The notes beneath the pieces were generated by a model. The model made no database searches. It was given only the letters and a program-made list of their open reading frames with translations, and was not told the origin of the DNA. A program made the translations under genes and the position numbers. Shown here piece after piece: positions 1 to 64,000 of a DNA stretch of 64,000 nt. Every line of letters begins with the position of its first letter. The first letter of the stretch is position 1. Source of the stretch: Butyrivibrio sp. (GTDB lineage Bacteria; Bacillota; Clostridia; Lachnospirales; Lachnospiraceae); contig SVFZ01000106.1 in assembly GCA_015056585.1 (NCBI GenBank), forward strand, positions 1 through 64,000, in the 5' to 3' direction.

Positions 1-528
1 ATAAAGAAAAAGAGCTTCCTTATGATGACTGACACCATTATGTATGGCCTTTTACTTGGACAGGCTATTGGCAGATGGGGGAATTTCACAAATAGAGAAG
101 CCTTCGGAGAGTATACTGATAATCTTTTGGCTATGAGACTTCCGGTTGAAATGGTCAGAAGCGGCGAGATTACTGAGCTGATGCGGGAGCATATGAGCGC
201 GGCTACTAACTACATTCAGGTCAGCCCTACCTTCTTATATGAAAGTATGTGGAACCTGGCGCTTCTTATAATTCTACTTATTTATATGAAGCACAAGAAA
301 TTCAATGGAGAGATCATACTTTTTTACCTGGGCGGATATGGCCTTGGAAGAGCATGGATTGAGAATCTCCGTACAGATCAGCTAATCATGCACACCACAG
401 GTCTTCCTGTGTCACAGATGCTGGCAATTTGCCTGGTTATCTTTTCCGTGGTTGCAAACATCATTGTCCGAGTGAGGCTTAAGGGAAAAGAAAAACAAAG
501 CTGGCCAAATAAAACAGCAGAGCAGTAA
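1..528 (+). CDS. lgt: Prolipoprotein diacylglyceryl transferase, C-terminal part
   Basis: Lgt moves diacylglycerol from phosphatidylglycerol onto the lipobox cysteine of pre-prolipoproteins at the cytoplasmic membrane. The reading frame is open from base 1, so the gene starts before the window and the first ATG (22) is internal. The visible 175 residues carry the Lgt signature GQAIGRWGNFTNREAFGE, followed by hydrophobic segments typical of the last membrane helices. The C-terminus ends in a short charged tail rich in Lys and Glu. The window's own lipoproteins at 13028 and 60334 would be substrates. A terminator at 646-676 separates this gene from the division cluster. The family call is secure; the upstream part cannot be judged. 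Confidence 0.93.
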   Translation: MKKKSFLMMTDTIMYGLLLGQAIGRWGNFTNREAFGEYTDNLLAMRLPVEMVRSGEITELMREHMSAATNYIQVSPTFLYESMWNLALLIILLIYMKHKKFNGEIILFYLGGYGLGRAWIENLRTDQLIMHTTGLPVSQMLAICLVIFSVVANIIVRVRLKGKEKQSWPNKTAEQ

Positions 529-645
529 AATGAGTCAAAGATAAAATTTTGATGAATAGAATATTTCTTTTTTCTTAATAGAGCACAATATATCGTTGCT
601 TACTAAAAGAGAAAACACAATATATGCATTTTATACGTTTAAGCC

Positions 646-676
646 AGATGGGTGAAGGAATTCACCCATCTTTTTT
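646..676 (+). terminator. Rho-independent terminator after lgt
   Basis: Perfect 11-bp stem (AGATGGGTGAA at 646-656 with TTCACCCATCT at 661-671), loop GGAA, followed directly by a run of T. It isolates lgt from the mraZ promoter just downstream. Confidence 0.9.
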
Positions 677-691
677 AATGCTCAAAAGGGG

Positions 692-720
692 TTGTTTATT
701 GAAAAAAAATACCATATAAT
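692..720 (+). promoter_or_regulatory. Promoter of the mraZ division cluster
   Basis: TTGTTT at 692-697, a 17-bp spacer and a perfect TATAAT at 715-720. The transcription start would fall near 727, immediately before the MraZ repeat array, so MraZ bound there could block initiation or early elongation. Confidence 0.7.
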
Positions 721-728
721 ACATCTAG

Positions 729-768
729 GTGGTAAAAAGTGTCACAAAGTGGTAGAAAGTGGTAGAAA
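729..768 (+). promoter_or_regulatory. MraZ operator: four 10-bp spaced GTGGTA repeats
   Basis: GTGGTA occurs at 729-734, 749-754 and 759-764, with a degenerate copy GTGTCA at 739-744. The spacing is exactly 10 bp, one helical turn. MraZ proteins bind direct G-rich repeats upstream of their own genes and usually repress the dcw operon. The array lies between the likely transcription start and the mraZ start codon, so autoregulation is the simplest reading. Confidence 0.8.
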
Positions 769-793
769 AATCATAGAAAGCAGCAAATAGATA

Positions 794-1234
794 GTGGGAA
801 CAGCATTCAAAGGTGAATACAGTCATTCCATAGACGCTAAGGGAAGACTCATAATGCCTGCTAAATTCCGTGAGCTTCTTGGCGAACAATTTGTGGTTAC
901 CAGAGGCTTTGACGGATGTCTTTTTGTGTTTGCCCAGGATGGATGGGATGCGTTCGAAGAGAAGCTGCAGGCTCTACCAATGGACAAACCGGAAGCCAGA
1001 ATGCTGAGCAGATTTTTTATCTCCGGAGCTATCGATGCTGAGGTTGACAAACAGGGGAGAATTCTTCTTCCGGCCAATCTTTTACAGCATGCCAAAATTG
1101 AGAAAGAAGCTGTTATAGCCGGAGTTGGCAATAGAGCCGAGATCTGGAACAAGGAAGAATGGGAGAAGGCAAGTACCTTTGATGACATTAATAGCATTGC
1201 AGCAAAAATGTCAGAATATGGCTTAAGCATCTAA
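794..1234 (+). CDS. mraZ: Transcriptional regulator MraZ
   Basis: MraZ is the DNA-binding autoregulator that opens most bacterial division and cell-wall clusters. The 146-residue product has two SpoVT-AbrB-like repeats, each marked by a DAKGR or DKQGR type motif (SIDAKGRLIMPAKFR near residue 13, DKQGRILLPANL near residue 85). The GTG at 794 is the only start that keeps the first strand GEYSHSIDAKGR. The ribosome-binding site is weak (GAAAG about 13 bases upstream), which may suit low expression of the repressor. Four operator repeats lie just upstream and rsmH follows after 64 bases, the usual order. The family assignment is secure. Confidence 0.95.
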   Translation: MGTAFKGEYSHSIDAKGRLIMPAKFRELLGEQFVVTRGFDGCLFVFAQDGWDAFEEKLQALPMDKPEARMLSRFFISGAIDAEVDKQGRILLPANLLQHAKIEKEAVIAGVGNRAEIWNKEEWEKASTFDDINSIAAKMSEYGLSI

Positions 1235-1298
1235 GCCATGCGCAGACGGACATGGAATCAGAAATGATTGCAAGCGCGATTAAAAAGATGGGGCGGAT

Positions 1299-2234
1299 AT
1301 GGAATTTAAGCATTACTCTGTGCTCCTTCAGGAGTGCCTGGACAATCTGAATATCAAGCCTGACGGCATCTACCTGGATGGAACACTGGGAGGTGCTGGC
1401 CATTCATCACATATCGCGCAGCTCCTTGGCGATAAAGGGCATCTCTATGGGACGGATCAGGATGAGGATGCCATAGCTGCTGCAACAAAGCGTCTTGAAC
1501 CATTTGGCGATAAAGTAACTATCCTCAGAGATAACTATGAGAATGCGGTTTCGAGATTGAAAGCTCTGGGAGTGACCGGGGTTGATGGAATCCTTCTTGA
1601 CCTGGGTGTTTCATCATACCAGCTCGACAATGCGGAGAGAGGTTTTACCTACAAAGAGGATGTGCCTCTTGATATGCGAATGGACCAGAGACAGACACTG
1701 ACAGCCAGAGACATAGTCAATGACTATTCCGAAACAGAACTCTTTCACATTATCAGAGATTACGGCGAGGACAAATTCGCCAAGAACATTGCTAAACACA
1801 TATGCATTGAGAGGCAAAAGAAGCCTATTGAGACAACATTTCAGCTAAATGAGATCATCAAGGCTGCGATCCCTGCCAAGATGAGAGAGAAGGGCGGACA
1901 CCCTTCTAAGAGAACCTATCAGGCTATAAGGATTGCGCTTAACAGAGAATTGGATGTTCTTCAGAATTCGCTGGACGGATTTATTGATTTTTTAAATCCC
2001 GGCGGAAGGCTGTGCGTCATAACCTTCCATTCACTGGAAGACCGTATAACCAAGACAAATTTTAAAAAAAATGAGAATCCCTGCACCTGCCCGCCGGAGT
2101 TTCCGGTGTGTGTCTGCGGCAAGGTATCAAAGGGAAAAGTAATTACAAGAAAGCCAATTCTTCCAAGCGAGGAGGAACTTGCGGAGAATAAAAGATCTCA
2201 GAGCGCAAAACTCAGAGTCTTTGAAAAAGCATAG
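1299..2234 (+). CDS. rsmH: 16S rRNA (cytosine(1402)-N(4))-methyltransferase
   Basis: RsmH (MraW) methylates N4 of C1402 in the decoding centre of 16S rRNA using S-adenosylmethionine. The 311-residue length is typical. The SAM-binding loop [13 protein letters not shown] lies near residues 27-39, followed by [12 protein letters not shown] and the DMRMD segment that mark this family, and the C-terminal region has [16 protein letters not shown] short cysteine-rich insert ([14 protein letters not shown]) sits before the C-terminus, as in many Firmicute RsmH proteins. It is the second gene of the dcw cluster, between mraZ and ftsL. Confidence 0.96.
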
Positions 2235-2382
2235 TATTGTTCAGGTAGCAGGAAGCACTTGCTGCTGACTGCGTAAGAAAGTGATACAAGAGTGAGCGCA
2301 TTCCTCACCGAAGGTGTTTGGAATGAATGCGCGAATATGCTACTGGAACGAAGGTGACAGTTGCAGAAAAGGAGGTAGGAAC

Positions 2383-2823
2383 ATGGCAGAAAGATATGTA
2401 CATGGAAATACAGTTAGAAAAGTAAATGAACCGGTTCGCAGAAACAGGCCATACCATGTTCAGGAACCTTCTGTAAGGAAAAAGAGACATCACATGAGCC
2501 TTGGATATCTTTTGTTTTTGTCCATGGCTGTTGTGCTTATGGGTCTTACATTGACATGGTATATTTCACTTCAGTCACAGATTACGGGAAGTGTAAAAAA
2601 TATAGCTACACTACAAAGTCAACTTAATACATTGAAACAGGAGAATGATGAGGCGTATAATAGAGCGAATGGTAATGTGGATTTGGATGAAGTTAAGAGA
2701 ATTGCCATTCAGGAATATGGTATGACTTATGCCACAGAGGGACAGATTGTTACATACTCTGATGGTGGCGGCAATGATTATGTCCGTCAGATTGCGCCTA
2801 TTCCCACTAGCGATGGAAAGTGA
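2383..2823 (+). CDS. ftsL: Cell division protein FtsL-like
   Basis: A small bitopic division protein, 146 residues. A basic cytoplasmic N-terminus (KKRHH) precedes one membrane helix (about residues 41-63) and an extracytoplasmic coiled-coil-like segment with heptad Leu and Gln residues (IATLQSQLNTLKQEN). The start at 2383 is chosen because AAAGGAGG (2368-2375) sits just upstream; the ATG at 2314 has no ribosome-binding site and would add an unlikely leader. Between rsmH and a class B penicillin-binding protein, this is the standard place for ftsL, whose product bridges FtsI, FtsW and DivIB. Sequence conservation in FtsL is low, so position and topology carry the call. Confidence 0.85.
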   Translation: MAERYVHGNTVRKVNEPVRRNRPYHVQEPSVRKKRHHMSLGYLLFLSMAVVLMGLTLTWYISLQSQITGSVKNIATLQSQLNTLKQENDEAYNRANGNVDLDEVKRIAIQEYGMTYATEGQIVTYSDGGGNDYVRQIAPIPTSDGK

Positions 2824-2833
2824 TGTAGTTTAA

Positions 2834-5095
2834 ATGAAACAGAGGAATCAAAATAGACGAAAGTTTACGATGGGAATGAAGAAAAAGCTGTTAGTACTTT
2901 TTATACTGGTACTAATGGCTTTCGTTGGGCTTGGGGTAAGGCTTATCCTTATCACCAAGAACAACGGCGAGGAATATGAGAAACAGGTGCTATCTCAGCA
3001 GGAATATGACTCGACAACTCTTCCCTTCAGAAGAGGAGAGATCCTTGATGCAAACGGAACAATTCTTGCATACAGCGAGAAGGTGTACAATGTTATCCTG
3101 GATGCAAAGCTTCTTCTTAGAAATGAGAAATATCTTGAACCTACAATAAAAGCCTTAGTTACAAATTTTGATCTGGACGCATCTGCAATCAGAACTTATC
3201 TTAGTGAACATCCGACATCTCAGTATTACATTCTGGCAAAAAAACTTTCCTACAATCAGATAAGTGCTTTTCAGGAAATGATAACACCCGGTTCTGAAAC
3301 CTATAATGAGGACATTCAGGGCGTTTGGTTCGAGTCCGGCTATATCCGTAAATATCCCAACGGATCACTTGCCTGCGACATAATTGGTTTCACTTCCAGC
3401 GACAATAACGGTATGTATGGTCTTGAGGAATATTACAACGACACATTAAGCGGTACGACTGGAAGAGAGTACGGATATCTTGATGATGATTCCAAGCTTG
3501 AGAGGACAACGATTCCGGCAACAGACGGAGACAGTATTATTACTACAATTGACGGGAATCTTCAGAACATAGTTGAGAAGTATCTGGCTGAATTCAATGA
3601 AACCTACAAGAATAATGTAAGACAAGGAAATGGAGCCAACAATGTCGGCTGTATCATGATGGATGTCAACAGCGGCGAAGTACTTGCCATGGCAAGTTAC
3701 CCTTTCTTTGATCTGAATGACCCAAGAGATACTTCAAACCTTATCGGTATGCCTGCTGTAGATGAGAATGGTAACAAGATAAAGGGAGAATCTGTTTTTG
3801 ATTCAGGTGTCTACATTACAGAGGATATGCTCTCTGAGTTTACAGATGAGCAGCTCTATCAGAACTACAACGCTCTTTGGAGAAACTTCTGCATTTCAGA
3901 TACCTATGAGCCCGGATCTGTTGCAAAGCCTTTTACCGTGGCGACAGGACTTGAGACGGGATCTATAACAGGTAATGAGGTATATAATTGTAAGGGTTCG
4001 CTTGAAGTAGGTGGTTGGCCTATAAAATGCCACAATGTTTACGGTGATGGTTCTGTTTCGGTTGAAAGAAGTATCGAGATTTCCTGTAACGTTGCGCTTA
4101 TGTATATTGGCCAGGCTATCGGAGTTAATAAATTTACCAAATTTCAGAAGGACTTTGGATTTGGACTTAAGACCAATATTGACCTTGCCGGAGAAGCAAG
4201 AACAGAAGGGCTTACCTACAGCGCATCCAACATGGGGCCAACAGATCTTGCAGTCAATACTTTTGGACAGGGCTTTAACGTGGATATGATCGAGATGATC
4301 ACAGGCTATTGCTCACTGATAAACGGAGGTTACTACTATGAACCTCATGTGGTAAAAAAGATTGTTTCTTCCAGTGGAGCTACAATCAAGAACATTGAAC
4401 CAAGAGTTCTCAGACAGACTGTTTCGCCCAGCACATCGGAGAAAATCATCCAGTACTGCGAAGCGGTTGTTATGGGAGATGAAGGTACCGGTAAGACAGC
4501 AAGGCCGGCAGGATACAGGATAATCGGTAAGACGGGAACAGCTCAGACACTTCCTCGTGGCAACAGACAGTACGTTGTATCCTTTATGGGGGCAGCGCCC
4601 GCCAATGATCCGCAGATTGCAATTTACGTGGTTGTGGACAGACCGAATGTTGCAGAGCAGTCAACATCCACCAGACTTGCTACAACACTTGTAAGAAATA
4701 TTCTCACAGAGGCACTTCCTTATCTTAATTATCCAATGACAGAAGAGCTTTCAGAGAAAGAACAAGAGGAGCTTGAGCTTCTTCGTGAAAAGCTGATAAC
4801 TACTGCACCTGAAACTGAAGAGGTTCAGGAAGGACTTGCACCGGCTGAAGGCGCAGAGAGTGAGGCTGAAAGCGCTGAAGCTACGGAAGAAAGCACTGAA
4901 AACACTGAAGAAGGTGAAATTGTAGAGGACAGATCTTCTATATGGGAGACCTTTGACAGAGACCCTGAAACGGGGTATTATGTTGACCCGGATACAGGGG
5001 CAAAAATAGATCCTGAATCCAGAACAGTAATAGAAGGAGATGTACTTCCTGATTTTGAAAATGGAGATGCTGCGCAGACTCCTGAATCAAACTAG
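2834..5095 (+). CDS. Class B penicillin-binding protein (FtsI/SpoVD family)
   Basis: A membrane-anchored transpeptidase that crosslinks septal peptidoglycan, 753 residues. One N-terminal membrane helix (about residues 17-37) precedes a dimerisation domain. The penicillin-binding domain has all catalytic motifs: SVAK at 362-365 with Ser362 as nucleophile, an SCN motif in ISCNVALMY, and KTG at 566-568. No PASTA repeats are visible. After about residue 640 the protein ends in an unusual Glu-rich tail, followed by a DPETGYYVDPDTG-like segment. The gene lies 10 bases after ftsL. It could be the vegetative FtsI or the sporulation SpoVD; position in the cluster fits both, so no symbol is given. Confidence 0.93.
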   Translation: MKQRNQNRRKFTMGMKKKLLVLFILVLMAFVGLGVRLILITKNNGEEYEKQVLSQQEYDSTTLPFRRGEILDANGTILAYSEKVYNVILDAKLLLRNEKYLEPTIKALVTNFDLDASAIRTYLSEHPTSQYYILAKKLSYNQISAFQEMITPGSETYNEDIQGVWFESGYIRKYPNGSLACDIIGFTSSDNNGMYGLEEYYNDTLSGTTGREYGYLDDDSKLERTTIPATDGDSIITTIDGNLQNIVEKYLAEFNETYKNNVRQGNGANNVGCIMMDVNSGEVLAMASYPFFDLNDPRDTSNLIGMPAVDENGNKIKGESVFDSGVYITEDMLSEFTDEQLYQNYNALWRNFCISDTYEPGSVAKPFTVATGLETGSITGNEVYNCKGSLEVGGWPIKCHNVYGDGSVSVERSIEISCNVALMYIGQAIGVNKFTKFQKDFGFGLKTNIDLAGEARTEGLTYSASNMGPTDLAVNTFGQGFNVDMIEMITGYCSLINGGYYYEPHVVKKIVSSSGATIKNIEPRVLRQTVSPSTSEKIIQYCEAVVMGDEGTGKTARPAGYRIIGKTGTAQTLPRGNRQYVVSFMGAAPANDPQIAIYVVVDRPNVAEQSTSTRLATTLVRNILTEALPYLNYPMTEELSEKEQEELELLREKLITTAPETEEVQEGLAPAEGAESEAESAEATEESTENTEEGEIVEDRSSIWETFDRDPETGYYVDPDTGAKIDPESRTVIEGDVLPDFENGDAAQTPESN

Positions 5096-5171
5096 ATTTG
5101 GAATAACTGATTTTAAACCGTATTTAGAATATCGGATGAAATTTAGGAATTGGTTTTGAAAGGAATTTGAA

Positions 5172-6140
5172 ATGAACAATTATTTATCTGGAATAATGCT
5201 TCCGGTTTTTGCTTCATGTGCCATATCGGTTGTTATAGGACCGGCTGTTATCGAAATGTTAAGAAGACTCAAGGCCGGACAGACTGAGAGAGAAGAGGGA
5301 CTTGAATCACACAAGAAAAAGGCCGGGACTCCAACAATGGGAGGGATCATTTTTCTTATTCCTTTTCTTATTATAGGAATATTCTACGGTGCATATCATA
5401 AAGAAGTAATTCCGGTTCTTATTCTTACTTTTGGATATGGGATAATAGGTTTTCTTGATGACTATATAAAGGTGGTAAGAAAACACAACGAAGGCCTTAA
5501 GCCAAAGCAAAAGCTCCTTGGACAGCTTGTAGTTGTCGTGTTGTTTGCGCTTTATGTAAGTCTTTTTACAGATATATCACTTGCTATGAATATACCGTTT
5601 ACAAAAATAACACTGGATTTTGGTATTTTTAATTATCCTATTCTATTCTTCATTGCGCTTGGAACCGGCAATGCAACCAATCTCACTGACGGAGTAGACG
5701 GACTTTGTGCTTCGGTAACAGCTGTTGTTTCAGCATTTTTTGTATTCGCTGCTATGTTCTATGGCGCAACAGGTGCTGAGGTTATGGCATCGGCTATGCT
5801 TGGCGGACTTTTGGGATACCTTGTGTATAATGTTTATCCGGGCAAAGTTATGATGGGAGATCTTGGATCCCTTGCCATAGGCGGTTTTGTTACAAGCATG
5901 GCTTATATGATGAAGATGCCGATATTTATTGTTATCTTTGGATTTATTTATTTCGCCGAGACTGTATCTGTAATCATGCAGGTTACATATTTTAAGGCAA
6001 CCGGGGGTAAGAGGATTTTCAGAATGACTCCTATCCATCATCACTTCGAAAAGGGCGGCTGGTCAGAGACAAAGGTTGTAAACGTATTCACAACAGTGAC
6101 AGTCCTTATGTGCCTTCTGGCCTATGCAGGACTTAGATGA
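5172..6140 (+). CDS. mraY: Phospho-N-acetylmuramoyl-pentapeptide transferase
   Basis: MraY makes lipid I by moving phospho-MurNAc-pentapeptide from UDP to undecaprenyl phosphate on the inner face of the membrane. The 322-residue protein is a polytopic membrane enzyme of about ten helices. Key motifs are present: the Asp pair D96-D97 in FLDDYIKV, NLTDGVDG at 170-177 with the magnesium-binding Asp, GDLGS, and the histidine motif PIHHHFEKGGW near the end. A good AAAGGAATTTG ribosome-binding region precedes the ATG. It follows the penicillin-binding protein and precedes murD, the normal dcw order with murE and murF missing. Confidence 0.97.
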   Translation: MNNYLSGIMLPVFASCAISVVIGPAVIEMLRRLKAGQTEREEGLESHKKKAGTPTMGGIIFLIPFLIIGIFYGAYHKEVIPVLILTFGYGIIGFLDDYIKVVRKHNEGLKPKQKLLGQLVVVVLFALYVSLFTDISLAMNIPFTKITLDFGIFNYPILFFIALGTGNATNLTDGVDGLCASVTAVVSAFFVFAAMFYGATGAEVMASAMLGGLLGYLVYNVYPGKVMMGDLGSLAIGGFVTSMAYMMKMPIFIVIFGFIYFAETVSVIMQVTYFKATGGKRIFRMTPIHHHFEKGGWSETKVVNVFTTVTVLMCLLAYAGLR

Positions 6141-6226
6141 AATCTGGATTTCTGAGTAAATAAGGTAAAATATTGTTCTCTAATGCTTGAAGAAGCATAT
6201 GATATTTAATGAAGGAAGTGGAATAA

Positions 6227-7600
6227 ATGACTGCAAATTTAAAAGATAAAAAAGTACTTGTTATAGGTTCCGGACTCTCAGGAGTGGGATCTGTAAATCT
6301 TTTGAACAAAGTAGGAGCAATACCTGTGATGCTGGAGGAAAACACAAAGGTTTCCGAAGGTGACATCAGGGCTAAACTCCATGAAGAGGACAGAGATAAG
6401 ACTACTATTGTCATCGGACAGATTTCTGATGAAGTGCTGGATAGCATTGCGCTTACTGTTCCAAGTCCGGCGGTACCTCTTGATTCCCCAACTGTATTAA
6501 GAATAAAAGAAAAAAATATTCCTATCTGGAGCGAAATAGAGCTTGCATATAACTTTGCAAAGGGCAAGATTGTTGCAATCACAGGAACGAACGGCAAAAC
6601 CACCACCACAACCCTTGTCGGCGAAATAATGAAGGCTCACTTTGGAAAGTGCTATGTGGTGGGTAATATAGGTGTATCTTATGCAGAAAGTGCCCTTGAG
6701 ATGGATGAAAACAGCGTCTCAGTGGGAGAGATCAGTTCTTTCCAGCTTGAAGCAGTTGATAATTTCCATGCGAATGTATCTGCAATACTTAACATAACAC
6801 CTGATCATTTAAACAGGCATCACACCATGGAATGTTATGCCTCCATGAAGGAAAATATTACGAACAACCAGACAAAGGATGATACCTGCGTTCTTAATTA
6901 CGACAATGAATATACAAGGGACTTTGGAAAAAGATGTCCGGCAAAAGTGGTATTTTTCTCCACAAAAGAAAAGCTAACAGATGGTTTTTATTTGAAAGGC
7001 GAAGATATATACATGAGTACGTCAGGTAATGCCATGAAGATCATGAACATTCATGATATGAATCTGGTTGGAATGTGCAATGTGGAAAATGTCATGGCAG
7101 CCATAGCAATGTCACTTGCCATGGGAGTTCCTCTTGCAACAATACTGAGTGTTATTCGTGATTTTAAAGCAGTTGAACACAGAATTGAGTTTGTAGCTAC
7201 TAAGAAAGGGGTAGATTATTACAACGATTCAAAGGGTACAAACCCTGATGCAGCAATTCAGGGAATTAGGGCTATGAGTAAGCCTACTATCCTTATCGGC
7301 GGCGGATATGACAAGGGCAGCGAGTACGATGAGTGGATCGAGTGCTTTGGAGATACAGTCAAACTCCTTGTTCTTATAGGTCAGACCAGGGAGAAGATTG
7401 CCGAGTGTGCAAAAAAACATGGCTTTACAAACTATGTCTTCAAGGATACCTATGAGGAAGCTCTTTCCTTCTGCACGGAAAGCGCACAGCCCGGGGATGC
7501 AGTGCTTCTTTCCCCTGCTTGTGCAAGCTGGGATATGTTCCCTAATTATGAGACCAGAGGAAAGAAATTCAAAGAATATGTAAACAAACTGGCAGATTGA
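6227..7600 (+). CDS. murD: UDP-N-acetylmuramoyl-L-alanine--D-glutamate ligase
   Basis: MurD adds D-glutamate to UDP-MurNAc-L-Ala in the cytoplasm, using ATP. The 457-residue length is usual. The order is an N-terminal UDP-binding fold beginning KVLVIGSGLSGVGSVNLL, the ATP loop GTNGKTTT at 120-127, the NITPDHLNRH segment of the central domain, and the C-terminal ligase domain with NDSKGTNPDA and LSPACASWDMF. AGGAAGTGG precedes the ATG. The other Mur ligases are absent from this cluster and must be encoded elsewhere. Confidence 0.96.
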   Translation: MTANLKDKKVLVIGSGLSGVGSVNLLNKVGAIPVMLEENTKVSEGDIRAKLHEEDRDKTTIVIGQISDEVLDSIALTVPSPAVPLDSPTVLRIKEKNIPIWSEIELAYNFAKGKIVAITGTNGKTTTTTLVGEIMKAHFGKCYVVGNIGVSYAESALEMDENSVSVGEISSFQLEAVDNFHANVSAILNITPDHLNRHHTMECYASMKENITNNQTKDDTCVLNYDNEYTRDFGKRCPAKVVFFSTKEKLTDGFYLKGEDIYMSTSGNAMKIMNIHDMNLVGMCNVENVMAAIAMSLAMGVPLATILSVIRDFKAVEHRIEFVATKKGVDYYNDSKGTNPDAAIQGIRAMSKPTILIGGGYDKGSEYDEWIECFGDTVKLLVLIGQTREKIAECAKKHGFTNYVFKDTYEEALSFCTESAQPGDAVLLSPACASWDMFPNYETRGKKFKEYVNKLAD

Positions 7601-7700
7601 AAGTCTGTCCTATCGAAGAAAGTCCTGCAAATAGAGATGACATCAAAGAAAAAGTAAATACACCTAATAAATGATAAATTGACGAGGGAGCAAGGAAATA

Positions 7701-8864
7701 TTGGAGAGAGTAGCCACAAGATTTGAAAAAAAGTCCTTTTGGGCCAGAAGAGAAGATAGCTATATTGATTACAGTCTGATTTTTGTCATACTGTTTCTTT
7801 TGGCGTTTGGACTCATAATGCTCTATTCCACCAGTTCCTATGATGCGAATCTGACAATGGGCGATCCGGCATATTATTTTAAACATCAGTTGATACCTAC
7901 GGCGCTGGGGCTGGTTGCTATGATTTTCATGTCCTATTTCCCCTACAGGATTTTGGAAAAACTTACTGTTCCTATCTATCTTTTGGCTGTGGCACTCTTT
8001 TTCCTGCTTATTCCTTTTGGAAGGACTGTAAATGGTGCCAAGAGATGGGTCATTATAGCCGGTGTGTCAATTCAGCCCGCAGAAGTAGCAAAAGTGGCTG
8101 CTATCATCTTTACCGCAACCATGATCATCAAGTTGCAAAAAAATCTTATGACCATCAAGGGGTATCTTGTAGCTCTGCTTTTTCCGACAATCCTGGCATT
8201 TATGGTCTACAAAATGACCAGAAACTTAAGCTCAGCTGTTATCATCTTTGGAATTACGTTCATTATGCTGTTTGTGGCCACTCCCGGCTATAAGAGATAT
8301 ATTTTGGCGGCACTGGGAGGAATAGCCTTTATCGCTGTGATAATTGCTGTTATTGCCAATTCTGAGGACAGCAGCGGAATGAACTACAGATTCAGGAGAG
8401 TTTTAGCCTGGCTTGATCCTAATGCCTACGCTTCGGATGAAAGCTTTCAGACACTTCAGGCCCTTTATGCCATTGGTTCCGGAGGAATATTCGGAAAAGG
8501 CCTGGGCGAGAGCATGCAAAAAATGAAGCTGCCCGAAGCTCAGAATGATATGATCTTTTCAATCATATGCGAGGAACTTGGCCTGTTTGGCGCAATTGCT
8601 GTAATGCTGATGTTTTTGCTGCTCATATGGAGACTTATGGTAATTGCCAATAATGCACCTGATATGTATGGAGCTCTTTTGGTAATTGGAGTTATGGGAC
8701 ATATTGCTATTCAGGTAATCCTTAATATAGCAGTTGTTACTAACACTATCCCGAATACCGGAATTACACTGCCGTTCATCAGTTATGGCGGATCAGCAGT
8801 TATTATTCAGCTGGCGGAGATCGGAATTGCTCTCAACGTCGCAAGAAACATAGGAAGATACTGA
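7701..8864 (+). CDS. ftsW: FtsW/RodA/SpoVE family lipid II polymerase
   Basis: A SEDS-family membrane glycosyltransferase that polymerises lipid II with its partner class B penicillin-binding protein. The 387-residue product has about ten hydrophobic segments and the family signatures: GAKRWV after helix 3, PAEVAKVA in the large loop, and the C-terminal NTGITLPFISYGGSA. The start is TTG at 7701, preceded by GAGGGAGCAAGGA; no better start keeps the conserved N-terminal helix. Its place between murD and divIB and its pairing with the upstream penicillin-binding protein point to septal FtsW, but SpoVE in sporulation cannot be excluded. Confidence 0.93.
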   Translation: MERVATRFEKKSFWARREDSYIDYSLIFVILFLLAFGLIMLYSTSSYDANLTMGDPAYYFKHQLIPTALGLVAMIFMSYFPYRILEKLTVPIYLLAVALFFLLIPFGRTVNGAKRWVIIAGVSIQPAEVAKVAAIIFTATMIIKLQKNLMTIKGYLVALLFPTILAFMVYKMTRNLSSAVIIFGITFIMLFVATPGYKRYILAALGGIAFIAVIIAVIANSEDSSGMNYRFRRVLAWLDPNAYASDESFQTLQALYAIGSGGIFGKGLGESMQKMKLPEAQNDMIFSIICEELGLFGAIAVMLMFLLLIWRLMVIANNAPDMYGALLVIGVMGHIAIQVILNIAVVTNTIPNTGITLPFISYGGSAVIIQLAEIGIALNVARNIGRY

Positions 8865-8868
8865 TACT

Positions 8869-9723
8869 ATGGTCAAAAAGAGAAAAAGACGAAGTGGCAG
8901 AGCCAAGAGAAGAAGAGAATATGTAAGCTACCGTCCGACATTAAGGGAAAGATTTGAGGAGTTTCATCCTGTTAAAAGAATCCTTCATTCGCTGAAATAC
9001 AGCAGGAGCCTTTATATAATCGCAGGGCTGATCATTGCTGTTTTGCTGGTGATCCTGTTCGGACTTAAGTATATTTTGGATAATTACACTGTTACCAATA
9101 TCTATGTTAACGGAAATACTCATTACACAAACGAAGAGATCATAGATATGGTAATGGATGGGAAACTTGATAATAATTCACTGTTTTTGTCATTAAAATA
9201 CAGAGATAAAAGCATCGAGAATATACCTTTTGTGGAAAAAATGGACGTGGATATCATTTCTCCCGATACTATCAGGATAAATGTCTATGAGAAGTCTATA
9301 GCAGGGTTTATCTCATATCTGGGGCACTATATGTACTTTGACAGGGACGGAATAGTGGTGGAAAGCTCTTTAGAGCCATCCGACAACGTTCCTCAGGTGC
9401 TGGGGCTTGATTTTAATTATGTGGTTTTGTATGAAAAGCTTCCTGTAGAAAATGATAAGGTATTTTCCGAGATACTTGATCTGACTCAGCTTCTTGATAA
9501 ATATGAACTGAATGCCAAGAAAATCTTTTTTGATAATGATTATAATGTATACCTTTATTTCGACGGAGTTGAGGTCAGTCTTGGGACAAGTGACTTTATA
9601 GATGAAAAAATAATTCAGCTTCAATACATACTTCCGAATCTTGAAGGAAAAAATGGAATTCTCAATATGAAAGATGTTAATGAAGACACGAAAAACATTA
9701 CTTTTGAGGAGAAAATACAATAA
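8869..9723 (+). CDS. divIB: Cell division protein FtsQ/DivIB
   Basis: A bitopic divisome protein of 284 residues. A strongly basic cytoplasmic tail (KKRKRRSGRAKRRREY) precedes one membrane helix at about 47-67. The extracytoplasmic part opens with a POTRA domain (VTNIYVNGNTHYTNEEIIDMV) and continues into the beta domain found in FtsQ/DivIB. The gene begins 4 bases after ftsW and is likely translationally coupled. DivIB forms a complex with FtsL and DivIC in Gram-positive bacteria. No DivIC is encoded nearby. Confidence 0.9.
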   Translation: MVKKRKRRSGRAKRRREYVSYRPTLRERFEEFHPVKRILHSLKYSRSLYIIAGLIIAVLLVILFGLKYILDNYTVTNIYVNGNTHYTNEEIIDMVMDGKLDNNSLFLSLKYRDKSIENIPFVEKMDVDIISPDTIRINVYEKSIAGFISYLGHYMYFDRDGIVVESSLEPSDNVPQVLGLDFNYVVLYEKLPVENDKVFSEILDLTQLLDKYELNAKKIFFDNDYNVYLYFDGVEVSLGTSDFIDEKIIQLQYILPNLEGKNGILNMKDVNEDTKNITFEEKIQ

Positions 9724-9764
9724 ATTGTCTTAACAAAAACCAAAATTTTGCTTAAAAAAATTGG

Positions 9765-9793
9765 TTGATAATTGAAAAAAAAAATCGTATCAT
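9765..9793 (+). promoter_or_regulatory. Separate promoter for ftsZ
   Basis: TTGATA at 9765-9770, a 17-bp A-rich spacer and TATCAT at 9788-9793. Both hexamers match consensus at five of six positions. The start site would be about 9800, giving a leader of some 35 bases before the ftsZ start codon. This would let ftsZ be expressed independently of the MraZ-controlled operon. Confidence 0.7.
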
Positions 9794-9834
9794 AGCTAGT
9801 AGGAGTCTATGAAGGTTATGAAGGAGGAGTCACT

Positions 9835-11058
9835 TTGCTGGAGATAAAGTCAAACGAGGCTGAATCTGGCTGCAAAATCATCGTTGTTGGGGTTGGCGGC
9901 GCAGGTAATAATGCTGTAAATAGAATGGTAGACGAAAATATTACCGGTGTAGAGTTCATCGGTATCAATACGGATAAGCAGGCATTGCAGCTTTGCAAGG
10001 CACCTAAGCTTTTACAGATTGGTGAGAAGCTTACAAAGGGACTTGGAGCCGGAGCAAAGCCTGAAATCGGACAGAAAGCGGCAGAAGAGAGCGCAGAAGA
10101 GATTTCTGCAGCATTAAAGGGAGCGGATATGGTTTTTGTTACCTGTGGTATGGGTGGCGGAACCGGTACTGGTGCAGCTCCTGTTGTAGCCAAGCTTGCT
10201 AAGGAAATGGGTATCCTTACTGTTGGTGTTGTTACAAAGCCTTTCAGTTTTGAAGCTCGTGTTCGTATGCAGAATGCTATGCTTGGTATTTCAAATATCA
10301 GAACAAATGTAGATACGCTTATTGTTATTCCAAATGATAAGCTTCTTCAGATAGTAGACAGACGTACTACTATGCCTGATGCACTCAAGAAGGCTGATGA
10401 GGTTCTTCAGCAGGCGGTTCAGGGAATCACTGATCTTATCAATGTTCCTGCTGTTATTAACCTTGACTTTGCGGATGTATCAACAGTCATGAAGGAGAAA
10501 GGTATTGCTCATATCGGTATAGGTACAGGTAAGGGCGATGATAAGGCTACCGACGCTGTTAAGATGGCGGTTGAGAGCCCTCTTCTTGAGACTAAGGTTA
10601 ACGGCGCTACTGATGTTATCATCAATATTTCCGGTGACATCACTCTTACAGATGCGTCAGATGCATCTGAGTATGTACGTCAGCTTGCCGGAGATGATGT
10701 AAATGTTATCTTTGGTGCTATGTATGACGAGAGCAAGACAGATACATGTACAGTTACTGTTATTGCTACAGGTATTGATGACAAGACTAAGGGAGCAGCT
10801 CCTAAGGCTGCAGCACCTGCTCAGCAGACTGCTAACAGCGCTCCTCAGACACAGACTGTTCAGAACTTTGCACAGCGTGAGGTCAATATTCCTGTTTCAA
10901 ACGTAGTTACACCAAATGTTTCGGGAGATACTGTAAGTACAGTTAATATTTCAAGGCCTACAAATATTCAGAATCTTACACTTAACAAGCCTGCTGAGGT
11001 TAAGCCTACAGTTGAGCCTAAGTCTCTTAAGATTCCGGATTTCCTTCAGAGAAAGTAA
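9835..11058 (+). CDS. ftsZ: Cell division GTPase FtsZ
   Basis: FtsZ is the tubulin-like GTPase that forms the cytokinetic ring, 407 residues. Nucleotide-binding [12 protein letters not shown] is at about 20-31, the tubulin signature GGGTGTG at 107-113, and the synergy loop NLDFADV at 209-215 with the catalytic Asp residues. After about residue 320 comes a low-complexity Ala, Gln and Thr linker, then the conserved C-terminal peptide [12 protein letters not shown] that binds membrane anchors. The start is TTG at 9835, fixed by AAGGAGG at 9821-9827. It has its own promoter and a strong terminator. No ftsA lies next to it, so a different tether such as SepF, encoded elsewhere, is likely. Confidence 0.98.
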
Positions 11059-11077
11059 TATTATTTATCAAATACAA

Positions 11078-11110
11078 AACCCCTTGCCAAATTGGTAAGG
11101 GGTTAATTTT
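11078..11110 (+). terminator. Terminator after ftsZ, probably bidirectional
   Basis: An 11-bp stem (AACCCCTTGCC with GGTAAGGGGTT, one G-T pair) is followed by TTAATTTTG. On the opposite strand it is followed by a T-containing tract, so it can also end the convergent minus-strand genes at 11154-11891. Confidence 0.85.
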
Positions 11111-11153
11111 GTATTAGCTTTCATTAAGCTTTTTTGGTGACTAATTCTCCGGC

Positions 11154-11345
11154 TCATTCCCAGAACAGTTCATCCAGGGTTTTATCAAGAGCTTTGCAGA
11201 TAGCAATGCATAGCTTGATGGTTGGATTATAATCACCTTTTTCTATTGCGCTGATGGTTTGTCTTGATACTTCACAGATTTTAGCCAGTTCATCCTGGGA
11301 AAGATCCTTTGCAGCTCTGGCAGATTTTAATTTTAAATTTTTCAT
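11154..11345 (-). CDS. Small XRE-family helix-turn-helix regulator
   Basis: A 63-residue DNA-binding protein consisting only of a Cro/C1-type helix-turn-helix. The SQDELAKICEVSRQTISAIEKGDYNPTI stretch covers the turn and recognition helix and ends with the typical LCIAICKALDKTLDELF. There is no second domain. The start codon lies 3 bases from the end of the upstream membrane-protein gene on the same strand, so the two are co-transcribed. Such small XRE proteins beside a polytopic membrane protein are common in Firmicutes and often repress their own operon. The target and signal here are unknown. Confidence 0.85.
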   Translation of the reverse strand: MKNLKLKSARAAKDLSQDELAKICEVSRQTISAIEKGDYNPTIKLCIAICKALDKTLDELFWE

Positions 11346-11348
11346 AGC

Positions 11349-11891
11349 TTATTCCTCACTTATTTTCTTGTCACGAAGCTGTTTAACTGCGATCACAACT
11401 GCTAATGTAAAGAAAGTGATTGCCATAGTGCAGCTGGTTGAAGCCTTCGAAATGATAAAATACCATATATTCTGAGTTTGATCTTTTCCATTAAAATATC
11501 TTACCAGTGTAGATATAAAATCAATGAGCTGTACGGCACCTACCACGATGCAAATGGAAAAGTACCCTTTCCAACTCTGACCAATATAGAAAAATGCATC
11601 ATTCCATACTGAATAAGTTGCGAATACGAGAAAACTGAGCATTACAACAATAATAAGTATCCCGCTCAAAGCATACTGTGGTAAGTTTACAGGGCTGCAT
11701 GTATCAAAAACTATGATTCCGCAGAGCAGTGCTATTATTGTGAAGAAAGCACGCTTATATGCTTCAGCTCTGTTTTTTAACTGCATTTCATCATATTGCG
11801 TATTCTGATTCTTTGTCCTGTGTCTGATTATTAAAGCAACTGCTACAAATAAAACTAAGTAAATAAGTATTAAGATAACTGATTCTGTCAT
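11349..11891 (-). CDS. Polytopic membrane protein of unknown function, paired with an XRE regulator
   Basis: 180 residues with about five hydrophobic segments: an N-terminal helix (ILILIYLVLFVAVALII), a short cytoplasmic stretch with RTKNQNTQYDEMQLKNRAEAYKRA, then helices near 50-66, 74-95, 100-125 and 150-170. No catalytic motif was recognised. The charged loop after helix 1 and the co-transcribed XRE gene resemble regulator and membrane-protein pairs seen in Clostridia, whose roles are mostly unknown. A promoter with TTGACA and TATTTT lies upstream on the minus strand. The gene is real by its neighbour, spacing and hydrophobic pattern; its function is not known to me. Confidence 0.75.
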   Translation of the reverse strand: MTESVILILIYLVLFVAVALIIRHRTKNQNTQYDEMQLKNRAEAYKRAFFTIIALLCGIIVFDTCSPVNLPQYALSGILIIVVMLSFLVFATYSVWNDAFFYIGQSWKGYFSICIVVGAVQLIDFISTLVRYFNGKDQTQNIWYFIISKASTSCTMAITFFTLAVVIAVKQLRDKKISEE

Positions 11892-12003
11892 TTTTCATTC
11901 CTCCGATGATCAATTTTTGTGAGATATGGTTATTACAGTGGTAGCTGTGTATCTCGTCTTTGATTTGGTGATACTTAAAAGCGCATTTACTTTTTGTAAT
12001 TTT

Positions 12004-12032
12004 AAAATAACTCGTCAGATGAATAATGTCAA
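12004..12032 (-). promoter_or_regulatory. Promoter of the minus-strand membrane protein and XRE pair
   Basis: On the minus strand, a perfect TTGACA (plus-strand 12027-12032), a 17-bp spacer and TATTTT (plus-strand 12004-12009). Transcription would start near 11997, leaving about 105 bases of leader before the start codon at 11891. Confidence 0.65.
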
Positions 12033-12225
12033 CTATATTTTACAAAAATCTAATGAAAAATGTAAAATATATTATACATAGGGCGAAATAAAGCCTATAA
12101 AATGGGCACTGCATGGGAAAATAGACGTTTATCAGAGTGAGCCGGAAGCAAATGGACTGAAACAATTATATGTCTCAAATGCAGTGTGAAACGAAATATA
12201 GTATGGAAAATGGCGAGAATTGATG

Positions 12226-12273
12226 ATACAATAGATTGTGGAGTGAAAAAGTTTTCTATACAATATAAAGTAG
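12226..12273 (+). promoter_or_regulatory. Tandem NrdR-box-like sites upstream of nrdR
   Basis: Two imperfect palindromes, ACAATAGATTGT (12228-12239) and ACAATATAAAGT (12260-12271), have centres 32 bp apart. Compared with the published 16-bp NrdR consensus (acaCwAtATaTwGtgt), I count 13 and 12 matches. Tandem boxes about three helical turns apart are characteristic of NrdR regulation, so autoregulation is inferred. Confidence 0.6.
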
Positions 12274-12300
12274 ATTGATATAATTAGTGGAGGAAACGAA

Positions 12301-12813
12301 ATGAAGTGCCCTTTTTGTGGAAAAGATGACACCAGAGTTATAGACTCAAGGCCTGCTGATGAGAATACATCCATAAGGCGTAGAAGAGTATGCGATTCCT
12401 GTGGTAAGCGTTTCACCACCTATGAGAAGGTTGAGACGATTCCGCTTATTGTCATTAAAAAGGGCGATGTGAGAGAGCCGTACGACCGTGCCAAGATTGA
12501 GGCCGGTGTGTTCAGAGCTTGCCACAAGAGACCTGTCAGTGCTGAACAGATCACCAAGATGGTTGACGCTGTTGAAACTGAGGTTTTCAATATGGAGCAG
12601 AAGGAGATTCCAAGCCGTGCTATTGGTGAGATAGTTATGGACAAGATGAAGAATTTAGATCCTGTTGCATATGTGAGATTTGCCTCCGTTTATCGTGAAT
12701 TTAAGGACGTTAACACCTTTATGGACGAACTTAAGTCTGTGCTTAAAAAAGAGGCAGAGGGGACAATTACCGACTCAACTGATAAGAGCACTCCTCTTCT
12801 TAAAAAAGAGTAG
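12301..12813 (+). CDS. nrdR: Transcriptional repressor NrdR
   Basis: NrdR represses ribonucleotide reductase genes in response to ATP and dATP. The 170-residue product has an N-terminal zinc ribbon with Cys3, Cys6, Cys31 and Cys34 (MKCPFCG and CDSCGKRF), then an ATP-cone (about residues 48-138) beginning LIVIKKGDVREPYDRAKIEAG. A Ser/Thr/Lys-rich tail of about 20 residues extends beyond the usual end. GTGGAGG precedes the ATG. No nrd gene lies nearby, so the two box-like sites upstream would serve autoregulation. It has its own terminator. Confidence 0.97.
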   Translation: MKCPFCGKDDTRVIDSRPADENTSIRRRRVCDSCGKRFTTYEKVETIPLIVIKKGDVREPYDRAKIEAGVFRACHKRPVSAEQITKMVDAVETEVFNMEQKEIPSRAIGEIVMDKMKNLDPVAYVRFASVYREFKDVNTFMDELKSVLKKEAEGTITDSTDKSTPLLKKE

Positions 12814-12825
12814 AAAGAAGCAAAT

Positions 12826-12884
12826 AAAAAAGATAACCGGCGATTTCTCTGAGTAGATACGAAATGAGCCGGTTATCTTTTTTT
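12826..12884 (+). terminator. Terminator after nrdR
   Basis: AAAAAGATAACCGGC pairs with GCCGGTTATCTTTTT, and the right arm runs into seven T residues. The 26-base loop can itself pair (ATTTC with GAAAT). A strong intrinsic terminator before the ABC operon promoter. Confidence 0.92.
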
Positions 12885-12947
12885 AATTATTACTGAATTG
12901 CAGCGATGGAGAAGTGAGAAATATATTTTTATCACATATCGGTATGG

Positions 12948-12976
12948 TTGACAATTCTTTGTCAAAACCGTATAGT
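12948..12976 (+). promoter_or_regulatory. Strong promoter of the ABC importer operon with an overlapping palindrome
   Basis: A perfect TTGACA (12948-12953), a 17-bp spacer and TATAGT (12971-12976). The -35 box is one arm of an 18-bp inverted repeat, TTGACAA-TTCT-TTGTCAA (12948-12965), a possible operator. The leader to the start codon is about 45 bases. Confidence 0.8.
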
Positions 12977-13027
12977 GAAGGTTGTCACATAAAGAGACAC
13001 AACTTAATATAGGAGGAAGATTGTAAC

Positions 13028-14659
13028 ATGATTAAGAGGAGCATTATGAAAAAGAAAGGAACCTCACTTCTGATGGTCGTGTTAACAACACTGACTGTTG
13101 CATTGGGCGGATGCTCAAGTGACAAGGCAGGGGATTCCGCAAACAGTAGCCAGACACCAGCTACAAACGCAGATACAGCAAGCAGTTCGCAGGCTGACGC
13201 TGATTCCGTGACACAGGCTGAAGGTGATACTACCGTGACGGATGATCTTTCCAAGCTTATCGTAGGTATACCTCAGGATATCGATGGTCTTGACCCACAT
13301 AACTCAACAGGTGCCGGAACCAGAGAAGTATTCTACAACATTTTTGAGGGCCTTGTTAAGGCAGATTCAAACGGTAATCTTAACCCTGCTGTAGCCAGTG
13401 AATACACTATTTCAGACGACGCAAAGGTTTATTCATTCACACTTAGAGATGGAATCAAGTTCCATGATGGAAGCGCAGTTACAGTAGAGGATATCAAGTA
13501 TTCTATAGAGCGCAACATGGGCGTTGACGGTGGCGAACCGCTTATCCGTGCTTATTCCAAGATTGACAGTGTAAATATTGTAGATGACACACACGTGGAC
13601 ATTGTTCTTAAAGAGGCTGATTCAGACTTCTTGACACAGCTCACGGTTGCTATTATTCCTGCAGCCAACGAGCATCCGGACACAACACCTATCGGAACAG
13701 GTCCGTACAAGTACGTTTCAAATTCTCCACAGGAGAACTTCGTTGTAACAAGATTTGATGATTACTGGGGAGAGAAGGCATACATCAAGGACGTAGTATT
13801 CAAGATCGAATCCAATATGGATGCCATTGTTATGGATCTTGAAGGCGGTTCCATTGATATGATGGCCCGTGTTACAAGTACACAGGCTGCCCAGCTTTCA
13901 GACAAATTTGAGGTTTATGAGGGAACTATGAACCTTGTTCAGGCTCTTTACCTCAACAATGACGTTAAGCCTTTCGATGATGTGAAGGTTCGTCAGGCTC
14001 TTTGCTACGCAGTTAATCCGCAGGAGATCATGGATTTCGTTTCCGACGGAGCAGGAACAGAGGTGGGAAGCGCAATGTTCCCTGCTTTCACCAAGTATTA
14101 CATGCCTGAACTCAACGATACCTATAACACAGATATAGACAAGGCAAAAGAGCTGCTTACTGAGGCCGGTTACCCTGAGGGATTTGAGTTTACTATCACA
14201 GTTCCGTCAAACTATGGCCAGCACGTTGACACAGCTCAGGTTATTGCAGAAGAACTCAAGGCTATCGGTGTTACAGCTAACATCCAGGAAGTTGAGTGGA
14301 ACTCATGGGTTAGTGATGTATATACAGATAGAAAGTATGAGGCAACTGTAGTTGGTATTGATGCTTCAACACTTTCAGCTTCTGCACTTCTTTCAAGATA
14401 TGTATCAGATGCAGGCAAGAACTTTGTAAACTTTAAGAGCGAAGCCTTTGACACAGCTTATGCAAATGCACAGGCAACTCAGGATGACGATGAGAAGACC
14501 GCATTTTATAAAGAGTGTGAGACAATCCTTTCAAAGGAAGCTGCCAGCGTTTATATTCAGGATCTTCCTGAGTTTGTAGTTCTTAATAAGAAATTTACAG
14601 GCTACAAGTTCTTCCCGCTTTACGTACAGGATATAGCAGCTATTAAGCCTGCAAACTGA
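13028..14659 (+). CDS. ABC transporter substrate-binding lipoprotein (SBP_bac_5, peptide/nickel family)
   Basis: The extracellular binding protein of a peptide-type importer, 543 residues. A lipoprotein signal peptide ends in the lipobox LGGC with Cys29 as the lipidated residue. A low-complexity Ala/Ser/Thr linker to about residue 75 is followed by the family-5 fold starting LIVGIPQDIDGLDPHNSTG and containing YSFTLRDGIKFHDGSAVTVEDIKYSIER. AGGAGG lies 10 bases before the ATG. It opens a five-gene operon encoding a complete importer. Family 5 covers oligopeptides, dipeptides, nickel chelates and some sugars, and the ligand cannot be told from sequence. Three intercistronic hairpins follow, suggesting it is made in excess over the permeases. 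Confidence 0.93.
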   Translation: MIKRSIMKKKGTSLLMVVLTTLTVALGGCSSDKAGDSANSSQTPATNADTASSSQADADSVTQAEGDTTVTDDLSKLIVGIPQDIDGLDPHNSTGAGTREVFYNIFEGLVKADSNGNLNPAVASEYTISDDAKVYSFTLRDGIKFHDGSAVTVEDIKYSIERNMGVDGGEPLIRAYSKIDSVNIVDDTHVDIVLKEADSDFLTQLTVAIIPAANEHPDTTPIGTGPYKYVSNSPQENFVVTRFDDYWGEKAYIKDVVFKIESNMDAIVMDLEGGSIDMMARVTSTQAAQLSDKFEVYEGTMNLVQALYLNNDVKPFDDVKVRQALCYAVNPQEIMDFVSDGAGTEVGSAMFPAFTKYYMPELNDTYNTDIDKAKELLTEAGYPEGFEFTITVPSNYGQHVDTAQVIAEELKAIGVTANIQEVEWNSWVSDVYTDRKYEATVVGIDASTLSASALLSRYVSDAGKNFVNFKSEAFDTAYANAQATQDDDEKTAFYKECETILSKEAASVYIQDLPEFVVLNKKFTGYKFFPLYVQDIAAIKPAN

Positions 14660-14668
14660 CAATTAAAG

Positions 14669-14737
14669 GCGACTGACGTCGCAGGGCCAATTTGCCCTTG
14701 AATCATGTTCTCACGAAATCTGCAGCTTGCGGATTTC
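14669..14737 (+). other. Three consecutive hairpins between the binding protein and permease genes
   Basis: GCGAC/GTCGC at 14669-14682, AGGGC/GCCCT at 14683-14698 and GAAATCTGCA/TGCGGATTTC at 14715-14737 (one G-T pair). None is followed by a T run, so they are unlikely to terminate fully. They could stabilise the upstream mRNA or cause partial termination and processing, giving more binding protein than permease. Confidence 0.6.
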
Positions 14738-14768
14738 TGAAATTAAAACAGATGCGAGGAATATGCAC

Positions 14769-15713
14769 ATGAAATACACGATTAAAAAGCTTTTTTCTAC
14801 TCTAATGACTCTAATTGTGGTTTCGCTGTGCGTATTCCTCGCTTTTAATGTATTGCCGGGAGATCCGGCTATCAGGATGCTGGGGCTTGAGGCCTCGGAT
14901 GAACTTATAGAACAGACAAGACAGGCAATGGGATTAAATGATCCTCTGCTTGTGAGATATTTCAGATGGTTTATAGCTTTTTTACAGGGAGATTTTGGTA
15001 CCTCCTACAGTTACAAGGTTCCGGTGGCAGGAATGCTTCTTAGCAAGATTCCTATTACATTTTCGCTGGGAATCCTTGCATTCATTCTTACGGTTTTGAT
15101 TTCAATTCCCATGGGGATAGTGACAGCCAAGTATGAAAACGGTGTTCTTGACCGTATCATTACAGTTTTTAACCAGATCATTATGGCGATTCCGCCTTTC
15201 TTTTCAGGAATCCTCATTACCTTCATATTTGGCATGATACTTAAGATATTTACCCCGGGCGGCTTCGTATCATATAAAGATAATTTCTTTGGCTTTATAA
15301 AATACCTGATCTTCCCGTCTTTTGCAATTGCTTTTCCCAAGATAGCCATGACAGTAAAGATGCTCAGGGGCAATCTTATAGATGAGGCAGGAAAGGACTA
15401 CGCCAGAACTGCATACAGCAGAGGCAACAACACAAATGGCGTTTTATACAGACATGTACTTAAAAATGCAATGATTCCGGTAATCACATTCCTTGGAATG
15501 GCTCTTGCGGACATGGTTGCAGGAAGTATTGTAGTGGAGCAGGTTTTCAGTATTCCCGGCATAAGCAGGATACTTCTTACTAGTATCAGCAACAGGGATT
15601 ATCCTGTTGTTGAGGCCATAATCATGGGCATTGCCATAATCGTTATCGTTCTGAATCTTTTGGTTGATATTATTTACAGAATCATCGATCCCAGAATCAG
15701 GATGGATGACTGA
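14769..15713 (+). CDS. ABC transporter permease (OppB/DppB type)
   Basis: The first membrane subunit of the importer, 314 residues with six predicted helices. It has the N-terminal helix and extracytoplasmic signature of the family (FNVLPGDPAIRMLG), the GDFGTSYSY segment, and the coupling helix region DEAGKDYARTAYSRGNNTNGVLYRHVLKNAMIPVI. The ATG at 14769 is preferred because GCGAGGA ends 8 bases before it; the upstream ATG at 14727 would place charged residues ahead of helix 1 and cut into the third intercistronic hairpin. It pairs with the next gene to form the channel. Confidence 0.93.
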   Translation: MKYTIKKLFSTLMTLIVVSLCVFLAFNVLPGDPAIRMLGLEASDELIEQTRQAMGLNDPLLVRYFRWFIAFLQGDFGTSYSYKVPVAGMLLSKIPITFSLGILAFILTVLISIPMGIVTAKYENGVLDRIITVFNQIIMAIPPFFSGILITFIFGMILKIFTPGGFVSYKDNFFGFIKYLIFPSFAIAFPKIAMTVKMLRGNLIDEAGKDYARTAYSRGNNTNGVLYRHVLKNAMIPVITFLGMALADMVAGSIVVEQVFSIPGISRILLTSISNRDYPVVEAIIMGIAIIVIVLNLLVDIIYRIIDPRIRMDD

Positions 15714-15802
15714 TCATATGAGATTCACAAACAGAGAAACTCAAGTGATTCAGGGATAAGGATAAGAGATCGGAATAAATCCAATAATAAGGACAGTTAT
15801 TG

Positions 15803-16618
15803 ATGCACAAGATTAGTTTAAAGAAAATATTAAAAGATCCGTATCTTGTTATCGGCGGAATAATAATGGGACTCATGCTTTTTATGATCATTGTGGGTCT
15901 TTTCTGGACGCCTTATGATCCAACCAAAATGAGTGCTTCCGAAAAGCTTCAGGGAATATCTTTAAGGCACATTATGGGTACCGACAACATGGGAAGAGAC
16001 GTGTTCAGCCGCGTTATGTACGGTAGCAGGGTTACTCTTCTTATAGCAATTGGTACAATTATAATAGGCGCGGGGATTGGCACGATAATTGGAGCACTTA
16101 CCGGATACTTTGGCGGATTGTTTGATGAAATTTCAATGAGGGTAATCGATGCTCTTTTTGCATTTCCCAGCATCCTTCTGGCGCTGGTCATTGTCAGTGT
16201 ATTTGGTGTGGGCTGGTTGCAGCTTGTGGTGTCACTGGGAATTGCCTTTGTTCCCAGCTTTGCCAGGATTGTCAGAGGAGAAGTTCTTCGCTGCAAGGAT
16301 ATGGACTATATTCAGAATGCAAGGCTCCAGGGAGTTGGGAGCTTTAGGATGATATTTGTACACATTCTTCCCAATATAAAAGGCGTCCTTGCTTCTTCGA
16401 TTCTTATCGGATTTAATAACGCAGTTCTTGCTGAGGCGGGACTCAGCTATCTGGGCGTCGGCTCACAGCCGCCCTATGCCAGCCTTGGAAGAATGCTTTC
16501 TGATGCTCAGCAATATATGTTCACAAGACCCAGTTATGTAATGTGTCCGGGTATTGTCATAGTACTTATGGTGCTTGGCTTTGCGTTTTTAGGGGAGGGA
16601 ATAAAGAGATGGGAATAA
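15803..16618 (+). CDS. ABC transporter permease (OppC/DppC type)
   Basis: The second membrane subunit, 271 residues. It has an N-terminal helix (YLVIGGIIMGLMLFMIIVGLFWTPYDPT), the GTDNMGRDVFSRVMYGSR motif characteristic of OppC/DppC proteins, and the coupling EAA region RGEVLRCKDMDYIQNARLQGVG. A TTG directly before the ATG could also start, but AAGGA about 10 bases upstream fits the ATG. The last 10 bases overlap the next ATPase gene, indicating translational coupling. Confidence 0.93.
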   Translation: MHKISLKKILKDPYLVIGGIIMGLMLFMIIVGLFWTPYDPTKMSASEKLQGISLRHIMGTDNMGRDVFSRVMYGSRVTLLIAIGTIIIGAGIGTIIGALTGYFGGLFDEISMRVIDALFAFPSILLALVIVSVFGVGWLQLVVSLGIAFVPSFARIVRGEVLRCKDMDYIQNARLQGVGSFRMIFVHILPNIKGVLASSILIGFNNAVLAEAGLSYLGVGSQPPYASLGRMLSDAQQYMFTRPSYVMCPGIVIVLMVLGFAFLGEGIKRWE

Positions 16619-17403
16619 TTCTTGATGTTACCGACCTTCATATTGAATTTCATGACCATGAGGCGCCTGAAACAGCGGTTGAAGATTTTGATCTTATGCT
16701 GGGAAAGGGCGAGATTGTCGGAATAGTGGGAGAATCCGGATCCGGCAAAAGTATGAGCGCTCTGGCTATAGCAGGACTTCTCAACAGACATGCAATTTCC
16801 AAGACCGGAAAGATCATGTTTCAAGGGCATGATCTTCTTACTTGTGACAGAAAGACGCTGCGCGGATTTCAGGGAGATGAGATTTCCATTATCTTCCAGG
16901 AACCCATGACCAGTCTTAATCCGGTTAAAAGAATCGGCTGGCAGGTGGAAGAGCCTCTTTATATCCATCATCCTGAGATAAAAAAGGCTGAAAGGAAAAA
17001 GCGGGCAATTGAGATGCTTTATGCAGTGGGGCTTGATAGCGCTGAGGATGTCTATTATATGTATCCCCATGAGCTTTCAGGAGGTATGAGGCAGAGAGTT
17101 ATGATAGCTTCTGCAATGATAGGAAATCCGCAGATTCTTATAGCAGATGAGCCCACAACGGCGCTGGATGTAACTGTACAGGCCCAGATTGTTGAACTTC
17201 TTAAAAAGCTCAACAAAGAGAGGGGAACCTCAATAATCTTTATTTCCCATGATCTTAGTCTTGTAAGCCAGCTCTGCGAGAGAGTTATAGTAATGCAGAA
17301 GGGAAATATTGTAGAAAGCGGATTTACCAGGGATATCTTCAGTCATCCGAGGGATAGCTACACAAAGAAACTCATAGCTGCTATTCCAAAGATTGATATT
17401 TGA
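16609..17403 (+). CDS. ABC transporter ATP-binding protein (OppD/DppD type)
   Basis: One of the two ATPases driving import, 264 residues. Visible motifs are Walker A GESGSGKS, the Q-loop in IIFQEPMTSLNP, the signature LSGGMRQR, Walker B ILIADEPTTALD and the switch histidine in ISHD. The start at 16609 is set by AGGGGAGGG just upstream; a longer frame from 16543 lies inside the permease gene and is not used. At 264 residues it is shorter than many OppD proteins, because the C-terminal oligopeptide-transporter extension (often with an iron-sulfur site) is reduced or absent. Confidence 0.93.
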   Translation: MGIILDVTDLHIEFHDHEAPETAVEDFDLMLGKGEIVGIVGESGSGKSMSALAIAGLLNRHAISKTGKIMFQGHDLLTCDRKTLRGFQGDEISIIFQEPMTSLNPVKRIGWQVEEPLYIHHPEIKKAERKKRAIEMLYAVGLDSAEDVYYMYPHELSGGMRQRVMIASAMIGNPQILIADEPTTALDVTVQAQIVELLKKLNKERGTSIIFISHDLSLVSQLCERVIVMQKGNIVESGFTRDIFSHPRDSYTKKLIAAIPKIDI

Positions 17404-17436
17404 CAATAATAAAAGTTGTAATAACAGTAGGTTGAT

Positions 17437-18213
17437 ATGGAAAAAGAAGCAGTACTTAAAGTATCAAATCTGAATGTCTTTTATAAAAACAGAAAGCGAA
17501 AGCTCTTTACCCCAAAGAAGTTTAAAAAGATACAGGCTCTTTACGATGTATCTGTTGAGGTTTTAGAGGGTGAAGTTCTTGCGATAGCAGGAGAATCGGG
17601 GTGTGGCAAATCAACTCTCGCAAGAGCGATTGTCGGCATAAATAAGGATTATACCGGAGAAATATGGCAGAAATATGCCGATCCGCAGATGGTTTTCCAG
17701 GATCCGTACAACTCACTCAATCCCGCCAAGAAAATCGGGTGGCTTTTGGAGGAGCCTCTTAAGGTAGACAAAAGCCGCAAATGGACCAGGCAGGAGAGGA
17801 AAAAGAGAGTTGAAGAGATCATGGAAGAGATCGAACTTCCCCTTAATATGCTGGAGAGATATCCTTCTCAGCTGTCCGGAGGCCAGAGGCAGAGAGTGTG
17901 CATCGGCATTGCCCTGATGCGTAATCCCAAGCTCTTAATTGCAGATGAGCCGGTTTCTGCTTTGGACGTAACAATTCAGGCTCAGATTATGGAACTGCTT
18001 CGTAATCTTCACAAGAAGCTTGGAATCTCGATCATTTTCATTTCTCATGACCTGAGGGTGGTTTACCAGATAAGCGACCATGTTATGATTATGAGACACG
18101 GTAAAGTCGTGGAGTACGGTGAGACAAAAGAGGTCTACAGGAATCCTAAGGCTGAGTATACGAAGCAGCTTCTTTTGGCAGCCGGAATTGTAAAAAAGGA
18201 AACTGAATTATAA
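17437..18213 (+). CDS. ABC transporter ATP-binding protein (OppF/DppF type)
   Basis: The second ATPase of the importer, 258 residues, beginning 33 bases after its partner. Walker A is GESGCGKST, the Q-loop is in MVFQDPYNSLNP, the signature is LSGGQRQR, and Walker B is LLIADEPVSALD followed by IFISHD. A basic insert RKRKLFTPKKFKKIQAL separates the first two strands. As in its partner, the C-terminal extension seen in many peptide-importer ATPases is short. It is the last gene of the operon; no clear terminator follows before the next promoter. Confidence 0.93.
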   Translation: MEKEAVLKVSNLNVFYKNRKRKLFTPKKFKKIQALYDVSVEVLEGEVLAIAGESGCGKSTLARAIVGINKDYTGEIWQKYADPQMVFQDPYNSLNPAKKIGWLLEEPLKVDKSRKWTRQERKKRVEEIMEEIELPLNMLERYPSQLSGGQRQRVCIGIALMRNPKLLIADEPVSALDVTIQAQIMELLRNLHKKLGISIIFISHDLRVVYQISDHVMIMRHGKVVEYGETKEVYRNPKAEYTKQLLLAAGIVKKETEL

Positions 18214-18247
18214 AAAATAGTTTAAAATTATTAAAAAAGCCGATTTT

Positions 18248-18277
18248 TTGTGAAATGACGCTAAATTCAGGTATAAT
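18248..18277 (+). promoter_or_regulatory. Promoter upstream of the gene at 18374
   Basis: TTGTGA (18248-18253), an 18-bp spacer and a perfect TATAAT (18272-18277). The predicted start near 18284 would leave about 90 bases of leader before the GTG start. Confidence 0.6.
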
Positions 18278-18373
18278 GATATTAAGGAACGAGGGGACTT
18301 GTCGATATAAATAATGACAAGAAGTTCCTGCATGCGTATGTATGTAGAAGTATTAAGAAGGGAGGGCGATAAA

Positions 18374-18802
18374 GTGGCATTAGATAGAATTAATGGTTAC
18401 ATTAACGGTTATGATGCTTATAGTATCCCCAAAGCTTCAGATGAAATTAAGATAGGTCAGAATAGTCCTGCCCAGCAGGGTATTGAGGCCGGAAAAAGTA
18501 AAGAAGCTCCCGAAGCGAAAGAGGAAAAAAAGGGACTGGATCTTACAGTTACCGAAATACCCTCCAGAGAAAACGCTTCGATTGAAAATATTGCAATTTC
18601 TTTTGGACAGTATGATGCATCTTCAATTGATCTTTTCGGCGAAAGAGGACTTGCATCTGAAGATATGAAGCAGGCAATATCAGGAATGCAGAGAGACAAG
18701 ATACTGCATGAGTATCAGTATTTTGTAGGTGGTAAGGATCTGGCAGGTCAGGAGAGAAACATCATTGCCGGTACTGAGGACGGACTTGTTATCAAGCTGT
18801 AA
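18374..18802 (+). CDS. Conserved-looking hypothetical protein, soluble
   Basis: I do not recognise this 142-residue product. The start is GTG at 18374, placed by GGGAGGG (18360-18366); the open frame reaches further upstream, but the extra residues have no ribosome-binding site. The N-terminus (DRINGYINGYDAYSIPK) is followed by a Lys/Glu/Ala-rich, probably flexible stretch. A more ordered half follows with SIENIAISFGQYDASSIDLFGERGLASEDMKQAI and a C-terminal VGGKDLAGQERNIIAGTEDGLVIKL. There is no signal peptide, membrane helix or known catalytic motif. It stands alone with its own promoter and terminator, so it is an independent unit. Codon use looks like that of its neighbours. Confidence 0.75.
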   Translation: MALDRINGYINGYDAYSIPKASDEIKIGQNSPAQQGIEAGKSKEAPEAKEEKKGLDLTVTEIPSRENASIENIAISFGQYDASSIDLFGERGLASEDMKQAISGMQRDKILHEYQYFVGGKDLAGQERNIIAGTEDGLVIKL

Positions 18803-18848
18803 CAGCATTTCGGAATTGGCATCTGTGAATTTAATAGTGAAGATTTAA

Positions 18849-18879
18849 GGCGCGTACAAAAATGCTACGCGTCTTTTTT
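18849..18879 (+). terminator. Terminator after the gene at 18374
   Basis: GGCGCGTA pairs with TACGCGTC (one G-T pair) around a 9-base loop and is followed by seven T residues. Confidence 0.88.
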
Positions 18880-18997
18880 ATTTCATAAAAAGCGCGCTGC
18901 TAACTATAACGGTTTGCAGTAAAATATGATAAACTTGTATAGCGATACAGATATATTTATGCATAAGACTAAAGATAAGTTTTGACCTGGAGGAAAT

Positions 18998-20470
18998 ATG
19001 GCAAATTATACTGATGGATGCACCAGAGTATGCGGACTTATAGGAAATCCTGTTAAGCACACTCTTTCTCCGCTTATTCATAATACGCTTGCACACATGC
19101 TGGGGATAGATCTTGTTTATGTGCCTTTTGAAGTTAAAGAGGAGAATGTTGGAGATGCCATAAGGGGAGCAAAGGCTCTTGATATTTTTGGACTCAACAT
19201 CACGATTCCACATAAGAGTGCGGTAATACCGTATCTTGAGGAAATAGATCCTCTGGCAAAGGGAATTGGTGCTGTGAATACTCTTGTACGCATCGAAAAT
19301 GGCGGATTTAAGGGTTACAACACGGACATGACAGGCTTGTATCACGCAATGACTGATGAGGATGTTGTACTTGAAGGGGAAAAGATAATAATTCTCGGGT
19401 CCGGAGGCGTTGCAAGACCTGCAGCATTTCTTTGCGGCAGTAAAGGTGCAAGTGAAATATATATTTTGAACAGAACCTATGACAGAGCTTTGGAAGTGGC
19501 GGATGAAGTAAACAGAGCATTGGCAGAACTCGGGACAGAAGAAAAGCTTACATCAGATGGGCTTAAGGCTGATGGCGGCGTTACAGATATAGAGAAAAAA
19601 GTAATTGCCATGCCTCTTAGCGACTACAAAAAGCTCCTTTTGGAAGGAGAGAAATATATAGTCCTTCAGTGTACGTCGGTAGGTCTTTTCCCTGATGTGA
19701 ACAGTGCGGTTATTGAGGATGAGGAGTTTTACAGGCACGTAAGTTATGCAATCGATATGGTTTACAGACCTGTAAATACCAAGTTTATGAGACTTGCTGC
19801 CAAGGCCGGGGCAAAGAGCTTCTCAGGACTTAAGATGCTTCTGTATCAGGGAATCGATGCGTTTGAGCTGTGGAACAAGTCTGAAGGACGCGATATCAGC
19901 ATAACAAAAGAGCAGGCAGATGAAGTGTACAAACTCCTTGAAATGGAGGTTCTCGGAGCTTCAAACATAATTCTTGAGGGCTTTATGGGAAGCGGAAAGA
20001 CAACGGTTTCTGAAATCCTTTCCGATAAGCTTGATCTTGAACTTCTTGACACTGATCAGGCGATTGAGGAGGCTGAGGGCCGCAGCATTAATGACATCTT
20101 TTCTGCAGATGGCGAGGCTGCTTTCAGATCAATGGAAACAGATCTGGTGAATATGGTGGTTTCAGAGCATTTAAACCAAATGGTGGTCTCTCTTGGCGGC
20201 GGACTTCCGCTTCGGGAGGAGAACAGGCAGCTTCTTAAAAAAGCAGGAAAGATCGTGTATTTAAGGACCCGTCCGGAAACAGTTTATGAGAGACTTAAAG
20301 GCGATGATACAAGGCCTCTTTTAAAGACCGAGGATCCGCAAAAAAGGATAAGAGAACTCCTTGAAGAACGCAGCGAAAAATACGAGACATTGGCGGACAT
20401 TATAATTGATACTGACGGAAAAGATGCATCGGATATTGCAAACGAGATAATTGCAGCAATAGGTCTTTAA
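18998..20470 (+). CDS. aroEK: Bifunctional shikimate 5-dehydrogenase / shikimate kinase
   Basis: One polypeptide of 490 residues carries two consecutive steps of chorismate synthesis. Residues 10 to about 310 form shikimate dehydrogenase: substrate loop LIGNPVKHTLSPLIHN, catalytic Lys73 in NITIPHKSAV, Asp110 in NTDMTG, and the NADP loop LGSGGVARPAA. After a helical linker the kinase domain begins near residue 322 with Walker A GFMGSGKTT (328-336), the LLDTDQAIEE segment, LGGG, and the lid arginines in GDDTRPLL. CTGGAGG precedes the ATG. Normally these are separate AroE and AroK proteins; fusion would equalise their amounts and might aid transfer of shikimate. Confidence 0.95.
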   Translation: MANYTDGCTRVCGLIGNPVKHTLSPLIHNTLAHMLGIDLVYVPFEVKEENVGDAIRGAKALDIFGLNITIPHKSAVIPYLEEIDPLAKGIGAVNTLVRIENGGFKGYNTDMTGLYHAMTDEDVVLEGEKIIILGSGGVARPAAFLCGSKGASEIYILNRTYDRALEVADEVNRALAELGTEEKLTSDGLKADGGVTDIEKKVIAMPLSDYKKLLLEGEKYIVLQCTSVGLFPDVNSAVIEDEEFYRHVSYAIDMVYRPVNTKFMRLAAKAGAKSFSGLKMLLYQGIDAFELWNKSEGRDISITKEQADEVYKLLEMEVLGASNIILEGFMGSGKTTVSEILSDKLDLELLDTDQAIEEAEGRSINDIFSADGEAAFRSMETDLVNMVVSEHLNQMVVSLGGGLPLREENRQLLKKAGKIVYLRTRPETVYERLKGDDTRPLLKTEDPQKRIRELLEERSEKYETLADIIIDTDGKDASDIANEIIAAIGL

Positions 20471-20516
20471 AGCATCATGACATTTTTAGGCAGCTTATTA
20501 AAAAAGGTATTAAGAA

Positions 20517-21314
20517 TTGAGCAATAACAGAAATTACAGCAAGGAGCTGGAAAAGAGAATAGAAGAATTTCAAAAGGATGGAGTTTATCCAAAGCTTCTT
20601 TTGCATGCCTGCTGTGCACCCTGTTCTTCCTATTGCCTTGAGTATTTAAGGCAGTACTTTGATGTGACGGTTTTCTTCTATAATCCGAATATAACGGAGG
20701 AAAATGAGTACAGAAAGCGAGTCGCAGAGGAAAAAAGGCTGATAGATGCCTATAACGATCAGGTAAAGAGCGGAAACTTTGAGGGCATGAACTCTGATAA
20801 AAATGCCAGACTTATTAAGATCATGGAGGGTGATTACAGACCATCAGACTTTTATGAAGCGGCAAAAGGCTATGAGGACTGCAAGGAAGGCGGAGAGCGC
20901 TGCAAAAGATGCTTTGAACTGAGACTGACCGAGACGGCAAAAGCAGCTCTTGAAAACGGTTATGAATTTTTTACCACAACTCTGACAATAAGCCCTTTAA
21001 AAAATGCGGATGTCCTCAATGAAGTTGGAGAAGAAGCCTGCAAAAAGGTTCTTGGAGAAATGGCGGATTCTGCTCAAAGTCATAAGAGCGGCACTGAAAG
21101 TTATCAAAGTGATGAGAAAAATCCCGGTCCGGAGCAGAATGAATATCAGTTTAAAAAACTTGAGTTTTTGCCATCGGATTTTAAGAAAAAGAATGGGTAC
21201 AAGCGCTCAATAGAGCTGTCTTCAATGTTTTGCCTCTACAGGCAGGATTTTTGCGGCTGCAGTTTTTCCAAAGCCCAGAGAGAGCGGGAGAAGGAAAACC
21301 GGATGAATTTGTAA
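20517..21314 (+). CDS. queH: Epoxyqueuosine reductase QueH
   Basis: QueH carries out the last step of queuosine synthesis in tRNA, reducing epoxyqueuosine; it is unrelated to QueG. The 265-residue product has the N-terminal cluster motif HACCAPCSS (Cys32, Cys33, Cys36), the FYNPNITEENEY segment, the CKRCFELRL motif after GGERC, TTLTISPLKN, and the C-terminal NGYKRSIELSSMFCLYRQDFCGCSFS. The start is TTG at 20517 after AAAAAGG. A polar insertion of about 30 residues (near 192-220, rich in Ser, Glu and Lys) is not part of the usual core. It starts 46 bases after aroEK and is likely co-transcribed. Confidence 0.92.
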   Translation: MSNNRNYSKELEKRIEEFQKDGVYPKLLLHACCAPCSSYCLEYLRQYFDVTVFFYNPNITEENEYRKRVAEEKRLIDAYNDQVKSGNFEGMNSDKNARLIKIMEGDYRPSDFYEAAKGYEDCKEGGERCKRCFELRLTETAKAALENGYEFFTTTLTISPLKNADVLNEVGEEACKKVLGEMADSAQSHKSGTESYQSDEKNPGPEQNEYQFKKLEFLPSDFKKKNGYKRSIELSSMFCLYRQDFCGCSFSKAQREREKENRMNL

Positions 21315-21425
21315 AGAGAAGAAACAAAACGGGATAAGATTGCCATTGATAGAAACACTTTTCTCTGATAAAATCGTGTAGATAATCTTTCGAAATGGGT
21401 TGCTTATTTTGTACATGACAATCTG

Positions 21426-21453
21426 TTGAATATTTTTTTGAATTTAGTATATA
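21426..21453 (+). promoter_or_regulatory. Possible argS promoter
   Basis: TTGAAT (21426-21431), a 16-bp spacer and TATATA (21448-21453), 28 bases before the argS start. No T-box or terminator hairpin was seen in the 166-base gap. Confidence 0.4.
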
Positions 21454-21480
21454 TGATCAATTAGGAAAGAAGGTTGAATT

Positions 21481-23283
21481 TTGGAAAAGGTACTGGAACT
21501 TATATCAAAAGAAGTAGGTGATGCATTTGAGGCAGCCGGATATGATCGCGAGCTTGGAAGAGCAACTGTCTCCAACAGACCGGATCTATGTGAATACCAG
21601 TGTAACGGTGCTATGGCCGGTGCCAAGAAATATGGAAAGGCTCCTTTTATCATAGCTGATGAAGTTGCAGCCAGGCTTCAGGATAATCCTGCTTTTGAGA
21701 AAGTAGAGTCGGTTAAACCCGGATTTTTGAATATCATCTTAAGCGGCGATTTCGTAAGAAACTATATCGTAAAGATGCTTCATGAGAAACGCTTTGGTGT
21801 AACACTTCCGGGACATGAGCCTACAATTATTCTTGATTACGGCGGAGCTAATGTTGCCAAGCCTCTTCACGTAGGACATCTCCGTCCTGCCATCATCGGT
21901 GAGGCAGTTAAGCGTATCCTTAAATACAACGGTAACAAGGTTATCGGCGATATTCATATGGGAGACTGGGGAACACAGATGGGACTTGTAATCACAGAGC
22001 TCAAGTGCCGTCATCCGGAACTTCCTTATTTTGATCCTGATTTTGAAGGGCCTTTCCCTAAGGAACCACCTTTTACTATTGAGGAACTGGCTGAGATCTA
22101 CCCGGCAGCCAGCGCCAAATCCAAGGCGGCTGATGATGCCAGCGAAGAAGAGAAGAAGGCTGCTAAGGAGTACAAGGCAGCTGCTCTTGATGCTACAAAG
22201 CGTATGCAGGAAGGATACAAGCCCTACAGAGCTATCTGGCACCATATTATGAATGTTTCCCTCCCTGATCTTAAGAAGAACTATGACAGTCTTGATGTAC
22301 ACTTTGATCTGTGGAAGGGTGAGTCAGACGTACACGACGATATCCCGGGAATGGTTGAGTACTTCAAGCAGCATGACTATGCTCATGAGAGCCAGGGCGC
22401 CCTGGTTGTTGACGTGGCAGATGAGAAGGATGCAAAAGAGATGCCTCCCTGCATCATCCTTAAGTCAGACGGAGCGGCTTTATATGCCACAACAGACCTT
22501 GCCACAATTCAGGAGCGTATGAAGGAGTATCATCCTGACGGAATTTACTATTTCACAGACAAGAGACAGGCTCTTCACTTTGAACAGGTATTCAGAACTG
22601 CCAAGAAGACCAAGCTGGTTATGCCTGAAACCGATCTTAGATTCGTAGGAAACGGTACTATGAACGGCGCCGACGGCAAGCCATTCAAGACAAGAGCAGG
22701 TGGCGTTATGCATCTTGAGACTCTTGTTCAGGAAATCAATGACAAGATGTATGAGAGAGTTAAGGCCAGCAATCCTGATATGCCTGATGATGAGGCTAGA
22801 AGCACAGCTAACAAGGTTGCTCTTTCAGCTCTTAAGTACGGCGACCTTTCCAACCAGCCGGCTAAAGACTACATCTTCGATATAGAGAAGTTTACTTCCT
22901 TCGAGGGTGATACAGGTCCATACATCCTTTACACAATGGTTCGTATCAAGTCTATTCTCAAGAAGTTTGAGGCAGAGGGCGGAAATGTCAAGGAAGCTAA
23001 GCTTGGTAACCCTGAGAATGAGGCAATGAAGAACCTTATGCTTCTTCTTACAAGATTTGCGGATGCTGTTGAAGGTGCTGCCAAGGACCTTGCACCTAAC
23101 AGGGTATGCGCATACATCTACGACCTCAGTAACGCATTTAACAGCTTCTACCACGGAACCAAGATCCTGGCAGAGACTGATGAATACAAGAAAGAAAGCT
23201 ATATTGCACTTATCAGCACAACGCTTAAGATATTAGAGACCTGCATAGATCTTTTAGGTTTTTCAGCACCCGAGAGGATGTGA
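21481..23283 (+). CDS. argS: Arginine--tRNA ligase
   Basis: ArgS charges tRNA-Arg with arginine. The 600-residue protein has the N-terminal Arg-specific domain (VSNRPDLCEYQCNGAMAGAKK), the class I signature HVGH at 130-133 within KPLHVGHLRPAIIGE, the DMGDWGTQMG type motif, a KMSKS substitute in GKPFKTRAGGVMHLETL, and a C-terminal DALR anticodon-binding domain ending LLGFSAPERM. The start is TTG at 21481, preceded by AGAAGG. Length and motifs are normal. Downstream lies the first structured intergenic element. Confidence 0.97.
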   Translation: MEKVLELISKEVGDAFEAAGYDRELGRATVSNRPDLCEYQCNGAMAGAKKYGKAPFIIADEVAARLQDNPAFEKVESVKPGFLNIILSGDFVRNYIVKMLHEKRFGVTLPGHEPTIILDYGGANVAKPLHVGHLRPAIIGEAVKRILKYNGNKVIGDIHMGDWGTQMGLVITELKCRHPELPYFDPDFEGPFPKEPPFTIEELAEIYPAASAKSKAADDASEEEKKAAKEYKAAALDATKRMQEGYKPYRAIWHHIMNVSLPDLKKNYDSLDVHFDLWKGESDVHDDIPGMVEYFKQHDYAHESQGALVVDVADEKDAKEMPPCIILKSDGAALYATTDLATIQERMKEYHPDGIYYFTDKRQALHFEQVFRTAKKTKLVMPETDLRFVGNGTMNGADGKPFKTRAGGVMHLETLVQEINDKMYERVKASNPDMPDDEARSTANKVALSALKYGDLSNQPAKDYIFDIEKFTSFEGDTGPYILYTMVRIKSILKKFEAEGGNVKEAKLGNPENEAMKNLMLLLTRFADAVEGAAKDLAPNRVCAYIYDLSNAFNSFYHGTKILAETDEYKKESYIALISTTLKILETCIDLLGFSAPERM

Positions 23284-23300
23284 GCGATAAATGGAATGAG

Positions 23301-23439
23301 TAAACACAGCATTGTGCTTGCACAAAATGCTGTGTTTATGAAATGACATAACGTACATGAGGAAAAAAGCAATGCGAACGAAGTGAGCGGGGCGATTTCC
23401 GAATGTACGTAGGATTGCGAGAGCGAAGCGTAGCAATCC
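23301..23439 (+). repeat. Structured modular intergenic element, copy A
   Basis: Hairpin H1 (23301-23338) has a perfect 13-bp stem and a TGTGCTTGCACA tip with two bulged A residues on the 3' side. It could also act as the argS terminator, although no T run follows. Twelve bases later comes a compound stem: ACGTACAT (23351-23358) with ATGTACGT (23403-23410), a GA/GA step, GGAAA (23361-23365) with TTTCC (23396-23400), and an inner hairpin with a second GA/GA step and a GAA loop. A third hairpin, GGATTGC (23412-23418) with GCAATCC (23433-23439), closes it. Copy B at 46213-46357 matches with compensatory changes. Confidence 0.8.
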
Positions 23440-23451
23440 GTTTTATCGCGA

Positions 23452-23543
23452 ACAAGTAGTGGGCATCACAAGTAGTGGGCATCACAAGTAGTGGGCATCA
23501 CAAGTAGTGGGTATCATATAGGTATCAAGATATAGGTATCAAA
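23452..23543 (+). repeat. Two tandem repeat arrays ending at the MATE start codon
   Basis: Four 16-bp units (ACAAGTAGTGGGCATC, the last with T for C) occupy 23452-23515. Two 14-bp units (ATATAGGTATCAAG, then the same ending in A) occupy 23516-23543, so the array ends at the base before the ATG. Each 14-bp unit carries TAGG, the only ribosome-binding-like sequence present. Copy-number changes would alter the leader length and could change expression. Confidence 0.9.
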
Positions 23544-24884
23544 ATGAATGAGAATCACATGTTCAGCAACAGGAAGCTTTTCCTGTTGCTGATTCCAATT
23601 ATTGCAGAACAATTCTTAAATTCCTTAATGGGAATGGCAGACTCCATGATGGTTTCAAATGTAGGCGCAGCAGCTCTTTCGGGAGTATCCCTTGTTGACT
23701 CCATCAACAATCTGGTTGTGCAGGCCTTTAACGCTATGGCAACCGGCGGAGTAATTATCTGTTCCACATATTTTGGTCAAAAAGATATAAAAAGAGCTAA
23801 TGAATCAGCAAGACAGGTGATTCTGGTTTCTGCTTTTATATCTTTTCTTTTGATGTTCTTATGCCTGATATTTCGGCAATCACTTTTAAGAGTAATCTTT
23901 GGCAGCATAGATGCGGATGTAATGGAAGCAGCAGGAATCTATTTCTTTTTGACTATCCTTTCATACCCGGGAATATCTCTTGCAGCTGCCGGAAGTGCCA
24001 TATTCAGAGCCCAGTCCAACACAAAGCTTCCAATGAATGTTGCTATTGTTTCCAACATTCTCAACGTGGTGGGAAATGCAGTACTTATCTGGGGCTTTGG
24101 CCTTGGAGTTTACGGTGCGGCGATTGCAACTATGGCTTCGAGGATTTTTTCTGCTATTGTGTTATTAGCCCTGCTCAGAAAAGATAAGTACCAGATCTCA
24201 ATCAGGGAGTATCACAAGATAAGACCTGATTTTGACAAGATAAAGCGCGTGCTTGCAATGGGAATACCAAACGGTATCGAGAACTCCATGTTTCAGTTTG
24301 GTAAGCTTGCTATTCAGTCTTCGGTATCTCTTCTTGGAACGGCAGCAATTGCGGCTCAGTCCATGACAAATATCTTTGAAAACGTCAACGGCGTTGCAGG
24401 AATTGGTGTGGGTATCGGACTTATGACAATTGTAGGGCAGTGTCTCGGAGCAGGACGCAAGGACGAAGCTGTTTACTACACAAAGAAGATGCTCATATGG
24501 GGATATATTGCCATTTTGACAAGCTGTCTTTTTACCTATGCGATCGCAAGACCGGTAACTGCTTTGGCAGGCATGGAAAAAGAGAGTGCATCTTTATGCA
24601 TCTTTATGCTGGGCTGGATCACTATATTTAAACCACTGTTATGGTCTCCGTCATTTGTAATACCATATGCACTCAGAGCCGCAGGAGATGTAAAGTTCTC
24701 TATGATAATTGCAACTCTTACAATGTGGCTCTGCAGGGTGACTCTGGCTACTTTCCTCATAAGAGTGGCAGGAATGGGAGCTATGGGAGTTTGGATCGGT
24801 ATGTTTGCAGACTGGGCTATCAGAGGAGTTATTTTTACCTTCAGATTCAGGAGCGGAAAGTGGATCCACAAGGTTATTGACTAA
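23544..24884 (+). CDS. MATE family efflux transporter
   Basis: A multidrug and toxic compound extrusion protein of 446 residues with twelve predicted helices, arranged as two MatE halves (about 10-165 and 235-400). Family features include PIIAEQFLNSLMGMADSMMVSNVGAAALSGVSL in helix 1-2 and the repeated topology LLGTAAIAAQSMTNIFENVNG in the second half. Such proteins export cationic compounds with Na+ or H+ coupling; the substrate cannot be told. No normal ribosome-binding site precedes the ATG: the tandem repeats run to it. A second ATG at 23559 is possible but no better supported. Confidence 0.9.
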   Translation: MNENHMFSNRKLFLLLIPIIAEQFLNSLMGMADSMMVSNVGAAALSGVSLVDSINNLVVQAFNAMATGGVIICSTYFGQKDIKRANESARQVILVSAFISFLLMFLCLIFRQSLLRVIFGSIDADVMEAAGIYFFLTILSYPGISLAAAGSAIFRAQSNTKLPMNVAIVSNILNVVGNAVLIWGFGLGVYGAAIATMASRIFSAIVLLALLRKDKYQISIREYHKIRPDFDKIKRVLAMGIPNGIENSMFQFGKLAIQSSVSLLGTAAIAAQSMTNIFENVNGVAGIGVGIGLMTIVGQCLGAGRKDEAVYYTKKMLIWGYIAILTSCLFTYAIARPVTALAGMEKESASLCIFMLGWITIFKPLLWSPSFVIPYALRAAGDVKFSMIIATLTMWLCRVTLATFLIRVAGMGAMGVWIGMFADWAIRGVIFTFRFRSGKWIHKVID

Positions 24885-24985
24885 TAATTATTAGTATTTT
24901 TATGCTTTTTTTATACCATTATAATTTACAATTAAATATAATATATATGTAACAATATTGCGTAAATAATGACGAGAAAAAGAGC

Positions 24986-27487
24986 ATGAATATGGATAGA
25001 AAAGGAAGTCTCCATTATATACGATATACATTGACTGTGATCGGCACAATGATGCTGATCGCAGCTCTTTTTATGCTGGCGATGATTGTCCGCAAAGAGG
25101 ATAATAATACAATTTCTGAACCTGTAGAGGTTACTCATCGTGTTCTGTTTCTTTGTTCGTATAATCCAATTTATTTCACATATGAATCCCAGTCAAACGG
25201 CCTTAAGGAAGGGCTGTATCCGCGAGGCATCGAGTACGATGTTGTTTATATGGATACCAAGAACTATGGCACTCAAAAGGATATGGAGGACTTCCATGAC
25301 TTTTTGAAGGAGAGGTTAAAGAAAGACCGAGGCTACGAAGCTGTTCTTATCGGGGATGATGATGCGCTTTTATTTGCACTGAAGTATCAGGATGAGCTGT
25401 TTAAAGATTATCCTATGGTTTTCTTTGGAATAAATGATATGGAGCTTGCTAAGGAAGCTGCGAAAAATCCGATGATTACCGGATTTTATGAGAAAGATTA
25501 TCTGAAAGATTGTATTGAGATGACAATAGCAACTCTGCCTGACAAAAAAACACTGGTGGCACTTCATGACAATTCAGCCGCCGGAAAAGCTGACGAAGAA
25601 ATTTTTTATTCTTATGCGGATAAATATCCGGATTATACCTTTGAGGACATTAATTCGGCTGAGATCACCGAGCAGGAACTTATTGAAAAGCTAAAAGCTT
25701 TATCTGATGATACGGTTCTTTTTTATATGACCTGTTATTCGGACAGCCTTGGAAATACCTATTCCATGCTTGACAGAACGAATACTGTAGTTAAATATGC
25801 TCAGGTTCCTATAATGAGGAACTATTACGGTGGCAGAGATCTTGGAGTTTTGGGCGGCACATACATGGATTTTCAGGTTCAATGCAGGGATGCTGCGCTT
25901 ATAATCCATGATGTTCTGGAAAATGGTACAGACATAAGCACTTATCCTCTGGATACGGATACTCCCAGTAAGACAAGCTACAACTACAAGCTTTTGAAGA
26001 AGTATAAGATCAATGAGAAACTTTTGCCTAAAGGCACGGAGTATATAGATAAGTCTATAGGCTTTATTGAGTATTACAGAGGGATTATTCCGGTTGCCAT
26101 AGAGATAGTTATAGGGCTTGTGCTGTTTATCATAGCTTCAAACGTGGCTGTGCAGCAGCAAAGACAAGCAACTTCTCTTATAAAAAAATCCAGGGATGAT
26201 CTTGAAAAGTCCCAGAAAAAGCTGGTCTATCAGGCTGAGCATGATGATCTTCTGGATATTCTGAACAGAAAGTCTATAGTTGCCATGTTAAATATCAGGC
26301 TTAAACCGAATGATATTTATTCAATTCTGATGGTGGATCTGGATGGCTTTAAGACTATAAATGAGAATTATGGACATTCGGTAAGTGATAACATTCTTAT
26401 TTATATTGCAAACGAGCTTAAGAAGATGGAAAACAACTATCACTGGCTTGTTGGAAGATATGGTGGGGATGAGTTTATTATAATGATCCCCGATGTCTCT
26501 TTAAATGAAAAATCTGAGGATATTACAGATCTTCTGGAGTTCTTTAGAAAGTCTATTCCTTTTGAAAATGAAGTTATCCAACTCTCTGCAAGTATCGGCA
26601 TTGCCAATTCTGACGGGGTATCAAGCCCTGAACAGCATATAATCAATGCAGAGATTGCGATGTATGAAGCCAAGGAGCACGGCAAAGACACTGCATACGT
26701 ATTTACAGAGTCCATGCAGCTTAAGGTGAAAGAAGAAAACAGTATAAAGGCGATTATCCTTGATGCTTTCGAAAATGATGGCTTCTATATGAATTATCAG
26801 CCCAAGGTTGATACAAAGACGCAAAAAGTAATTGGCTTTGAGGCGCTTGTGCGCATGAAGGACTTTGACAAGTCGCCGGCTGTTTTCATTCCTATAATTG
26901 AAAAGAACGGCCTTATTGCAAGGCTCGGAAGAGTCACAACAGAGCTTGTTGTTCAGCAGCTGGCAAAGTGGAGAGATGAGGGGAAAGAGATTCTTCCTGT
27001 TTCAATCAATTACTCTTCAAAGCAGATAAACGATGTGGGCTATGTTGATTACTTAAGTGATCTTCTCCAAAAATACAATATACCGGCTGAATATGTTCAG
27101 ATCGAGATTACAGAGAGTCTTTTCCTGGAAAAAAATCATCTGTCCATGAGACTTTTTGATAAACTGCAAAAAATGAGCATTAAGCTTTTACTTGACGATT
27201 TCGGAACAGGCTATTCATCCCTGGGATATCTTACATATGTGCCTATAGATGAGATAAAGCTTGATAAAAGCCTTGTTGATGCCTACCTGATAGAGGGAAA
27301 GGATAGTTTTATAAGAGATGTGATCCTGCTTGTGCATGACCTTAATAAGACGATAGTCATTGAGGGTGTGGAGCATAAGTGGCAGTATGAAAGACTACTT
27401 GAATTTGATGCCGATTATATCCAGGGATATTATTTCAGCAAGGCTCTTGGTGCTGATGAGGCTATTGATTTTGAAGTAAAAGATTAA
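24986..27487 (+). CDS. Periplasmic-sensor GGDEF-EAL protein (c-di-GMP turnover)
   Basis: 833 residues: membrane helix at about 16-34, a large extracytoplasmic domain (about 48-360) resembling ABC_sub_bind-type periplasmic binding folds (VLFLCSYNPIYFTYESQSNGLKEGL), a second helix at about 366-386, then GGDEF and EAL domains. GGDEF is intact at 493-497. The EAL domain has E619-A620-L621 and DDFGTGYSS starting at 737, so phosphodiesterase activity is likely. The dual architecture could act as cyclase, phosphodiesterase or both, depending on the ligand bound outside. It is followed 17 bases later by an L,D-transpeptidase, suggesting shared transcription and a link between c-di-GMP and envelope remodelling. 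Confidence 0.92.
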   Translation: MNMDRKGSLHYIRYTLTVIGTMMLIAALFMLAMIVRKEDNNTISEPVEVTHRVLFLCSYNPIYFTYESQSNGLKEGLYPRGIEYDVVYMDTKNYGTQKDMEDFHDFLKERLKKDRGYEAVLIGDDDALLFALKYQDELFKDYPMVFFGINDMELAKEAAKNPMITGFYEKDYLKDCIEMTIATLPDKKTLVALHDNSAAGKADEEIFYSYADKYPDYTFEDINSAEITEQELIEKLKALSDDTVLFYMTCYSDSLGNTYSMLDRTNTVVKYAQVPIMRNYYGGRDLGVLGGTYMDFQVQCRDAALIIHDVLENGTDISTYPLDTDTPSKTSYNYKLLKKYKINEKLLPKGTEYIDKSIGFIEYYRGIIPVAIEIVIGLVLFIIASNVAVQQQRQATSLIKKSRDDLEKSQKKLVYQAEHDDLLDILNRKSIVAMLNIRLKPNDIYSILMVDLDGFKTINENYGHSVSDNILIYIANELKKMENNYHWLVGRYGGDEFIIMIPDVSLNEKSEDITDLLEFFRKSIPFENEVIQLSASIGIANSDGVSSPEQHIINAEIAMYEAKEHGKDTAYVFTESMQLKVKEENSIKAIILDAFENDGFYMNYQPKVDTKTQKVIGFEALVRMKDFDKSPAVFIPIIEKNGLIARLGRVTTELVVQQLAKWRDEGKEILPVSINYSSKQINDVGYVDYLSDLLQKYNIPAEYVQIEITESLFLEKNHLSMRLFDKLQKMSIKLLLDDFGTGYSSLGYLTYVPIDEIKLDKSLVDAYLIEGKDSFIRDVILLVHDLNKTIVIEGVEHKWQYERLLEFDADYIQGYYFSKALGADEAIDFEVKD

Positions 27488-27504
27488 AACGGAGGTTAGC
27501 TTTT

Positions 27505-28137
27505 ATGGATAGTAGGAAAGTCTTTTTGAAAATTTTATTTGCAGTCTTTTTTCTGAGCATAGCTCTTTTGGTAAAAAACGATATTGCGCATGCAGGAGAT
27601 TTTGATCCGGCTTTTTATGCAGCACAGTATCCTGATGTGGTAGCAGCGCTGGGAAATGATCCCGGAGTATTGTATAAGCATTATCTGACCTTTGGAATAC
27701 AGGAACACAGATTTAAAAATGCTTTTGAAGCGGCTGCGGCTACAGATCCTGATGCTACAGTTCCGATGCCGGATACATATATCGATGTAGATATCCCAAA
27801 TCAGCTCCTTATCTATTATCAGCAGAGTGAGCCGGTACTTGTTTCCGAAATTGTTACCGGAAACGAGGCTAAGGGAAACGGCACTCCAACAGGAGTGTTC
27901 TATATCGACACTAAGGTTCCGGGAAAATATCTTGTCGGTCCTGATTGGAATGTATGGGTTGACAGATGGATGAAATTCACCGGAGCGGTGGGAATCCATG
28001 ATGCTTCCTGGAGAAGTAAATTTGGTGGAAACATCTATCAGTATAACGGCTCTCACGGCTGTGTTAATATTCCTCATGATGTGGCACTTTCTTTGTATGA
28101 TATGGTGGATATTGGAACGATGGTAGTGGTACACTAA
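27505..28137 (+). CDS. L,D-transpeptidase (YkuD family), secreted
   Basis: 210 residues. An N-terminal signal peptide or anchor (ILFAVFFLSIALLVKNDIAHA) is followed by a short module, DFDPAFYAAQYPDVVAALG, ending GIQEHR. Modules of this kind recur in extracellular proteins of Clostridia. The YkuD domain (about 90-210) begins YIDVDIPNQLLIYY and carries the catalytic motif SHGCVN at 183-188 with Cys186, plus the upstream GIHDASW histidine. The reaction is 3-3 crosslinking of peptidoglycan, or attachment of proteins, through the peptide stem. GGAGG precedes the ATG and the gene is probably co-transcribed with the GGDEF-EAL gene. Confidence 0.92.
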   Translation: MDSRKVFLKILFAVFFLSIALLVKNDIAHAGDFDPAFYAAQYPDVVAALGNDPGVLYKHYLTFGIQEHRFKNAFEAAAATDPDATVPMPDTYIDVDIPNQLLIYYQQSEPVLVSEIVTGNEAKGNGTPTGVFYIDTKVPGKYLVGPDWNVWVDRWMKFTGAVGIHDASWRSKFGGNIYQYNGSHGCVNIPHDVALSLYDMVDIGTMVVVH

Positions 28138-28185
28138 AGAAAGATGGCGTATTAAAATAATAAAACTACCGGGGAGGATAACGGG

Positions 28186-28590
28186 GTGAGATCATTACAG
28201 GAAGCAAGAGAAGAATTTTCAAAGGATCTTTATGCAACAAAACTATCGGGTATTGAGATAGATAAGATTGGGGAAGATTACGCCTTGTGCAGTATGAAAC
28301 TGACAGATGATCACAGGAATGCATATGGCGGAGTAATGGGTGGAGCAATCTACACATTGGCGGATTTCGCATTTGCAGTAGCGTCTAATTTTGACAAGGA
28401 GAAAGCCACTGTAAGTCTCGTGGGCCAGGCAAGCTTCATGGCCGCTACGAAGGGACAGATACTCTATGCTGAAGCAAGACTTATAAAAGACGGAAGAAGC
28501 AACTGCTTTTATGAGGTTACATTGAGAGATGAATTTGATAAGACAATCGCTGTCGTAAACTTCACCGGAGCACATGTGGACAGGAAATAA
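28186..28590 (+). CDS. Hotdog-fold thioesterase, PaaI family
   Basis: 134 residues with the hotdog core of the PaaI family: DHRNAYGGVMGGAIYTLADFAFAVAS holds the central helix, with Gly and Asp in the positions that bind and hydrolyse acyl-CoA thioesters. The C-terminal strands end IAVVNFTGAHV. The start is GTG at 28186, fixed by GGGAGG at 28171-28176. The substrate is probably an aromatic or medium-chain acyl-CoA, but nothing in the context says which. It is a small enzyme at the end of a transcription unit and is followed by a strong bidirectional terminator. Confidence 0.88.
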   Translation: MRSLQEAREEFSKDLYATKLSGIEIDKIGEDYALCSMKLTDDHRNAYGGVMGGAIYTLADFAFAVASNFDKEKATVSLVGQASFMAATKGQILYAEARLIKDGRSNCFYEVTLRDEFDKTIAVVNFTGAHVDRK

Positions 28591-28627
28591 TAAGTGCCGT
28601 ATTACAAATTCTGGATTAATTCAAAAC

Positions 28628-28660
28628 AAAAAAGGAAAGCAGCAATTGCTTTCCTTTTTT
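28628..28660. terminator. Bidirectional terminator between the thioesterase and tRNA-Met
   Basis: AAAAAAGGAAAGCA pairs with TGCTTTCCTTTTTT around a five-base loop. The A/T ends give a T run on both strands, so it ends the thioesterase mRNA and the convergent tRNA-Met transcript. Confidence 0.92.
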
Positions 28661-28662
28661 AG

Positions 28663-28736
28663 TAGCGAGAGGGGGACTTGAACCCTCGACACCGCGGGTA
28701 TGAACCGCGTGCTCTAGCCAGCTGAGCTACCTCGCC
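28663..28736 (-). tRNA. tRNA-Met (CAT), elongator type
   Basis: On the minus strand, a 74-nt cloverleaf: acceptor GGCGAGG with TCTCGCT (G1-U72 and G7-U66 wobbles) and discriminator A; D arm GCTCAGCTGGCTAGAGC; anticodon stem CGCGG/CCGCG with loop TTCATAC, anticodon CAT; T arm with GGTTCAAGTCC. CCA is not encoded. The body resembles elongator tRNA-Met, not initiator (no C1-A72 mismatch) and not the Ile lysidine type. It has a strong own promoter. Confidence 0.95.
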
Positions 28737-28744
28737 ATATTGTT

Positions 28745-28763
28745 GTCGTCTGCGACAGCCGAC
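28745..28763 (-). other. Hairpin in the 5' leader of tRNA-Met
   Basis: On the minus strand GTCG-G-CTG-TCG-CAG-A-CGAC folds into a compact hairpin, directly after the predicted start ACAAGTCG. The tRNA-Glu leader at 45918-45946 begins with the same ACAAGTCG and also ends its hairpin in GCGACAA or ACGACAA. Confidence 0.65.
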
Positions 28764-28769
28764 TTGTAT

Positions 28770-28798
28770 ACTATACCGCTTGGAAGCCTTGTTGTCAA
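28770..28798 (-). promoter_or_regulatory. Promoter of tRNA-Met
   Basis: Minus strand: perfect TTGACA (plus 28793-28798), a 17-bp spacer and TATAGT (plus 28770-28775). The transcript would start about 30 bases before the mature tRNA. Confidence 0.85.
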
Positions 28799-28945
28799 CT
28801 AAGTTTTTTGAATTTTTTTAAAAATTTATAATACGTTTTGAAATAATCAATAATACGTACAAGCTACATATGATACAATAAGTTTAAGCATGGATAAAGG
28901 CTTTTTGAAAGCCTAACATATAAATTGCAACTTGGAGGACGTGAC

Positions 28946-29884
28946 ATGGGGGCAGTGGTAGGAAACAGCTTCTGGTTTGAGTTTGAAGTAAAGCTCATGG
29001 AGTTTTTGCAGAATACATTGGGAGAAGCAGGTATAAGTATTATTTCTTTTTTCTCAGCCTTTGGCGAGGAGATGATACTGATACTTGCACTTGGCTTTTT
29101 GTTCTGGTGTTATGACAAAAAAGCCGCAACCTACATTGGCATAAATATAATGGTGGGAGTTGTTTTTAACCCGCTTATAAAAAACATATTCTGGAGGAGA
29201 AGACCCTATTTTGACCATGAGACGATAAAGTGCTTCAGACCGGTTGACAAGGGCGCCGATATATATGACATTGCGGCGCAGGGGTTCTCTTTTCCCAGCG
29301 GGCATTCGACTAATGCGACAATTCTCTATGGTTCATTCTCGAGGATCTATAAGAATCCTGTTTTTAGAGTTATGGCATTTGCACTTCCGTTTCTTGTAGG
29401 CTTCTCCAGAGTGGTAGTGGGATGTCATTACCCTACGGATGTTGTATTTGGCTGGCTTTCGGGAGCGATTATCATATTCGCCATCCCATGGATATTTGAA
29501 AAATTCGGTGAGGAAAAGAGATGGCTTTTGTACCTTATTATTTTCCTGATTTCCTGTCTTGGACTTTTGTACTGCAAGACCTCTGACTATTTCACCGGTC
29601 TGGGGCTTATGGGAGGATTCTTTCTTGCCTCTGAGTTTGATGCGAGAGTTGTGAAATTTGAAAACACGAAAAAGCCCCTTTTCTGGGCAACAAGGCTTAT
29701 TGGCGGACTTCTTTTGTATTTTGTACTTAACAGCCTGCTAAAATTGCCTTTTAGCAAAGAATTTCTTGATTCGGGTACATTCCTCGCAGGAATTGTAAGG
29801 TTTTGCAGATACACGATAGTCTGCTTTGTTACCATCGGAGTTTATCCGCTGATTTTCAGACTGGAAAAGAAATGGAGGATGTAA
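28946..29884 (+). CDS. PAP2-family membrane phosphatase
   Basis: 312 residues, polytopic, with the type 2 phosphatidic acid phosphatase motifs: KNIFWRRRPYF (motif 1), PSGHSTNA (motif 2, catalytic His) and SRVVVGCHYPTDVV (motif 3, nucleophile-pairing His and Asp). Such enzymes dephosphorylate undecaprenyl pyrophosphate or phospholipid phosphates on the outer face of the membrane. The ATG at 28946 has TTGGAGG just upstream, so the in-frame extension to 28925 is not used. Four more hydrophobic helices follow the catalytic core, an extended C-terminus compared with minimal PAP2 proteins. The amylase gene begins one base after its stop codon. Confidence 0.9.
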   Translation: MGAVVGNSFWFEFEVKLMEFLQNTLGEAGISIISFFSAFGEEMILILALGFLFWCYDKKAATYIGINIMVGVVFNPLIKNIFWRRRPYFDHETIKCFRPVDKGADIYDIAAQGFSFPSGHSTNATILYGSFSRIYKNPVFRVMAFALPFLVGFSRVVVGCHYPTDVVFGWLSGAIIIFAIPWIFEKFGEEKRWLLYLIIFLISCLGLLYCKTSDYFTGLGLMGGFFLASEFDARVVKFENTKKPLFWATRLIGGLLLYFVLNSLLKLPFSKEFLDSGTFLAGIVRFCRYTIVCFVTIGVYPLIFRLEKKWRM

Positions 29885-29885
29885 A

Positions 29886-31196
29886 ATGTGGGCTTATGAG
29901 ACTTCTTTTTACCAGATATATCCGCTGGGCTTTTGCGGAGCACCCTTTGAAAATGATGGAAAGCTTGAGCACAGGATTCTAAAGGTTATTGATTGGATTC
30001 CTCATTTTAAAAAGCTTGGCGTCGGCGCAATCATGTTCAATCCTGTGTTTGAGTCAGATACACATGGCTATAATACCAGGGATTACAAAAAGATAGATGT
30101 GCGCCTCGGAACCAACAAGGACTTTAAGAAGGTGTGTGATGCGCTGCACAAGGAAGGCATCAGGGTTGTCCTTGACGGAGTCTTTAATCATGCAGGAAGA
30201 GGGTTCTTTGGATTTACCGATGTGCTGGAAAAAAGATGGGATTCGCCCTATAAAGACTGGTTCAACATTAGTTTTGAAGGAAACAGCAACTACAACGACG
30301 GACTCTGGTACGAGGGCTGGGAAGGCAACTACGACCTGGTGAAATTAAACCTCAAAAATCCGGCAGTAGCCGATTATCTTATTGAAAGTGCCAAATATTG
30401 GGTGGATGAATTCGGAATTGACGGGCTTCGCCTCGACGTGGCATATTGCCTTGACCCTGATTTTATCAGGAGACTTCGCAGAGAGAGCTCATCCTGGAAA
30501 GAAGATTTCTTCCTTATGGGTGAGATGATAGGCGGAGATTATAACCGCATCATGGGAGATGATCTGTGCCACAGTGCCACAAACTATGAGTGCTACAAAG
30601 GCATGTTCTCTGCTCTTAACAGTATGAACTTATTTGAAATAGTGCATTCGCTGTTAAGACAGTTCGGACCGGAAAACTGGACTCTTTACAGAGGAAGACA
30701 TCTTTTATCTTTCGTTGACAACCACGATGTTTCAAGAATTGCCAGTGTCCTTCAAAGACCTGAGCATTTAAAGCTCATCTATACCATCATGTTTGGAATG
30801 CCGGGAATCCCCACAATCTACTATGGCAGTGAGTGGGGCTTTAAGGCGGATAAATCCCAGGGGGATCCGGCACTTAGACCTTGCTTCGAAAAACCTGAGT
30901 GGAATGAGCTTACCGACATTATAGCAAGTCTGTGCAAGGCAAAAGAGGGTTCGAATGCCCTGGCATACGGAGATTTTAAATCGCTTCTTCTCACAAACAG
31001 GCAGTGCATTTTTGAGAGAGAAACCGGGGAAGACAGGGCACTTATCGTTATAAATGCTGACGAAAACCCTTACCATGCAGACTTTAATGCACGAGCAGGC
31101 AAAGCGACTGATGCCATAACCGGACAGGAGATTGACTTTGGCGGAGGACTTGATATTCCGGGGTATACTGCATATCTTTTGCAAAATCTTAGGTAA
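29886..31196 (+). CDS. GH13 alpha-amylase family glycosidase, cytoplasmic
   Basis: 436 residues without a signal peptide, a size usual for intracellular maltodextrin-degrading GH13 enzymes. The fold begins WAYETSFYQIYPLGFCG. The four conserved regions are present: DGVFNHAGRG, GLRLDVAY with nucleophile Asp184, MGEMIGG with acid/base Glu213, and VDNHDVSRI with His280 and Asp281. The ribosome-binding site GGAGG lies in the last codons of the PAP2 gene, so the two are coupled. Likely substrates are maltodextrins or cyclomaltodextrins; a transferase activity cannot be excluded. Confidence 0.9.
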   Translation: MWAYETSFYQIYPLGFCGAPFENDGKLEHRILKVIDWIPHFKKLGVGAIMFNPVFESDTHGYNTRDYKKIDVRLGTNKDFKKVCDALHKEGIRVVLDGVFNHAGRGFFGFTDVLEKRWDSPYKDWFNISFEGNSNYNDGLWYEGWEGNYDLVKLNLKNPAVADYLIESAKYWVDEFGIDGLRLDVAYCLDPDFIRRLRRESSSWKEDFFLMGEMIGGDYNRIMGDDLCHSATNYECYKGMFSALNSMNLFEIVHSLLRQFGPENWTLYRGRHLLSFVDNHDVSRIASVLQRPEHLKLIYTIMFGMPGIPTIYYGSEWGFKADKSQGDPALRPCFEKPEWNELTDIIASLCKAKEGSNALAYGDFKSLLLTNRQCIFERETGEDRALIVINADENPYHADFNARAGKATDAITGQEIDFGGGLDIPGYTAYLLQNLR

Positions 31197-31219
31197 AGTG
31201 CTGTTGTTGTGAAAAGTTG

Positions 31220-31248
31220 TTACCATAAATTTGGGATTGTACTATAAT
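31220..31248 (+). promoter_or_regulatory. Promoter placed directly at an EAL gene start codon
   Basis: TTACCA (31220-31225), a 17-bp spacer and a perfect TATAAT (31243-31248). Transcription should begin at about 31255, the A of the ATG, giving a leaderless mRNA. No ribosome-binding sequence lies in front of the ATG. Confidence 0.65.
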
Positions 31249-31254
31249 TAATAT

Positions 31255-33159
31255 ATGGAAATACGTTCATCTATAATTGCATTGCTGATAATTGCCATCT
31301 TAATAGTTATATTCCTGAAAAGAGGACTTCCGCAGCTTTTGGCCTCAAAAATCTTTTTTGGATTTTTGGTTGTATGTTTTTTGTGCAACTTGTGCGAAAT
31401 TTTTGAAGGTATTGTGTTTAATAATCTGGAAGACACAAGCAGCATGTTAAAGAGGGCTTCGCAAAATCTTTATGCGGGAACTTTAGTGCTTGCAGCTCTT
31501 GTAATGTGCCTGTATGTTTACGCCAAAACCACGTACAAAGCATGGATTTCACCTTTGGCAATCGGGATAGTGGTAATTCCCGGAGCGTTTGCCTTTTTGG
31601 CATTGGCAATCGGAGATTTGAGCTATGGCATGGAAGACGGAAGAGTTTATAACACCGGAGAAGCCATTGCAATCTGTTATCTGGTGGGGGCTATTTACAT
31701 CATTATTTCGCTCATCAGAGTTGTGGTTCTTCGCGGCAGGATAAAAAGGGCAGATTTTACTGCTATTTCTGCCGGACTCATAACCTGGGCAGGGCTTGCT
31801 CTTTTCCAGTTTTTCAAAAGGGATGTTCAGGTTTCGTCCATAGCAATGGTGCTTATGGCAGTGATTCTTTTCCTGTCTCTTGAAAACCCCAAGGAGTTTT
31901 TTGAAAGATCAATGGATGGAATCAGAAACCGGGATGCATTCCAGATGACCCTTGTGGAGAAAATGGCTAAGCAAAAAAGCTTTTTTATTGCGTCAGTTGT
32001 TTTTACCGGGAAAACTGCTGTAATGACAAGCTCTGACAGAAACGAGTTATCATCGATTCAGGTTGATATAGGTAAGATGGCAGAGAGCTACATTGGTACG
32101 GTGCCATACCTTTTTAACTGGAATACCTTAAGCTTCTTCGTGGAAACGCCTCAAAAAGTGGAAGCCTTTATGAATATGGTGGGAGGAATGAAGGAGAGCG
32201 AAAGCAACTACAGCATCACTTTCTGCATTCTTGAGGTTCCAAAGTATGTTAAGGACATTGATCAGGCTGTACAGGCTCTTACTTTTGTTTCAGGAGAGTA
32301 TGTTTACGCCCATTCGACTCCGTATCTGGTAATTGATGATACCGTCATTGAGAAGATGAACCTCAGGTACACAATAGAGGATGTGGTAAGACAGGCGGTA
32401 AAAGACAAGGCATTTGATGTATTTTATCAGCCAATCCTTTGCGTGGCCGACGGCTCTTTTTCATCGGCAGAGGCACTTGTAAGGCTTAGAAGAAAGGAAA
32501 ACGAGAGCTTTATTTCTCCTGAGGACTTTATTCCTGTAGCCGAAAAATGCGGCCTGATAAAGGAAATTGATGATCTGGTTTTTGAAAAAGTCTGTTCTTT
32601 CATAGCAAGAGAAAAGCTTTCAAGCTATGGCGTAAAGACGATTGAAGTTAACCTTTCCGGGAATGAGGCGGTTGATGAGCACACACATTCACGCCTTGTG
32701 GGAAAAATGGAAAAATACAACATACCACCGCATTTCATAAACTTCGAGATTACTGAGACCTCTTATATCAGCAATGATAAGGCATTTATGGAAAACATGA
32801 ACAAGCTGAGGGAAAAGGGCAGCTCTTTTTCCATGGATGATTTTGGATCGGGGTACTCAAACCTTTTGGAAATTCTCAAGATGGACTACGCTCTTGTCAA
32901 ACTGGATAAAGAATTTGTGTGGAAATGCCTTGACCCGGATGAACCTGAGAATATGAAAATGCTTGACTATACCATTAATTTCCTCAGAGATTTCGGACTG
33001 CACATCCTTGCTGAGGGTGTAGAAAATCTTGATCAGGCTAAAATGCTGATAGATAAAAATGTAGAATTTCTTCAGGGCTTTTATTATTCCAGACCCGTTC
33101 CTGAAGAAGAATTTTTAGAGTTCTTAAAGTCACAAAAGGGGCTTTTTGAGGTAGGATGA
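31255..33159 (+). CDS. Membrane-bound EAL-domain protein with degenerate GGDEF
   Basis: 634 residues. The N-terminal third (to about 215) has seven or eight membrane helices with short loops, a possible sensory module. The middle (about 220-370) has the length and position of a GGDEF domain but no GGDEF motif, so it is presumably non-catalytic. The EAL domain (about 380-630) has E406-A407-L408, NLSGNEA, EITETSYIS, DDFGSG from 528 and EGVENLDQ, so c-di-GMP hydrolysis is likely. The first helix begins at residue 7, which supports the ATG at 31255 even though it lacks a ribosome-binding site. The next gene follows by 13 bases. Confidence 0.9.
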   Translation: MEIRSSIIALLIIAILIVIFLKRGLPQLLASKIFFGFLVVCFLCNLCEIFEGIVFNNLEDTSSMLKRASQNLYAGTLVLAALVMCLYVYAKTTYKAWISPLAIGIVVIPGAFAFLALAIGDLSYGMEDGRVYNTGEAIAICYLVGAIYIIISLIRVVVLRGRIKRADFTAISAGLITWAGLALFQFFKRDVQVSSIAMVLMAVILFLSLENPKEFFERSMDGIRNRDAFQMTLVEKMAKQKSFFIASVVFTGKTAVMTSSDRNELSSIQVDIGKMAESYIGTVPYLFNWNTLSFFVETPQKVEAFMNMVGGMKESESNYSITFCILEVPKYVKDIDQAVQALTFVSGEYVYAHSTPYLVIDDTVIEKMNLRYTIEDVVRQAVKDKAFDVFYQPILCVADGSFSSAEALVRLRRKENESFISPEDFIPVAEKCGLIKEIDDLVFEKVCSFIAREKLSSYGVKTIEVNLSGNEAVDEHTHSRLVGKMEKYNIPPHFINFEITETSYISNDKAFMENMNKLREKGSSFSMDDFGSGYSNLLEILKMDYALVKLDKEFVWKCLDPDEPENMKMLDYTINFLRDFGLHILAEGVENLDQAKMLIDKNVEFLQGFYYSRPVPEEEFLEFLKSQKGLFEVG

Positions 33160-33172
33160 AAGGAGCAAAAGA

Positions 33173-33613
33173 ATGAACGAAGGACTGTATAATGCTGTTT
33201 TCTGCTATGGTGAAAATCAGATCGATCCGTTTGAGAATTGCTGCGTGGATTTTGACCGGATCATATCTGACATGAGACTTGTGGGCTATGAGATAACCTC
33301 TCTGAATGTGGTTCATCAGATTATGCTTGAGCAGCTGGATGTTCTTTTAAAGTCAAAGGCTAAGATCATAGAGGCCACCATGGACATGGACAACAAGGAT
33401 GCTTACTGCAGGGAAAAGTATGGCCTTTCATTTAAGGATATTGATGCTTTGGATCCGCAGCATGACATAGAATGGGATATCAAGAGCGGAAAGGTGATTT
33501 TTTTCCTTGGACAAGATGCTTTGCACAAACAGGATGCTTACAATATACTTTTTAAAAAGTCACTGGATGCATTTGTGACAAAGACAGGATTTACGTATAC
33601 AACTTTGCAGTAA
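33173..33613 (+). CDS. Hypothetical protein downstream of the EAL gene
   Basis: A soluble 146-residue protein that I do not recognise. AAAGGAG precedes the ATG, and the gene begins 13 bases after the EAL gene, so they are almost certainly co-transcribed. It is rich in Asp and Glu and has an even secondary-structure pattern (helices such as FDRIISDMRLVGYEITSLNVVHQIMLEQL and a strand KVIFFLGQDAL), indicating a folded domain. There is no signal peptide or membrane segment. Cysteines near the N-terminus (CYGENQ, CCVDF) and one at CREKYG could bind a metal, but no standard spacing is seen. A role with c-di-GMP signalling is guessed only from the neighbour. Confidence 0.75.
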   Translation: MNEGLYNAVFCYGENQIDPFENCCVDFDRIISDMRLVGYEITSLNVVHQIMLEQLDVLLKSKAKIIEATMDMDNKDAYCREKYGLSFKDIDALDPQHDIEWDIKSGKVIFFLGQDALHKQDAYNILFKKSLDAFVTKTGFTYTTLQ

Positions 33614-33693
33614 ATGCAGTAAGCATTTAAAATGCGAATACAGTCTGTTTTTGATGCCTTTTTTGATGTCTGATACAGGAAGTGCGTTTACAA

Positions 33694-34272
33694 ATGGGAA
33701 TTGTACTTGAGACAGACAGGCTATTTTTAAGGGGCTGGAAGGACGATGATGCCGCCAGCCTCTTTAAGTATGCCTGTGACAATAGAATAGGACCTGCAGC
33801 CGGCTGGCTTCCGCATAGAAATGAGGCCTACAGCAGGGCTGTTATACGAACTGTTCTTTCCAAAGATGAGGTCTATGCAATCTGCTTGAAGGGCAAGAAA
33901 AATGAACCCGTGGGCAGCATAGGTCTTACATTAAATGGTAGTAGTGAAAGACCTCTTGCCGAAGGTGAAGCAGAACTGGGCTACTGGATAGGCGTGCCGT
34001 TCTGGGGGCAGGGCCTGGTACCTGAAGCTGCTATGGAAGTCCTAAGACACGGCTTTGAGGATCTTGGGCTAAACAGAGTTATCTGCGGATATTTTGACGG
34101 CAATGTGAAGTCAAAAAGAGTTCAGGAAAAATGCGGATTTAGCTATCATCATACCAATAAGGAGACAAAAGTTTTGATGCTTAACGAGGTGCGTGTTGAG
34201 CATTTTGGTGTGCTTACCAGAGAAAAATTTTATGAAGATAAGTATTACAAAAAATGTAATATCGTGTTATAA
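33694..34272 (+). CDS. GNAT-family N-acetyltransferase (RimJ/RimL type)
   Basis: 192 residues with the RimJ/RimL pattern: LETDRLFLRGWKDDDAASLFKYACD, then GSIGLTLNG and GEAELGYWIGVPFWGQGLVPEAAMEVLRHGF covering the acetyl-CoA loop, and NRVICGYFDGNVKSKRVQEKCGF. These enzymes acetylate N-terminal or side-chain amines of proteins or small molecules; the target cannot be told. The ATG at 33694 is preferred over a GTG at 33682, which is only one base from its AGGA. A terminator follows. Confidence 0.88.
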   Translation: MGIVLETDRLFLRGWKDDDAASLFKYACDNRIGPAAGWLPHRNEAYSRAVIRTVLSKDEVYAICLKGKKNEPVGSIGLTLNGSSERPLAEGEAELGYWIGVPFWGQGLVPEAAMEVLRHGFEDLGLNRVICGYFDGNVKSKRVQEKCGFSYHHTNKETKVLMLNEVRVEHFGVLTREKFYEDKYYKKCNIVL

Positions 34273-34288
34273 TTGTTGCATGCGAGAC

Positions 34289-34337
34289 AAAACATGGTTA
34301 GGGGGACCAGGGACTATTCCTCTACCGTGTTTTTTTA
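34289..34337 (+). terminator. Terminator after the acetyltransferase
   Basis: AAACATGG pairs with CTACCGTGTTT-type sequence around an interrupted stem and is followed by seven T residues. The stem has an internal mismatch and several G-T pairs, but the T run is strong. Confidence 0.7.
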
Positions 34338-34450
34338 TCCTTAGAAGAATGCTTTGCATTTTATAAGGTAAAATGTATTATCCTTCAGACATGAAAGCAC
34401 TTTCGGTTGATTGAGCCCCGGGCTCGTTTGGATTTTTAGGAGGTACTTTG

Positions 34451-34969
34451 ATGTTAAATATTGGAGAATGCGTAGTTTACGGTAGTCATGGTTTATGCCA
34501 GGTGCGAGATATTCTCGTTCCATCGTTTCTTGAGAGGGGAAAAGAGAAACAGTATTACATGATGATTTCCGCAGTGGATGCCGGCAGCATTTTATATGTT
34601 CCTGTTGATGGTGCCGAGGATAAGGTACGCGAAGTCATTAGTGCTGACTATGCTGAAGGATTAATGGATGATATCGAAGAGGTTGAAGAGGCTAATCTTC
34701 CGGAAGGAAAGAAAGCCGAGGCAACAATCCTTGAAATCATCAAACGTAATGTCGCTGAAGAAATGATGGGTCTTGTTAAGTCCCTGCACAAGATCAAAGC
34801 TATTCGCGAGGCTGAAGGCAAGAAGTTTGCCACACTTAATGAAAAATACTTGAATATGGCTGAGAAGCTTCTTTACACTGAGATGGCCTATTCTCTCGAG
34901 ACCGAGAAGGATGTCATAAAGAGAAAAGTTATCGAAGAACTTTCAGAACTTCCTTTGGAGACTGCATGA
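34451..34969 (+). CDS. CarD-family transcriptional regulator
   Basis: 172 residues. The N-terminal RNA-polymerase-interacting module (about 1-60) has MLNIGECVVYGSHGLCQVRDI and YYMMISAVDAGSILYVPVD, typical of the CarD/CdnL/TRCF beta-binding domain. A helical C-terminal region follows (about 70-172), as in CarD proteins that contact DNA next to the -10 box. These proteins stabilise open complexes, often at rRNA promoters. AGGAGG is 7 bases from the ATG; a TTG just before it is unlikely. The last codons and the stop form a terminator hairpin. Confidence 0.87.
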   Translation: MLNIGECVVYGSHGLCQVRDILVPSFLERGKEKQYYMMISAVDAGSILYVPVDGAEDKVREVISADYAEGLMDDIEEVEEANLPEGKKAEATILEIIKRNVAEEMMGLVKSLHKIKAIREAEGKKFATLNEKYLNMAEKLLYTEMAYSLETEKDVIKRKVIEELSELPLETA

Positions 34970-34983
34970 TGCAGTCTCCTTTT
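34957..34983 (+). terminator. Terminator with the stop codon as its loop
   Basis: GGAGACTGCA (34957-34966), loop TGA (34967-34969, the carD-like stop codon), TGCAGTCTCC (34970-34979), then TTTT. A perfect 10-bp stem. Ribosomes reaching the stop codon would sit on the hairpin, so termination depends on translation state. Confidence 0.85.
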
Positions 34984-35122
34984 AGGTTATGCTGAATGAT
35001 TATCTATTATTTTAAAGATGCTTTTAACCTTTGGGGTTGTATGATATTATTTTCAAGGCTAAATATCTTTATACAAAGATGACAAGGCTGAGGATAATTA
35101 TTTTTGAGGAATTGTATACATA

Positions 35123-36226
35123 GTGCGAAACGTTAATATAGATGAAACTAAAAACAGAATAATAAAAAGACTCATGACCGGCGTGAAGAGGTTTAATGAA
35201 AAGCACAGAGCTGTCGCGGGGATTACAACCTTTTTTGCACTGCTGCTGATAATTGTCATAAGCTTTATCTTTTCCTGCGCAGGTCTTGTAACATCTGTCT
35301 TTGGAGGAGCAAGATCCGGAGCAAAAAAGATTATTGCAATCCTTACAGTCATTTTGCTGATAGTCCTGATTTATTTGGCGGCGCAGAAATTATATCATAC
35401 GCCGGTGGTTAAAACTCAGCCTCTTAGCGATAAAGTTGTGTCTCAAGATAATAGTGATAGCAAAATTCAAAATTCAACGGGCGCAGAGAGCAAACAGGAA
35501 GATGAGAGCTGGGAAGCTTCAGAGATGAAAGCTTCAGAGGCAGAAGTGCTCCAAGAAGAAATAGAGAATGCAGAAAATTCAGAAACAGAGCCTTCAGAAG
35601 AAGATGTTTCAGATGTGGAACCATCAGAAGAGATCACTACAACGGAAAATATGAATTTCTCAGGTGCTGATCCGATAGCATTTATGGAGGATCATCCGGA
35701 TGTGGTGGGTTGGATATACTTTGAGGACGGACATATCAGTTATCCTATCGTACATTCCGAAGATAACGAGGAATATCGAACTATAGACTACGATAGAAAT
35801 GCGTCCCGTTACGGAGCAATTTTCCTGGATTACAGATCATCCGGTGATTTTACCGATGCCAATTCAATTGTTTATGGGCATAATATGAAGGATGGTTCAA
35901 TGTTCGGAACGCTCAGGGCCTACAGACAGGATCCCACCTATTATAATGATCACCAGTATTTTCAGATTATTACACCGGATAAAACATATCGCTATCTGAT
36001 TTTTGAATATATGGATGTGCCGGAAGATTATGTCTTATATGATTATGTAGCAGAGGCCGCTTTGTCATTTGTAGCCGATGCTGAACCTGTCAGAATTAAA
36101 TCCTACATGGATTCTGATATTGTTGTAAATAAAGACAGCAAGGTTGTAACGCTCTCAACCTGTACCAGAAAGGATGACCTACAGTTTGTTGTTCTGGGAG
36201 TTCTTGTGGATGAGGTTGCAGATTGA
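35123..36226 (+). CDS. Class B sortase
   Basis: A membrane-anchored cysteine transpeptidase that attaches sorted surface proteins to peptidoglycan or pili, 367 residues. Two hydrophobic segments (about 30-55 and 70-90) lie near the N-terminus, where one is usual. A long acidic Glu/Ser-rich linker (about 105-175) follows. The SrtB domain starts near 185 (DHPDVVGWIYFEDGHISYPIVHS) and has catalytic His253 in YGHNM, Cys347 in TLSTC and Arg349. The GTG at 35123 is 12 bases from GAGGA; an ATG at 35174 is an alternative that keeps the first membrane segment. No LPXTG-type substrate is encoded beside it. Confidence 0.9.
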   Translation: MRNVNIDETKNRIIKRLMTGVKRFNEKHRAVAGITTFFALLLIIVISFIFSCAGLVTSVFGGARSGAKKIIAILTVILLIVLIYLAAQKLYHTPVVKTQPLSDKVVSQDNSDSKIQNSTGAESKQEDESWEASEMKASEAEVLQEEIENAENSETEPSEEDVSDVEPSEEITTTENMNFSGADPIAFMEDHPDVVGWIYFEDGHISYPIVHSEDNEEYRTIDYDRNASRYGAIFLDYRSSGDFTDANSIVYGHNMKDGSMFGTLRAYRQDPTYYNDHQYFQIITPDKTYRYLIFEYMDVPEDYVLYDYVAEAALSFVADAEPVRIKSYMDSDIVVNKDSKVVTLSTCTRKDDLQFVVLGVLVDEVAD

Positions 36227-36251
36227 TCGATTTATAAACGAATAAGTTATT

Positions 36252-36293
36252 AACTCCTGAGCAGGATATTTTTACCTATATCAGGAGTTTTTT
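36252..36293 (+). terminator. Terminator after the sortase gene
   Basis: AACTCCTGA pairs with TCAGGAGTT around a 20-base loop, followed by a T run. Confidence 0.85.
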
Positions 36294-36361
36294 ATTATCT
36301 ATTTTTTAACACAGTAATATGTTAAAATATCCCTTAGTATTGCTAAAAGGAAGTAAAGAAA

Positions 36362-37597
36362 ATGACTGAAGAACTATACTATACCAGTGCGTACATCACT
36401 GAGTTTTTTGCCAAAGTAATAAGCTGCGATAAGGCAGATAACGGATATGAGTTAATACTTGACAGAACCGCATTTTTTCCGGAGCAGGGCGGACAGGGAT
36501 GCGATAGCGGAGTTCTGGAATTGGTAAATGACAATATGGTCAATGATCCCGCTCTATCAAAGCGCGCCAAGGTTCAGCATGTGAGCATAGAGCAGAATCA
36601 TGGCGCTAACGGAGAGATCACAACAACAATTAAGCATCTTGTTGATATGGAAATCCCCGTAGGAGCGACTGTTCACGGGCTTATCGATTGGAATCACAGA
36701 TTCAGCAACATGCAGCAGCATACGGGAGAACACATTTTTTCGGGACTTGTGAATTCGAAGTTTGGCTATGACAATGTGGGCTTTCACTTAAGTGACAGCG
36801 AAGTTACCATGGACTACAACGGCGTTTTAAGTGCTGATGATGTAAAAGAGCTTGAGCTTTTAGCAAATCAGGCAATCTGGGATAATCTGGAAGTACTTTG
36901 TGATTTTCCAAGCGACGAAGAGCTTTTAAAGATCCCATACAGGAGTAAAAAAGAGCTTGAGGGTGACGTTAGGATTGTTACAATCCCGGGAATAGATATC
37001 TGCGCCTGCTGCGCACCTCATGTCCTGAAAACCGGCGAGATCGGAATGCTTAAGGCTGTTGGCCTTCAGAACTACAAAGGCGGCGTCAGGGTCAACATTC
37101 TTTGCGGCAAAAGAGCTCTCAAATACATTCAGGGTGAGCATGAGATTGTTTCTGAACTGTCGGGAATGCTTACCACATCTGCAGACAAGGTTATCACATC
37201 TGTAAAAAGAGCTTTCGAAGACAATGCGGCTCTAAAAGCAGAGCTTAACAAAGTAAGAGAATCTCTTATTGATGCCGAGATTGAAGAAATACTTGAGCAA
37301 AACCCGGATGAAGACGTCATAGTCACAAAGGACGACAGCTACGATTCAAATATGATGAGAAAGTTTGTCAACGGTCTTGCTGAAAAAAGAAGCGGTTTTT
37401 GCGGCGTTTTTGCAGGTTCAGAAGAAAAAGGCTATAGATTCATCATCGGCTCGGGAACCGGAAATAGAGACTGCAAGGCTCTTTGTGACAAGCTGCGGTC
37501 ACAGTACGGAGCAAAAGGTGGAGGCTCACCCAAGATGATTCAGGGAAGTCTTGTTACAGATAATATTGAAAAAGTGCTTCAGGGATGTAAATTATGA
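36362..37597 (+). CDS. alaX: Alanyl-tRNA editing protein, AlaX long form with DHHA1 domain
   Basis: A free-standing relative of the AlaRS editing domain that hydrolyses Ser- or Gly-tRNA-Ala, 411 residues. The N-terminal beta-barrel region has FFPEQGGQGCDSG. The zinc site of the editing domain is complete: His120 and His124 in QQHTGEHIFSG, Cys216 and His220 in CACCAPH. The C-terminal part (about 280-411) is a DHHA1 domain ending GAKGGGSPKMIQGSL, making this the long AlaX type. The stop overlaps the azlC start as ATGA, so translation is coupled to a branched-chain amino acid exporter, an odd pairing. Confidence 0.9.
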   Translation: MTEELYYTSAYITEFFAKVISCDKADNGYELILDRTAFFPEQGGQGCDSGVLELVNDNMVNDPALSKRAKVQHVSIEQNHGANGEITTTIKHLVDMEIPVGATVHGLIDWNHRFSNMQQHTGEHIFSGLVNSKFGYDNVGFHLSDSEVTMDYNGVLSADDVKELELLANQAIWDNLEVLCDFPSDEELLKIPYRSKKELEGDVRIVTIPGIDICACCAPHVLKTGEIGMLKAVGLQNYKGGVRVNILCGKRALKYIQGEHEIVSELSGMLTTSADKVITSVKRAFEDNAALKAELNKVRESLIDAEIEEILEQNPDEDVIVTKDDSYDSNMMRKFVNGLAEKRSGFCGVFAGSEEKGYRFIIGSGTGNRDCKALCDKLRSQYGAKGGGSPKMIQGSLVTDNIEKVLQGCKL

Positions 37598-38316
37598 AAA
37601 AAGAGATCGGGGAATTTGAGGATTTTAAAGATGGATGTAAAAATGCCATTCCCATCTGCCTGGGATACATTGCGGTATCCTTTGCATTTGGCATAGAGGC
37701 TGCCAAGATAGGAATGACTACTTTTCAGGCAGCTGCGACATCCCTTCTTAACGTCACCAGTGCCGGACAGTTCTCAGCGCTGGAAGTAATTGCAAGAAAC
37801 GGAAGTTTCATAGAACTTGCGGTATTACAGCTCATCATTAACTTGAGATATATGCTTATGAGCACAGCTCTTTCACAGAAGCTTGATACAAAGATACCTA
37901 CTTTGCACAGACTTGGAATATCCTATGGTGTTACAGACGAGATATTTGCTGTAAGTGTATTTAAAAAGGGCCCTCTTTATCCAATGTTTTCCTATGGACT
38001 TATCGCTACATCGGTATTTGGCTGGGTGTTTGGAACTGTACTTGGAGCTATTGCGGGGCAGATCCTGCCTCAGAGACTTATAAGCTGTCTGGGACTGGCA
38101 ATATACGGAATGTTTATTGCTATAATTATACCGGATACAAGAAAGAGCAGGACTTTGATGGCAGTTGTGCTATGTGCAATGGCACTTAGCTGCGTTTTTA
38201 CCTATGCTCCTATTTTAAAAATGATTTCTTCAGGCTTTAGGATTATAATAGTAACTGTATTGGTGGCGGCAGTGGCAGCTGTTATTTCACCGGTAAAGGA
38301 GGAAGCACATGAATAA
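37594..38316 (+). CDS. azlC: Branched-chain amino acid exporter, large subunit AzlC
   Basis: 240 residues, polytopic. The AzlC family pattern is clear: GYIAVSFAFGIEAAKIGMTTFQAAATSLLNVTSAGQFSALEVI at the N-terminus, then NLRYMLMSTALSQKL and YGVTDEIFAVSVFK in the middle. AzlC and AzlD together export branched-chain amino acids or analogues across the membrane. The start overlaps the alaX stop and the end overlaps azlD by 8 bases, so the three are one operon. Confidence 0.92.
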   Translation: MKKEIGEFEDFKDGCKNAIPICLGYIAVSFAFGIEAAKIGMTTFQAAATSLLNVTSAGQFSALEVIARNGSFIELAVLQLIINLRYMLMSTALSQKLDTKIPTLHRLGISYGVTDEIFAVSVFKKGPLYPMFSYGLIATSVFGWVFGTVLGAIAGQILPQRLISCLGLAIYGMFIAIIIPDTRKSRTLMAVVLCAMALSCVFTYAPILKMISSGFRIIIVTVLVAAVAAVISPVKEEAHE

Positions 38317-38614
38317 CGTTTATGCGTATATCCTTCTGATGGCGGTGGTAACTTATCTGATCAGAGCATTGCCACTGACACTGATAAGGAGAGAGATAAA
38401 GAGTACTTTCATCAAATCTTTTTTGCATTATGTGCCGTATGCGACGCTGGCAGCAATGACTTTTCCTGCCATCTTGTATGCTACGGATTATGTGGTATCA
38501 TCAATTGTTGGATTTGCAGTTGCACTTGTTCTTGCATTTAATAAAAAGAGTCTTTTGACTGTGGCAGGAGCGGCCTGTGTTGTGGCTTTTGTAACGGAGC
38601 TGTTTCTTCGCTGA
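38309..38614 (+). CDS. azlD: Branched-chain amino acid exporter, small subunit AzlD
   Basis: 101 residues with three or four helices and the AzlD core (AYILLMAVVTYLIRALPLTLIRREIKS, then LHYVPYATLAAMTFPAIL). It forms the permease with AzlC. AAAGGAGGAAGC in the end of azlC serves as ribosome-binding site, about 5 bases before the ATG. Confidence 0.92.
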   Translation: MNNVYAYILLMAVVTYLIRALPLTLIRREIKSTFIKSFLHYVPYATLAAMTFPAILYATDYVVSSIVGFAVALVLAFNKKSLLTVAGAACVVAFVTELFLR

Positions 38615-38700
38615 TTGGATAATTGATTGCAAATATTTGATAACTGTTACCAATAATGAAGCTTTTTTGCTATTAGACCATGATTATGTGAGGAAATAAT

Positions 38701-39174
38701 ATGAGAGTTGGAATGGGCTATGATGTACATAAGCTGGTGGAAAACAGAGACCTCATCATCGGAGGTGTCAAGATCCCGTATGAAAAGGGGCTTTTAGGGC
38801 ATTCTGATGCGGATGTTCTTCTGCATGCTATAATGGATGCGCTTCTTGGAGCAGCGGCTCTCGGAGATATAGGAAAACACTTCCCTGACACAGATCCCAA
38901 GTATAAGGGGGCGGATTCTTTGGCACTGCTTGTGGAAGTTGGGAAGATGTTAAAAGAAAAAAAGTACAGCGTAGCAAATATTGATGCGACAATAATCGCT
39001 CAGGCTCCCAAGATGAGACCTCATATCGACAATATGAGACAGAATATTGCCGGAGCGCTGGGGATAGATATAGATCAGGTAAATGTGAAGGCTACAACAG
39101 AGGAAGGCCTTGGATTTACAGGAACGGGAGAGGGGATCTCATCCCAGGCAATATGTTTGCTTGAATGTATATGA
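38701..39174 (+). CDS. ispF: 2-C-methyl-D-erythritol 2,4-cyclodiphosphate synthase
   Basis: IspF closes the cyclic diphosphate in the MEP pathway to isoprenoids. The 157-residue trimeric enzyme has metal ligands Asp8 and His10 in GYDVHKL, His42 in [16 protein letters not shown], the [11 protein letters not shown] segment and the C-terminal [25 protein letters not shown] precedes the ATG. The order ispF-cysS-mrnC-rlmB-sigH parallels the ispDF-cysES-mrnC-rlmB-sigH region of Bacillus, with ispD and cysE missing. Confidence 0.97.
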
Positions 39175-39279
39175 GAAGTCAGTAATTTACATAGTTTATT
39201 ATCAGCTTCTGAATATTCATATATCACATAGAATTGTGAGTTTTTGCACCGGTTATGTTTAGAAATTAAGGAGAAAATA

Positions 39280-40707
39280 ATGGCAAACAAATTTACATTT
39301 TACAATACATTAAACAGAAAGATTGAGGAGTTTATTCCAAGAGAAGAGGGTAAGGTTTCGATGTATACCTGCGGACCTACCGTCTATCACTACGCACATA
39401 TCGGTAATATCAGGACCTACATCATGCAGGACGTCTTGGTAAAAGCTCTTGGTTATGCAGGGTATGATGTAAAGAGAGTCATGAACATCACTGATGTCGG
39501 ACATCTATCTTCTGATGCAGATACCGGTGAAGACAAGATGCTTGCAGGGGCTAAAAGAGAGCACAAGACAGTAATGGAGATTGCAAAGTTTTACACAGAT
39601 GCTTTCTTCACAGACTTTGATGCTGTAGGCAATAAGAGACCTGACGTTGTTGAACCTGCTACTAACTGCATTCCTGAGTTTATTCATATGGTTGAGGTCC
39701 TGCTTGAGAAAGGTTTTGCCTATGTTGCAGGTGGAAACGTTTATTTTGACACCAGCAAGCTGGATGATTACTATGTTTTCTCTTCAGACGTGGAAAAGGA
39801 GCAGCTTCAGGTGGGCGTTCGTGATGATGTTGAAGAGGACACCAACAAGAAGAACAAGACAGACTTCGTACTCTGGTTTACCAAGTCCAAGTTTGAGGAT
39901 CAGGCGCTTAAGTGGGATAGCCCTTGGGGAGTAGGGTATCCGGGCTGGCATATTGAGTGCTCATGCATTTCCATGAAACACCTTGGCGAATATATTGATA
40001 TTCACTGCGGCGGAGTTGACAATATTTTCCCTCATCACACCAATGAGATTGCTCGGTCAGAGAGCTATCTTGGTCATGAGTGGTGCAAATACTGGTTCCA
40101 TTCAAATCATTTAAATGACCAGTCAGGTAAGATGAGTAAGTCAAAGGGCGCTTTCCTTACGGTTTCACTTCTTAAGGAAAAGGGCTATGATCCTCTTGTT
40201 TACAGATTTTTCTGCCTTCAGTCACACTACAGAAAGCCCCTTGTATTTTCTTTTGAGGCTCTTGATCAGGCGGCTGCAACTTTTGGCAAGCTTGTTAAAA
40301 GAGTTGCTGAGCTCAAGGAGGACGGAGCCGTCGATGAGGCTGTTAAGGCTGAGTTTGAGACAAAATTCAGAGAAGCGCTGTCAAATGATCTGAATACTTC
40401 AATGGCAATTACAATTCTTTACGATGTTTTGAAGGCTGATACAAACGATGCAACAAAGATTGCACTGGTAGACAGCTTTGATAAGGTGCTTTCACTGGAT
40501 CTTTTAGCTCATGCAAAGGCACTTGGCGATGATAAGAAGGGTATAGACCCTGAGCTTGAGGCATACGTTCTTGATGCGATTGAGAGAAGAGCAAATGCCA
40601 AGAAGGCAAAAGATTTTGCAACTGCAGATGCAATCCGTGCAGAGCTTCTTGAGAAGGGTGTAGAGATCAAGGATACTCGTGAGGGAGTTAAATGGCAGCT
40701 GATCTGA
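39280..40707 (+). CDS. cysS: Cysteine--tRNA ligase
   Basis: CysS charges tRNA-Cys. 475 residues, monomeric class I enzyme. The first zinc Cys31 is in MYTCGPTVYHYAHIGN, where HIGN at 40-43 is the HIGH motif; the other zinc ligands lie in WHIECSCISM and the GGVDNIFPHHTNE region. The KMSKS loop is intact in SGKMSKSKGAF. The ATG at 39280, preceded by AAGGAG, is used; an earlier in-frame TTG would add twelve residues not seen in the family. The 3' end overlaps mrnC by 16 bases. No T-box was found upstream. Confidence 0.97.
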   Translation: MANKFTFYNTLNRKIEEFIPREEGKVSMYTCGPTVYHYAHIGNIRTYIMQDVLVKALGYAGYDVKRVMNITDVGHLSSDADTGEDKMLAGAKREHKTVMEIAKFYTDAFFTDFDAVGNKRPDVVEPATNCIPEFIHMVEVLLEKGFAYVAGGNVYFDTSKLDDYYVFSSDVEKEQLQVGVRDDVEEDTNKKNKTDFVLWFTKSKFEDQALKWDSPWGVGYPGWHIECSCISMKHLGEYIDIHCGGVDNIFPHHTNEIARSESYLGHEWCKYWFHSNHLNDQSGKMSKSKGAFLTVSLLKEKGYDPLVYRFFCLQSHYRKPLVFSFEALDQAAATFGKLVKRVAELKEDGAVDEAVKAEFETKFREALSNDLNTSMAITILYDVLKADTNDATKIALVDSFDKVLSLDLLAHAKALGDDKKGIDPELEAYVLDAIERRANAKKAKDFATADAIRAELLEKGVEIKDTREGVKWQLI

Positions 40708-41132
40708 ATTCATATTTTAATGAAAAATTCGGCATAGAGGGAAAAGATATCAGAACTTATTCCCCCCTTACACTGGCCTATATTGGCGATGCCATTTTTG
40801 ATGTCATTATCAGATCTGTTCTGGTAAATAAAGGGAATACAGCCGTCAACAATCTCCATAAGAGAGCCAGCAGCGTGGTGAAAGCCGGTACACAGGCTGC
40901 TTTTGTAAAGGCAATAATGGATGATCTTACAGAGGAAGAGGCTGATTATTACAGAAGAGGTCGCAATTCCAAGCCCCACACCAAGGCCAAGAATGCCACA
41001 ACCATGGACTATCTTGATGCTACAGGTTTTGAGGCGGTTATGGGATTCCTTTATCTGACTGACAATATGGACAGAGCCTGTGAACTGGTGAACTTAGGGA
41101 TTGAGAAGCTTGGGCTGGACATTTTGAGCTGA
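40692..41132 (+). CDS. mrnC: Mini-ribonuclease 3
   Basis: MrnC is an RNase III relative without a double-stranded RNA-binding domain, which matures 23S rRNA in Firmicutes. 146 residues. The catalytic region is LAYIGDAIFDVIIR with Asp33, followed by GTQAAFVKAI and YYRRGRNSKPHTKAKNATTMDYLDATGFEAVMGFLYL, which holds the second acidic cluster. Its start lies inside the end of cysS with GAGGGAG as ribosome-binding site, so the two are coupled. This position between cysS and rlmB is conserved in Firmicutes. Confidence 0.95.
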   Translation: MAADLNSYFNEKFGIEGKDIRTYSPLTLAYIGDAIFDVIIRSVLVNKGNTAVNNLHKRASSVVKAGTQAAFVKAIMDDLTEEEADYYRRGRNSKPHTKAKNATTMDYLDATGFEAVMGFLYLTDNMDRACELVNLGIEKLGLDILS

Positions 41133-41174
41133 CTGATGGGAACCTGATATTTGTTTTTTTTGAGGATTTAATTG

Positions 41175-41927
41175 ATGGAAGAAAATTTTGAGAGCAGAAT
41201 AGTTGAGGGAAGAAACGCCGTACTTGAGGCTTTTCGCTCCGGAAAAACCATAGACAGACTTTTTATTTTAGACGGATGCAAGGACGGTCCGGTTCAGACA
41301 ATCCTTCGCGAAGCCAAAAAGCACAAGGACACTGTAATCAGCTTTGTAAAAAAGGAGCGCCTTGATCAGCTTTCAGAAACAGGTAAGCACCAGGGGGTTA
41401 TTGCTTATGCAGCCTCCTATGAATATGTTGAGGTTGATGATATTTTGGACAGAGCAAAGCAAAAAGGGGAAGATCCCTTTGTTATTATTCTGGACGGGAT
41501 TGAAGATCCTCACAACCTGGGAGCAATTATCCGTACTGCCAATCTTGCAGGTGCTCACGGAGTAATTATTCCAAAGCACAGGGCAGTCGGACTTACAGCA
41601 ACTGTAGCAAAGGCTTCAGCGGGAGCTATAAACTATACGCCGGTTGCCAAGGTTACGAACATTGCCCAGACTATTGAGGAACTTAAGGATAAGGGACTTT
41701 GGTTTGCCTGCGCCGACATGGGCGGGGAAACCATGTACAAACTCAACTTAAAGGGCTCAATAGGAATTGTCATCGGCAATGAAGGCAGCGGTGTTTCAAG
41801 GCTTGTGAGAGAAAAATGTGACATGATCGCATCCATTCCAATGAAGGGCGATATTGATTCGCTGAATGCATCAGTTGCCTGCGGCGTTTTGGCCTTCGAA
41901 GTTGTAAGACAGAGACTTGGTGGCTGA
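41175..41927 (+). CDS. rlmB: 23S rRNA (guanosine(2251)-2'-O)-methyltransferase RlmB
   Basis: A SPOUT (trefoil-knot) methyltransferase of 250 residues that modifies the P loop of 23S rRNA. The N-terminal substrate domain starts VEGRNAVLEAFRSGKTIDRLF. The knot domain has ILDGIEDPHNLGAIIRTANLAGAHGVIIP, IGIVIGNEGSGVSRLVREKCD and IPMKGDIDSLNASVACG, the three SpoU motifs. GAGG lies about 9 bases before the ATG at 41175; a TTG directly in front is less likely. In Bacillus the same neighbour precedes sigH. Confidence 0.93.
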   Translation: MEENFESRIVEGRNAVLEAFRSGKTIDRLFILDGCKDGPVQTILREAKKHKDTVISFVKKERLDQLSETGKHQGVIAYAASYEYVEVDDILDRAKQKGEDPFVIILDGIEDPHNLGAIIRTANLAGAHGVIIPKHRAVGLTATVAKASAGAINYTPVAKVTNIAQTIEELKDKGLWFACADMGGETMYKLNLKGSIGIVIGNEGSGVSRLVREKCDMIASIPMKGDIDSLNASVACGVLAFEVVRQRLGG

Positions 41928-41984
41928 TCATAGCAGAAGGCTGTTCAGAGCAAATCATAAGAGAAATCTCTTGGGAGATAAGAT

Positions 41985-42608
41985 GTGAGTAGCGACAAGT
42001 ACAAGGACAAAACCGATGAGGAAATAATCCTTTCTCTTAAGGATGATGAGGATTCCGCAGCAGTGGACTTTATCATGAATAAATACAAGAATCTGGTCAG
42101 AAAGAAGGCCAGATCCATGTTTATTCTGGGTGCTGACAGGGAAGACCTTATCCAGGAGGGGATGATCGGTCTTTTTAAAGCTATAAGGGACTACGACTAT
42201 GGCCGCGATGCCAGCTTTGCTACTTTCGCGGATCTTTGCGTTTCAAGGCAGATGTATTCGGCAATTCAGGCTTCGGCCAGGAAGAAACACTCCCCGCTCA
42301 ATGGTTATATTTCGATCTATGCCAAGAGAGAAGGGGCTGAAGAGGACTCCGATGTAGCGCTGGAAGATATGCTTGAGGCTAATTCCAATTTTATTCCCGA
42401 GCAGCATGTAATAAACCAGGAGAATCTGTCCGATCTGGAGGAAGCGATTGAGAAACAGCTAAGCCCTCTGGAGAGACAGGTCCTTGATCTTTATGTTACA
42501 GGTATGAGTGTAAAAGAGATTTCGGCAGTGCTATCAAGAGACGAAAAATCCACTGACAATGCAATGCAGAGAATAAGGCACAAACTTAAGGGTTATCTTA
42601 ATTCATGA
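41985..42608 (+). CDS. sigH: RNA polymerase sigma factor SigH (Spo0H family)
   Basis: A sigma-70 family factor of 207 residues that in Bacillus directs early stationary-phase and sporulation genes. Region 2 has FIMNKYKNLVRKKARSMFILGADREDLIQEGMIGLFKAIRDYD, with the -10 recognition helix following. Region 4 has LSPLERQVLDLYVTGMSVKEISAVLSRDEKSTDNAMQRIRHKLK. The start is GTG at 41985 after GGGAGAT. A position after mrnC-rlmB supports SigH. Downstream, instead of rpmG-secE-nusG, come two glycosyltransferases, the first overlapping the stop as ATGA. Confidence 0.92.
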   Translation: MSSDKYKDKTDEEIILSLKDDEDSAAVDFIMNKYKNLVRKKARSMFILGADREDLIQEGMIGLFKAIRDYDYGRDASFATFADLCVSRQMYSAIQASARKKHSPLNGYISIYAKREGAEEDSDVALEDMLEANSNFIPEQHVINQENLSDLEEAIEKQLSPLERQVLDLYVTGMSVKEISAVLSRDEKSTDNAMQRIRHKLKGYLNS

Positions 42609-44182
42609 AAAAAGTAAGTAATTTAAAGTCTGTTTTGGGGATCATGGCTCTTGTTTTTAGCGGAGCCTTTTTTATCTATATTCTGAAATTCGCCGGTGGT
42701 GCAGATATCTGGTATGACGAGGTCTTTTCACTGATGTTTGCAAAGGGCAGTGTTTCTGATATCGTCAGAGCTACTGCAAGAGATGTTCATCCACCGCTTT
42801 ATTACATCTATCTTAAGGCTTTCACATTTCTTTTTACAAAGATAATGGGTGAAGGGTACTTTTTCATTGCTGCCAAATCAGCATCACTTATTCCTTTTGC
42901 TGCACTACTTATAGTAGATATCGTTTATATAAGAAAAAGATTTGGGCTTTTTGCATCGGGGTTATTTGCATTATTTCTCTCTGTTATGCCTCAGATTCCG
43001 GTCTATTACCTGGAAATAAGGATGTATTCGCTCTCACTTTTGTTTGTGACCCTTCTTGTGCTGGTGGCTGAAAGACTTGTTAATGGGGATGTGTCCGGGG
43101 CAGTCAGTCAGCCCTTGGGGCATTTGAATACAAAAGATGTGCCATACAGGGAAAAGAGGCATCAGTGGCTTTATGCTGCATTTTGGATTCTCGGAATACT
43201 GACTGCCTATACGCAATACTATGCCTGCATTGCAGTTATAGGAATATATGTGGTAACGATCATTTTGCTTCTTCTTAAAAGAGATGATTGTGGAAAAAAA
43301 GGAGCAGCATGGATACTTTTTGGCGCAATTCTTTCTTGCGTTATGTATCTTCCGTGGATTCCGGTTTTACTTGATCAAATGAAGAATATAAGCGGAAGTT
43401 ACTGGATTCAGCCTTTGACGATCAGAAGTATTGCGGGTTGCGTTAAGTTCGTGACACTTCCTGAAGGGAATACTTCAAAAAATGCTTATGTTTGCGTCGG
43501 CCTTATGCTGTTTTCGATACTTGCAGCCTTTTTAATGTCGCTTAAAAAAGGCGATGGCAGGAAGAAAATATGGGGATATTTTTTCATAATGACTTCTCCT
43601 GCTGCTTTTGTGGTAATATCCGGTTTTATCCTATCGGCACTTGGAACTCCGATATTTGTCTACAGGTATCTGATACCGACCCTTGGTGCTTTCTGGCTTT
43701 TTATAGCCATAATTCTTGATAAAGCAATAGACAGAATATGGCCGTTTTTGCTGATAATACCTTTTATACTTGTGGGAGAGATGAATATAAAGGGCTTTTG
43801 CTATGAAGAGCAGAAAAAGGTTGATGCGGCGCCCAAAGCCTTTGAAGCAATAAATGGGATTCCGGAGAATTCGGTTATCATCACAAATTTTGATCATGTG
43901 ACTGCTGTTATTTCTTACTACAGACCTGATTGCAGCGTATATTTGTATGAGGCGCCGATTGACAGACTGCTGTCTGAGGGACTGGGGAACATCACTGAGC
44001 TTACAAAGGATGAGGATGTAAAAGAACTTGTGACTTCAAACGCTGATGTTTACTTCCTTGGAAGCTTTAATTCGAGGGAGGAAATTGTTGAACACTGGAA
44101 AGAGCTTGGCATTTCGTCGGATCTTTTGGGGGAAGCACTGGTAGAGCGATATTGGATCAACTTTTACAGGCTTCATCCTTGA
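42605..44182 (+). CDS. Membrane glycosyltransferase, GT39/PMT-like
   Basis: 525 residues with about eleven membrane helices. The first loop has ADIWYDEVFSLMFAKGSVSDIVRATARDVHPPLYYIY: the acidic WYDE and the HPP motif are characteristic of GT-C enzymes of the ArnT and PMT type that use polyprenyl-phosphate sugars on the outer face of the membrane. The last ~130 residues form an extracytoplasmic domain (NGIPENSVIITNFDHVTAVISYYRPDC). The target may be a surface polymer or a protein. It is translationally coupled to sigH, which could place it under stationary-phase control. Confidence 0.8.
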   Translation: MKKVSNLKSVLGIMALVFSGAFFIYILKFAGGADIWYDEVFSLMFAKGSVSDIVRATARDVHPPLYYIYLKAFTFLFTKIMGEGYFFIAAKSASLIPFAALLIVDIVYIRKRFGLFASGLFALFLSVMPQIPVYYLEIRMYSLSLLFVTLLVLVAERLVNGDVSGAVSQPLGHLNTKDVPYREKRHQWLYAAFWILGILTAYTQYYACIAVIGIYVVTIILLLLKRDDCGKKGAAWILFGAILSCVMYLPWIPVLLDQMKNISGSYWIQPLTIRSIAGCVKFVTLPEGNTSKNAYVCVGLMLFSILAAFLMSLKKGDGRKKIWGYFFIMTSPAAFVVISGFILSALGTPIFVYRYLIPTLGAFWLFIAIILDKAIDRIWPFLLIIPFILVGEMNIKGFCYEEQKKVDAAPKAFEAINGIPENSVIITNFDHVTAVISYYRPDCSVYLYEAPIDRLLSEGLGNITELTKDEDVKELVTSNADVYFLGSFNSREEIVEHWKELGISSDLLGEALVERYWINFYRLHP

Positions 44183-44267
44183 ACGTTATGAAATATGAAC
44201 AGATTTAAGTAAGCGAAAAAAGTTTTTAAAAGTGAAAATGAGTTGATTAATAGAAATGGAGAAATGC

Positions 44268-45821
44268 ATGCGAGGGAAGAATAGCATAAAAGACCTCTTT
44301 AGAGAGCATATTTTGGCTGTGATCTTTGTGATGTTTATGGCAGTAATTTATTTGCACATGATGTTTACAAACGGCCCATGGTACGATGAACTCTATACAT
44401 ATTACTATTTTATCAGCAGGGGACCTGTTTATGCCGCTATACACTGGCCGGTTCCCAATAATCATGTGGGATATTCAGTGTTATCAGCATTTTTTGACTT
44501 TTTTGGAAACCCTTATGTTGGGCTGAGGGGCGTTTCTCTTATTGCTTCGGTTGCTAATCTTATACTTCTATATAAGCTTTGCATTAAGGCGCTGGATAAG
44601 TATTTAAGCCTCTTTGTGACTGCACTTTATGCTGGGGCGTACCTGGTGTTCCGCTTATCTGTCCAGGGGAGAGGTTACAGCCTGGCGACGACCTGCTTTC
44701 TTTTGGCAACTCTTGCCTGTATGGAGATATGCACAGGTAATCCGTTAAAAAGATATTTTGTACTTTTTGCGGCTTCTTTATGTTACGGGCTTTACATTGT
44801 TCCAAGCTCAATCTATTGGGTAATGCCTGTTTGCATAGCGGGAGGGCTATATCTGCTTTTTGAAAAAGAATATGTAAAACTCCTGAAGCTCTTTTTGTCA
44901 GGTGTATGTGCTGCAATTGTCACCTTTTTCCTGTACGTGATAATCTGGCTGGCAATTGGGGCTAACCTTCTGTGCAAAGAAGAGGGAAGTGCCTTTTTTG
45001 GAATGGGACAGGTGAGTGTGATCTTAAAAGCGCCATTCACAGCGATGTTTAAGGGCATTGAATATATGACAGATACTCCCTATATCCAAAGTATTGACAG
45101 GGTGGAATGTGTAAAGGGACTTTTTGATTATTTTAGTGTCCTGTGCTCGCAGTATTATGACAGGATCGGAGCCCTTGCACTGGTGTTGCTTTCAGTCGGT
45201 GTAGTGGCATGTATTATCTCTCTTTTTACTGATAAAAAGATTGAACGGAATAAGCGCTTTATGCTTTTCTTTGTGATAAGCTGCAGTGTTCTTGTGCCTG
45301 TAATGCTGATTATTCAAAGTGTTCATCCATATAAGAGAGTGCTCAGCTTTTACCTGATCCCGCTACTTATTGCATTTGCAATATGCATTTTGGGGCTCTT
45401 TGGTGCAATCAGGAAAAAGAACAGAGCTACTATTGCGGAAGTTGTTGTGATGTCCCTTGCTGTTATATATTGTGTTTGCAATGTACTCGGCGGATACTAC
45501 AACCAGGAGCTTGCAGAGGTTGAAAATAAGATAGAATCTGCCTTTGAGGGGATGAATCCAAGTGAAATAGACACAATATACTACACTGATGACTTTCAGA
45601 AGTATGTCTTAAAATTCTATCATGATGTCATGCCTGCAGAGGTCTATACTTTAGCTGAGGCAAACTACGTAGTAATTGGTCCCGAGCAGCTGGATGAAAG
45701 CTATACGGAACCTGTTTGGCCTGTTCTTTATCCATTCAGTCAGGGACTTTTGGATGACGTCGAAAGAGATATGGAAGAAGTTTCAAGTTCTGAAGGATAC
45801 ACCGTTTACAAAAGAAGGTAA
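44268..45821 (+). CDS. Second membrane glycosyltransferase-like protein
   Basis: 517 residues with about eleven helices and a first loop TNGPWYDELYTYYYFISRGPVYAAIHWPVPNNHVGYSV, matching the acidic WYDE motif of the preceding protein; NNH replaces HPP. The C-terminal domain (EDVENKIESAF-like start, ending SSSEGYTVYKRR) again lies outside the membrane. The ATG at 44268 is used because GGAG lies 6 bases before it; the ATG at 44256 has no ribosome-binding site. It lies 85 bases after its paralogue and is probably in the same transcription unit. Function is inferred only from topology and the GT-C-like loop. Confidence 0.72.
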   Translation: MRGKNSIKDLFREHILAVIFVMFMAVIYLHMMFTNGPWYDELYTYYYFISRGPVYAAIHWPVPNNHVGYSVLSAFFDFFGNPYVGLRGVSLIASVANLILLYKLCIKALDKYLSLFVTALYAGAYLVFRLSVQGRGYSLATTCFLLATLACMEICTGNPLKRYFVLFAASLCYGLYIVPSSIYWVMPVCIAGGLYLLFEKEYVKLLKLFLSGVCAAIVTFFLYVIIWLAIGANLLCKEEGSAFFGMGQVSVILKAPFTAMFKGIEYMTDTPYIQSIDRVECVKGLFDYFSVLCSQYYDRIGALALVLLSVGVVACIISLFTDKKIERNKRFMLFFVISCSVLVPVMLIIQSVHPYKRVLSFYLIPLLIAFAICILGLFGAIRKKNRATIAEVVVMSLAVIYCVCNVLGGYYNQELAEVENKIESAFEGMNPSEIDTIYYTDDFQKYVLKFYHDVMPAEVYTLAEANYVVIGPEQLDESYTEPVWPVLYPFSQGLLDDVERDMEEVSSSEGYTVYKRR

Positions 45822-45888
45822 AGAATGCGCATAAAATGGGCACTTTAAGTGATTTAAAAAAATTTTTAAAAAAAATTGAAAAAAGTAC

Positions 45889-45917
45889 TTGCATTTCTAT
45901 TTGGTTTGAGATAATAT
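45889..45917 (+). promoter_or_regulatory. Promoter of tRNA-Glu
   Basis: TTGCAT (45889-45894), a 17-bp spacer and TAATAT (45912-45917), preceded by A/T-rich tracts that resemble an UP element. The transcript would begin about ACAAGTCG. Confidence 0.8.
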
Positions 45918-45923
45918 AAACAA

Positions 45924-45946
45924 GTCGTCGCGATACGGCAGGCGAC
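45924..45946 (+). other. Hairpin in the 5' leader of tRNA-Glu
   Basis: GTCGTC (45924-45929) pairs with GGCGAC (45941-45946), with an inner GC/GC pair. It begins with the same ACAAGTCG as the tRNA-Met leader at 28745-28767. Confidence 0.6.
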
Positions 45947-45958
45947 AAAAACTTAAAT

Positions 45959-46030
45959 GCCTCGTTGGTCAAGCGGTTAAGACGCTGCCCTCTCACGGCA
46001 GAATCAGCGGTTCGATTCCGCTACGAGGTA
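45959..46030 (+). tRNA. tRNA-Glu (CTC)
   Basis: 72-nt cloverleaf: acceptor GCCTCGT with ACGAGGT (G1-U72 wobble) and discriminator A; D arm from GGTCAAGCGGTTAAGAC; anticodon stem CTGCC/GGCAG with loop CTCTCAC, anticodon CTC; T arm AGCGGTTCGATTCCGCT. CCA is not encoded. A terminator follows at 46061. Confidence 0.95.
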
Positions 46031-46060
46031 TTCTGTTTTTAAAACAGCCCAACCCTATGA

Positions 46061-46090
46061 AGTCTGTGTCAGTATTGATACAGATTTTTT
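46061..46090 (+). terminator. Terminator after tRNA-Glu
   Basis: AGTCTGTGTCA pairs with TGATACAGATT (two G-T pairs) and runs into six T residues. Confidence 0.88.
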
Positions 46091-46104
46091 CATTATATTG
46101 GGGT

Positions 46105-46133
46105 TTGACGCTTTTAGAAACATGTGTTATCAT
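46105..46133 (+). promoter_or_regulatory. Promoter of the rimP-nusA-infB operon
   Basis: TTGACG (46105-46110), a 17-bp spacer and TATCAT (46128-46133), each five of six consensus bases. The start near 46140 leaves a leader of about 270 bases that contains structured element copy B. Confidence 0.7.
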
Positions 46134-46166
46134 GAACATGATGACATTGTAATGATGACTAGTTTG

Positions 46167-46190
46167 AAGTGGACTTTCGCGAGTCCACTT
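46167..46190 (+). other. Leader hairpin with terminator-like tail
   Basis: AAGTGGACT pairs with AGTCCACTT around TTCGCG, followed by TATTTAT. It lies early in the rimP-nusA leader and could be a weak intrinsic terminator or pause. Confidence 0.55.
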
Positions 46191-46212
46191 TATTTATGCC
46201 AAGAAATAAGGA

Positions 46213-46357
46213 CTCAAAGTCATGACAAACTGTGCTTGCACAGAGTTTGGCATGACCTTGAGGACAAAACATGCATGAGGAAAAAAGATATGCGAGCGAA
46301 GTGAGCAGATCGATTTCCGAATGCATGTAGGATTGCGAGAACGAAGTGTAGCAATCC
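46213..46357 (+). repeat. Structured modular intergenic element, copy B
   Basis: H1 at 46213-46262 has stems CTCAA/TTGAG, GTCATG/CATGAC and CAAAC/GTTTG, topped by TGTGCTTGCACA with a two-base (GA) bulge on the 3' side. Six bases later come ACATGCAT (46269-46276) with ATGCATGT (46321-46328), a GA/GA step, GGAAA (46279-46283) with TTTCC (46314-46318), and an inner hairpin with a second GA/GA step and GAA loop. GGATTGC (46330-46336) with GCAATCC (46351-46357) ends it. It aligns without gaps to copy A over 89 nt, 77 identical, with all differences in helices. Confidence 0.82.
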
Positions 46358-46413
46358 GTATTTCTTGGTAGACATTAGAAGAATGCACATCCAATACCCA
46401 AAAGGAGATTCAA

Positions 46414-46878
46414 ATGTCGAAAAAAGACGATATCGAGAAGAAGACGGAAGCTCTTTTGACTCCTATTGCAGAGAAATGCGGCGTATCCATTTACGATGTG
46501 GAATATGTCAAGGAGGCCGGAGAGTGGTACCTTAGAGCCTACATCGACAAAGAGGGCGGGGTGGATATCAATGACTGTGTTGATGTCAATCATGCTCTTT
46601 CCGATGCACTTGATGTGGACGATTTTATTGATGAAGCCTATACACTTGAAGTTTCAAGTCCGGGACTTGGCAGACAGCTCAAGAAAGACAGACACTTTGA
46701 GAACAGCTTAGGACAGGATGTGGAGCTTAAGCTTTTTAAGGCAAGAGACGGAGTTAAGGAGTTTGCCGGAACACTAAAGAGCTATGATGCTTCTTCAGTT
46801 ACCGTAACTATAAATGATAAAGATGAAGTTTTTTCAAGAAAAGAGATATCAGTGATTAAGCTTGCTCTGGATTTTTGA
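46414..46878 (+). CDS. rimP: Ribosome maturation factor RimP
   Basis: RimP assists 30S subunit assembly. 154 residues: the N-terminal alpha-beta domain contains VSIYDVEYVKEAGEWYLRAYIDKEGGVDINDCVDVNHALSDALD and LEVSSPGLGRQLKKDRHF, the two hallmark stretches, followed by the SH3-like C-terminal domain. AAAAGGAG precedes the ATG. It opens the nusA operon as in most bacteria and lies behind a long structured leader. Confidence 0.95.
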   Translation: MSKKDDIEKKTEALLTPIAEKCGVSIYDVEYVKEAGEWYLRAYIDKEGGVDINDCVDVNHALSDALDVDDFIDEAYTLEVSSPGLGRQLKKDRHFENSLGQDVELKLFKARDGVKEFAGTLKSYDASSVTVTINDKDEVFSRKEISVIKLALDF

Positions 46879-46903
46879 TCTGAGCGGAAAAAAGGAGATT
46901 ATC

Positions 46904-48097
46904 ATGAGTAAAGAATTAATGGATGCACTCACTCTTTTAGAGAAGGAGAAGAACATCAGCAAGGATTCTCTGTTTGATGCAATTGAGAATTCACTTATCA
47001 CAGCCTGCAAGAACAACTTTGGAAAGGCTGATAACATCAGAGTTGAGGTTGACAGAGAAAGCTGCGATTTCAAATGCTTTGCAGAGAAGGAAGTAGTTGA
47101 GACTGCTGATGATGTAATGGATCCTCAGATTGAGATCAGCCTTGATGATGCCAAGAAGATCAATAAGAAGGCAAAAGTTGGTGATATGGTTGATGTTCCT
47201 TTAAACTCCAAGGAGTTTGGACGTATCGCCACACAGAACGCCAAGAACGTTATCCTTCAGAAGATCCGCGAGGAAGAGCGTGGAGCTATCTATAATGAAT
47301 ATTTTGAAAAAGAACACGACATTGTAACAGGTGTTGTTCAGAGATTCATTGGTAAGAACGTAAGCATCAACCTTGGAAGAGCAGATGCTATCCTCAATGA
47401 GAACGAGCAGGTTAAGGGTGAGGTTTACAGACCTACACAGAGACTTCGCGTATATGTTCTTGAGGTCAAGAACGGTTCAAAGGGACCAAGAATCCTCGTT
47501 TCACGTACACATCCCGATCTTGTAAAGAGACTTTTCGAGCAGGAAGTTGCTGAGATCCAGGACGGAACTGTTGAGATCAAGTCTATCGCAAGAGAAGCAG
47601 GAAGCCGTACAAAGATCGCTGTTTACTCAAACAATCCTAACGTTGATGCCGTAGGAGCGTGTGTCGGCGTTAATGGTGCAAGAGTTAACCTTATCGTTGA
47701 TGAGCTGGGCGGTGAGAAAATTGACGTTGTAAGCTGGGATGAGAACCCGGGTAACCTTATTCAGAACGCTCTTTCACCTGCAAAGATCGTTGCGGTATTT
47801 GCCGATCCTGATGAGAAGAGTGCCAAGGTTGTAGTTCCTGACTATCAGCTTTCACTTGCAATCGGTAAGGAAGGTCAGAATGCAAGACTTGCTGCAAGAC
47901 TTACAGGCTACAAGATTGACATCAAGAGCGAGACTCAGGCTAAGGATGCAGTTGGATTCCGTATGGAAGACTACCTCGACGATGAAGACGAGTACGATGA
48001 GGAGTACGAGGGCGAGTACGAAGAGGGAGAATATGAGGAAGGCGAAGTTTCCGAAGTAGAAACAGACGAAGAAACAGAGGCTTCTGAAGAAGAATAA
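46904..48097 (+). CDS. nusA: Transcription termination/antitermination factor NusA
   Basis: NusA binds RNA polymerase and modulates pausing, termination and antitermination. 397 residues: N-terminal polymerase-binding domain (ALTLLEKEKNISKDSLFDAIENSLITACKNNFG), S1 domain (about 135-200, GVVQRFIGKNVSINLGRADAILNENEQV), and two KH domains (DAVGACVGVNGARVNLIVDELGGEKIDVV and SLAIGKEGQNARLAARLTGYKIDI). The last ~40 residues are an acidic Glu/Tyr-rich tail. AAAGGAG fixes the ATG at 46904; a longer frame would overlap rimP. Confidence 0.97.
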   Translation: MSKELMDALTLLEKEKNISKDSLFDAIENSLITACKNNFGKADNIRVEVDRESCDFKCFAEKEVVETADDVMDPQIEISLDDAKKINKKAKVGDMVDVPLNSKEFGRIATQNAKNVILQKIREEERGAIYNEYFEKEHDIVTGVVQRFIGKNVSINLGRADAILNENEQVKGEVYRPTQRLRVYVLEVKNGSKGPRILVSRTHPDLVKRLFEQEVAEIQDGTVEIKSIAREAGSRTKIAVYSNNPNVDAVGACVGVNGARVNLIVDELGGEKIDVVSWDENPGNLIQNALSPAKIVAVFADPDEKSAKVVVPDYQLSLAIGKEGQNARLAARLTGYKIDIKSETQAKDAVGFRMEDYLDDEDEYDEEYEGEYEEGEYEEGEVSEVETDEETEASEEE

Positions 48098-48153
48098 ATT
48101 TGCAGTATTACTGTTAATCGGGTCAGATCCGATGAACAGGAATGGAGAAATCA

Positions 48154-48411
48154 ATGCAGAAAAAGATTCCCATGAGGAAGTGTGTTGGCTGCGGAGAGAT
48201 GAAAGAGAAGAAGGAAATGATCAGAATCCTTAAGACACCAGAGGATGAGATCATTCTGGATACAACAGGAAGAGCAAACGGCAGAGGCGCTTACATCTGC
48301 AACAGCGCTGACTGTCTTGCAAAGGCCATCAAGAATAAAGGTCTTGAGAGATCTCTTAAGTCTCAGATACCGGAAGATGTATCAGCCAGGTTAAAAGAGG
48401 AGCTTAACTAA
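48154..48411 (+). CDS. rnpM: RNase P modulator RnpM (YlxR family)
   Basis: 85 residues, the small YlxR fold: MRKCVGCGEMKEKKEMIRI with two close Cys residues, then TTGRANGRGAYICNSADCLAKAIKNKGLERSL. YlxR proteins bind RNase P RNA and affect its activity in Bacillus. The ATG at 48154 has GGAG 6 bases upstream; the ATG at 48142 is without a ribosome-binding site. It lies in the conserved nusA-ylxR-ylxQ-infB order. Confidence 0.92.
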   Translation: MQKKIPMRKCVGCGEMKEKKEMIRILKTPEDEIILDTTGRANGRGAYICNSADCLAKAIKNKGLERSLKSQIPEDVSARLKEELN

Positions 48412-48414
48412 ATC

Positions 48415-48744
48415 TTGAATTCTGAAAAAATATATTCTTTACTTGGTTTATGTATGCGTGCCGGAAAGCTGAAAAGCGGTGAATTTGCTACTTTGGAAGC
48501 GATAAGAGCGCGTAAGGCTGAACTTGTTATCGTAAGTGAAGATGCTTCAGATAACACCAAAAAACAGTTTAGCGATAAATGTAGTTACTATGAAGTCCCG
48601 ATGATTTTCTTTGGAGACAAGGAGAGTCTTGGGCATGCAATTGGTAAGGATGTTCGAACAAGTCTGGCTATAACAGACAAAGGCTTTGCACAGTCGCTTC
48701 GGAAGAACTTACTTTCTACTAACACTAGTACGGAGGAAATGTAA
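48415..48744 (+). CDS. L7Ae-family RNA-binding protein YlxQ
   Basis: 109 residues with the L7Ae/L30e fold: LLGLCMRAGKLKSGEFATLEAIRARKAELVIVSEDASDNTKKQFSD, then VPMIFFGDKESLGHAIGKDVRTSLAITDKGFA. Such proteins bind kink-turn RNA; the YlxQ target is unknown. The start is TTG at 48415, 12 bases from GAGGAG. The stop codon overlaps the infB start by one base (TAATG). The C-terminal SLRKNLLST extension is short. Confidence 0.88.
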   Translation: MNSEKIYSLLGLCMRAGKLKSGEFATLEAIRARKAELVIVSEDASDNTKKQFSDKCSYYEVPMIFFGDKESLGHAIGKDVRTSLAITDKGFAQSLRKNLLSTNTSTEEM

Positions 48745-51700
48745 TGGCAAAAATAAAAATATCCGATCTTGCATTTGAGCTTGGATGCGAAGGAAAAGAG
48801 CTTATAAGCTTTTTGCAAGGGAAAGGCATAGAAGCAAAGCGTTCGAACAGTTCTATAGAAGAGGAAGATGCAGAGGTAGCAAGAAAACATTTTAAGGCTG
48901 CATCAAAAGAGGAGTCTCCAAAACAGGCTCAGGAGGACAAAGCTGCGAAAGCTGAAAAGACTCCTTCAGAAGAGCCCAAGGCAAAAGAGAAAACTGCTGA
49001 AGCTAAGGCAAAGCCGGCTGACAAGGCACATGCAGCTGACAAGACACCTGCAGCTGACAAGGCTCATACTGACAAGGCTTCTTCCGATAAGGGTGCTGAG
49101 GCTCCAAAGAAAAAGAAGAAGATCATCATGGTCACAAATGCCGGCAATTCTAAAATGGGTGGATTTGGCGGACAAAACGGCGGTGGCAATAACAATAATA
49201 ATCAGCGTCGTGACAACAGAGACAATTCCTTTAGGAATAATAACAACGGACAGCAGGGCAGAAAAACTTTTGCCCAGTCACAGAATGTTTATCATCCTAT
49301 CAAGCCTTTAACAGCTCCTTCACAGCTTGAGAGCTATAACACACCTATTAAGAAGACCAGTCCTGTAGCACCTAAGAAGGAAGCAGCTCCTGCACCCGTT
49401 CAGGAACAGGCTCAGGTTCAGACTCAGGCAGCACCTGCACAGGTTCAGCCACAGGCTCCTGCTCAGGAGCAGGCACCGGTACAGAATGCAAGACCGGCTG
49501 CACCTGATAACAGAACAAGAGACAACAGATCCGAAAACAGGCAGGATAACAGACCTGCTCGTCCTGCGGGAGACAGAAACGACAGGAATGACAGAAATAA
49601 TGGCTTTGGTCGTGGCGGAGACAGAAACGGCAGTTTCGGCAAAGGCGATAGGAACGGCCAGGGCGGCGGATTCAGAAAGGATTCTTCAGCAGGCGGATTT
49701 GCTCAGAGAGCCGGCGGTGAAGGAAAACCTGATAACAGAAACGGTCAGGGCGGTAAGTTCGCAGGCAGGAATGATAAGTTTGGCGGTAAATTCGACAATA
49801 AGGGCGGCGCAAGAGGTGGCTCCTTCGATGCTCCTTCAGCAAAAGAGGGTGGAAGCCACAGAGACGAAGAAAGACGCCGTATGGGTCAGGAAAAGGATAA
49901 GAGAAACAGGAAAGATCTTGCTTATGAGCAGGAAGAGATGATGCCAAGAAGCAAGAGAGTCGGCAGATTCATCAAACCTGAGGTTAAGAAGGTAGAAGAA
50001 CCTGAAGAGCAGATCAAGGTTATCACTATTCCTGAGAAGGTCTCCATCAAGGAGCTTGCTGAGAAGATGAGAATGCAGCCATCTGTTATCATCAAGAAGC
50101 TCTTTATGGCAGGTCAGGTTTCAACAGTTAATACTGAGCTTACCTATGAGGAAGCTGAAAATATCGCGATGGAATATGAGATCCTTTGCGAGAAGGAAGT
50201 ACCTGTAGATGTTATCGAGGAACTTCTTAAAGAAGAAGAGGATGCTCCTGAAACACTTAAAAAGCGTCCGCCTGTTGTCTGCGTAATGGGTCACGTTGAC
50301 CATGGTAAGACTTCACTTCTTGATGCTATCCGTAAGACATCTGTAACTGACAGAGAGGCCGGTGGTATCACACAGAGAATCGGTGCGTATACAGTATCAG
50401 TTAATGATCAGAAGATCACATTCCTTGATACACCCGGTCATGAAGCATTCACAGCAATGCGTATGCGTGGTGCTAACTCAACCGATATCGCTGTTCTTGT
50501 AGTTGCAGCTGATGATGGAGTTATGCCACAGACTATAGAAGCTATCAACCATGCTAAGGCTGCTGAGGTTGAAATCATCGTTGCAGTCAATAAGATTGAT
50601 AAGCCAAATGCAAATGTAGACAGAGTTAAGCAGGAGATGACAGAGTATGGTCTCGTCTCTACAGACTGGGGTGGAACAACAGAGTTTGTTCCTGTATCTG
50701 CCAAGTCCGGAGAGGGTATTGAAGATCTTCTTGAGACAATCATCCTTACTGCTGATATCTTAGAGCTTAAGGCTAATCCTGACAGAGAGGCAAGAGGACT
50801 TGTCCTTGAGGCAAGACTTGATAAGGGCCGTGGACCTGTTGCTAACGTTCTGGTTCAGAAGGGAACTCTTCATGTTGGAGACTTCATTTCTGCCGGAGCA
50901 AGCTCAGGTAAGGTTAGAGCAATGGTTGACGATAAGGGCAACAAGCTTAAGGAAGCTCTTCCTTCACAGCCTGTAGAGATTCTTGGTCTTTCAGATGTGC
51001 CTAATGCCGGAGAAGTATTCCTCGGACATGAGACTGACAAGCAGGCCAAGCAGTACGCTAATACTTACCTTCAGCAGCACAAGAAGGATCTTATCGAGGA
51101 GACAAAGGCTAAGATGTCTATCGATCAGCTCTACTCCAAGATTGAGGAAGGTAAGCTTCAGGAACTCAACATTATCATCAAGGCTGACGTTCAGGGTAGC
51201 GTAGAAGCTCTTAAACAGTCACTTCTTAAGCTTTCAAATGATGAGGTTGTAATTAAGGTTATCCACGGTGGTGTTGGTGCAATCAATGAATCTGATGTAA
51301 CACTTGCAGCAGCTTCAAATGCTATCATCATCGGGTTTGATGTTCGTCCTGATGCTACAGCAAAGAGTATGGCTGAGCATGAAGGCGTAGAGATCAAGCT
51401 TTACAAGGTTATTTACCAGGCAATCGAAGAGATTGAATATGCTATGAAGGGCATGCTTGCTCCTGTTTATGAGGAGAGAGTTACAGGACATGCTGAAGTC
51501 CGTCAGATTTTCAAGGCTTCCAAGGTTGGTAATATCGCCGGAGCATTTGTTAAGGACGGTGTTATCAAGAAAGAATGTAAGGTTCGTATCACAAGAGACG
51601 ATGAACAGATCTTTGAAGGTGATCTTGCTTCTCTTAAGAGATTCAAAGATGACGTCAAGGAAGTTAAGGAAGGCTTCGAATGTGGTCTTGTATTTGATGG

Positions 51701-51767
51701 ATTTGATTCCATCCACGAAGGCGATATGGTAGAAGCATATGAAATGGTAGAAGTACCGAGGACGTAA
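48744..51767 (+). CDS. infB: Translation initiation factor IF-2
   Basis: IF-2 is the GTPase that brings initiator tRNA to the ribosome. 1007 residues. An IF2_N module at the start (KISDLAFELGCEGKELISFLQGKG) is followed by about 350 residues of low complexity: Lys/Ala/Glu-rich, then Gln/Ala/Pro-rich, then Gly/Asn/Arg/Asp-rich RGG-like repeats. A second IF2_N lies near 430-480 (SIKELAEKMRMQPSVIIKKLFMAG). The G domain has GHVDHGKT at 516-523, DTPGHEAF and NKID, then domains II-IV end in VYEERVTGHAEVRQIF. It is longer than usual because of the disordered region. Confidence 0.97.
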   Translation: MAKIKISDLAFELGCEGKELISFLQGKGIEAKRSNSSIEEEDAEVARKHFKAASKEESPKQAQEDKAAKAEKTPSEEPKAKEKTAEAKAKPADKAHAADKTPAADKAHTDKASSDKGAEAPKKKKKIIMVTNAGNSKMGGFGGQNGGGNNNNNQRRDNRDNSFRNNNNGQQGRKTFAQSQNVYHPIKPLTAPSQLESYNTPIKKTSPVAPKKEAAPAPVQEQAQVQTQAAPAQVQPQAPAQEQAPVQNARPAAPDNRTRDNRSENRQDNRPARPAGDRNDRNDRNNGFGRGGDRNGSFGKGDRNGQGGGFRKDSSAGGFAQRAGGEGKPDNRNGQGGKFAGRNDKFGGKFDNKGGARGGSFDAPSAKEGGSHRDEERRRMGQEKDKRNRKDLAYEQEEMMPRSKRVGRFIKPEVKKVEEPEEQIKVITIPEKVSIKELAEKMRMQPSVIIKKLFMAGQVSTVNTELTYEEAENIAMEYEILCEKEVPVDVIEELLKEEEDAPETLKKRPPVVCVMGHVDHGKTSLLDAIRKTSVTDREAGGITQRIGAYTVSVNDQKITFLDTPGHEAFTAMRMRGANSTDIAVLVVAADDGVMPQTIEAINHAKAAEVEIIVAVNKIDKPNANVDRVKQEMTEYGLVSTDWGGTTEFVPVSAKSGEGIEDLLETIILTADILELKANPDREARGLVLEARLDKGRGPVANVLVQKGTLHVGDFISAGASSGKVRAMVDDKGNKLKEALPSQPVEILGLSDVPNAGEVFLGHETDKQAKQYANTYLQQHKKDLIEETKAKMSIDQLYSKIEEGKLQELNIIIKADVQGSVEALKQSLLKLSNDEVVIKVIHGGVGAINESDVTLAAASNAIIIGFDVRPDATAKSMAEHEGVEIKLYKVIYQAIEEIEYAMKGMLAPVYEERVTGHAEVRQIFKASKVGNIAGAFVKDGVIKKECKVRITRDDEQIFEGDLASLKRFKDDVKEVKEGFECGLVFDGFDSIHEGDMVEAYEMVEVPRT

Positions 51768-51776
51768 AGTGAGATA

Positions 51777-51838
51777 GGAAATCTACGATTTCCGTGATCG
51801 AACTTTGTTCTGGCGAGCGCCAGCGAGAGCAGAACTTC
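51777..51838 (+). other. Structured infB-rbfA spacer related to elements A and B
   Basis: GGAAATC-TAC-GATTTCC (51777-51793) is a 7-bp hairpin that contains the CGATTTCCG word found in copies A and B. Next, GTTCTG (51807-51812) pairs with CAGAAC (51830-51835) around GCGAGCGCCAGCGAGAG, and an alternative CTGGC/GCCAG hairpin competes. The GAGAGC-GAACTTCC context recurs at 58386-58437 with a compensating base-pair change. Confidence 0.65.
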
Positions 51839-51856
51839 CTTATCAAAGGAGAAAAC

Positions 51857-52264
51857 ATGCGAAAGAACAGCAACAAAAATAAGAGAATCAACGGAGAGGT
51901 GATGAAGGTTGTTTCAGAAGCCATCCGTTACAGCAAAGATCCAAGAATCAGCCCTATGACTTCGGTTATGGATGTTGAAGTTGCTCCGGACCTTAAAACA
52001 TGCAAGGTTTGGGTAACTGTTATGGGTGATGATGAGGACAGAGCAAGAACAGCCGAAGGCTTAAAGAGTGCAGCAGGATATATACGCAGCACTCTTGCCA
52101 AAGAGCTGAATATGAGATATACTCCCGAGCTTCGCTTTATCATGGACGACTCTATTGAGTATGCTATCAATATGTCCAGGAAGATTGATGAAGTTACTGC
52201 CAAGGATAACGAGGCACGAGCTGCAAGAGGAGAGGATATCGAGGAAGAGGACGACACATTCTAA
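51857..52264 (+). CDS. rbfA: 30S ribosome-binding factor RbfA
   Basis: RbfA is a KH-like cold-shock factor for late 30S maturation. 135 residues: an N-terminal helix with RINGEVMKVVSEAIRYSKDPRISPMTSVMDVEVAPDLKTCKVWVTVMG, then LKSAAGYIRSTLAKELNMRYTPELRFIMDDSIEYAINMSRKID. A Glu/Asp-rich tail ends it. AAAGGAG fixes the ATG at 51857; a frame extended to 51794 would cross the hairpins. Its ribosome-binding site can pair with TCCTT just upstream (51837-51841), so initiation may be restrained. Confidence 0.94.
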   Translation: MRKNSNKNKRINGEVMKVVSEAIRYSKDPRISPMTSVMDVEVAPDLKTCKVWVTVMGDDEDRARTAEGLKSAAGYIRSTLAKELNMRYTPELRFIMDDSIEYAINMSRKIDEVTAKDNEARAARGEDIEEEDDTF

Positions 52265-52350
52265 TATCGGATAATATATTTTGGTTTTGAAAGTGTCAGA
52301 CTCATATAATGTAGATTTTATGTGATCAGGACAGTATAAAGGAAAATAAT

Positions 52351-53310
52351 ATGAAGATTGATGAATATTTGGCAGGCGTAAAAACAGTAGCGATTAGTGG
52401 ACATATACATCCCGATGGTGACTGCATTGGCTCTTGCATGGGTATGTATCTTTATATCACTAAGAACTATCCTGATATCAGAGTGGACGTGTTCCTTGAG
52501 GAGGTTCCGGAGGAACTGAAGTTTATCAAAAATGCAGATAAGATAAACACGGAGTACAGGACTGATGTTGATGTATATGATCTCTTTATCTGTCAGGATA
52601 CTGCAAAAGACAGATTGGGAGAAGCTGAGAAGCTTTTTGAGAATGCAAAAAAGACCATCAACATTGATCATCATGTGAGCAATTCAGGATGCGGAGACAT
52701 AAATTATGTTGTGCCGACAGCCAGTTCCGCCTGTGAACTTGTATTTGATGTTATAGACGAAGACAAGATTGATGTTGAAATTGCCAAAGCTCTGTACACC
52801 GGAATAGTAACAGATACAGGTGTGTTCAAATATAACAATACATCCCCAAAGACTCTTAATACTGTGGCAAAACTTATTGCTTTCGGTTTTGATTTTGGAA
52901 GTATTGTAGATCATGTTTTTTATGAAAAAACATATCTGCAGAACCAGATTCTTGGAAGAGCTCTTTTGGAGAGTATTCTTATGATGGATGGCAGGGTATG
53001 TGTTTCTGTAGTATCCAGACAGACAATGGATTTCTACGGATGCACCAGTAATGACCTTGATGGAATTGTCAACCAGCTTCTCTTAACTATTGGTGTTAAC
53101 TGCGCCATTTTTATGTATGAGAATGAACCTATGGAATACAAGGTCAGCCTTAGAAGTGATGGCACCGTTAACGTCTCCAAGATTGCTCAGATCTTTGGCG
53201 GAGGCGGACATGTGAGAGCTTCAGGATGTAATATAAACGGAACACAGCACGATGTTATCAACAGCGTTATGCAATATGTGCATCAGCAGCTTGAGGGCAC
53301 TGAAGGCTGA
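52351..53310 (+). CDS. nrnA: DHH-family phosphoesterase, NrnA-like oligoribonuclease/pAp phosphatase
   Basis: 319 residues: DHH domain with the metal sites GHIHPDGDCIGS (near 18-28), CQDTAKDRLG and IDHHVSN, then DTGVFKYNNTSP. The C-terminal DHHA1 domain ends with GGGGHVRASGC. NrnA degrades 2- to 5-mer RNAs and dephosphorylates 3'-phosphoadenosine 5'-phosphate; which dominates here is unknown. In Firmicutes it commonly lies between rbfA and truB, as here. A large palindromic terminator follows. Confidence 0.9.
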   Translation: MKIDEYLAGVKTVAISGHIHPDGDCIGSCMGMYLYITKNYPDIRVDVFLEEVPEELKFIKNADKINTEYRTDVDVYDLFICQDTAKDRLGEAEKLFENAKKTINIDHHVSNSGCGDINYVVPTASSACELVFDVIDEDKIDVEIAKALYTGIVTDTGVFKYNNTSPKTLNTVAKLIAFGFDFGSIVDHVFYEKTYLQNQILGRALLESILMMDGRVCVSVVSRQTMDFYGCTSNDLDGIVNQLLLTIGVNCAIFMYENEPMEYKVSLRSDGTVNVSKIAQIFGGGGHVRASGCNINGTQHDVINSVMQYVHQQLEGTEG

Positions 53311-53638
53311 TGGTTTAAGGACGATGTGATAAAAAAATACGGGTCCAAGGGATTGAAGTAATAATTCATATATGTTGCTCACTGCACTAAACACTTCGCT
53401 GAGCCCAAGGTCTCAGCTACGTAGTGCAGAAATCGCCCATATATGAATTATTACTCCAACCCCTGTACCCGTTTTTTTTATCTACATCTGGCTGTGAATA
53501 CATGCAGGAACTCATGTGTACATAAATCACTGCTGATTTCATATGCATATAGGTTTTTGCTGGTTTTGATTGATCTTGATAGGGTTAGGCCAGGTAGAAT
53601 AGGTAAGATAGATAGGCTAGTTAGGGCTAGGGAGAGGG
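53311..53638 (+). other. nrnA-truB intergenic region
   Basis: 328 bases. The first half is the giant palindrome. From about 53575 to 53638 a purine-rich tract with repeated TAGG, AGG and GGGAG words leads to the truB start, giving several ribosome-binding-like sequences. An open frame across 53443-53649 has no coding features and is not called. Confidence 0.6.
53339..53480 (+). terminator. Giant palindromic hairpin with U tract (nrnA-truB)
   Basis: ACGGGT (53339-53344) pairs with ACCCGT (53467-53472), which runs into eight T residues. Inside, 53350-53374 pairs with 53438-53461 (about 24 bp, few mismatches). Further in, CTGCACTA (53382-53389) pairs with TAGTGCAG (53422-53429) and GCTGAG (53398-53403) with CTCAGC (53412-53417). 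The size is far beyond a normal terminator and suggests a miniature mobile or structured repeat that supplies termination. Confidence 0.75.
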
Positions 53639-54604
53639 ATGGCGAATAAGTATAATGGACTAATAAATATATATAAGGAACCGGGATTTACATCAAATGA
53701 TGTGGTGGCTAAGTTGCGCGGAATTCTGAAGCAGAAGAAGATTGGCCACACCGGGACTTTGGATCCTGATGCTGTAGGAGTTTTGGTCGTCTGTCTTGGA
53801 ACAGGTACCAAGCTTGTTGAGATGCTTACAGACCATGATAAGGAGTATATAGCTCAGTGCAGACTTGGTGTAACTACTGATACTCAGGATATGTCGGGTA
53901 AAGTTTTAAATGAGTCTCCTGTAAATGTTACAAAGGCTGAGCTAAGGGAGGCGGTCGCAGCTTTTGTCGGCGATTATGATCAGATTCCACCGATGTTTTC
54001 AGCTATAAAACAAAATGGCAAAAAACTGTATGAACTTGCCAGAGAAGGCATAGAAGTCGAGAGAAAACCAAGACGCATACATATTGATGCCATTACAATT
54101 CTGGATGATGAAAAGCTTCTTAGTGACCATGTTTTTACCATGGAGATAAAATGTTCAAAGGGAACATATATAAGAACTCTCTGCAATGATATCGGAGAGA
54201 GACTTGGATGTGGAGCAGCCATGCAAAGCCTTGCAAGAACCAGAGTCGGAGCTTTTTCACTGGATAGTGCGATCACTCTTTCACAGGTGGAAGAGATGAG
54301 AAATGGTGGAACCCTGGACAGCGTGATAAAATCTCCCGAGTACATATTCAGAGACCTGGACGCCATACATGTAAAAGATAGCGCAAGAGCATTATTGGAA
54401 AACGGCAACAGCTTCAGGAAGGACAATGTTCTTAATGAGGATCCGGACGGTGTGAACGACAAGGAATTTGAAAAAGAAATGTTTACTGAAGGCAATATGG
54501 TCAGAGTTTATGCTGAGGATGAAACATTTTTCGGGATATACAAATATGACGCAAGGACAAGGCAGTTTAAGGTGGACAAGTTCTTTTTTGAAAAACAGGC
54601 TTAA
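53639..54604 (+). CDS. truB: tRNA pseudouridine(55) synthase TruB
   Basis: TruB makes pseudouridine 55 in the T loop of tRNAs. 321 residues: GLINIYKEPGFTSNDVVAKL, then the catalytic loop GHTGTLDPDAVGVL with nucleophile Asp42, RLGVTTDTQD, and FVGDYDQIPPMFSAIKQNGKKLYELAREG. The C-terminal PUA-like extension is longer than in E. coli. The ATG at 53639 follows GGGAGAGGG. ribF starts 3 bases after its stop. Confidence 0.96.
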   Translation: MANKYNGLINIYKEPGFTSNDVVAKLRGILKQKKIGHTGTLDPDAVGVLVVCLGTGTKLVEMLTDHDKEYIAQCRLGVTTDTQDMSGKVLNESPVNVTKAELREAVAAFVGDYDQIPPMFSAIKQNGKKLYELAREGIEVERKPRRIHIDAITILDDEKLLSDHVFTMEIKCSKGTYIRTLCNDIGERLGCGAAMQSLARTRVGAFSLDSAITLSQVEEMRNGGTLDSVIKSPEYIFRDLDAIHVKDSARALLENGNSFRKDNVLNEDPDGVNDKEFEKEMFTEGNMVRVYAEDETFFGIYKYDARTRQFKVDKFFFEKQA

Positions 54605-54607
54605 TTT

Positions 54608-55516
54608 ATGAAAATCATAACCAGACTTGATGAACTTAATATAGAAGACAAGACAGCTCTTGCCATGGGCAAGTTTGATGGCATTCATTTAGGACACAAG
54701 AAGCTTCTTAATATGATTTTGGATCAGAGACAAGATGGCCTTAAGGCAACAGTTTTTACTTTTGAACCATCACCTGAGGAATTCTTTGTGGGCCACACTG
54801 TAAGGCAGCTCTTTACCAGAGAAGAAAAAAGGCGCGCTTTTGAAAAAATGGGAGTTGATATACTTGTGGAATTTCCGCTTACTGCAGATACAGCCGCAAC
54901 TCCTCCGGAAGATTTTGTAAGGACTATCTTATCTGAGGATCTTAATGCCGGGTACATTGCAGCAGGAACAGACGTATCTTTTGGCGACAAGGGAAGGGGA
55001 GATCAGTATCTTTTGCGGAATATGAGTAAAGAGCTGGGCTTTGAACTCCATCTTATTGATAAAGTTATGTTGGATGGTCAGGAAGTAAGCTCCACCAGGG
55101 TAAGAAATGTCGTTGCTGACGGAGATATGCCTATGGCAAAAAGACTTCTTGGAGATGACTACAGTGTGAGCGGAATTGTTGAGCATGGAGCACACCTGGG
55201 AACAACAATAGGCGTCCCTACTGTAAATGTACTTCCGCCTGACAATAAGCTTTTACCGCCATTTGGAGTGTACAAGAGCACGGTGGTTATTGGTGACAGA
55301 TCCTTTGCGGGAATGACTAATATAGGCAGAAAACCTACCGTATCTGATTCGGGAAGAGTTGGGGTAGAGACGTACATCTATGATTTTAATGAGGATGTTT
55401 ACGGAAAGCTTATTGAAGTGAAATTGCTGAAATTCATGCGCCCTGAGATGAAATTTGACGGTGTGGAGCAGTTAAAGGCTCAGATACACACAGATATTGA
55501 AGAAGCGAGAAATTGA
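54608..55516 (+). CDS. ribF: Bifunctional riboflavin kinase / FAD synthetase RibF
   Basis: RibF converts riboflavin to FMN and then FAD. 302 residues: N-terminal FMN adenylyltransferase domain with the HIGH-like loop GKFDGIHLGHKKLL (21-34) and VSSTRVRN. The C-terminal kinase domain has HGAHLGTTIGVPTVNV, PPFGVYKSTVVIG and TNIGRKPTV. No FMN riboswitch precedes it, as expected for a housekeeping gene coupled to truB. The order truB-ribF-rpsO-pnp is conserved in many bacteria. Confidence 0.96.
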   Translation: MKIITRLDELNIEDKTALAMGKFDGIHLGHKKLLNMILDQRQDGLKATVFTFEPSPEEFFVGHTVRQLFTREEKRRAFEKMGVDILVEFPLTADTAATPPEDFVRTILSEDLNAGYIAAGTDVSFGDKGRGDQYLLRNMSKELGFELHLIDKVMLDGQEVSSTRVRNVVADGDMPMAKRLLGDDYSVSGIVEHGAHLGTTIGVPTVNVLPPDNKLLPPFGVYKSTVVIGDRSFAGMTNIGRKPTVSDSGRVGVETYIYDFNEDVYGKLIEVKLLKFMRPEMKFDGVEQLKAQIHTDIEEARN

Positions 55517-55518
55517 TT

Positions 55519-55547
55519 TTGACACCATGGATTAAATATGCTAATAT
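55519..55547 (+). promoter_or_regulatory. Promoter of rpsO
   Basis: A perfect TTGACA (55519-55524), a 17-bp spacer and TAATAT (55542-55547), beginning two bases after the ribF stop codon. The leader to the rpsO start is about 155 bases. Confidence 0.82.
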
Positions 55548-55553
55548 ATGTTA

Positions 55554-55711
55554 GTTGCTGAGTCTTTTCAGCAATATGATGTAACTACCTTTACTCAGAA
55601 CTATGGATACTCCAACCGGTTCTTGGTAATAGGCCGATTATCGTAATCGCCGGTTTATAACATTTATCCGGTGTTTACAGAACTACATTTTATCATTATA
55701 GGAGAAAGAGA
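55554..55711 (+). other. Structured rpsO leader, candidate S15 autoregulatory RNA
   Basis: The leader begins with hairpin TTGCTGA/TCAGCAA (about 55555-55574) and later has GGCCGATTATCG and CGCCGG stretches with several alternative pairings. S15 represses its own synthesis through leader structures in several phyla. Here the fold was not matched to a known class; the ribosome-binding site ATAGGAG (55698-55704) is close to the 3' end. Confidence 0.45.
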
Positions 55712-55978
55712 ATGATTACAAAAGAGAAGAAAACAGAAGTTATCAACAAGTTCGCAAGAAAAGCTGGCGATACAGGATCACCAGAGGTTCAGGTTGCAAT
55801 TCTTACAGAGAGAATTCAGGAGCTCAACGAGCACCTTCAGAAGAACCCTAAGGATCACCACTCAAGAAGAGGACTTCTTAAGATGGTTGGTCAGAGACGT
55901 AGCCTTCTTGGATACCTCAAGAAGAAGGACATTGAAGCTTATCGTAAGCTTATCGCTGATCTTGGTCTTAGAAAGTAA
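55712..55978 (+). CDS. rpsO: 30S ribosomal protein S15
   Basis: 88 residues, a complete helical S15: [42 protein letters not shown], then [25 protein letters not shown]. It binds the central domain of 16S rRNA early in assembly. It has its own promoter and leader, although ribF lies just upstream, and a terminator separates it from pnp. Confidence 0.98.
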
Positions 55979-55992
55979 TTCATTTCACAAAG

Positions 55993-56036
55993 AAAGCGGG
56001 ATGAGGCTGATGAGAATCGGCCTATTCCGCTTTTAT
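55993..56036 (+). terminator. Terminator after rpsO
   Basis: AAAGCGGGATGAGGC pairs with GCCTATTCCGCTTT (one bulge and wobbles), followed by TTATA. Readthrough into pnp is possible because the T run is short. Confidence 0.75.
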
Positions 56037-56225
56037 ACGTTTATGTGATATTAGGCTTCAAAGTTATAATAAAGGCTATATTTTGTGGCTTTTATTATGA
56101 CCTTGAACACTTAATATCATGTAAACATACAATCAACATTTTTAAATGCACACGCACCCGAAGTGTTTATTATCCATGATAATATGCAGAACAGGGACTG
56201 CGGATGAGCAGAAAAAGGAGAGAAA

Positions 56226-58316
56226 ATGGTAAAAACTTATTCAATGGAACTGGCTGGTCGTACACTTAAGGTAGAGATCGGTAAGGTTGGTAAACAGGCA
56301 AACGGATGTGCTTTCATGCAGTATGGAGATACTACAGTTCTTTGTACAGCCACAGCATCTGCAAAGCCAAGGGATGGAATTGACTTCTTCCCTCTTTCAG
56401 TAGAGTATAGTGAGAAATTCTATGCGGTAGGCAAATTCCCGGGTGGATACAATAAGAGAGAGGGCAAGCCTTCTGAGAATGCTATCCTCACAAGCCGTGT
56501 AATTGACCGTCCTATGCGTCCTCTTTTCCCAAAGGACTACCGTAATGATGTTACTATCGAGACTATGGTTATGGCAGTAGATCCTGAATGCCGTCCTGAG
56601 CTTGTAGCTATGCTCGGCGCTTCAGTTTCTGTTTCAATTTCCGATATTCCGTTCGATGGTCCATGTGCTATGACACAGATAGGTATGATCGATGGAGAGC
56701 TTATTGTTAACCCTACTCAGGAGCAGTGGAATACTGGAGATCTTAAGCTTACAGTTGCATCTGTAGGACAGAAGGTAATCATGATCGAGGCAGGTGCCAA
56801 CGAAATTCCTGAGGAGAAGATGAAGGAAGCTATCTACAAGGCTCATGATGTGAACCTTCAGATTATCGAATTCTTCAAGGGTATCGTAGCTGAGGTTGGT
56901 AAGCCAAAGCACGAGTACACAAGCTGCGCAGTTCCTGAAGAACTCTTTGCTGCTATCAAGGAAGTTGTTCCTCCTGAAGAGATGGAGAAGGCTGTATTTA
57001 CAGATGACAAGCAGACAAGAGAAGCTAATATCGCTGATATTACAGACAGACTTACAGAAAAATTTGCTGATAACGAAGAGTGGCTTGCTATTCTTGGTGA
57101 GGCAATTTATCAGTATGAGAAGAAGACAGTTCGTAAGATGATCCTCAAGGATCACAAGAGACCTGACGGACGTGAGATCAAGCAGATCAGACCTCTTTCT
57201 GCCGAAGTTGATCTTATTCCAAGAGTACACGGAAGTGCTATGTTTACTCGTGGACAGACTCAGATCTGCGACGTTGTAACACTTGCTCCTCTTTCAGAGG
57301 CTCAGAAGGTAGAAGGTCTTGACAGCTTTGCTGCAGATAAGAGATATGTACATCAATACAACTTCCCTGCTTATTCAGTAGGTGAGACCAAGGTTTCAAG
57401 AGGACCCGGACGTAGAGAGATCGGACACGGAGCTCTTGCTGAGAGAGCGCTTCTTCCTGTTCTTCCAAGCGCAGAAGAGTTCCCATATGCAATTCGTGCC
57501 GTATCAGAGACATTTGAGTCAAACGGATCCACATCAATGGCTTCAACTTGCGCATCATGCATGTCACTTATGGCTGCAGGTGTTCCTATTAAGAAAATGG
57601 TTGCCGGTATTTCCTGCGGTCTTGTAACAGGCGATACAGATGATGATTTCGTAGTTCTTACTGATATCCAGGGTCTTGAGGACTTCTTCGGAGACATGGA
57701 CTTCAAGGTAACAGGAACAAAAGACGGTATCACAGCAATCCAGATGGATATCAAGATCCATGGTCTTACAAAGCCTATCGTTGAGACAGCTATCGCACAG
57801 TGCCGTGAGGCAAGACTCTTCATCATGGATGAGTGCATGAGCAAGGCTATCGCAGAGCCTCGTAAGGAAGTATCCAAGTATGCACCTAAGATCGTATCTA
57901 TCCAGATCGATCCTGAGAAGATCGGTGATGTTGTTGGACAGAGAGGTAAGACTATCAACGAGATCATTGCAAGAACAGGCGTTAAGATCGATATTACAGA
58001 TGATGGAAAGGTATCAGTTTGCGGCGAGGATCAGGACAAGATCGCTGAGGCTGTAAACATGGTCAACATCATTGTTTCTGACTTCGAAAAAGGCCAGGTA
58101 TTCACAGGTAAGGTTGTAAGCATCAAAGAGTTTGGTGCATTTGTTGAGTTTGCGCCTGGCAAAGAGGGCATGGTTCACATCAGCAAGATCTCCAAAGAGA
58201 GAATCGATCATGTTGAAGATGTTCTTACTCTTGGCGATACAGTTAAGGTTGTTTGCCTTGGCAAGGACAAGATGGGCAGAATCAGCTTCTCAATGAAGGA
58301 TTGCGCTCAAAACTAA
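56226..58316 (+). CDS. pnp: Polyribonucleotide nucleotidyltransferase (PNPase)
   Basis: PNPase is a phosphorolytic 3'-5' exoribonuclease of mRNA decay. 696 residues: two RNase PH cores (the first with FFPLSVEYSEKFYAVGKFPGGYNKREGKPSENAILTSRVIDRPMRPLFP, the second with SNGSTSMASTCASCMSLMAAG and GDTDDDFVVLTDIQG), a helical linker, KH domain (IGDVVGQRGKTINEIIARTGVKIDI) and S1 domain (GKVVSIKEFGAFVEFAPGKEGMVHISKI). AAAAGGAG precedes the ATG. The usual acidic or low-complexity tail is absent. Confidence 0.97.
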   Translation: MVKTYSMELAGRTLKVEIGKVGKQANGCAFMQYGDTTVLCTATASAKPRDGIDFFPLSVEYSEKFYAVGKFPGGYNKREGKPSENAILTSRVIDRPMRPLFPKDYRNDVTIETMVMAVDPECRPELVAMLGASVSVSISDIPFDGPCAMTQIGMIDGELIVNPTQEQWNTGDLKLTVASVGQKVIMIEAGANEIPEEKMKEAIYKAHDVNLQIIEFFKGIVAEVGKPKHEYTSCAVPEELFAAIKEVVPPEEMEKAVFTDDKQTREANIADITDRLTEKFADNEEWLAILGEAIYQYEKKTVRKMILKDHKRPDGREIKQIRPLSAEVDLIPRVHGSAMFTRGQTQICDVVTLAPLSEAQKVEGLDSFAADKRYVHQYNFPAYSVGETKVSRGPGRREIGHGALAERALLPVLPSAEEFPYAIRAVSETFESNGSTSMASTCASCMSLMAAGVPIKKMVAGISCGLVTGDTDDDFVVLTDIQGLEDFFGDMDFKVTGTKDGITAIQMDIKIHGLTKPIVETAIAQCREARLFIMDECMSKAIAEPRKEVSKYAPKIVSIQIDPEKIGDVVGQRGKTINEIIARTGVKIDITDDGKVSVCGEDQDKIAEAVNMVNIIVSDFEKGQVFTGKVVSIKEFGAFVEFAPGKEGMVHISKISKERIDHVEDVLTLGDTVKVVCLGKDKMGRISFSMKDCAQN

Positions 58317-58322
58317 AGGCTG

Positions 58323-58506
58323 AACACTTAGCGAGGTGTTTTCGAGCTTAGTGTGAAGCTTGTTCCGGCTCACATGCTTGCATGTGAGAGCGGAACTTCC
58401 TTTCGAGAGCGGAACTTCCTTTCGAGAGCGGAACTTCCATGTGAGAGCATGAGCGAAGATAAAAGGGTTTATATTAACGGGGCCGGCATGTAGTCACATA
58501 CCGGCC
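58323..58506 (+). other. Structured region after pnp
   Basis: A weak hairpin, AACACTT/AGGTGTT (58323-58340), comes first. Then GTTCCG (58362-58367) with CGGAAC (58391-58396) encloses CTCACATGC-TT-GCATGTGAG, whose ATGCTTGCAT tip and two-base AG bulge on the 3' side recall H1 of elements A and B. GGCCGG/CCGGCC (58481-58506) is another hairpin without a T run. From 58507 to 58657 nothing else was seen beyond the prfC ribosome-binding site. Confidence 0.65.
58386..58448 (+). repeat. 19-bp tandem repeat after pnp
   Basis: Three 19-bp units of GAGAGCGGAACTTCCTTTC at 58386-58404, 58405-58423 and 58424-58442 (the last ends CATGT), followed by a partial GAGAGC. There are no variable spacers. The first unit contains the right arm of the hairpin at 58362-58396, so the extra copies give alternative right arms. 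Confidence 0.85.
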
Positions 58507-58657
58507 TCATGTTGGGTATGATGTATGGCATCAGTCATTACTCTGATACATATATTTTGCGAAATTGTAAGACAGAAAAATGGAAGTCTGAATATGCATG
58601 TACTGCATAATTAAGAATGACATTTTTCGTTCCATTTTTTAGCATAAGGATTATAAA

Positions 58658-60262
58658 ATGAGCAATACGAAAGAAACTATAAATGAAATAAATAAGCGTC
58701 GTACCTTTGCCATTATTTCCCACCCGGATGCAGGTAAGACAACACTTACGGAGAAATTCCTCCTTTACGGCGGAGCCATCAATATGGCCGGCAGTGTAAA
58801 GGGTAAGGCAACAGCAAGGCATGCGGTTTCTGACTGGATGGAGATTGAGAAGCAGAGAGGTATTTCTGTAACATCATCAGTTCTTCAGTTCAATTTTGAA
58901 GGCTGCTGCATCAATATTCTTGATACACCGGGACACCAGGATTTCTCTGAGGATACCTACAGAACACTTATGGCAGCGGATTCGGCAGTAATGGTAATCG
59001 ACGCAAGTAAGGGTGTTGAGGCTCAGACCAGAAAGCTTTTCAAGGTTTGTGCTATGAGCCACATTCCGATCTTTACATTCATCAATAAGCTTGACCGTGA
59101 TGCCATGGATACTTTTGACCTTCTTGATGACATAGAGAACAATCTTGGAATTGCTACATGTCCTATGAACTGGCCTATCGGTTCAGGTAAGAACTTCAAG
59201 GGTATCTATGATAGAAGAGAGGCACATATCGTTACTTTTTCTGAGACTCAGAAGGGTACCAAAGAGGGAAAAGAGACCTTTATAAGCCTTGATGATAAGG
59301 CTGGAATTGATGCTGAAGTCGGACAGGAAGCTTTTGAAAAACTTCAGAATGAGATTGAACTTCTTGATGGAGCCGGAGCACAGTATGATCTTGAAAAAGT
59401 AAGAGCAGGTGAGCTTACTCCTGTTTTCTTCGGATCAGCTCTTCAGAACTTTGGTGTTGAGCTGTTCCTTCACCATTTCCTTAAGATGGCCACACCTCCG
59501 ACAGGAAGAACATCTGCTGATGGAGAGAAAATAGATCCGTTTGAGAGAGATTTTTCTGCGTTTGTATTCAAGATTCAGGCAAACATGAATAAGGCACACA
59601 GGGACAGGATTGCATTCATGAGAATCTGTTCCGGAAGATATGATGCCGACAAGGAAGTTAAGCACGTTCAGAGCGGTAAGGTCATGAGACTTTCACAGCC
59701 ACAGCAGCTTATGGCTGATGAGCGTAAGATACTGTCAGAGGCTTATGCAGGCGATATCATGGGTGTATTTGATCCCGGTATTTTCTCAATAGGTGATACA
59801 GTATGCATGCCTAAGGATACAATTGTTTACGAGGGAATTCCTACTTTCGCACCTGAGCATTTTGCAAGGGTTCGTCAGGTAGATACCATGAAACGTAAGC
59901 AGTTCGTAAAGGGTATTACGCAGATAGCGCAAGAAGGTGCAATTCAGATTTTCCAGGAGTACAATACCGGTCTTGAGGAAATAATTGTAGGTGTTGTAGG
60001 TGTTCTTCAGTTTGACGTATTGAAATTCAGGCTCCAGAGTGAGTACAAAGTAGATATAATTCTTGAGAATCTTCCGTATGAGTACATCAGATGGGTAGAC
60101 AATGAGGATGTAGATATGTCTTCACTTGTGGGAACATCGGATATGAAGAAGATCAAGGATATGCACGACAGACCACTTCTTTTGTTCATCAATGAGTGGA
60201 GTGTAGGTATGACAATGGATAGAAACAAGGGCCTTGTTCTTTCTGAATTTAAGAAGAACTAA
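58658..60262 (+). CDS. prfC: Peptide chain release factor 3
   Basis: RF3 is a GTPase that recycles RF1 and RF2 from the ribosome. 534 residues. The G domain has SHPDAGKTTL (21-30), RGISVTSSVLQF, DTPGHQDFSEDTYRTL and NKLDRDAMD; domain II and the C-terminal RF3 domain follow (VGVLQFDVLKFRLQSEYKVDIILENLPYEYIRWV). RF3 is distinguished from EF-G by this C-terminal domain and by length. AAGGA precedes the ATG. The gene is monocistronic by context. Confidence 0.96.
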   Translation: MSNTKETINEINKRRTFAIISHPDAGKTTLTEKFLLYGGAINMAGSVKGKATARHAVSDWMEIEKQRGISVTSSVLQFNFEGCCINILDTPGHQDFSEDTYRTLMAADSAVMVIDASKGVEAQTRKLFKVCAMSHIPIFTFINKLDRDAMDTFDLLDDIENNLGIATCPMNWPIGSGKNFKGIYDRREAHIVTFSETQKGTKEGKETFISLDDKAGIDAEVGQEAFEKLQNEIELLDGAGAQYDLEKVRAGELTPVFFGSALQNFGVELFLHHFLKMATPPTGRTSADGEKIDPFERDFSAFVFKIQANMNKAHRDRIAFMRICSGRYDADKEVKHVQSGKVMRLSQPQQLMADERKILSEAYAGDIMGVFDPGIFSIGDTVCMPKDTIVYEGIPTFAPEHFARVRQVDTMKRKQFVKGITQIAQEGAIQIFQEYNTGLEEIIVGVVGVLQFDVLKFRLQSEYKVDIILENLPYEYIRWVDNEDVDMSSLVGTSDMKKIKDMHDRPLLLFINEWSVGMTMDRNKGLVLSEFKKN

Positions 60263-60333
60263 TTGGACTTATCGTTTCTTTAGATGCTGCAGTCACTTAA
60301 GCAGCAATGATGCTTTTCGGGGGAATACTTAGG

Positions 60334-61818
60334 GTGAGATTATTACTTTTTAAAAAGAGAATAGTTTCTATTTTAGGCATTCTTTTATCTGTTGCCCTTT
60401 TAACCGGCTGCCAGTATTCGAGCCTTGATGAATATCTGGAACTGCTCGGAATGAAGGACTCTTATCATGATGAGCCGGCAGATGGCGAAACATATACGGA
60501 AAGTACATATTCTGATACAGACAGCTCCTATGAAAGTTTCAGCGATGATACTAAAGAGGAGAGCGACTCTTATTCTACAGACCCGGATGATTACCTGGAT
60601 GAGAGTCTGATTGCCGGAATCGAAGAGAGCATGCCGGATTATGACAGCGATGAAGCTGCAGATGACAGTTCGGTGGAAGATGGCATATTTTTTTCCACCT
60701 ACAAAGCACTTACTGAGTCTGAGCTAAATGAAGAGATGAAGGCTGCAAGAGATAAGGCCGGAATCACTAACGAGAGCCTTGACAAGCTCAAGGAATCTCA
60801 GCAGGGGCTTTATGCCTATGAGAGGCTTACAAACTCCGGCAAGACTCTTTATGTGGAAATCCTGTCAATCCTTCAGAGCATGGCGGAAAACGTCCCTGTC
60901 TCAACTACCAGCAGTGATGCGATAGATCTGGTTTTTAATTATGTTATGCTTGATCATCCGGAGATTTTCTATGTGGATGGTTACAAGTACACGAATTACA
61001 CTGTGGGCGATGAGATCACAAAGGTCAGTTTTTCCGGAAACTACACTTATAGCAGTGATGAGGTGGCAAGGAGGCAGTCGCTTATTAATCAGGCAGTTAA
61101 CGAATGCCTTGCGGGAGCTCCTTCTTCTACGGATGATTACTATGCTGTAAAGTACATATATGAGTATCTTATTCAGAATACCGAATATGATGCCAGCAAT
61201 CCGGATAATCAGAATATCTGCTCGGTTTTTATTGATAAAAGAAGTGTTTGCAACGGATATGCCAAGGCGGCTCAGTATCTTCTCAACAAATTGGGAATAC
61301 AGACGCTCCTTGTAACCGGAACTGTCAATACCAAGAAGGCGAGGAACGTTCGCCATGCGTGGAATATAGTTCTTTGCAATGACCTGTACTATCATTTTGA
61401 CGCAACCTGGGGGGATTCCTCCTATCAGGTTGGAAATGGCGAGAGTGCAGATGCCACAAAGCTTCCTGCAGTTAATTATGATTATCTTAATGTAACTACA
61501 GATGAGATACTCAAAAACCACACAATATCAGATGATATTTACCTTCCTACCTGTGGCAGCATGAACGACAATTACTATGTCAGAGAGGATGAGTATTTCA
61601 CCACAACAGAAATGGCTCTGGTAAAAGAGCTGTTTGACAGAAGGTACAATGACGGAAGCGAAAGCGTCGTCATGAAGTGTGCAAATAAAGATATATACAA
61701 TACATTTTTTAACCAGCTTATTACTGAAAGAGGTGTATTTGACTGCATGCAGGGCGATACATCCACGGTATCCTATACTACTTTTGAAGATACCAACACT
61801 ATAATCTTTTGGCTGTGA
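60334..61818 (+). CDS. Transglutaminase-like lipoprotein
   Basis: 494 residues. A lipoprotein signal ends in LLTGC (Cys24). An acidic, Ser/Tyr/Asp-rich linker (about 30-120) precedes a folded region. The transglutaminase-like catalytic triad is intact: Cys306 in RSVCNGYAKA, His341 in RHAWNIV and Asp356 in HFDATWGD. Proteins of this fold act as proteases, peptidoglycan-related hydrolases or crosslinkers; the substrate is unknown. The GTG at 60334 is chosen because GGGGGAA is 9 bases upstream; earlier in-frame ATGs add an unlikely leader. Confidence 0.85.
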   Translation: MRLLLFKKRIVSILGILLSVALLTGCQYSSLDEYLELLGMKDSYHDEPADGETYTESTYSDTDSSYESFSDDTKEESDSYSTDPDDYLDESLIAGIEESMPDYDSDEAADDSSVEDGIFFSTYKALTESELNEEMKAARDKAGITNESLDKLKESQQGLYAYERLTNSGKTLYVEILSILQSMAENVPVSTTSSDAIDLVFNYVMLDHPEIFYVDGYKYTNYTVGDEITKVSFSGNYTYSSDEVARRQSLINQAVNECLAGAPSSTDDYYAVKYIYEYLIQNTEYDASNPDNQNICSVFIDKRSVCNGYAKAAQYLLNKLGIQTLLVTGTVNTKKARNVRHAWNIVLCNDLYYHFDATWGDSSYQVGNGESADATKLPAVNYDYLNVTTDEILKNHTISDDIYLPTCGSMNDNYYVREDEYFTTTEMALVKELFDRRYNDGSESVVMKCANKDIYNTFFNQLITERGVFDCMQGDTSTVSYTTFEDTNTIIFWL

Positions 61819-61845
61819 CTGTCACTGTTATTTTATGCATATTCA

Positions 61846-61854
61846 TGGTATAAT
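61846..61854 (+). promoter_or_regulatory. Extended -10 promoter before the Asp23 gene
   Basis: TGGTATAAT (61846-61854) is a perfect extended -10 element. The -35 region is weak. It lies about 40 bases before the start codon and would drive the Asp23-nusB-xseA unit. Confidence 0.6.
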
Positions 61855-61895
61855 TATTCAGTGATGGCATCTATTTTAATGAAGAGGTGTATTAA

Positions 61896-62249
61896 ATGGG
61901 AAAAGAATTAGCAGAGATCGGATCAGTTAAAATTGCAGATGATGTAGTTGCAAGGATTGCTGCGCTTGCGGCCCTTGAGGTTGACGGGGTTTCAGCTATG
62001 GCAGGCAATTATACAAGCGATGTACTTGAGAAAGTAAGCCGCAAGAACCTTTCAAAGGGAGCGAAAGTAATGCTGAGTGCTTCTGAAGTTAAAGTTGACC
62101 TTGCGCTTATGATGGCTTACGGCTTTAACATCCCTGCGACATGTCAGCAGGCACAGACTCGTGTTAAATCCACAATAGAGAATATGACCGGACTTGCTGT
62201 AACAGATGTAAATATCAGAATTGCCGGAATTACAATGCCTGAGGCATAA
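61896..62249 (+). CDS. Asp23/Gls24 family protein
   Basis: 117 residues with the full Asp23 pattern: GSVKIADDVVARIAALAALEVDGVSAMAG, then GAKVMLSASEVKVDLALMMAYGFNIPATCQQAQTRVKSTIENMTGLAVTDVNIRIAGI. Members are envelope-stress proteins in Firmicutes, often anchored by AmaP, and one (YqhY) is linked to fatty acid synthesis. The location before nusB matches YqhY, which lies before nusB in Bacillus. AGAGGTG precedes the ATG. Confidence 0.92.
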   Translation: MGKELAEIGSVKIADDVVARIAALAALEVDGVSAMAGNYTSDVLEKVSRKNLSKGAKVMLSASEVKVDLALMMAYGFNIPATCQQAQTRVKSTIENMTGLAVTDVNIRIAGITMPEA

Positions 62250-62318
62250 AGACATATCATATTTGGCGCTGCATTATAGGTGCCATAAATTTTTATTTTA
62301 AACAGAATGGATGTTACT

Positions 62319-62720
62319 ATGAACAGAACTGAACTGAGAGAGCAGATATTTCAACTGCTTTTCCGTGTTGAATTTAATACCCCTGAAGAGATGTCTGAGC
62401 AGGAGGAACTCTTTACAACCACAGGCGATACAGAGTTTACCAAGACTGATGCGGACTATATCAGGGATAAATATGAGAAGATAGCAGAGAAGCTCCCCGA
62501 GATCGATGCAGCCATCAATGAGAAGACAGAGGGCTGGAATACAGATCGTATGGCTAAAGTTGAGCTGACAATCATCAGGCTTGCAGTATACGAGATCAAA
62601 TTTGATGAGACAGTTCCTACCGGAGTTGCTATCAATGAAGCTGTTGAGCTTGCCAAGAAGTTTGGCCAGGATGGCTCACCGGCATTTGTAAATGGAGTGT
62701 TGGCTAAATTTGCGCAGTGA
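62319..62720 (+). CDS. nusB: Transcription antitermination factor NusB
   Basis: NusB binds BoxA RNA with NusE and promotes rRNA antitermination. 133 residues, all-helical: RTELREQIFQLLFRVEFNTPEE at the start and TDRMAKVELTIIRLAVYEIKFDETVPTGVAINEAVELAKKFGQDGSPAFVNGVLAKF at the end, the classic C-terminal signature. The ATG at 62319 is preferred over 62307 because GGA is suitably spaced and the family starts here. Its end overlaps xseA. Confidence 0.95.
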   Translation: MNRTELREQIFQLLFRVEFNTPEEMSEQEELFTTTGDTEFTKTDADYIRDKYEKIAEKLPEIDAAINEKTEGWNTDRMAKVELTIIRLAVYEIKFDETVPTGVAINEAVELAKKFGQDGSPAFVNGVLAKFAQ

Positions 62721-63921
62721 ATATACAGTCACACAGGTCAATTCTTACATTAAAAATATGTTTACCCAGGACTTCCTCCTTCAGGGTGTAACAGTCAAGG
62801 GAGAGGTCAGCAACTGCAAATACCATTCCTCAGGACACATATACTTTACCTTAAAGGATAAGGGCGGAGCTATTGCTTGTGTCATGTTTAGGACAGACAA
62901 AGAGCGGGGCGGCCTTAAGTTTGCCATGCAGGAGGGCCAGCAGGTCAAGGTTTCCGGTAAGATTGACGTATATGAAAGAGATGGCAAGTACCAGCTCTAT
63001 GCTAGGCAGATAGAACTAGACGGAGCAGGTGCTCTTTATGAGCGCTTTGAAGAGTTAAAAAAGAGACTTCAGGAATCAGGCATGTTTGCAGATGAGTACA
63101 AGCAGCCGATTCCATCATACATACAGACTCTCGGTGTTGTTACAGCGCCTACCGGTGCAGCAGTACGTGATATCATAAATGTTGCCACTAGGAGGAATCC
63201 ACATATCCAGATTATTCTTTATCCTGCCATTGTTCAGGGTGATCAGGCTCCCGAGAGCATTGTAAGAGGAATTGAGACTCTTACAAGGAAAAATGTCGAC
63301 GTGATCATTGTAGGACGAGGCGGAGGTTCTATAGAAGATTTATGGGCTTTCAATGAGGAAGTGGTCGCACAGGCTATTTTCGATTGCCCGATTCCTATTA
63401 TTTCAGCAGTTGGACATGAGACAGATACAACCATAGCAGACTATGTGGCTGACAGAAGAGCACCTACTCCTTCTGCGGCGGCAGAGCTTGCAGTTTTTGA
63501 GTATGACAGATTCCTTCAGGATCTTCAGGACTATTCTTTTACGTTAAACAGAGCCGTCAGCAGGAAGATAACAGCTCTTAAGATGCTTGAGGACCGCTAT
63601 AAGGAGAGTTTAAGGCTCCTTAGTCCTGCAGGAAGGATAAAAGACAGGCTTCTTAGGCTGGATCAGTATCAGGATGCACTGGCATCTCTTATGGAAAAAA
63701 AGATCTTAAGCTTAAGACACAGACTTGACCTTGATATAGAAAAGCTAAAGGGTTTATCGCCTCTTGACAGGCTTAAGGGCGGATACTCCTATGTTTCCGA
63801 TGAAAATGGTCAGAACATCAGAAGTATAGAGAAAGTAAAGCCGGGAGATAAGCTGTCAATATACGTTACAGATGGCGTTATCGATGCTACTGTAAACGGG
63901 ACAGAAAATGTATCTTTCTAG
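62710..63921 (+). CDS. xseA: Exodeoxyribonuclease VII large subunit
   Basis: XseA with XseB degrades single-stranded DNA from both ends. 403 residues: an OB fold at about 18-100 (GVTVKGEVSNCKYHSSGHIYFTLKDKGGAIACVMF), then the catalytic domain with GAAVRDIINVATRRNP, IIVGRGGGSIEDLWAFNEE, SAVGHETDTTIADYVADRRAPTPSAAAELAV, and a helical region ending in a small C-terminal domain. TTG at 62710 (GGAG 12 bases upstream) is taken as start since the family begins with a short YTVTQVN stretch; an ATG at 62692 is the alternative, without a ribosome-binding site. Confidence 0.94.
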   Translation: MRSEYTVTQVNSYIKNMFTQDFLLQGVTVKGEVSNCKYHSSGHIYFTLKDKGGAIACVMFRTDKERGGLKFAMQEGQQVKVSGKIDVYERDGKYQLYARQIELDGAGALYERFEELKKRLQESGMFADEYKQPIPSYIQTLGVVTAPTGAAVRDIINVATRRNPHIQIILYPAIVQGDQAPESIVRGIETLTRKNVDVIIVGRGGGSIEDLWAFNEEVVAQAIFDCPIPIISAVGHETDTTIADYVADRRAPTPSAAAELAVFEYDRFLQDLQDYSFTLNRAVSRKITALKMLEDRYKESLRLLSPAGRIKDRLLRLDQYQDALASLMEKKILSLRHRLDLDIEKLKGLSPLDRLKGGYSYVSDENGQNIRSIEKVKPGDKLSIYVTDGVIDATVNGTENVSF

Positions 63922-63981
63922 ATTCAGGTCTTTTGATTTTTGCTTTAGCGATGATAAGTAATATTTTTTTCAGGAGAAAAA

Positions 63982-64000
63982 ATGGCAGCAAAGAAAACAG
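63982..64000 (+). CDS. Start of the next gene, probably xseB (partial)
   Basis: ATG at 63982 preceded by AGGAG (63972-63976), with only MAAKKT visible before the window ends. The place after xseA suggests the exonuclease VII small subunit, but this rests on context only. Confidence 0.5.

Follow-up and report, generated by a model that had tools for sequence, protein, structure and literature searches.

RF01699, catalogued as a small RNA, may be a mobile DNA element that folds as single-stranded DNA and resides behind stop codons

Two distant copies of a structured element in a 64,000-nucleotide stretch of a Butyrivibrio sp. genome (contig SVFZ01000106.1; the window) belong to the Rfam family RF01699 (Clostridiales-1). 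We lean, if modestly, towards the view that RF01699 is a non-autonomous miniature mobile DNA element whose sense strand folds as single-stranded DNA and which is mostly kept behind stop codons. A structured single-stranded-DNA mobile element is preferred to an RNA gene because paired positions covary without a preference for G-U and many of the loop motifs are of kinds that are stable in DNA. The wider claim, that this whole family of supposed RNAs is a single-stranded-DNA fold, mobile, kept at the ends of translation and undergoing paired change under DNA rules, is one to which we give slightly worse than even chances.

Results

Two copies in the window are full-length members of RF01699

A sequence-only reading of the window had singled out an 89-nucleotide element present twice, and its alignment was reproduced exactly. 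Copies A (23351-23439) and B (46269-46357) align without gaps and are identical at 77 of 89 positions, and the 12 differences include the four compensatory pair exchanges that had been described (G-C to A-T, A-T to G-C, C-G to A-T and G-C to A-T). These 89 bases make up the 3' half of a 164-nt element, an extent that the reading had missed, spanning 23285-23448 in copy A and 46202-46365 in copy B. Its view that the element is not recognisable as a known RNA class proved wrong, for in the Rfam comparison both copies match RF01699 end to end (cmscan, model positions 1-166), with 91.4 bits for copy A and 95.5 bits for copy B against a cut-off of 48. The entry is like the element described here in sequence, structure and length, and 18 of the 25 matches at E<=0.001 in the same genome score above the cut-off, that is, 16 besides the two window copies. 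Rfam gives the type of RF01699 as sRNA, and the table of Weinberg et al. 2010 lists the family as 'probably' RNA and probably neither cis-regulatory nor a riboswitch (PMC2864571).

Beyond the 89 bases lie a 5' hairpin with variable yet complementary arms and a closing stem, and the overall layout comprises the closing stem P1, a long hairpin P2 with a GCTTGC tip, a hairpin P3 with a GA/GA internal loop and a hairpin P4 with a GCGAAGC-type tip. In copy A, the 5' arm of P1 (CGATAAA, 23285-23291) pairs with TTTATCG at 23442-23448, as read from the sequence and the RF01699 consensus structure, while the inverted-repeat search places P2 at 23301-23338, with arms 23301-23316 and 23323-23338 around the GCTTGC tip. 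P3 (23351-23410) consists of outer arms at 23351-23358 and 23403-23410, the GA/GA internal loop and an inner stem, and P4 (23412-23439) of GGATTGC/GCAATCC with the tip GCGAAGC, according to model alignment and sequence. In copy B, P1 with an outer extension (CCAAGAAATA, 46199-46208) forms an inverted repeat with TATTTCTTGG at 46359-46368, and P3 occupies 46269-46328 (model alignment and inverted-repeat search).

Both copies, the window genes named below and the hairpin of the rimP leader lie on the + strand. The start of copy A is separated by one base from the stop codon (TGA, 23281-23283) of argS (21481-23283; NCBIfam TIGR00456, 409 bits), and downstream on the same strand follows a gene for a MATE-family transporter (23544-24884; NCBIfam TIGR00797). 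Directly behind copy A, at 23452-23515, stand four head-to-tail 16-bp repeats of ACAAGTAGTGGGCATC, the last one with one change, and GTGGGYATCA-like stretches also follow three other copies in this genome (L009, L010 and L012). Copy B lies downstream of a tRNA-Glu gene (45958-46031; ARAGORN) and upstream of rimP (46414-46878; Pfam RimP_N and DUF150_C). The rimP leader also holds a terminator-like hairpin, AAGTGGACT...AGTCCACTT (46167-46190; inverted-repeat search), and hairpins akin to it, with changed arms, were seen by eye in the displayed rimP leaders of relatives.

Among 99 genomes searched, 63 carried a match at E<=0.001, namely all 61 of the genus (the window's own genome included) and 2 of 38 others, and 61 of the 99 had a match above the cut-off. 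A class-wide sample with stricter filters gave matches in 16 of 391 genomes and 11 of 222 genera. One exact pattern retrieved 44 stretches from named genomes, in records titled Butyrivibrio, Agathobacter, Lachnospiraceae and Eubacterium, and in a plasmid search two recent families (see below) matched one record, pNP243 of B. fibrisolvens D1. An origin in phages or viruses was rejected, a phage collection having given no match to copy B in distant mode and viral contigs none to one exact pattern.

The fold is under selection

Covariation was assessed over 30 pairs in 75 distinct copies, the majority of them divergent and a few from the recent families. The results showed that 92.6% of the cells pair and that double changes occur in 25 of the pairs. 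Cells changed on both sides numbered 239, compared with 52.1 +/- 5.9 in 500 shuffles, and no shuffle of the 500 reached any of five measures. Related sequences can beat shuffles without any structure. Despite this caveat, selection on the fold is hardly in doubt, given the size of the effect and the slid-register control, in which the covariation score of 0.335 fell to 0.038-0.085 in six slid registers. The earlier proposal of selection on a fold and not on primary sequence is thus well supported, and the GA/GA steps and small loops on which it drew were found again in other copies.

The fold stays Watson-Crick paired while the letters change. The P2 arms of copy A keep their complementarity with widely different letters among argS orthologues, and in seven orthologues (aligned positions, gaps uncounted, three further argS elements with an unlike P2 excluded) we counted 115 Watson-Crick pairs, 1 G-U and 1 other. 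The arms of P1, which lie about 150 nt apart, are Watson-Crick paired in 514 of 525 cases, with 2 G-U and 1 A-C.

G-U pairs are no commoner than A-C mismatches

RNA tolerates G-U pairs and not A-C, and on the complementary DNA strand the two swap places; selection that does not favour RNA pairing should therefore yield equal numbers of both. Stems were counted in a fixed register, with a mismatch-neutral alignment for P2, the registers of P3 and P2 being set by Watson-Crick matches only. The 75 copies gave 3278 Watson-Crick, 49 G-U, 50 A-C and 178 other cells, which are cells and not independent events, and with P2 excluded the numbers were 1601, 12, 9 and 28, respectively. By contrast, tRNAs of the same genome (29 distinct ones, acceptor and T stems) gave 317 Watson-Crick, 30 G-U and 1 A-C. 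The far greater tolerance of G-U than of A-C that is generally looked for in structured RNAs was thus not found in the element. As a share of predicted pairs, G-U made up 2.3% on the sense strand, 2.1% on the antisense strand and 8.9% in tRNA. Terminator-like stems, a second RNA control that is diluted by chance hairpins, gave 100 G-U, 60 A-C and 222 other mismatches in 270 stems.

Other ways of counting gave 23 G-U and 16 A-C cells over the 30 pairs in the MAFFT register; 24 G-U, 35 A-C and 43 others among isolated P2 mismatches of 76 divergent copies; and 1 G-U, 5 A-C and 9 others in P1 of the 15 copies from other genera. Compared with the commonest pair, 106 of 238 double changes were transversion-type changes, for which a single G-U intermediate offers no path. 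With RNA parameters the sense strand was the better folder of the two in 72 of 76 copies, and with DNA parameters in 74 of 76; folding thus seems to be the role of one strand. The authors of the 2010 paper judged the transcribed strand of one motif by its G-U content and GNRA loops and weighed RNA against single-stranded DNA for another by its UUCG loops (PMC2864571).

Loop motifs were counted in the 75 copies with an automatic tip finder, as raw numbers without a background rate. The P2 tip read gCNNGc in 71 of 75 copies and CTTG in 58 of 75. At P4 we found cGNAg in 44, cGNNAg in 8, cTTTAg in 6, gCNNGc in 3 and another tip in 14, and at P3 cGNAg in 19, cGNNAg in 19 and another tip or none in 37, which puts cGNAg or cGNNAg at 52 of 75 P4 tips and 38 of 75 P3 tips; within the GNNA loops GNYA outnumbered GNRA by 19 to 8. 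Both d(cGNNAg) and d(gCNNGc), which Nakano et al. 2002 name in their title, are published loops that are reportedly stable in DNA. GNA and GNNA mini-hairpin DNAs are treated in another paper, in which GCGAAGC melts at 78 C (PMC4686876). The loops of the element point to DNA. Tandem GA steps of this context are likewise stable in DNA. Against the DNA reading, the sense strand is also the better folder with RNA parameters, and the CTTG loop, the commonest P2 tip, is stable in RNA too. With G-U no commoner than A-C, unlike in tRNAs of the same genome, and with many loop motifs stable in DNA, the expectation of an RNA in the sequence-only reading has become doubtful.

Recent families are mobile

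We catalogued 124 copies, chosen largely as top-scoring matches, and based each count on those with enough flank. Two recent families were split from the rest by their 5' sequence. The first includes fourteen near-identical copies of a 155-bp matched part in one genome (G042), each running 35 bp further 3' to make a 190-bp unit with inverted-repeat ends, at which the identity stops (by eye). The second, found in eight genomes (G014, G020, G028, G035, G037, G056, G058 and G059), has a short form that ends with the Rfam model and a long form that carries additional sequence at its 3' end (168 and 203 bp, by eye). Exact 5-bp target duplications were present around 14 of 16 family-1 copies and 8 of 14 family-2 copies, compared with 18 of 240 (7.5%) and 8 of 182 (4.4%) in a mismatched-flank control, which set the left flank of each copy against the right flank of every other under the same boundary rule as for the real copies. 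Most duplicated targets read A-TNNNA-T (by eye), and truncated forms and forms with a 39-bp internal deletion exist. The sequence of these flanks shows that the recent families are mobile and that their movement duplicates 5 bp of the target.

Such duplications were found in 1 of 75 divergent copies, in none of 15 copies from other genera and at neither window copy. Since they are absent there, the divergent copies, those in the window included, can be called mobile by family only. The sequence-only reading had named a mobile-element end as a finding that would count against it; this applies to recent members of RF01699, with their inverted-repeat ends and target duplications, but not to the window copies, which have no duplication, and its interpretation as a whole is partly supported.

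No autonomous partner with the same ends was found in G042 when ends with up to two mismatches were searched. Only one end pair lay farther apart than the element itself, at 1.7 kb, and it encloses a gene without transposase features. At this locus (L112, G042:C1:2715476-2717207), 5' and 3' element parts flank the gene, 1.7 kb in all, without matching target duplications. It was rejected as an autonomous transposon because the flanks do not match and the enclosed gene, by its sequence, looks like a GH32 glycosidase. Y1 transposases (PF01797) are encoded in all 12 carrier genomes searched and also in 5 of 14 unrelated control genomes, and four Y1 loci that we fetched have no RF01699-like ends; IS200/IS605-type Y1 transposases are not known to leave a target duplication. 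Neither the search of G042 ends nor these four loci thus revealed the mobilising enzyme. Four recent-family copies in G042 (L040-L043) share one insert, with a hairpin of its own, inside P4. One of them (L043, the same as L097) retains matching 5-bp flanks, and the insert-bearing form may therefore itself have moved.

Most divergent copies abut stop codons in the sense orientation

In the stop-codon test, which looks in up to 400 nt of flank for the longest frame (270 nt or more) that terminates close to the element and makes no use of homology, 117 of the 124 copies were usable. Among divergent copies of the genus, 52 of 73 had a sense-frame stop codon no more than 10 nt from the 5' end, compared with 6 of 73 when the other strand and side were tested in the same way. 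The proportion was 2 of 16 in family 1, 5 of 13 in family 2 and 3 of 15 in other genera. By profile, the upstream genes include groES, rplL, rpsL, dnaK, pheS, upp, an Opp-type permease gene, a thiolase gene and, for copy A, argS, the matches resting in most cases on C-terminal fragments, for which whole-protein cut-offs are out of reach.

Several of these placements recur between species. At the argS junction, compared in the 30 loci listed of 54 genomes with a match, the full element is present in 8 (G000, G012, G014, G023, G024, G031, G033 and G036), weak matches occur in G002, G010 and G016, and remnants were seen in G022 and G035 (by eye, in all loci but G013). The core sequence of the argS element is recognisable between the window's genome and species with 73-82% identity in the ArgS C-terminus. 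In the rimP leader, by contrast, the full element is present in 1 of the 30 loci listed (of 55 genomes with a match), namely in the window's own genome, with weak matches in G036; judged by these loci, copy B is therefore lineage-specific. Its outer stem CCAAGA/TCTTGG resembles the rimP-leader hairpin of G004, G010 and G017 (by eye, in the leaders displayed), as if copy B sat inside a host hairpin.

Targeting of terminators by divergent copies was considered and set aside as no general rule, because a crude hairpin-plus-T scan, which misses cases visible by eye such as L152 and L062, found terminators for 5 of 73 in sense and 4 of 73 in antisense. Replication strand as the sole cause of orientation was also rejected, the family-1 copies of G042 having shown no bias (8 with, 5 against and 3 near a skew switch, by hand). 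The loci of G081 lie mostly with the leading strand (7 with, 1 against and 4 near a switch, by hand), a trend that gene direction would explain equally well.

Competing explanations

Sense orientation and tight spacing to the stop codon are what would be expected of an mRNA element, and they speak against the DNA reading. The main rival accordingly holds that a mobile element was exapted as a REP-like intercistronic mRNA structure, which stalls or recycles ribosomes or blocks 3' exonucleases and so tunes the expression of neighbours such as groES, rplL, rpsL, argS and the thiolase gene. The position of the 52 copies, the nature of the genes before them (dnaK, pheS and upp among them) and the orthologous placement in several species all agree with it, and in E. 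coli ribosomes reportedly stall at REPs that lie within 15 nt of a stop codon (PMC12306157). Nevertheless, we regard it as unlikely, given stems without a G-U excess and the many species that lack the full element at the same locus, argS and rimP alike. A further argument against the DNA reading is that the missing G-U excess could stem from template-switch repair acting on palindromes, since such repair removes mismatches of every kind. Such loss of wobble pairs is possible in P2 and less plausible in P1, because the P1 arms lie so far apart.

A true non-coding RNA gene, of the kind implied by the Rfam type 'sRNA', that was spread by a transposon would account for the strong covariation and for the 2010 classification (PMC2864571), but seems to us highly improbable in view of the missing wobble excess, the stop codons that most divergent copies abut and the target duplications around recent copies. 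Still a little less credible are function-free, neutral palindromes kept perfect by template switching in replication, which would fit the concerted, almost mismatch-free change of P2 arms between argS orthologues and the remnants at several argS loci, but not the pairing of the distant P1 arms, nor unpaired GA steps and loop motifs conserved although such repair would erase mismatches, nor an argS core still recognisable across species.

Discussion

If the element is, as we favour, a mobile DNA that folds, its sense strand would form three hairpins closed by the terminal stem as single-stranded DNA. Recent families move and leave 5-bp target duplications, and divergent copies, taken for long residents, mostly lie in sense orientation against the stop codon of the preceding gene; the two window copies belong to this divergent group, A following argS and B located in the leader of rimP. 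The selected state would be a DNA hairpin on the non-template strand, which is also the lagging-strand template where the gene is co-directional with replication. Transcription may expose this strand in the wake of the last ribosome, where translation no longer keeps the nascent RNA from re-annealing, or the strand may be exposed as the lagging-strand template. The hairpin would be recognised by a structure-specific DNA protein, either the mobiliser of the element or a host protein.

The recent families have the features of MITEs in being short, non-coding and multicopy, with no transposase inside, inverted-repeat ends (by eye) and a target duplication. What sets the family apart is a covarying fold of several hairpins, which has been conserved in divergent copies although target duplications are no longer seen around them. 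REP/BIME repeats with RAYT (IS200/IS605-type) transposases form single-strand DNA hairpins. Like the element, they are dispersed palindromic extragenic repeats, some of them within 15 nt of stop codons (PMC12306157), whereas the recent families here measure about 155-203 bp, possess three hairpins as well as inverted-repeat ends and are flanked by 5-bp target duplications, and the four Y1 loci examined lack matching ends. Integron attC sites, as folded single-strand DNA sites of divergent letters after stop codons, may offer a further parallel; the element differs from them in being three-hairpin, dispersed and flanked by target duplications. The RF01699 entry itself is catalogued as an sRNA, whereas here recent members are mobile, divergent ones mostly lie at stop codons and a wobble preference is absent. 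Literature searched by family name, accession and Butyrivibrio repeats gave no study of the mobility of this family.

If the DNA reading is true, an entry that has passed for a small RNA since 2010 would have to be re-filed as structured DNA, and covariation by itself would be no proof of RNA. The comparison of G-U with A-C counts, with a tRNA control, would then offer a cheap screen for catalogued 'RNAs' that are really DNA, and the family would be an example from nature of single-strand DNA structure linked to gene ends throughout a genome.

A shorter cousin element of about 124 bp, mostly near-identical across three species, carries the same GCTTGC-tipped hairpin. The copies displayed are L022 and L025 in the window's genome, L046, L047 and L049-L052 in G042, and L162 and L166 in G056, and three loci scanned gave no Rfam match at gathering score. 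In all 10 of these copies, the cousin starts directly behind the T-tract of an intrinsic-terminator-like hairpin (by eye).
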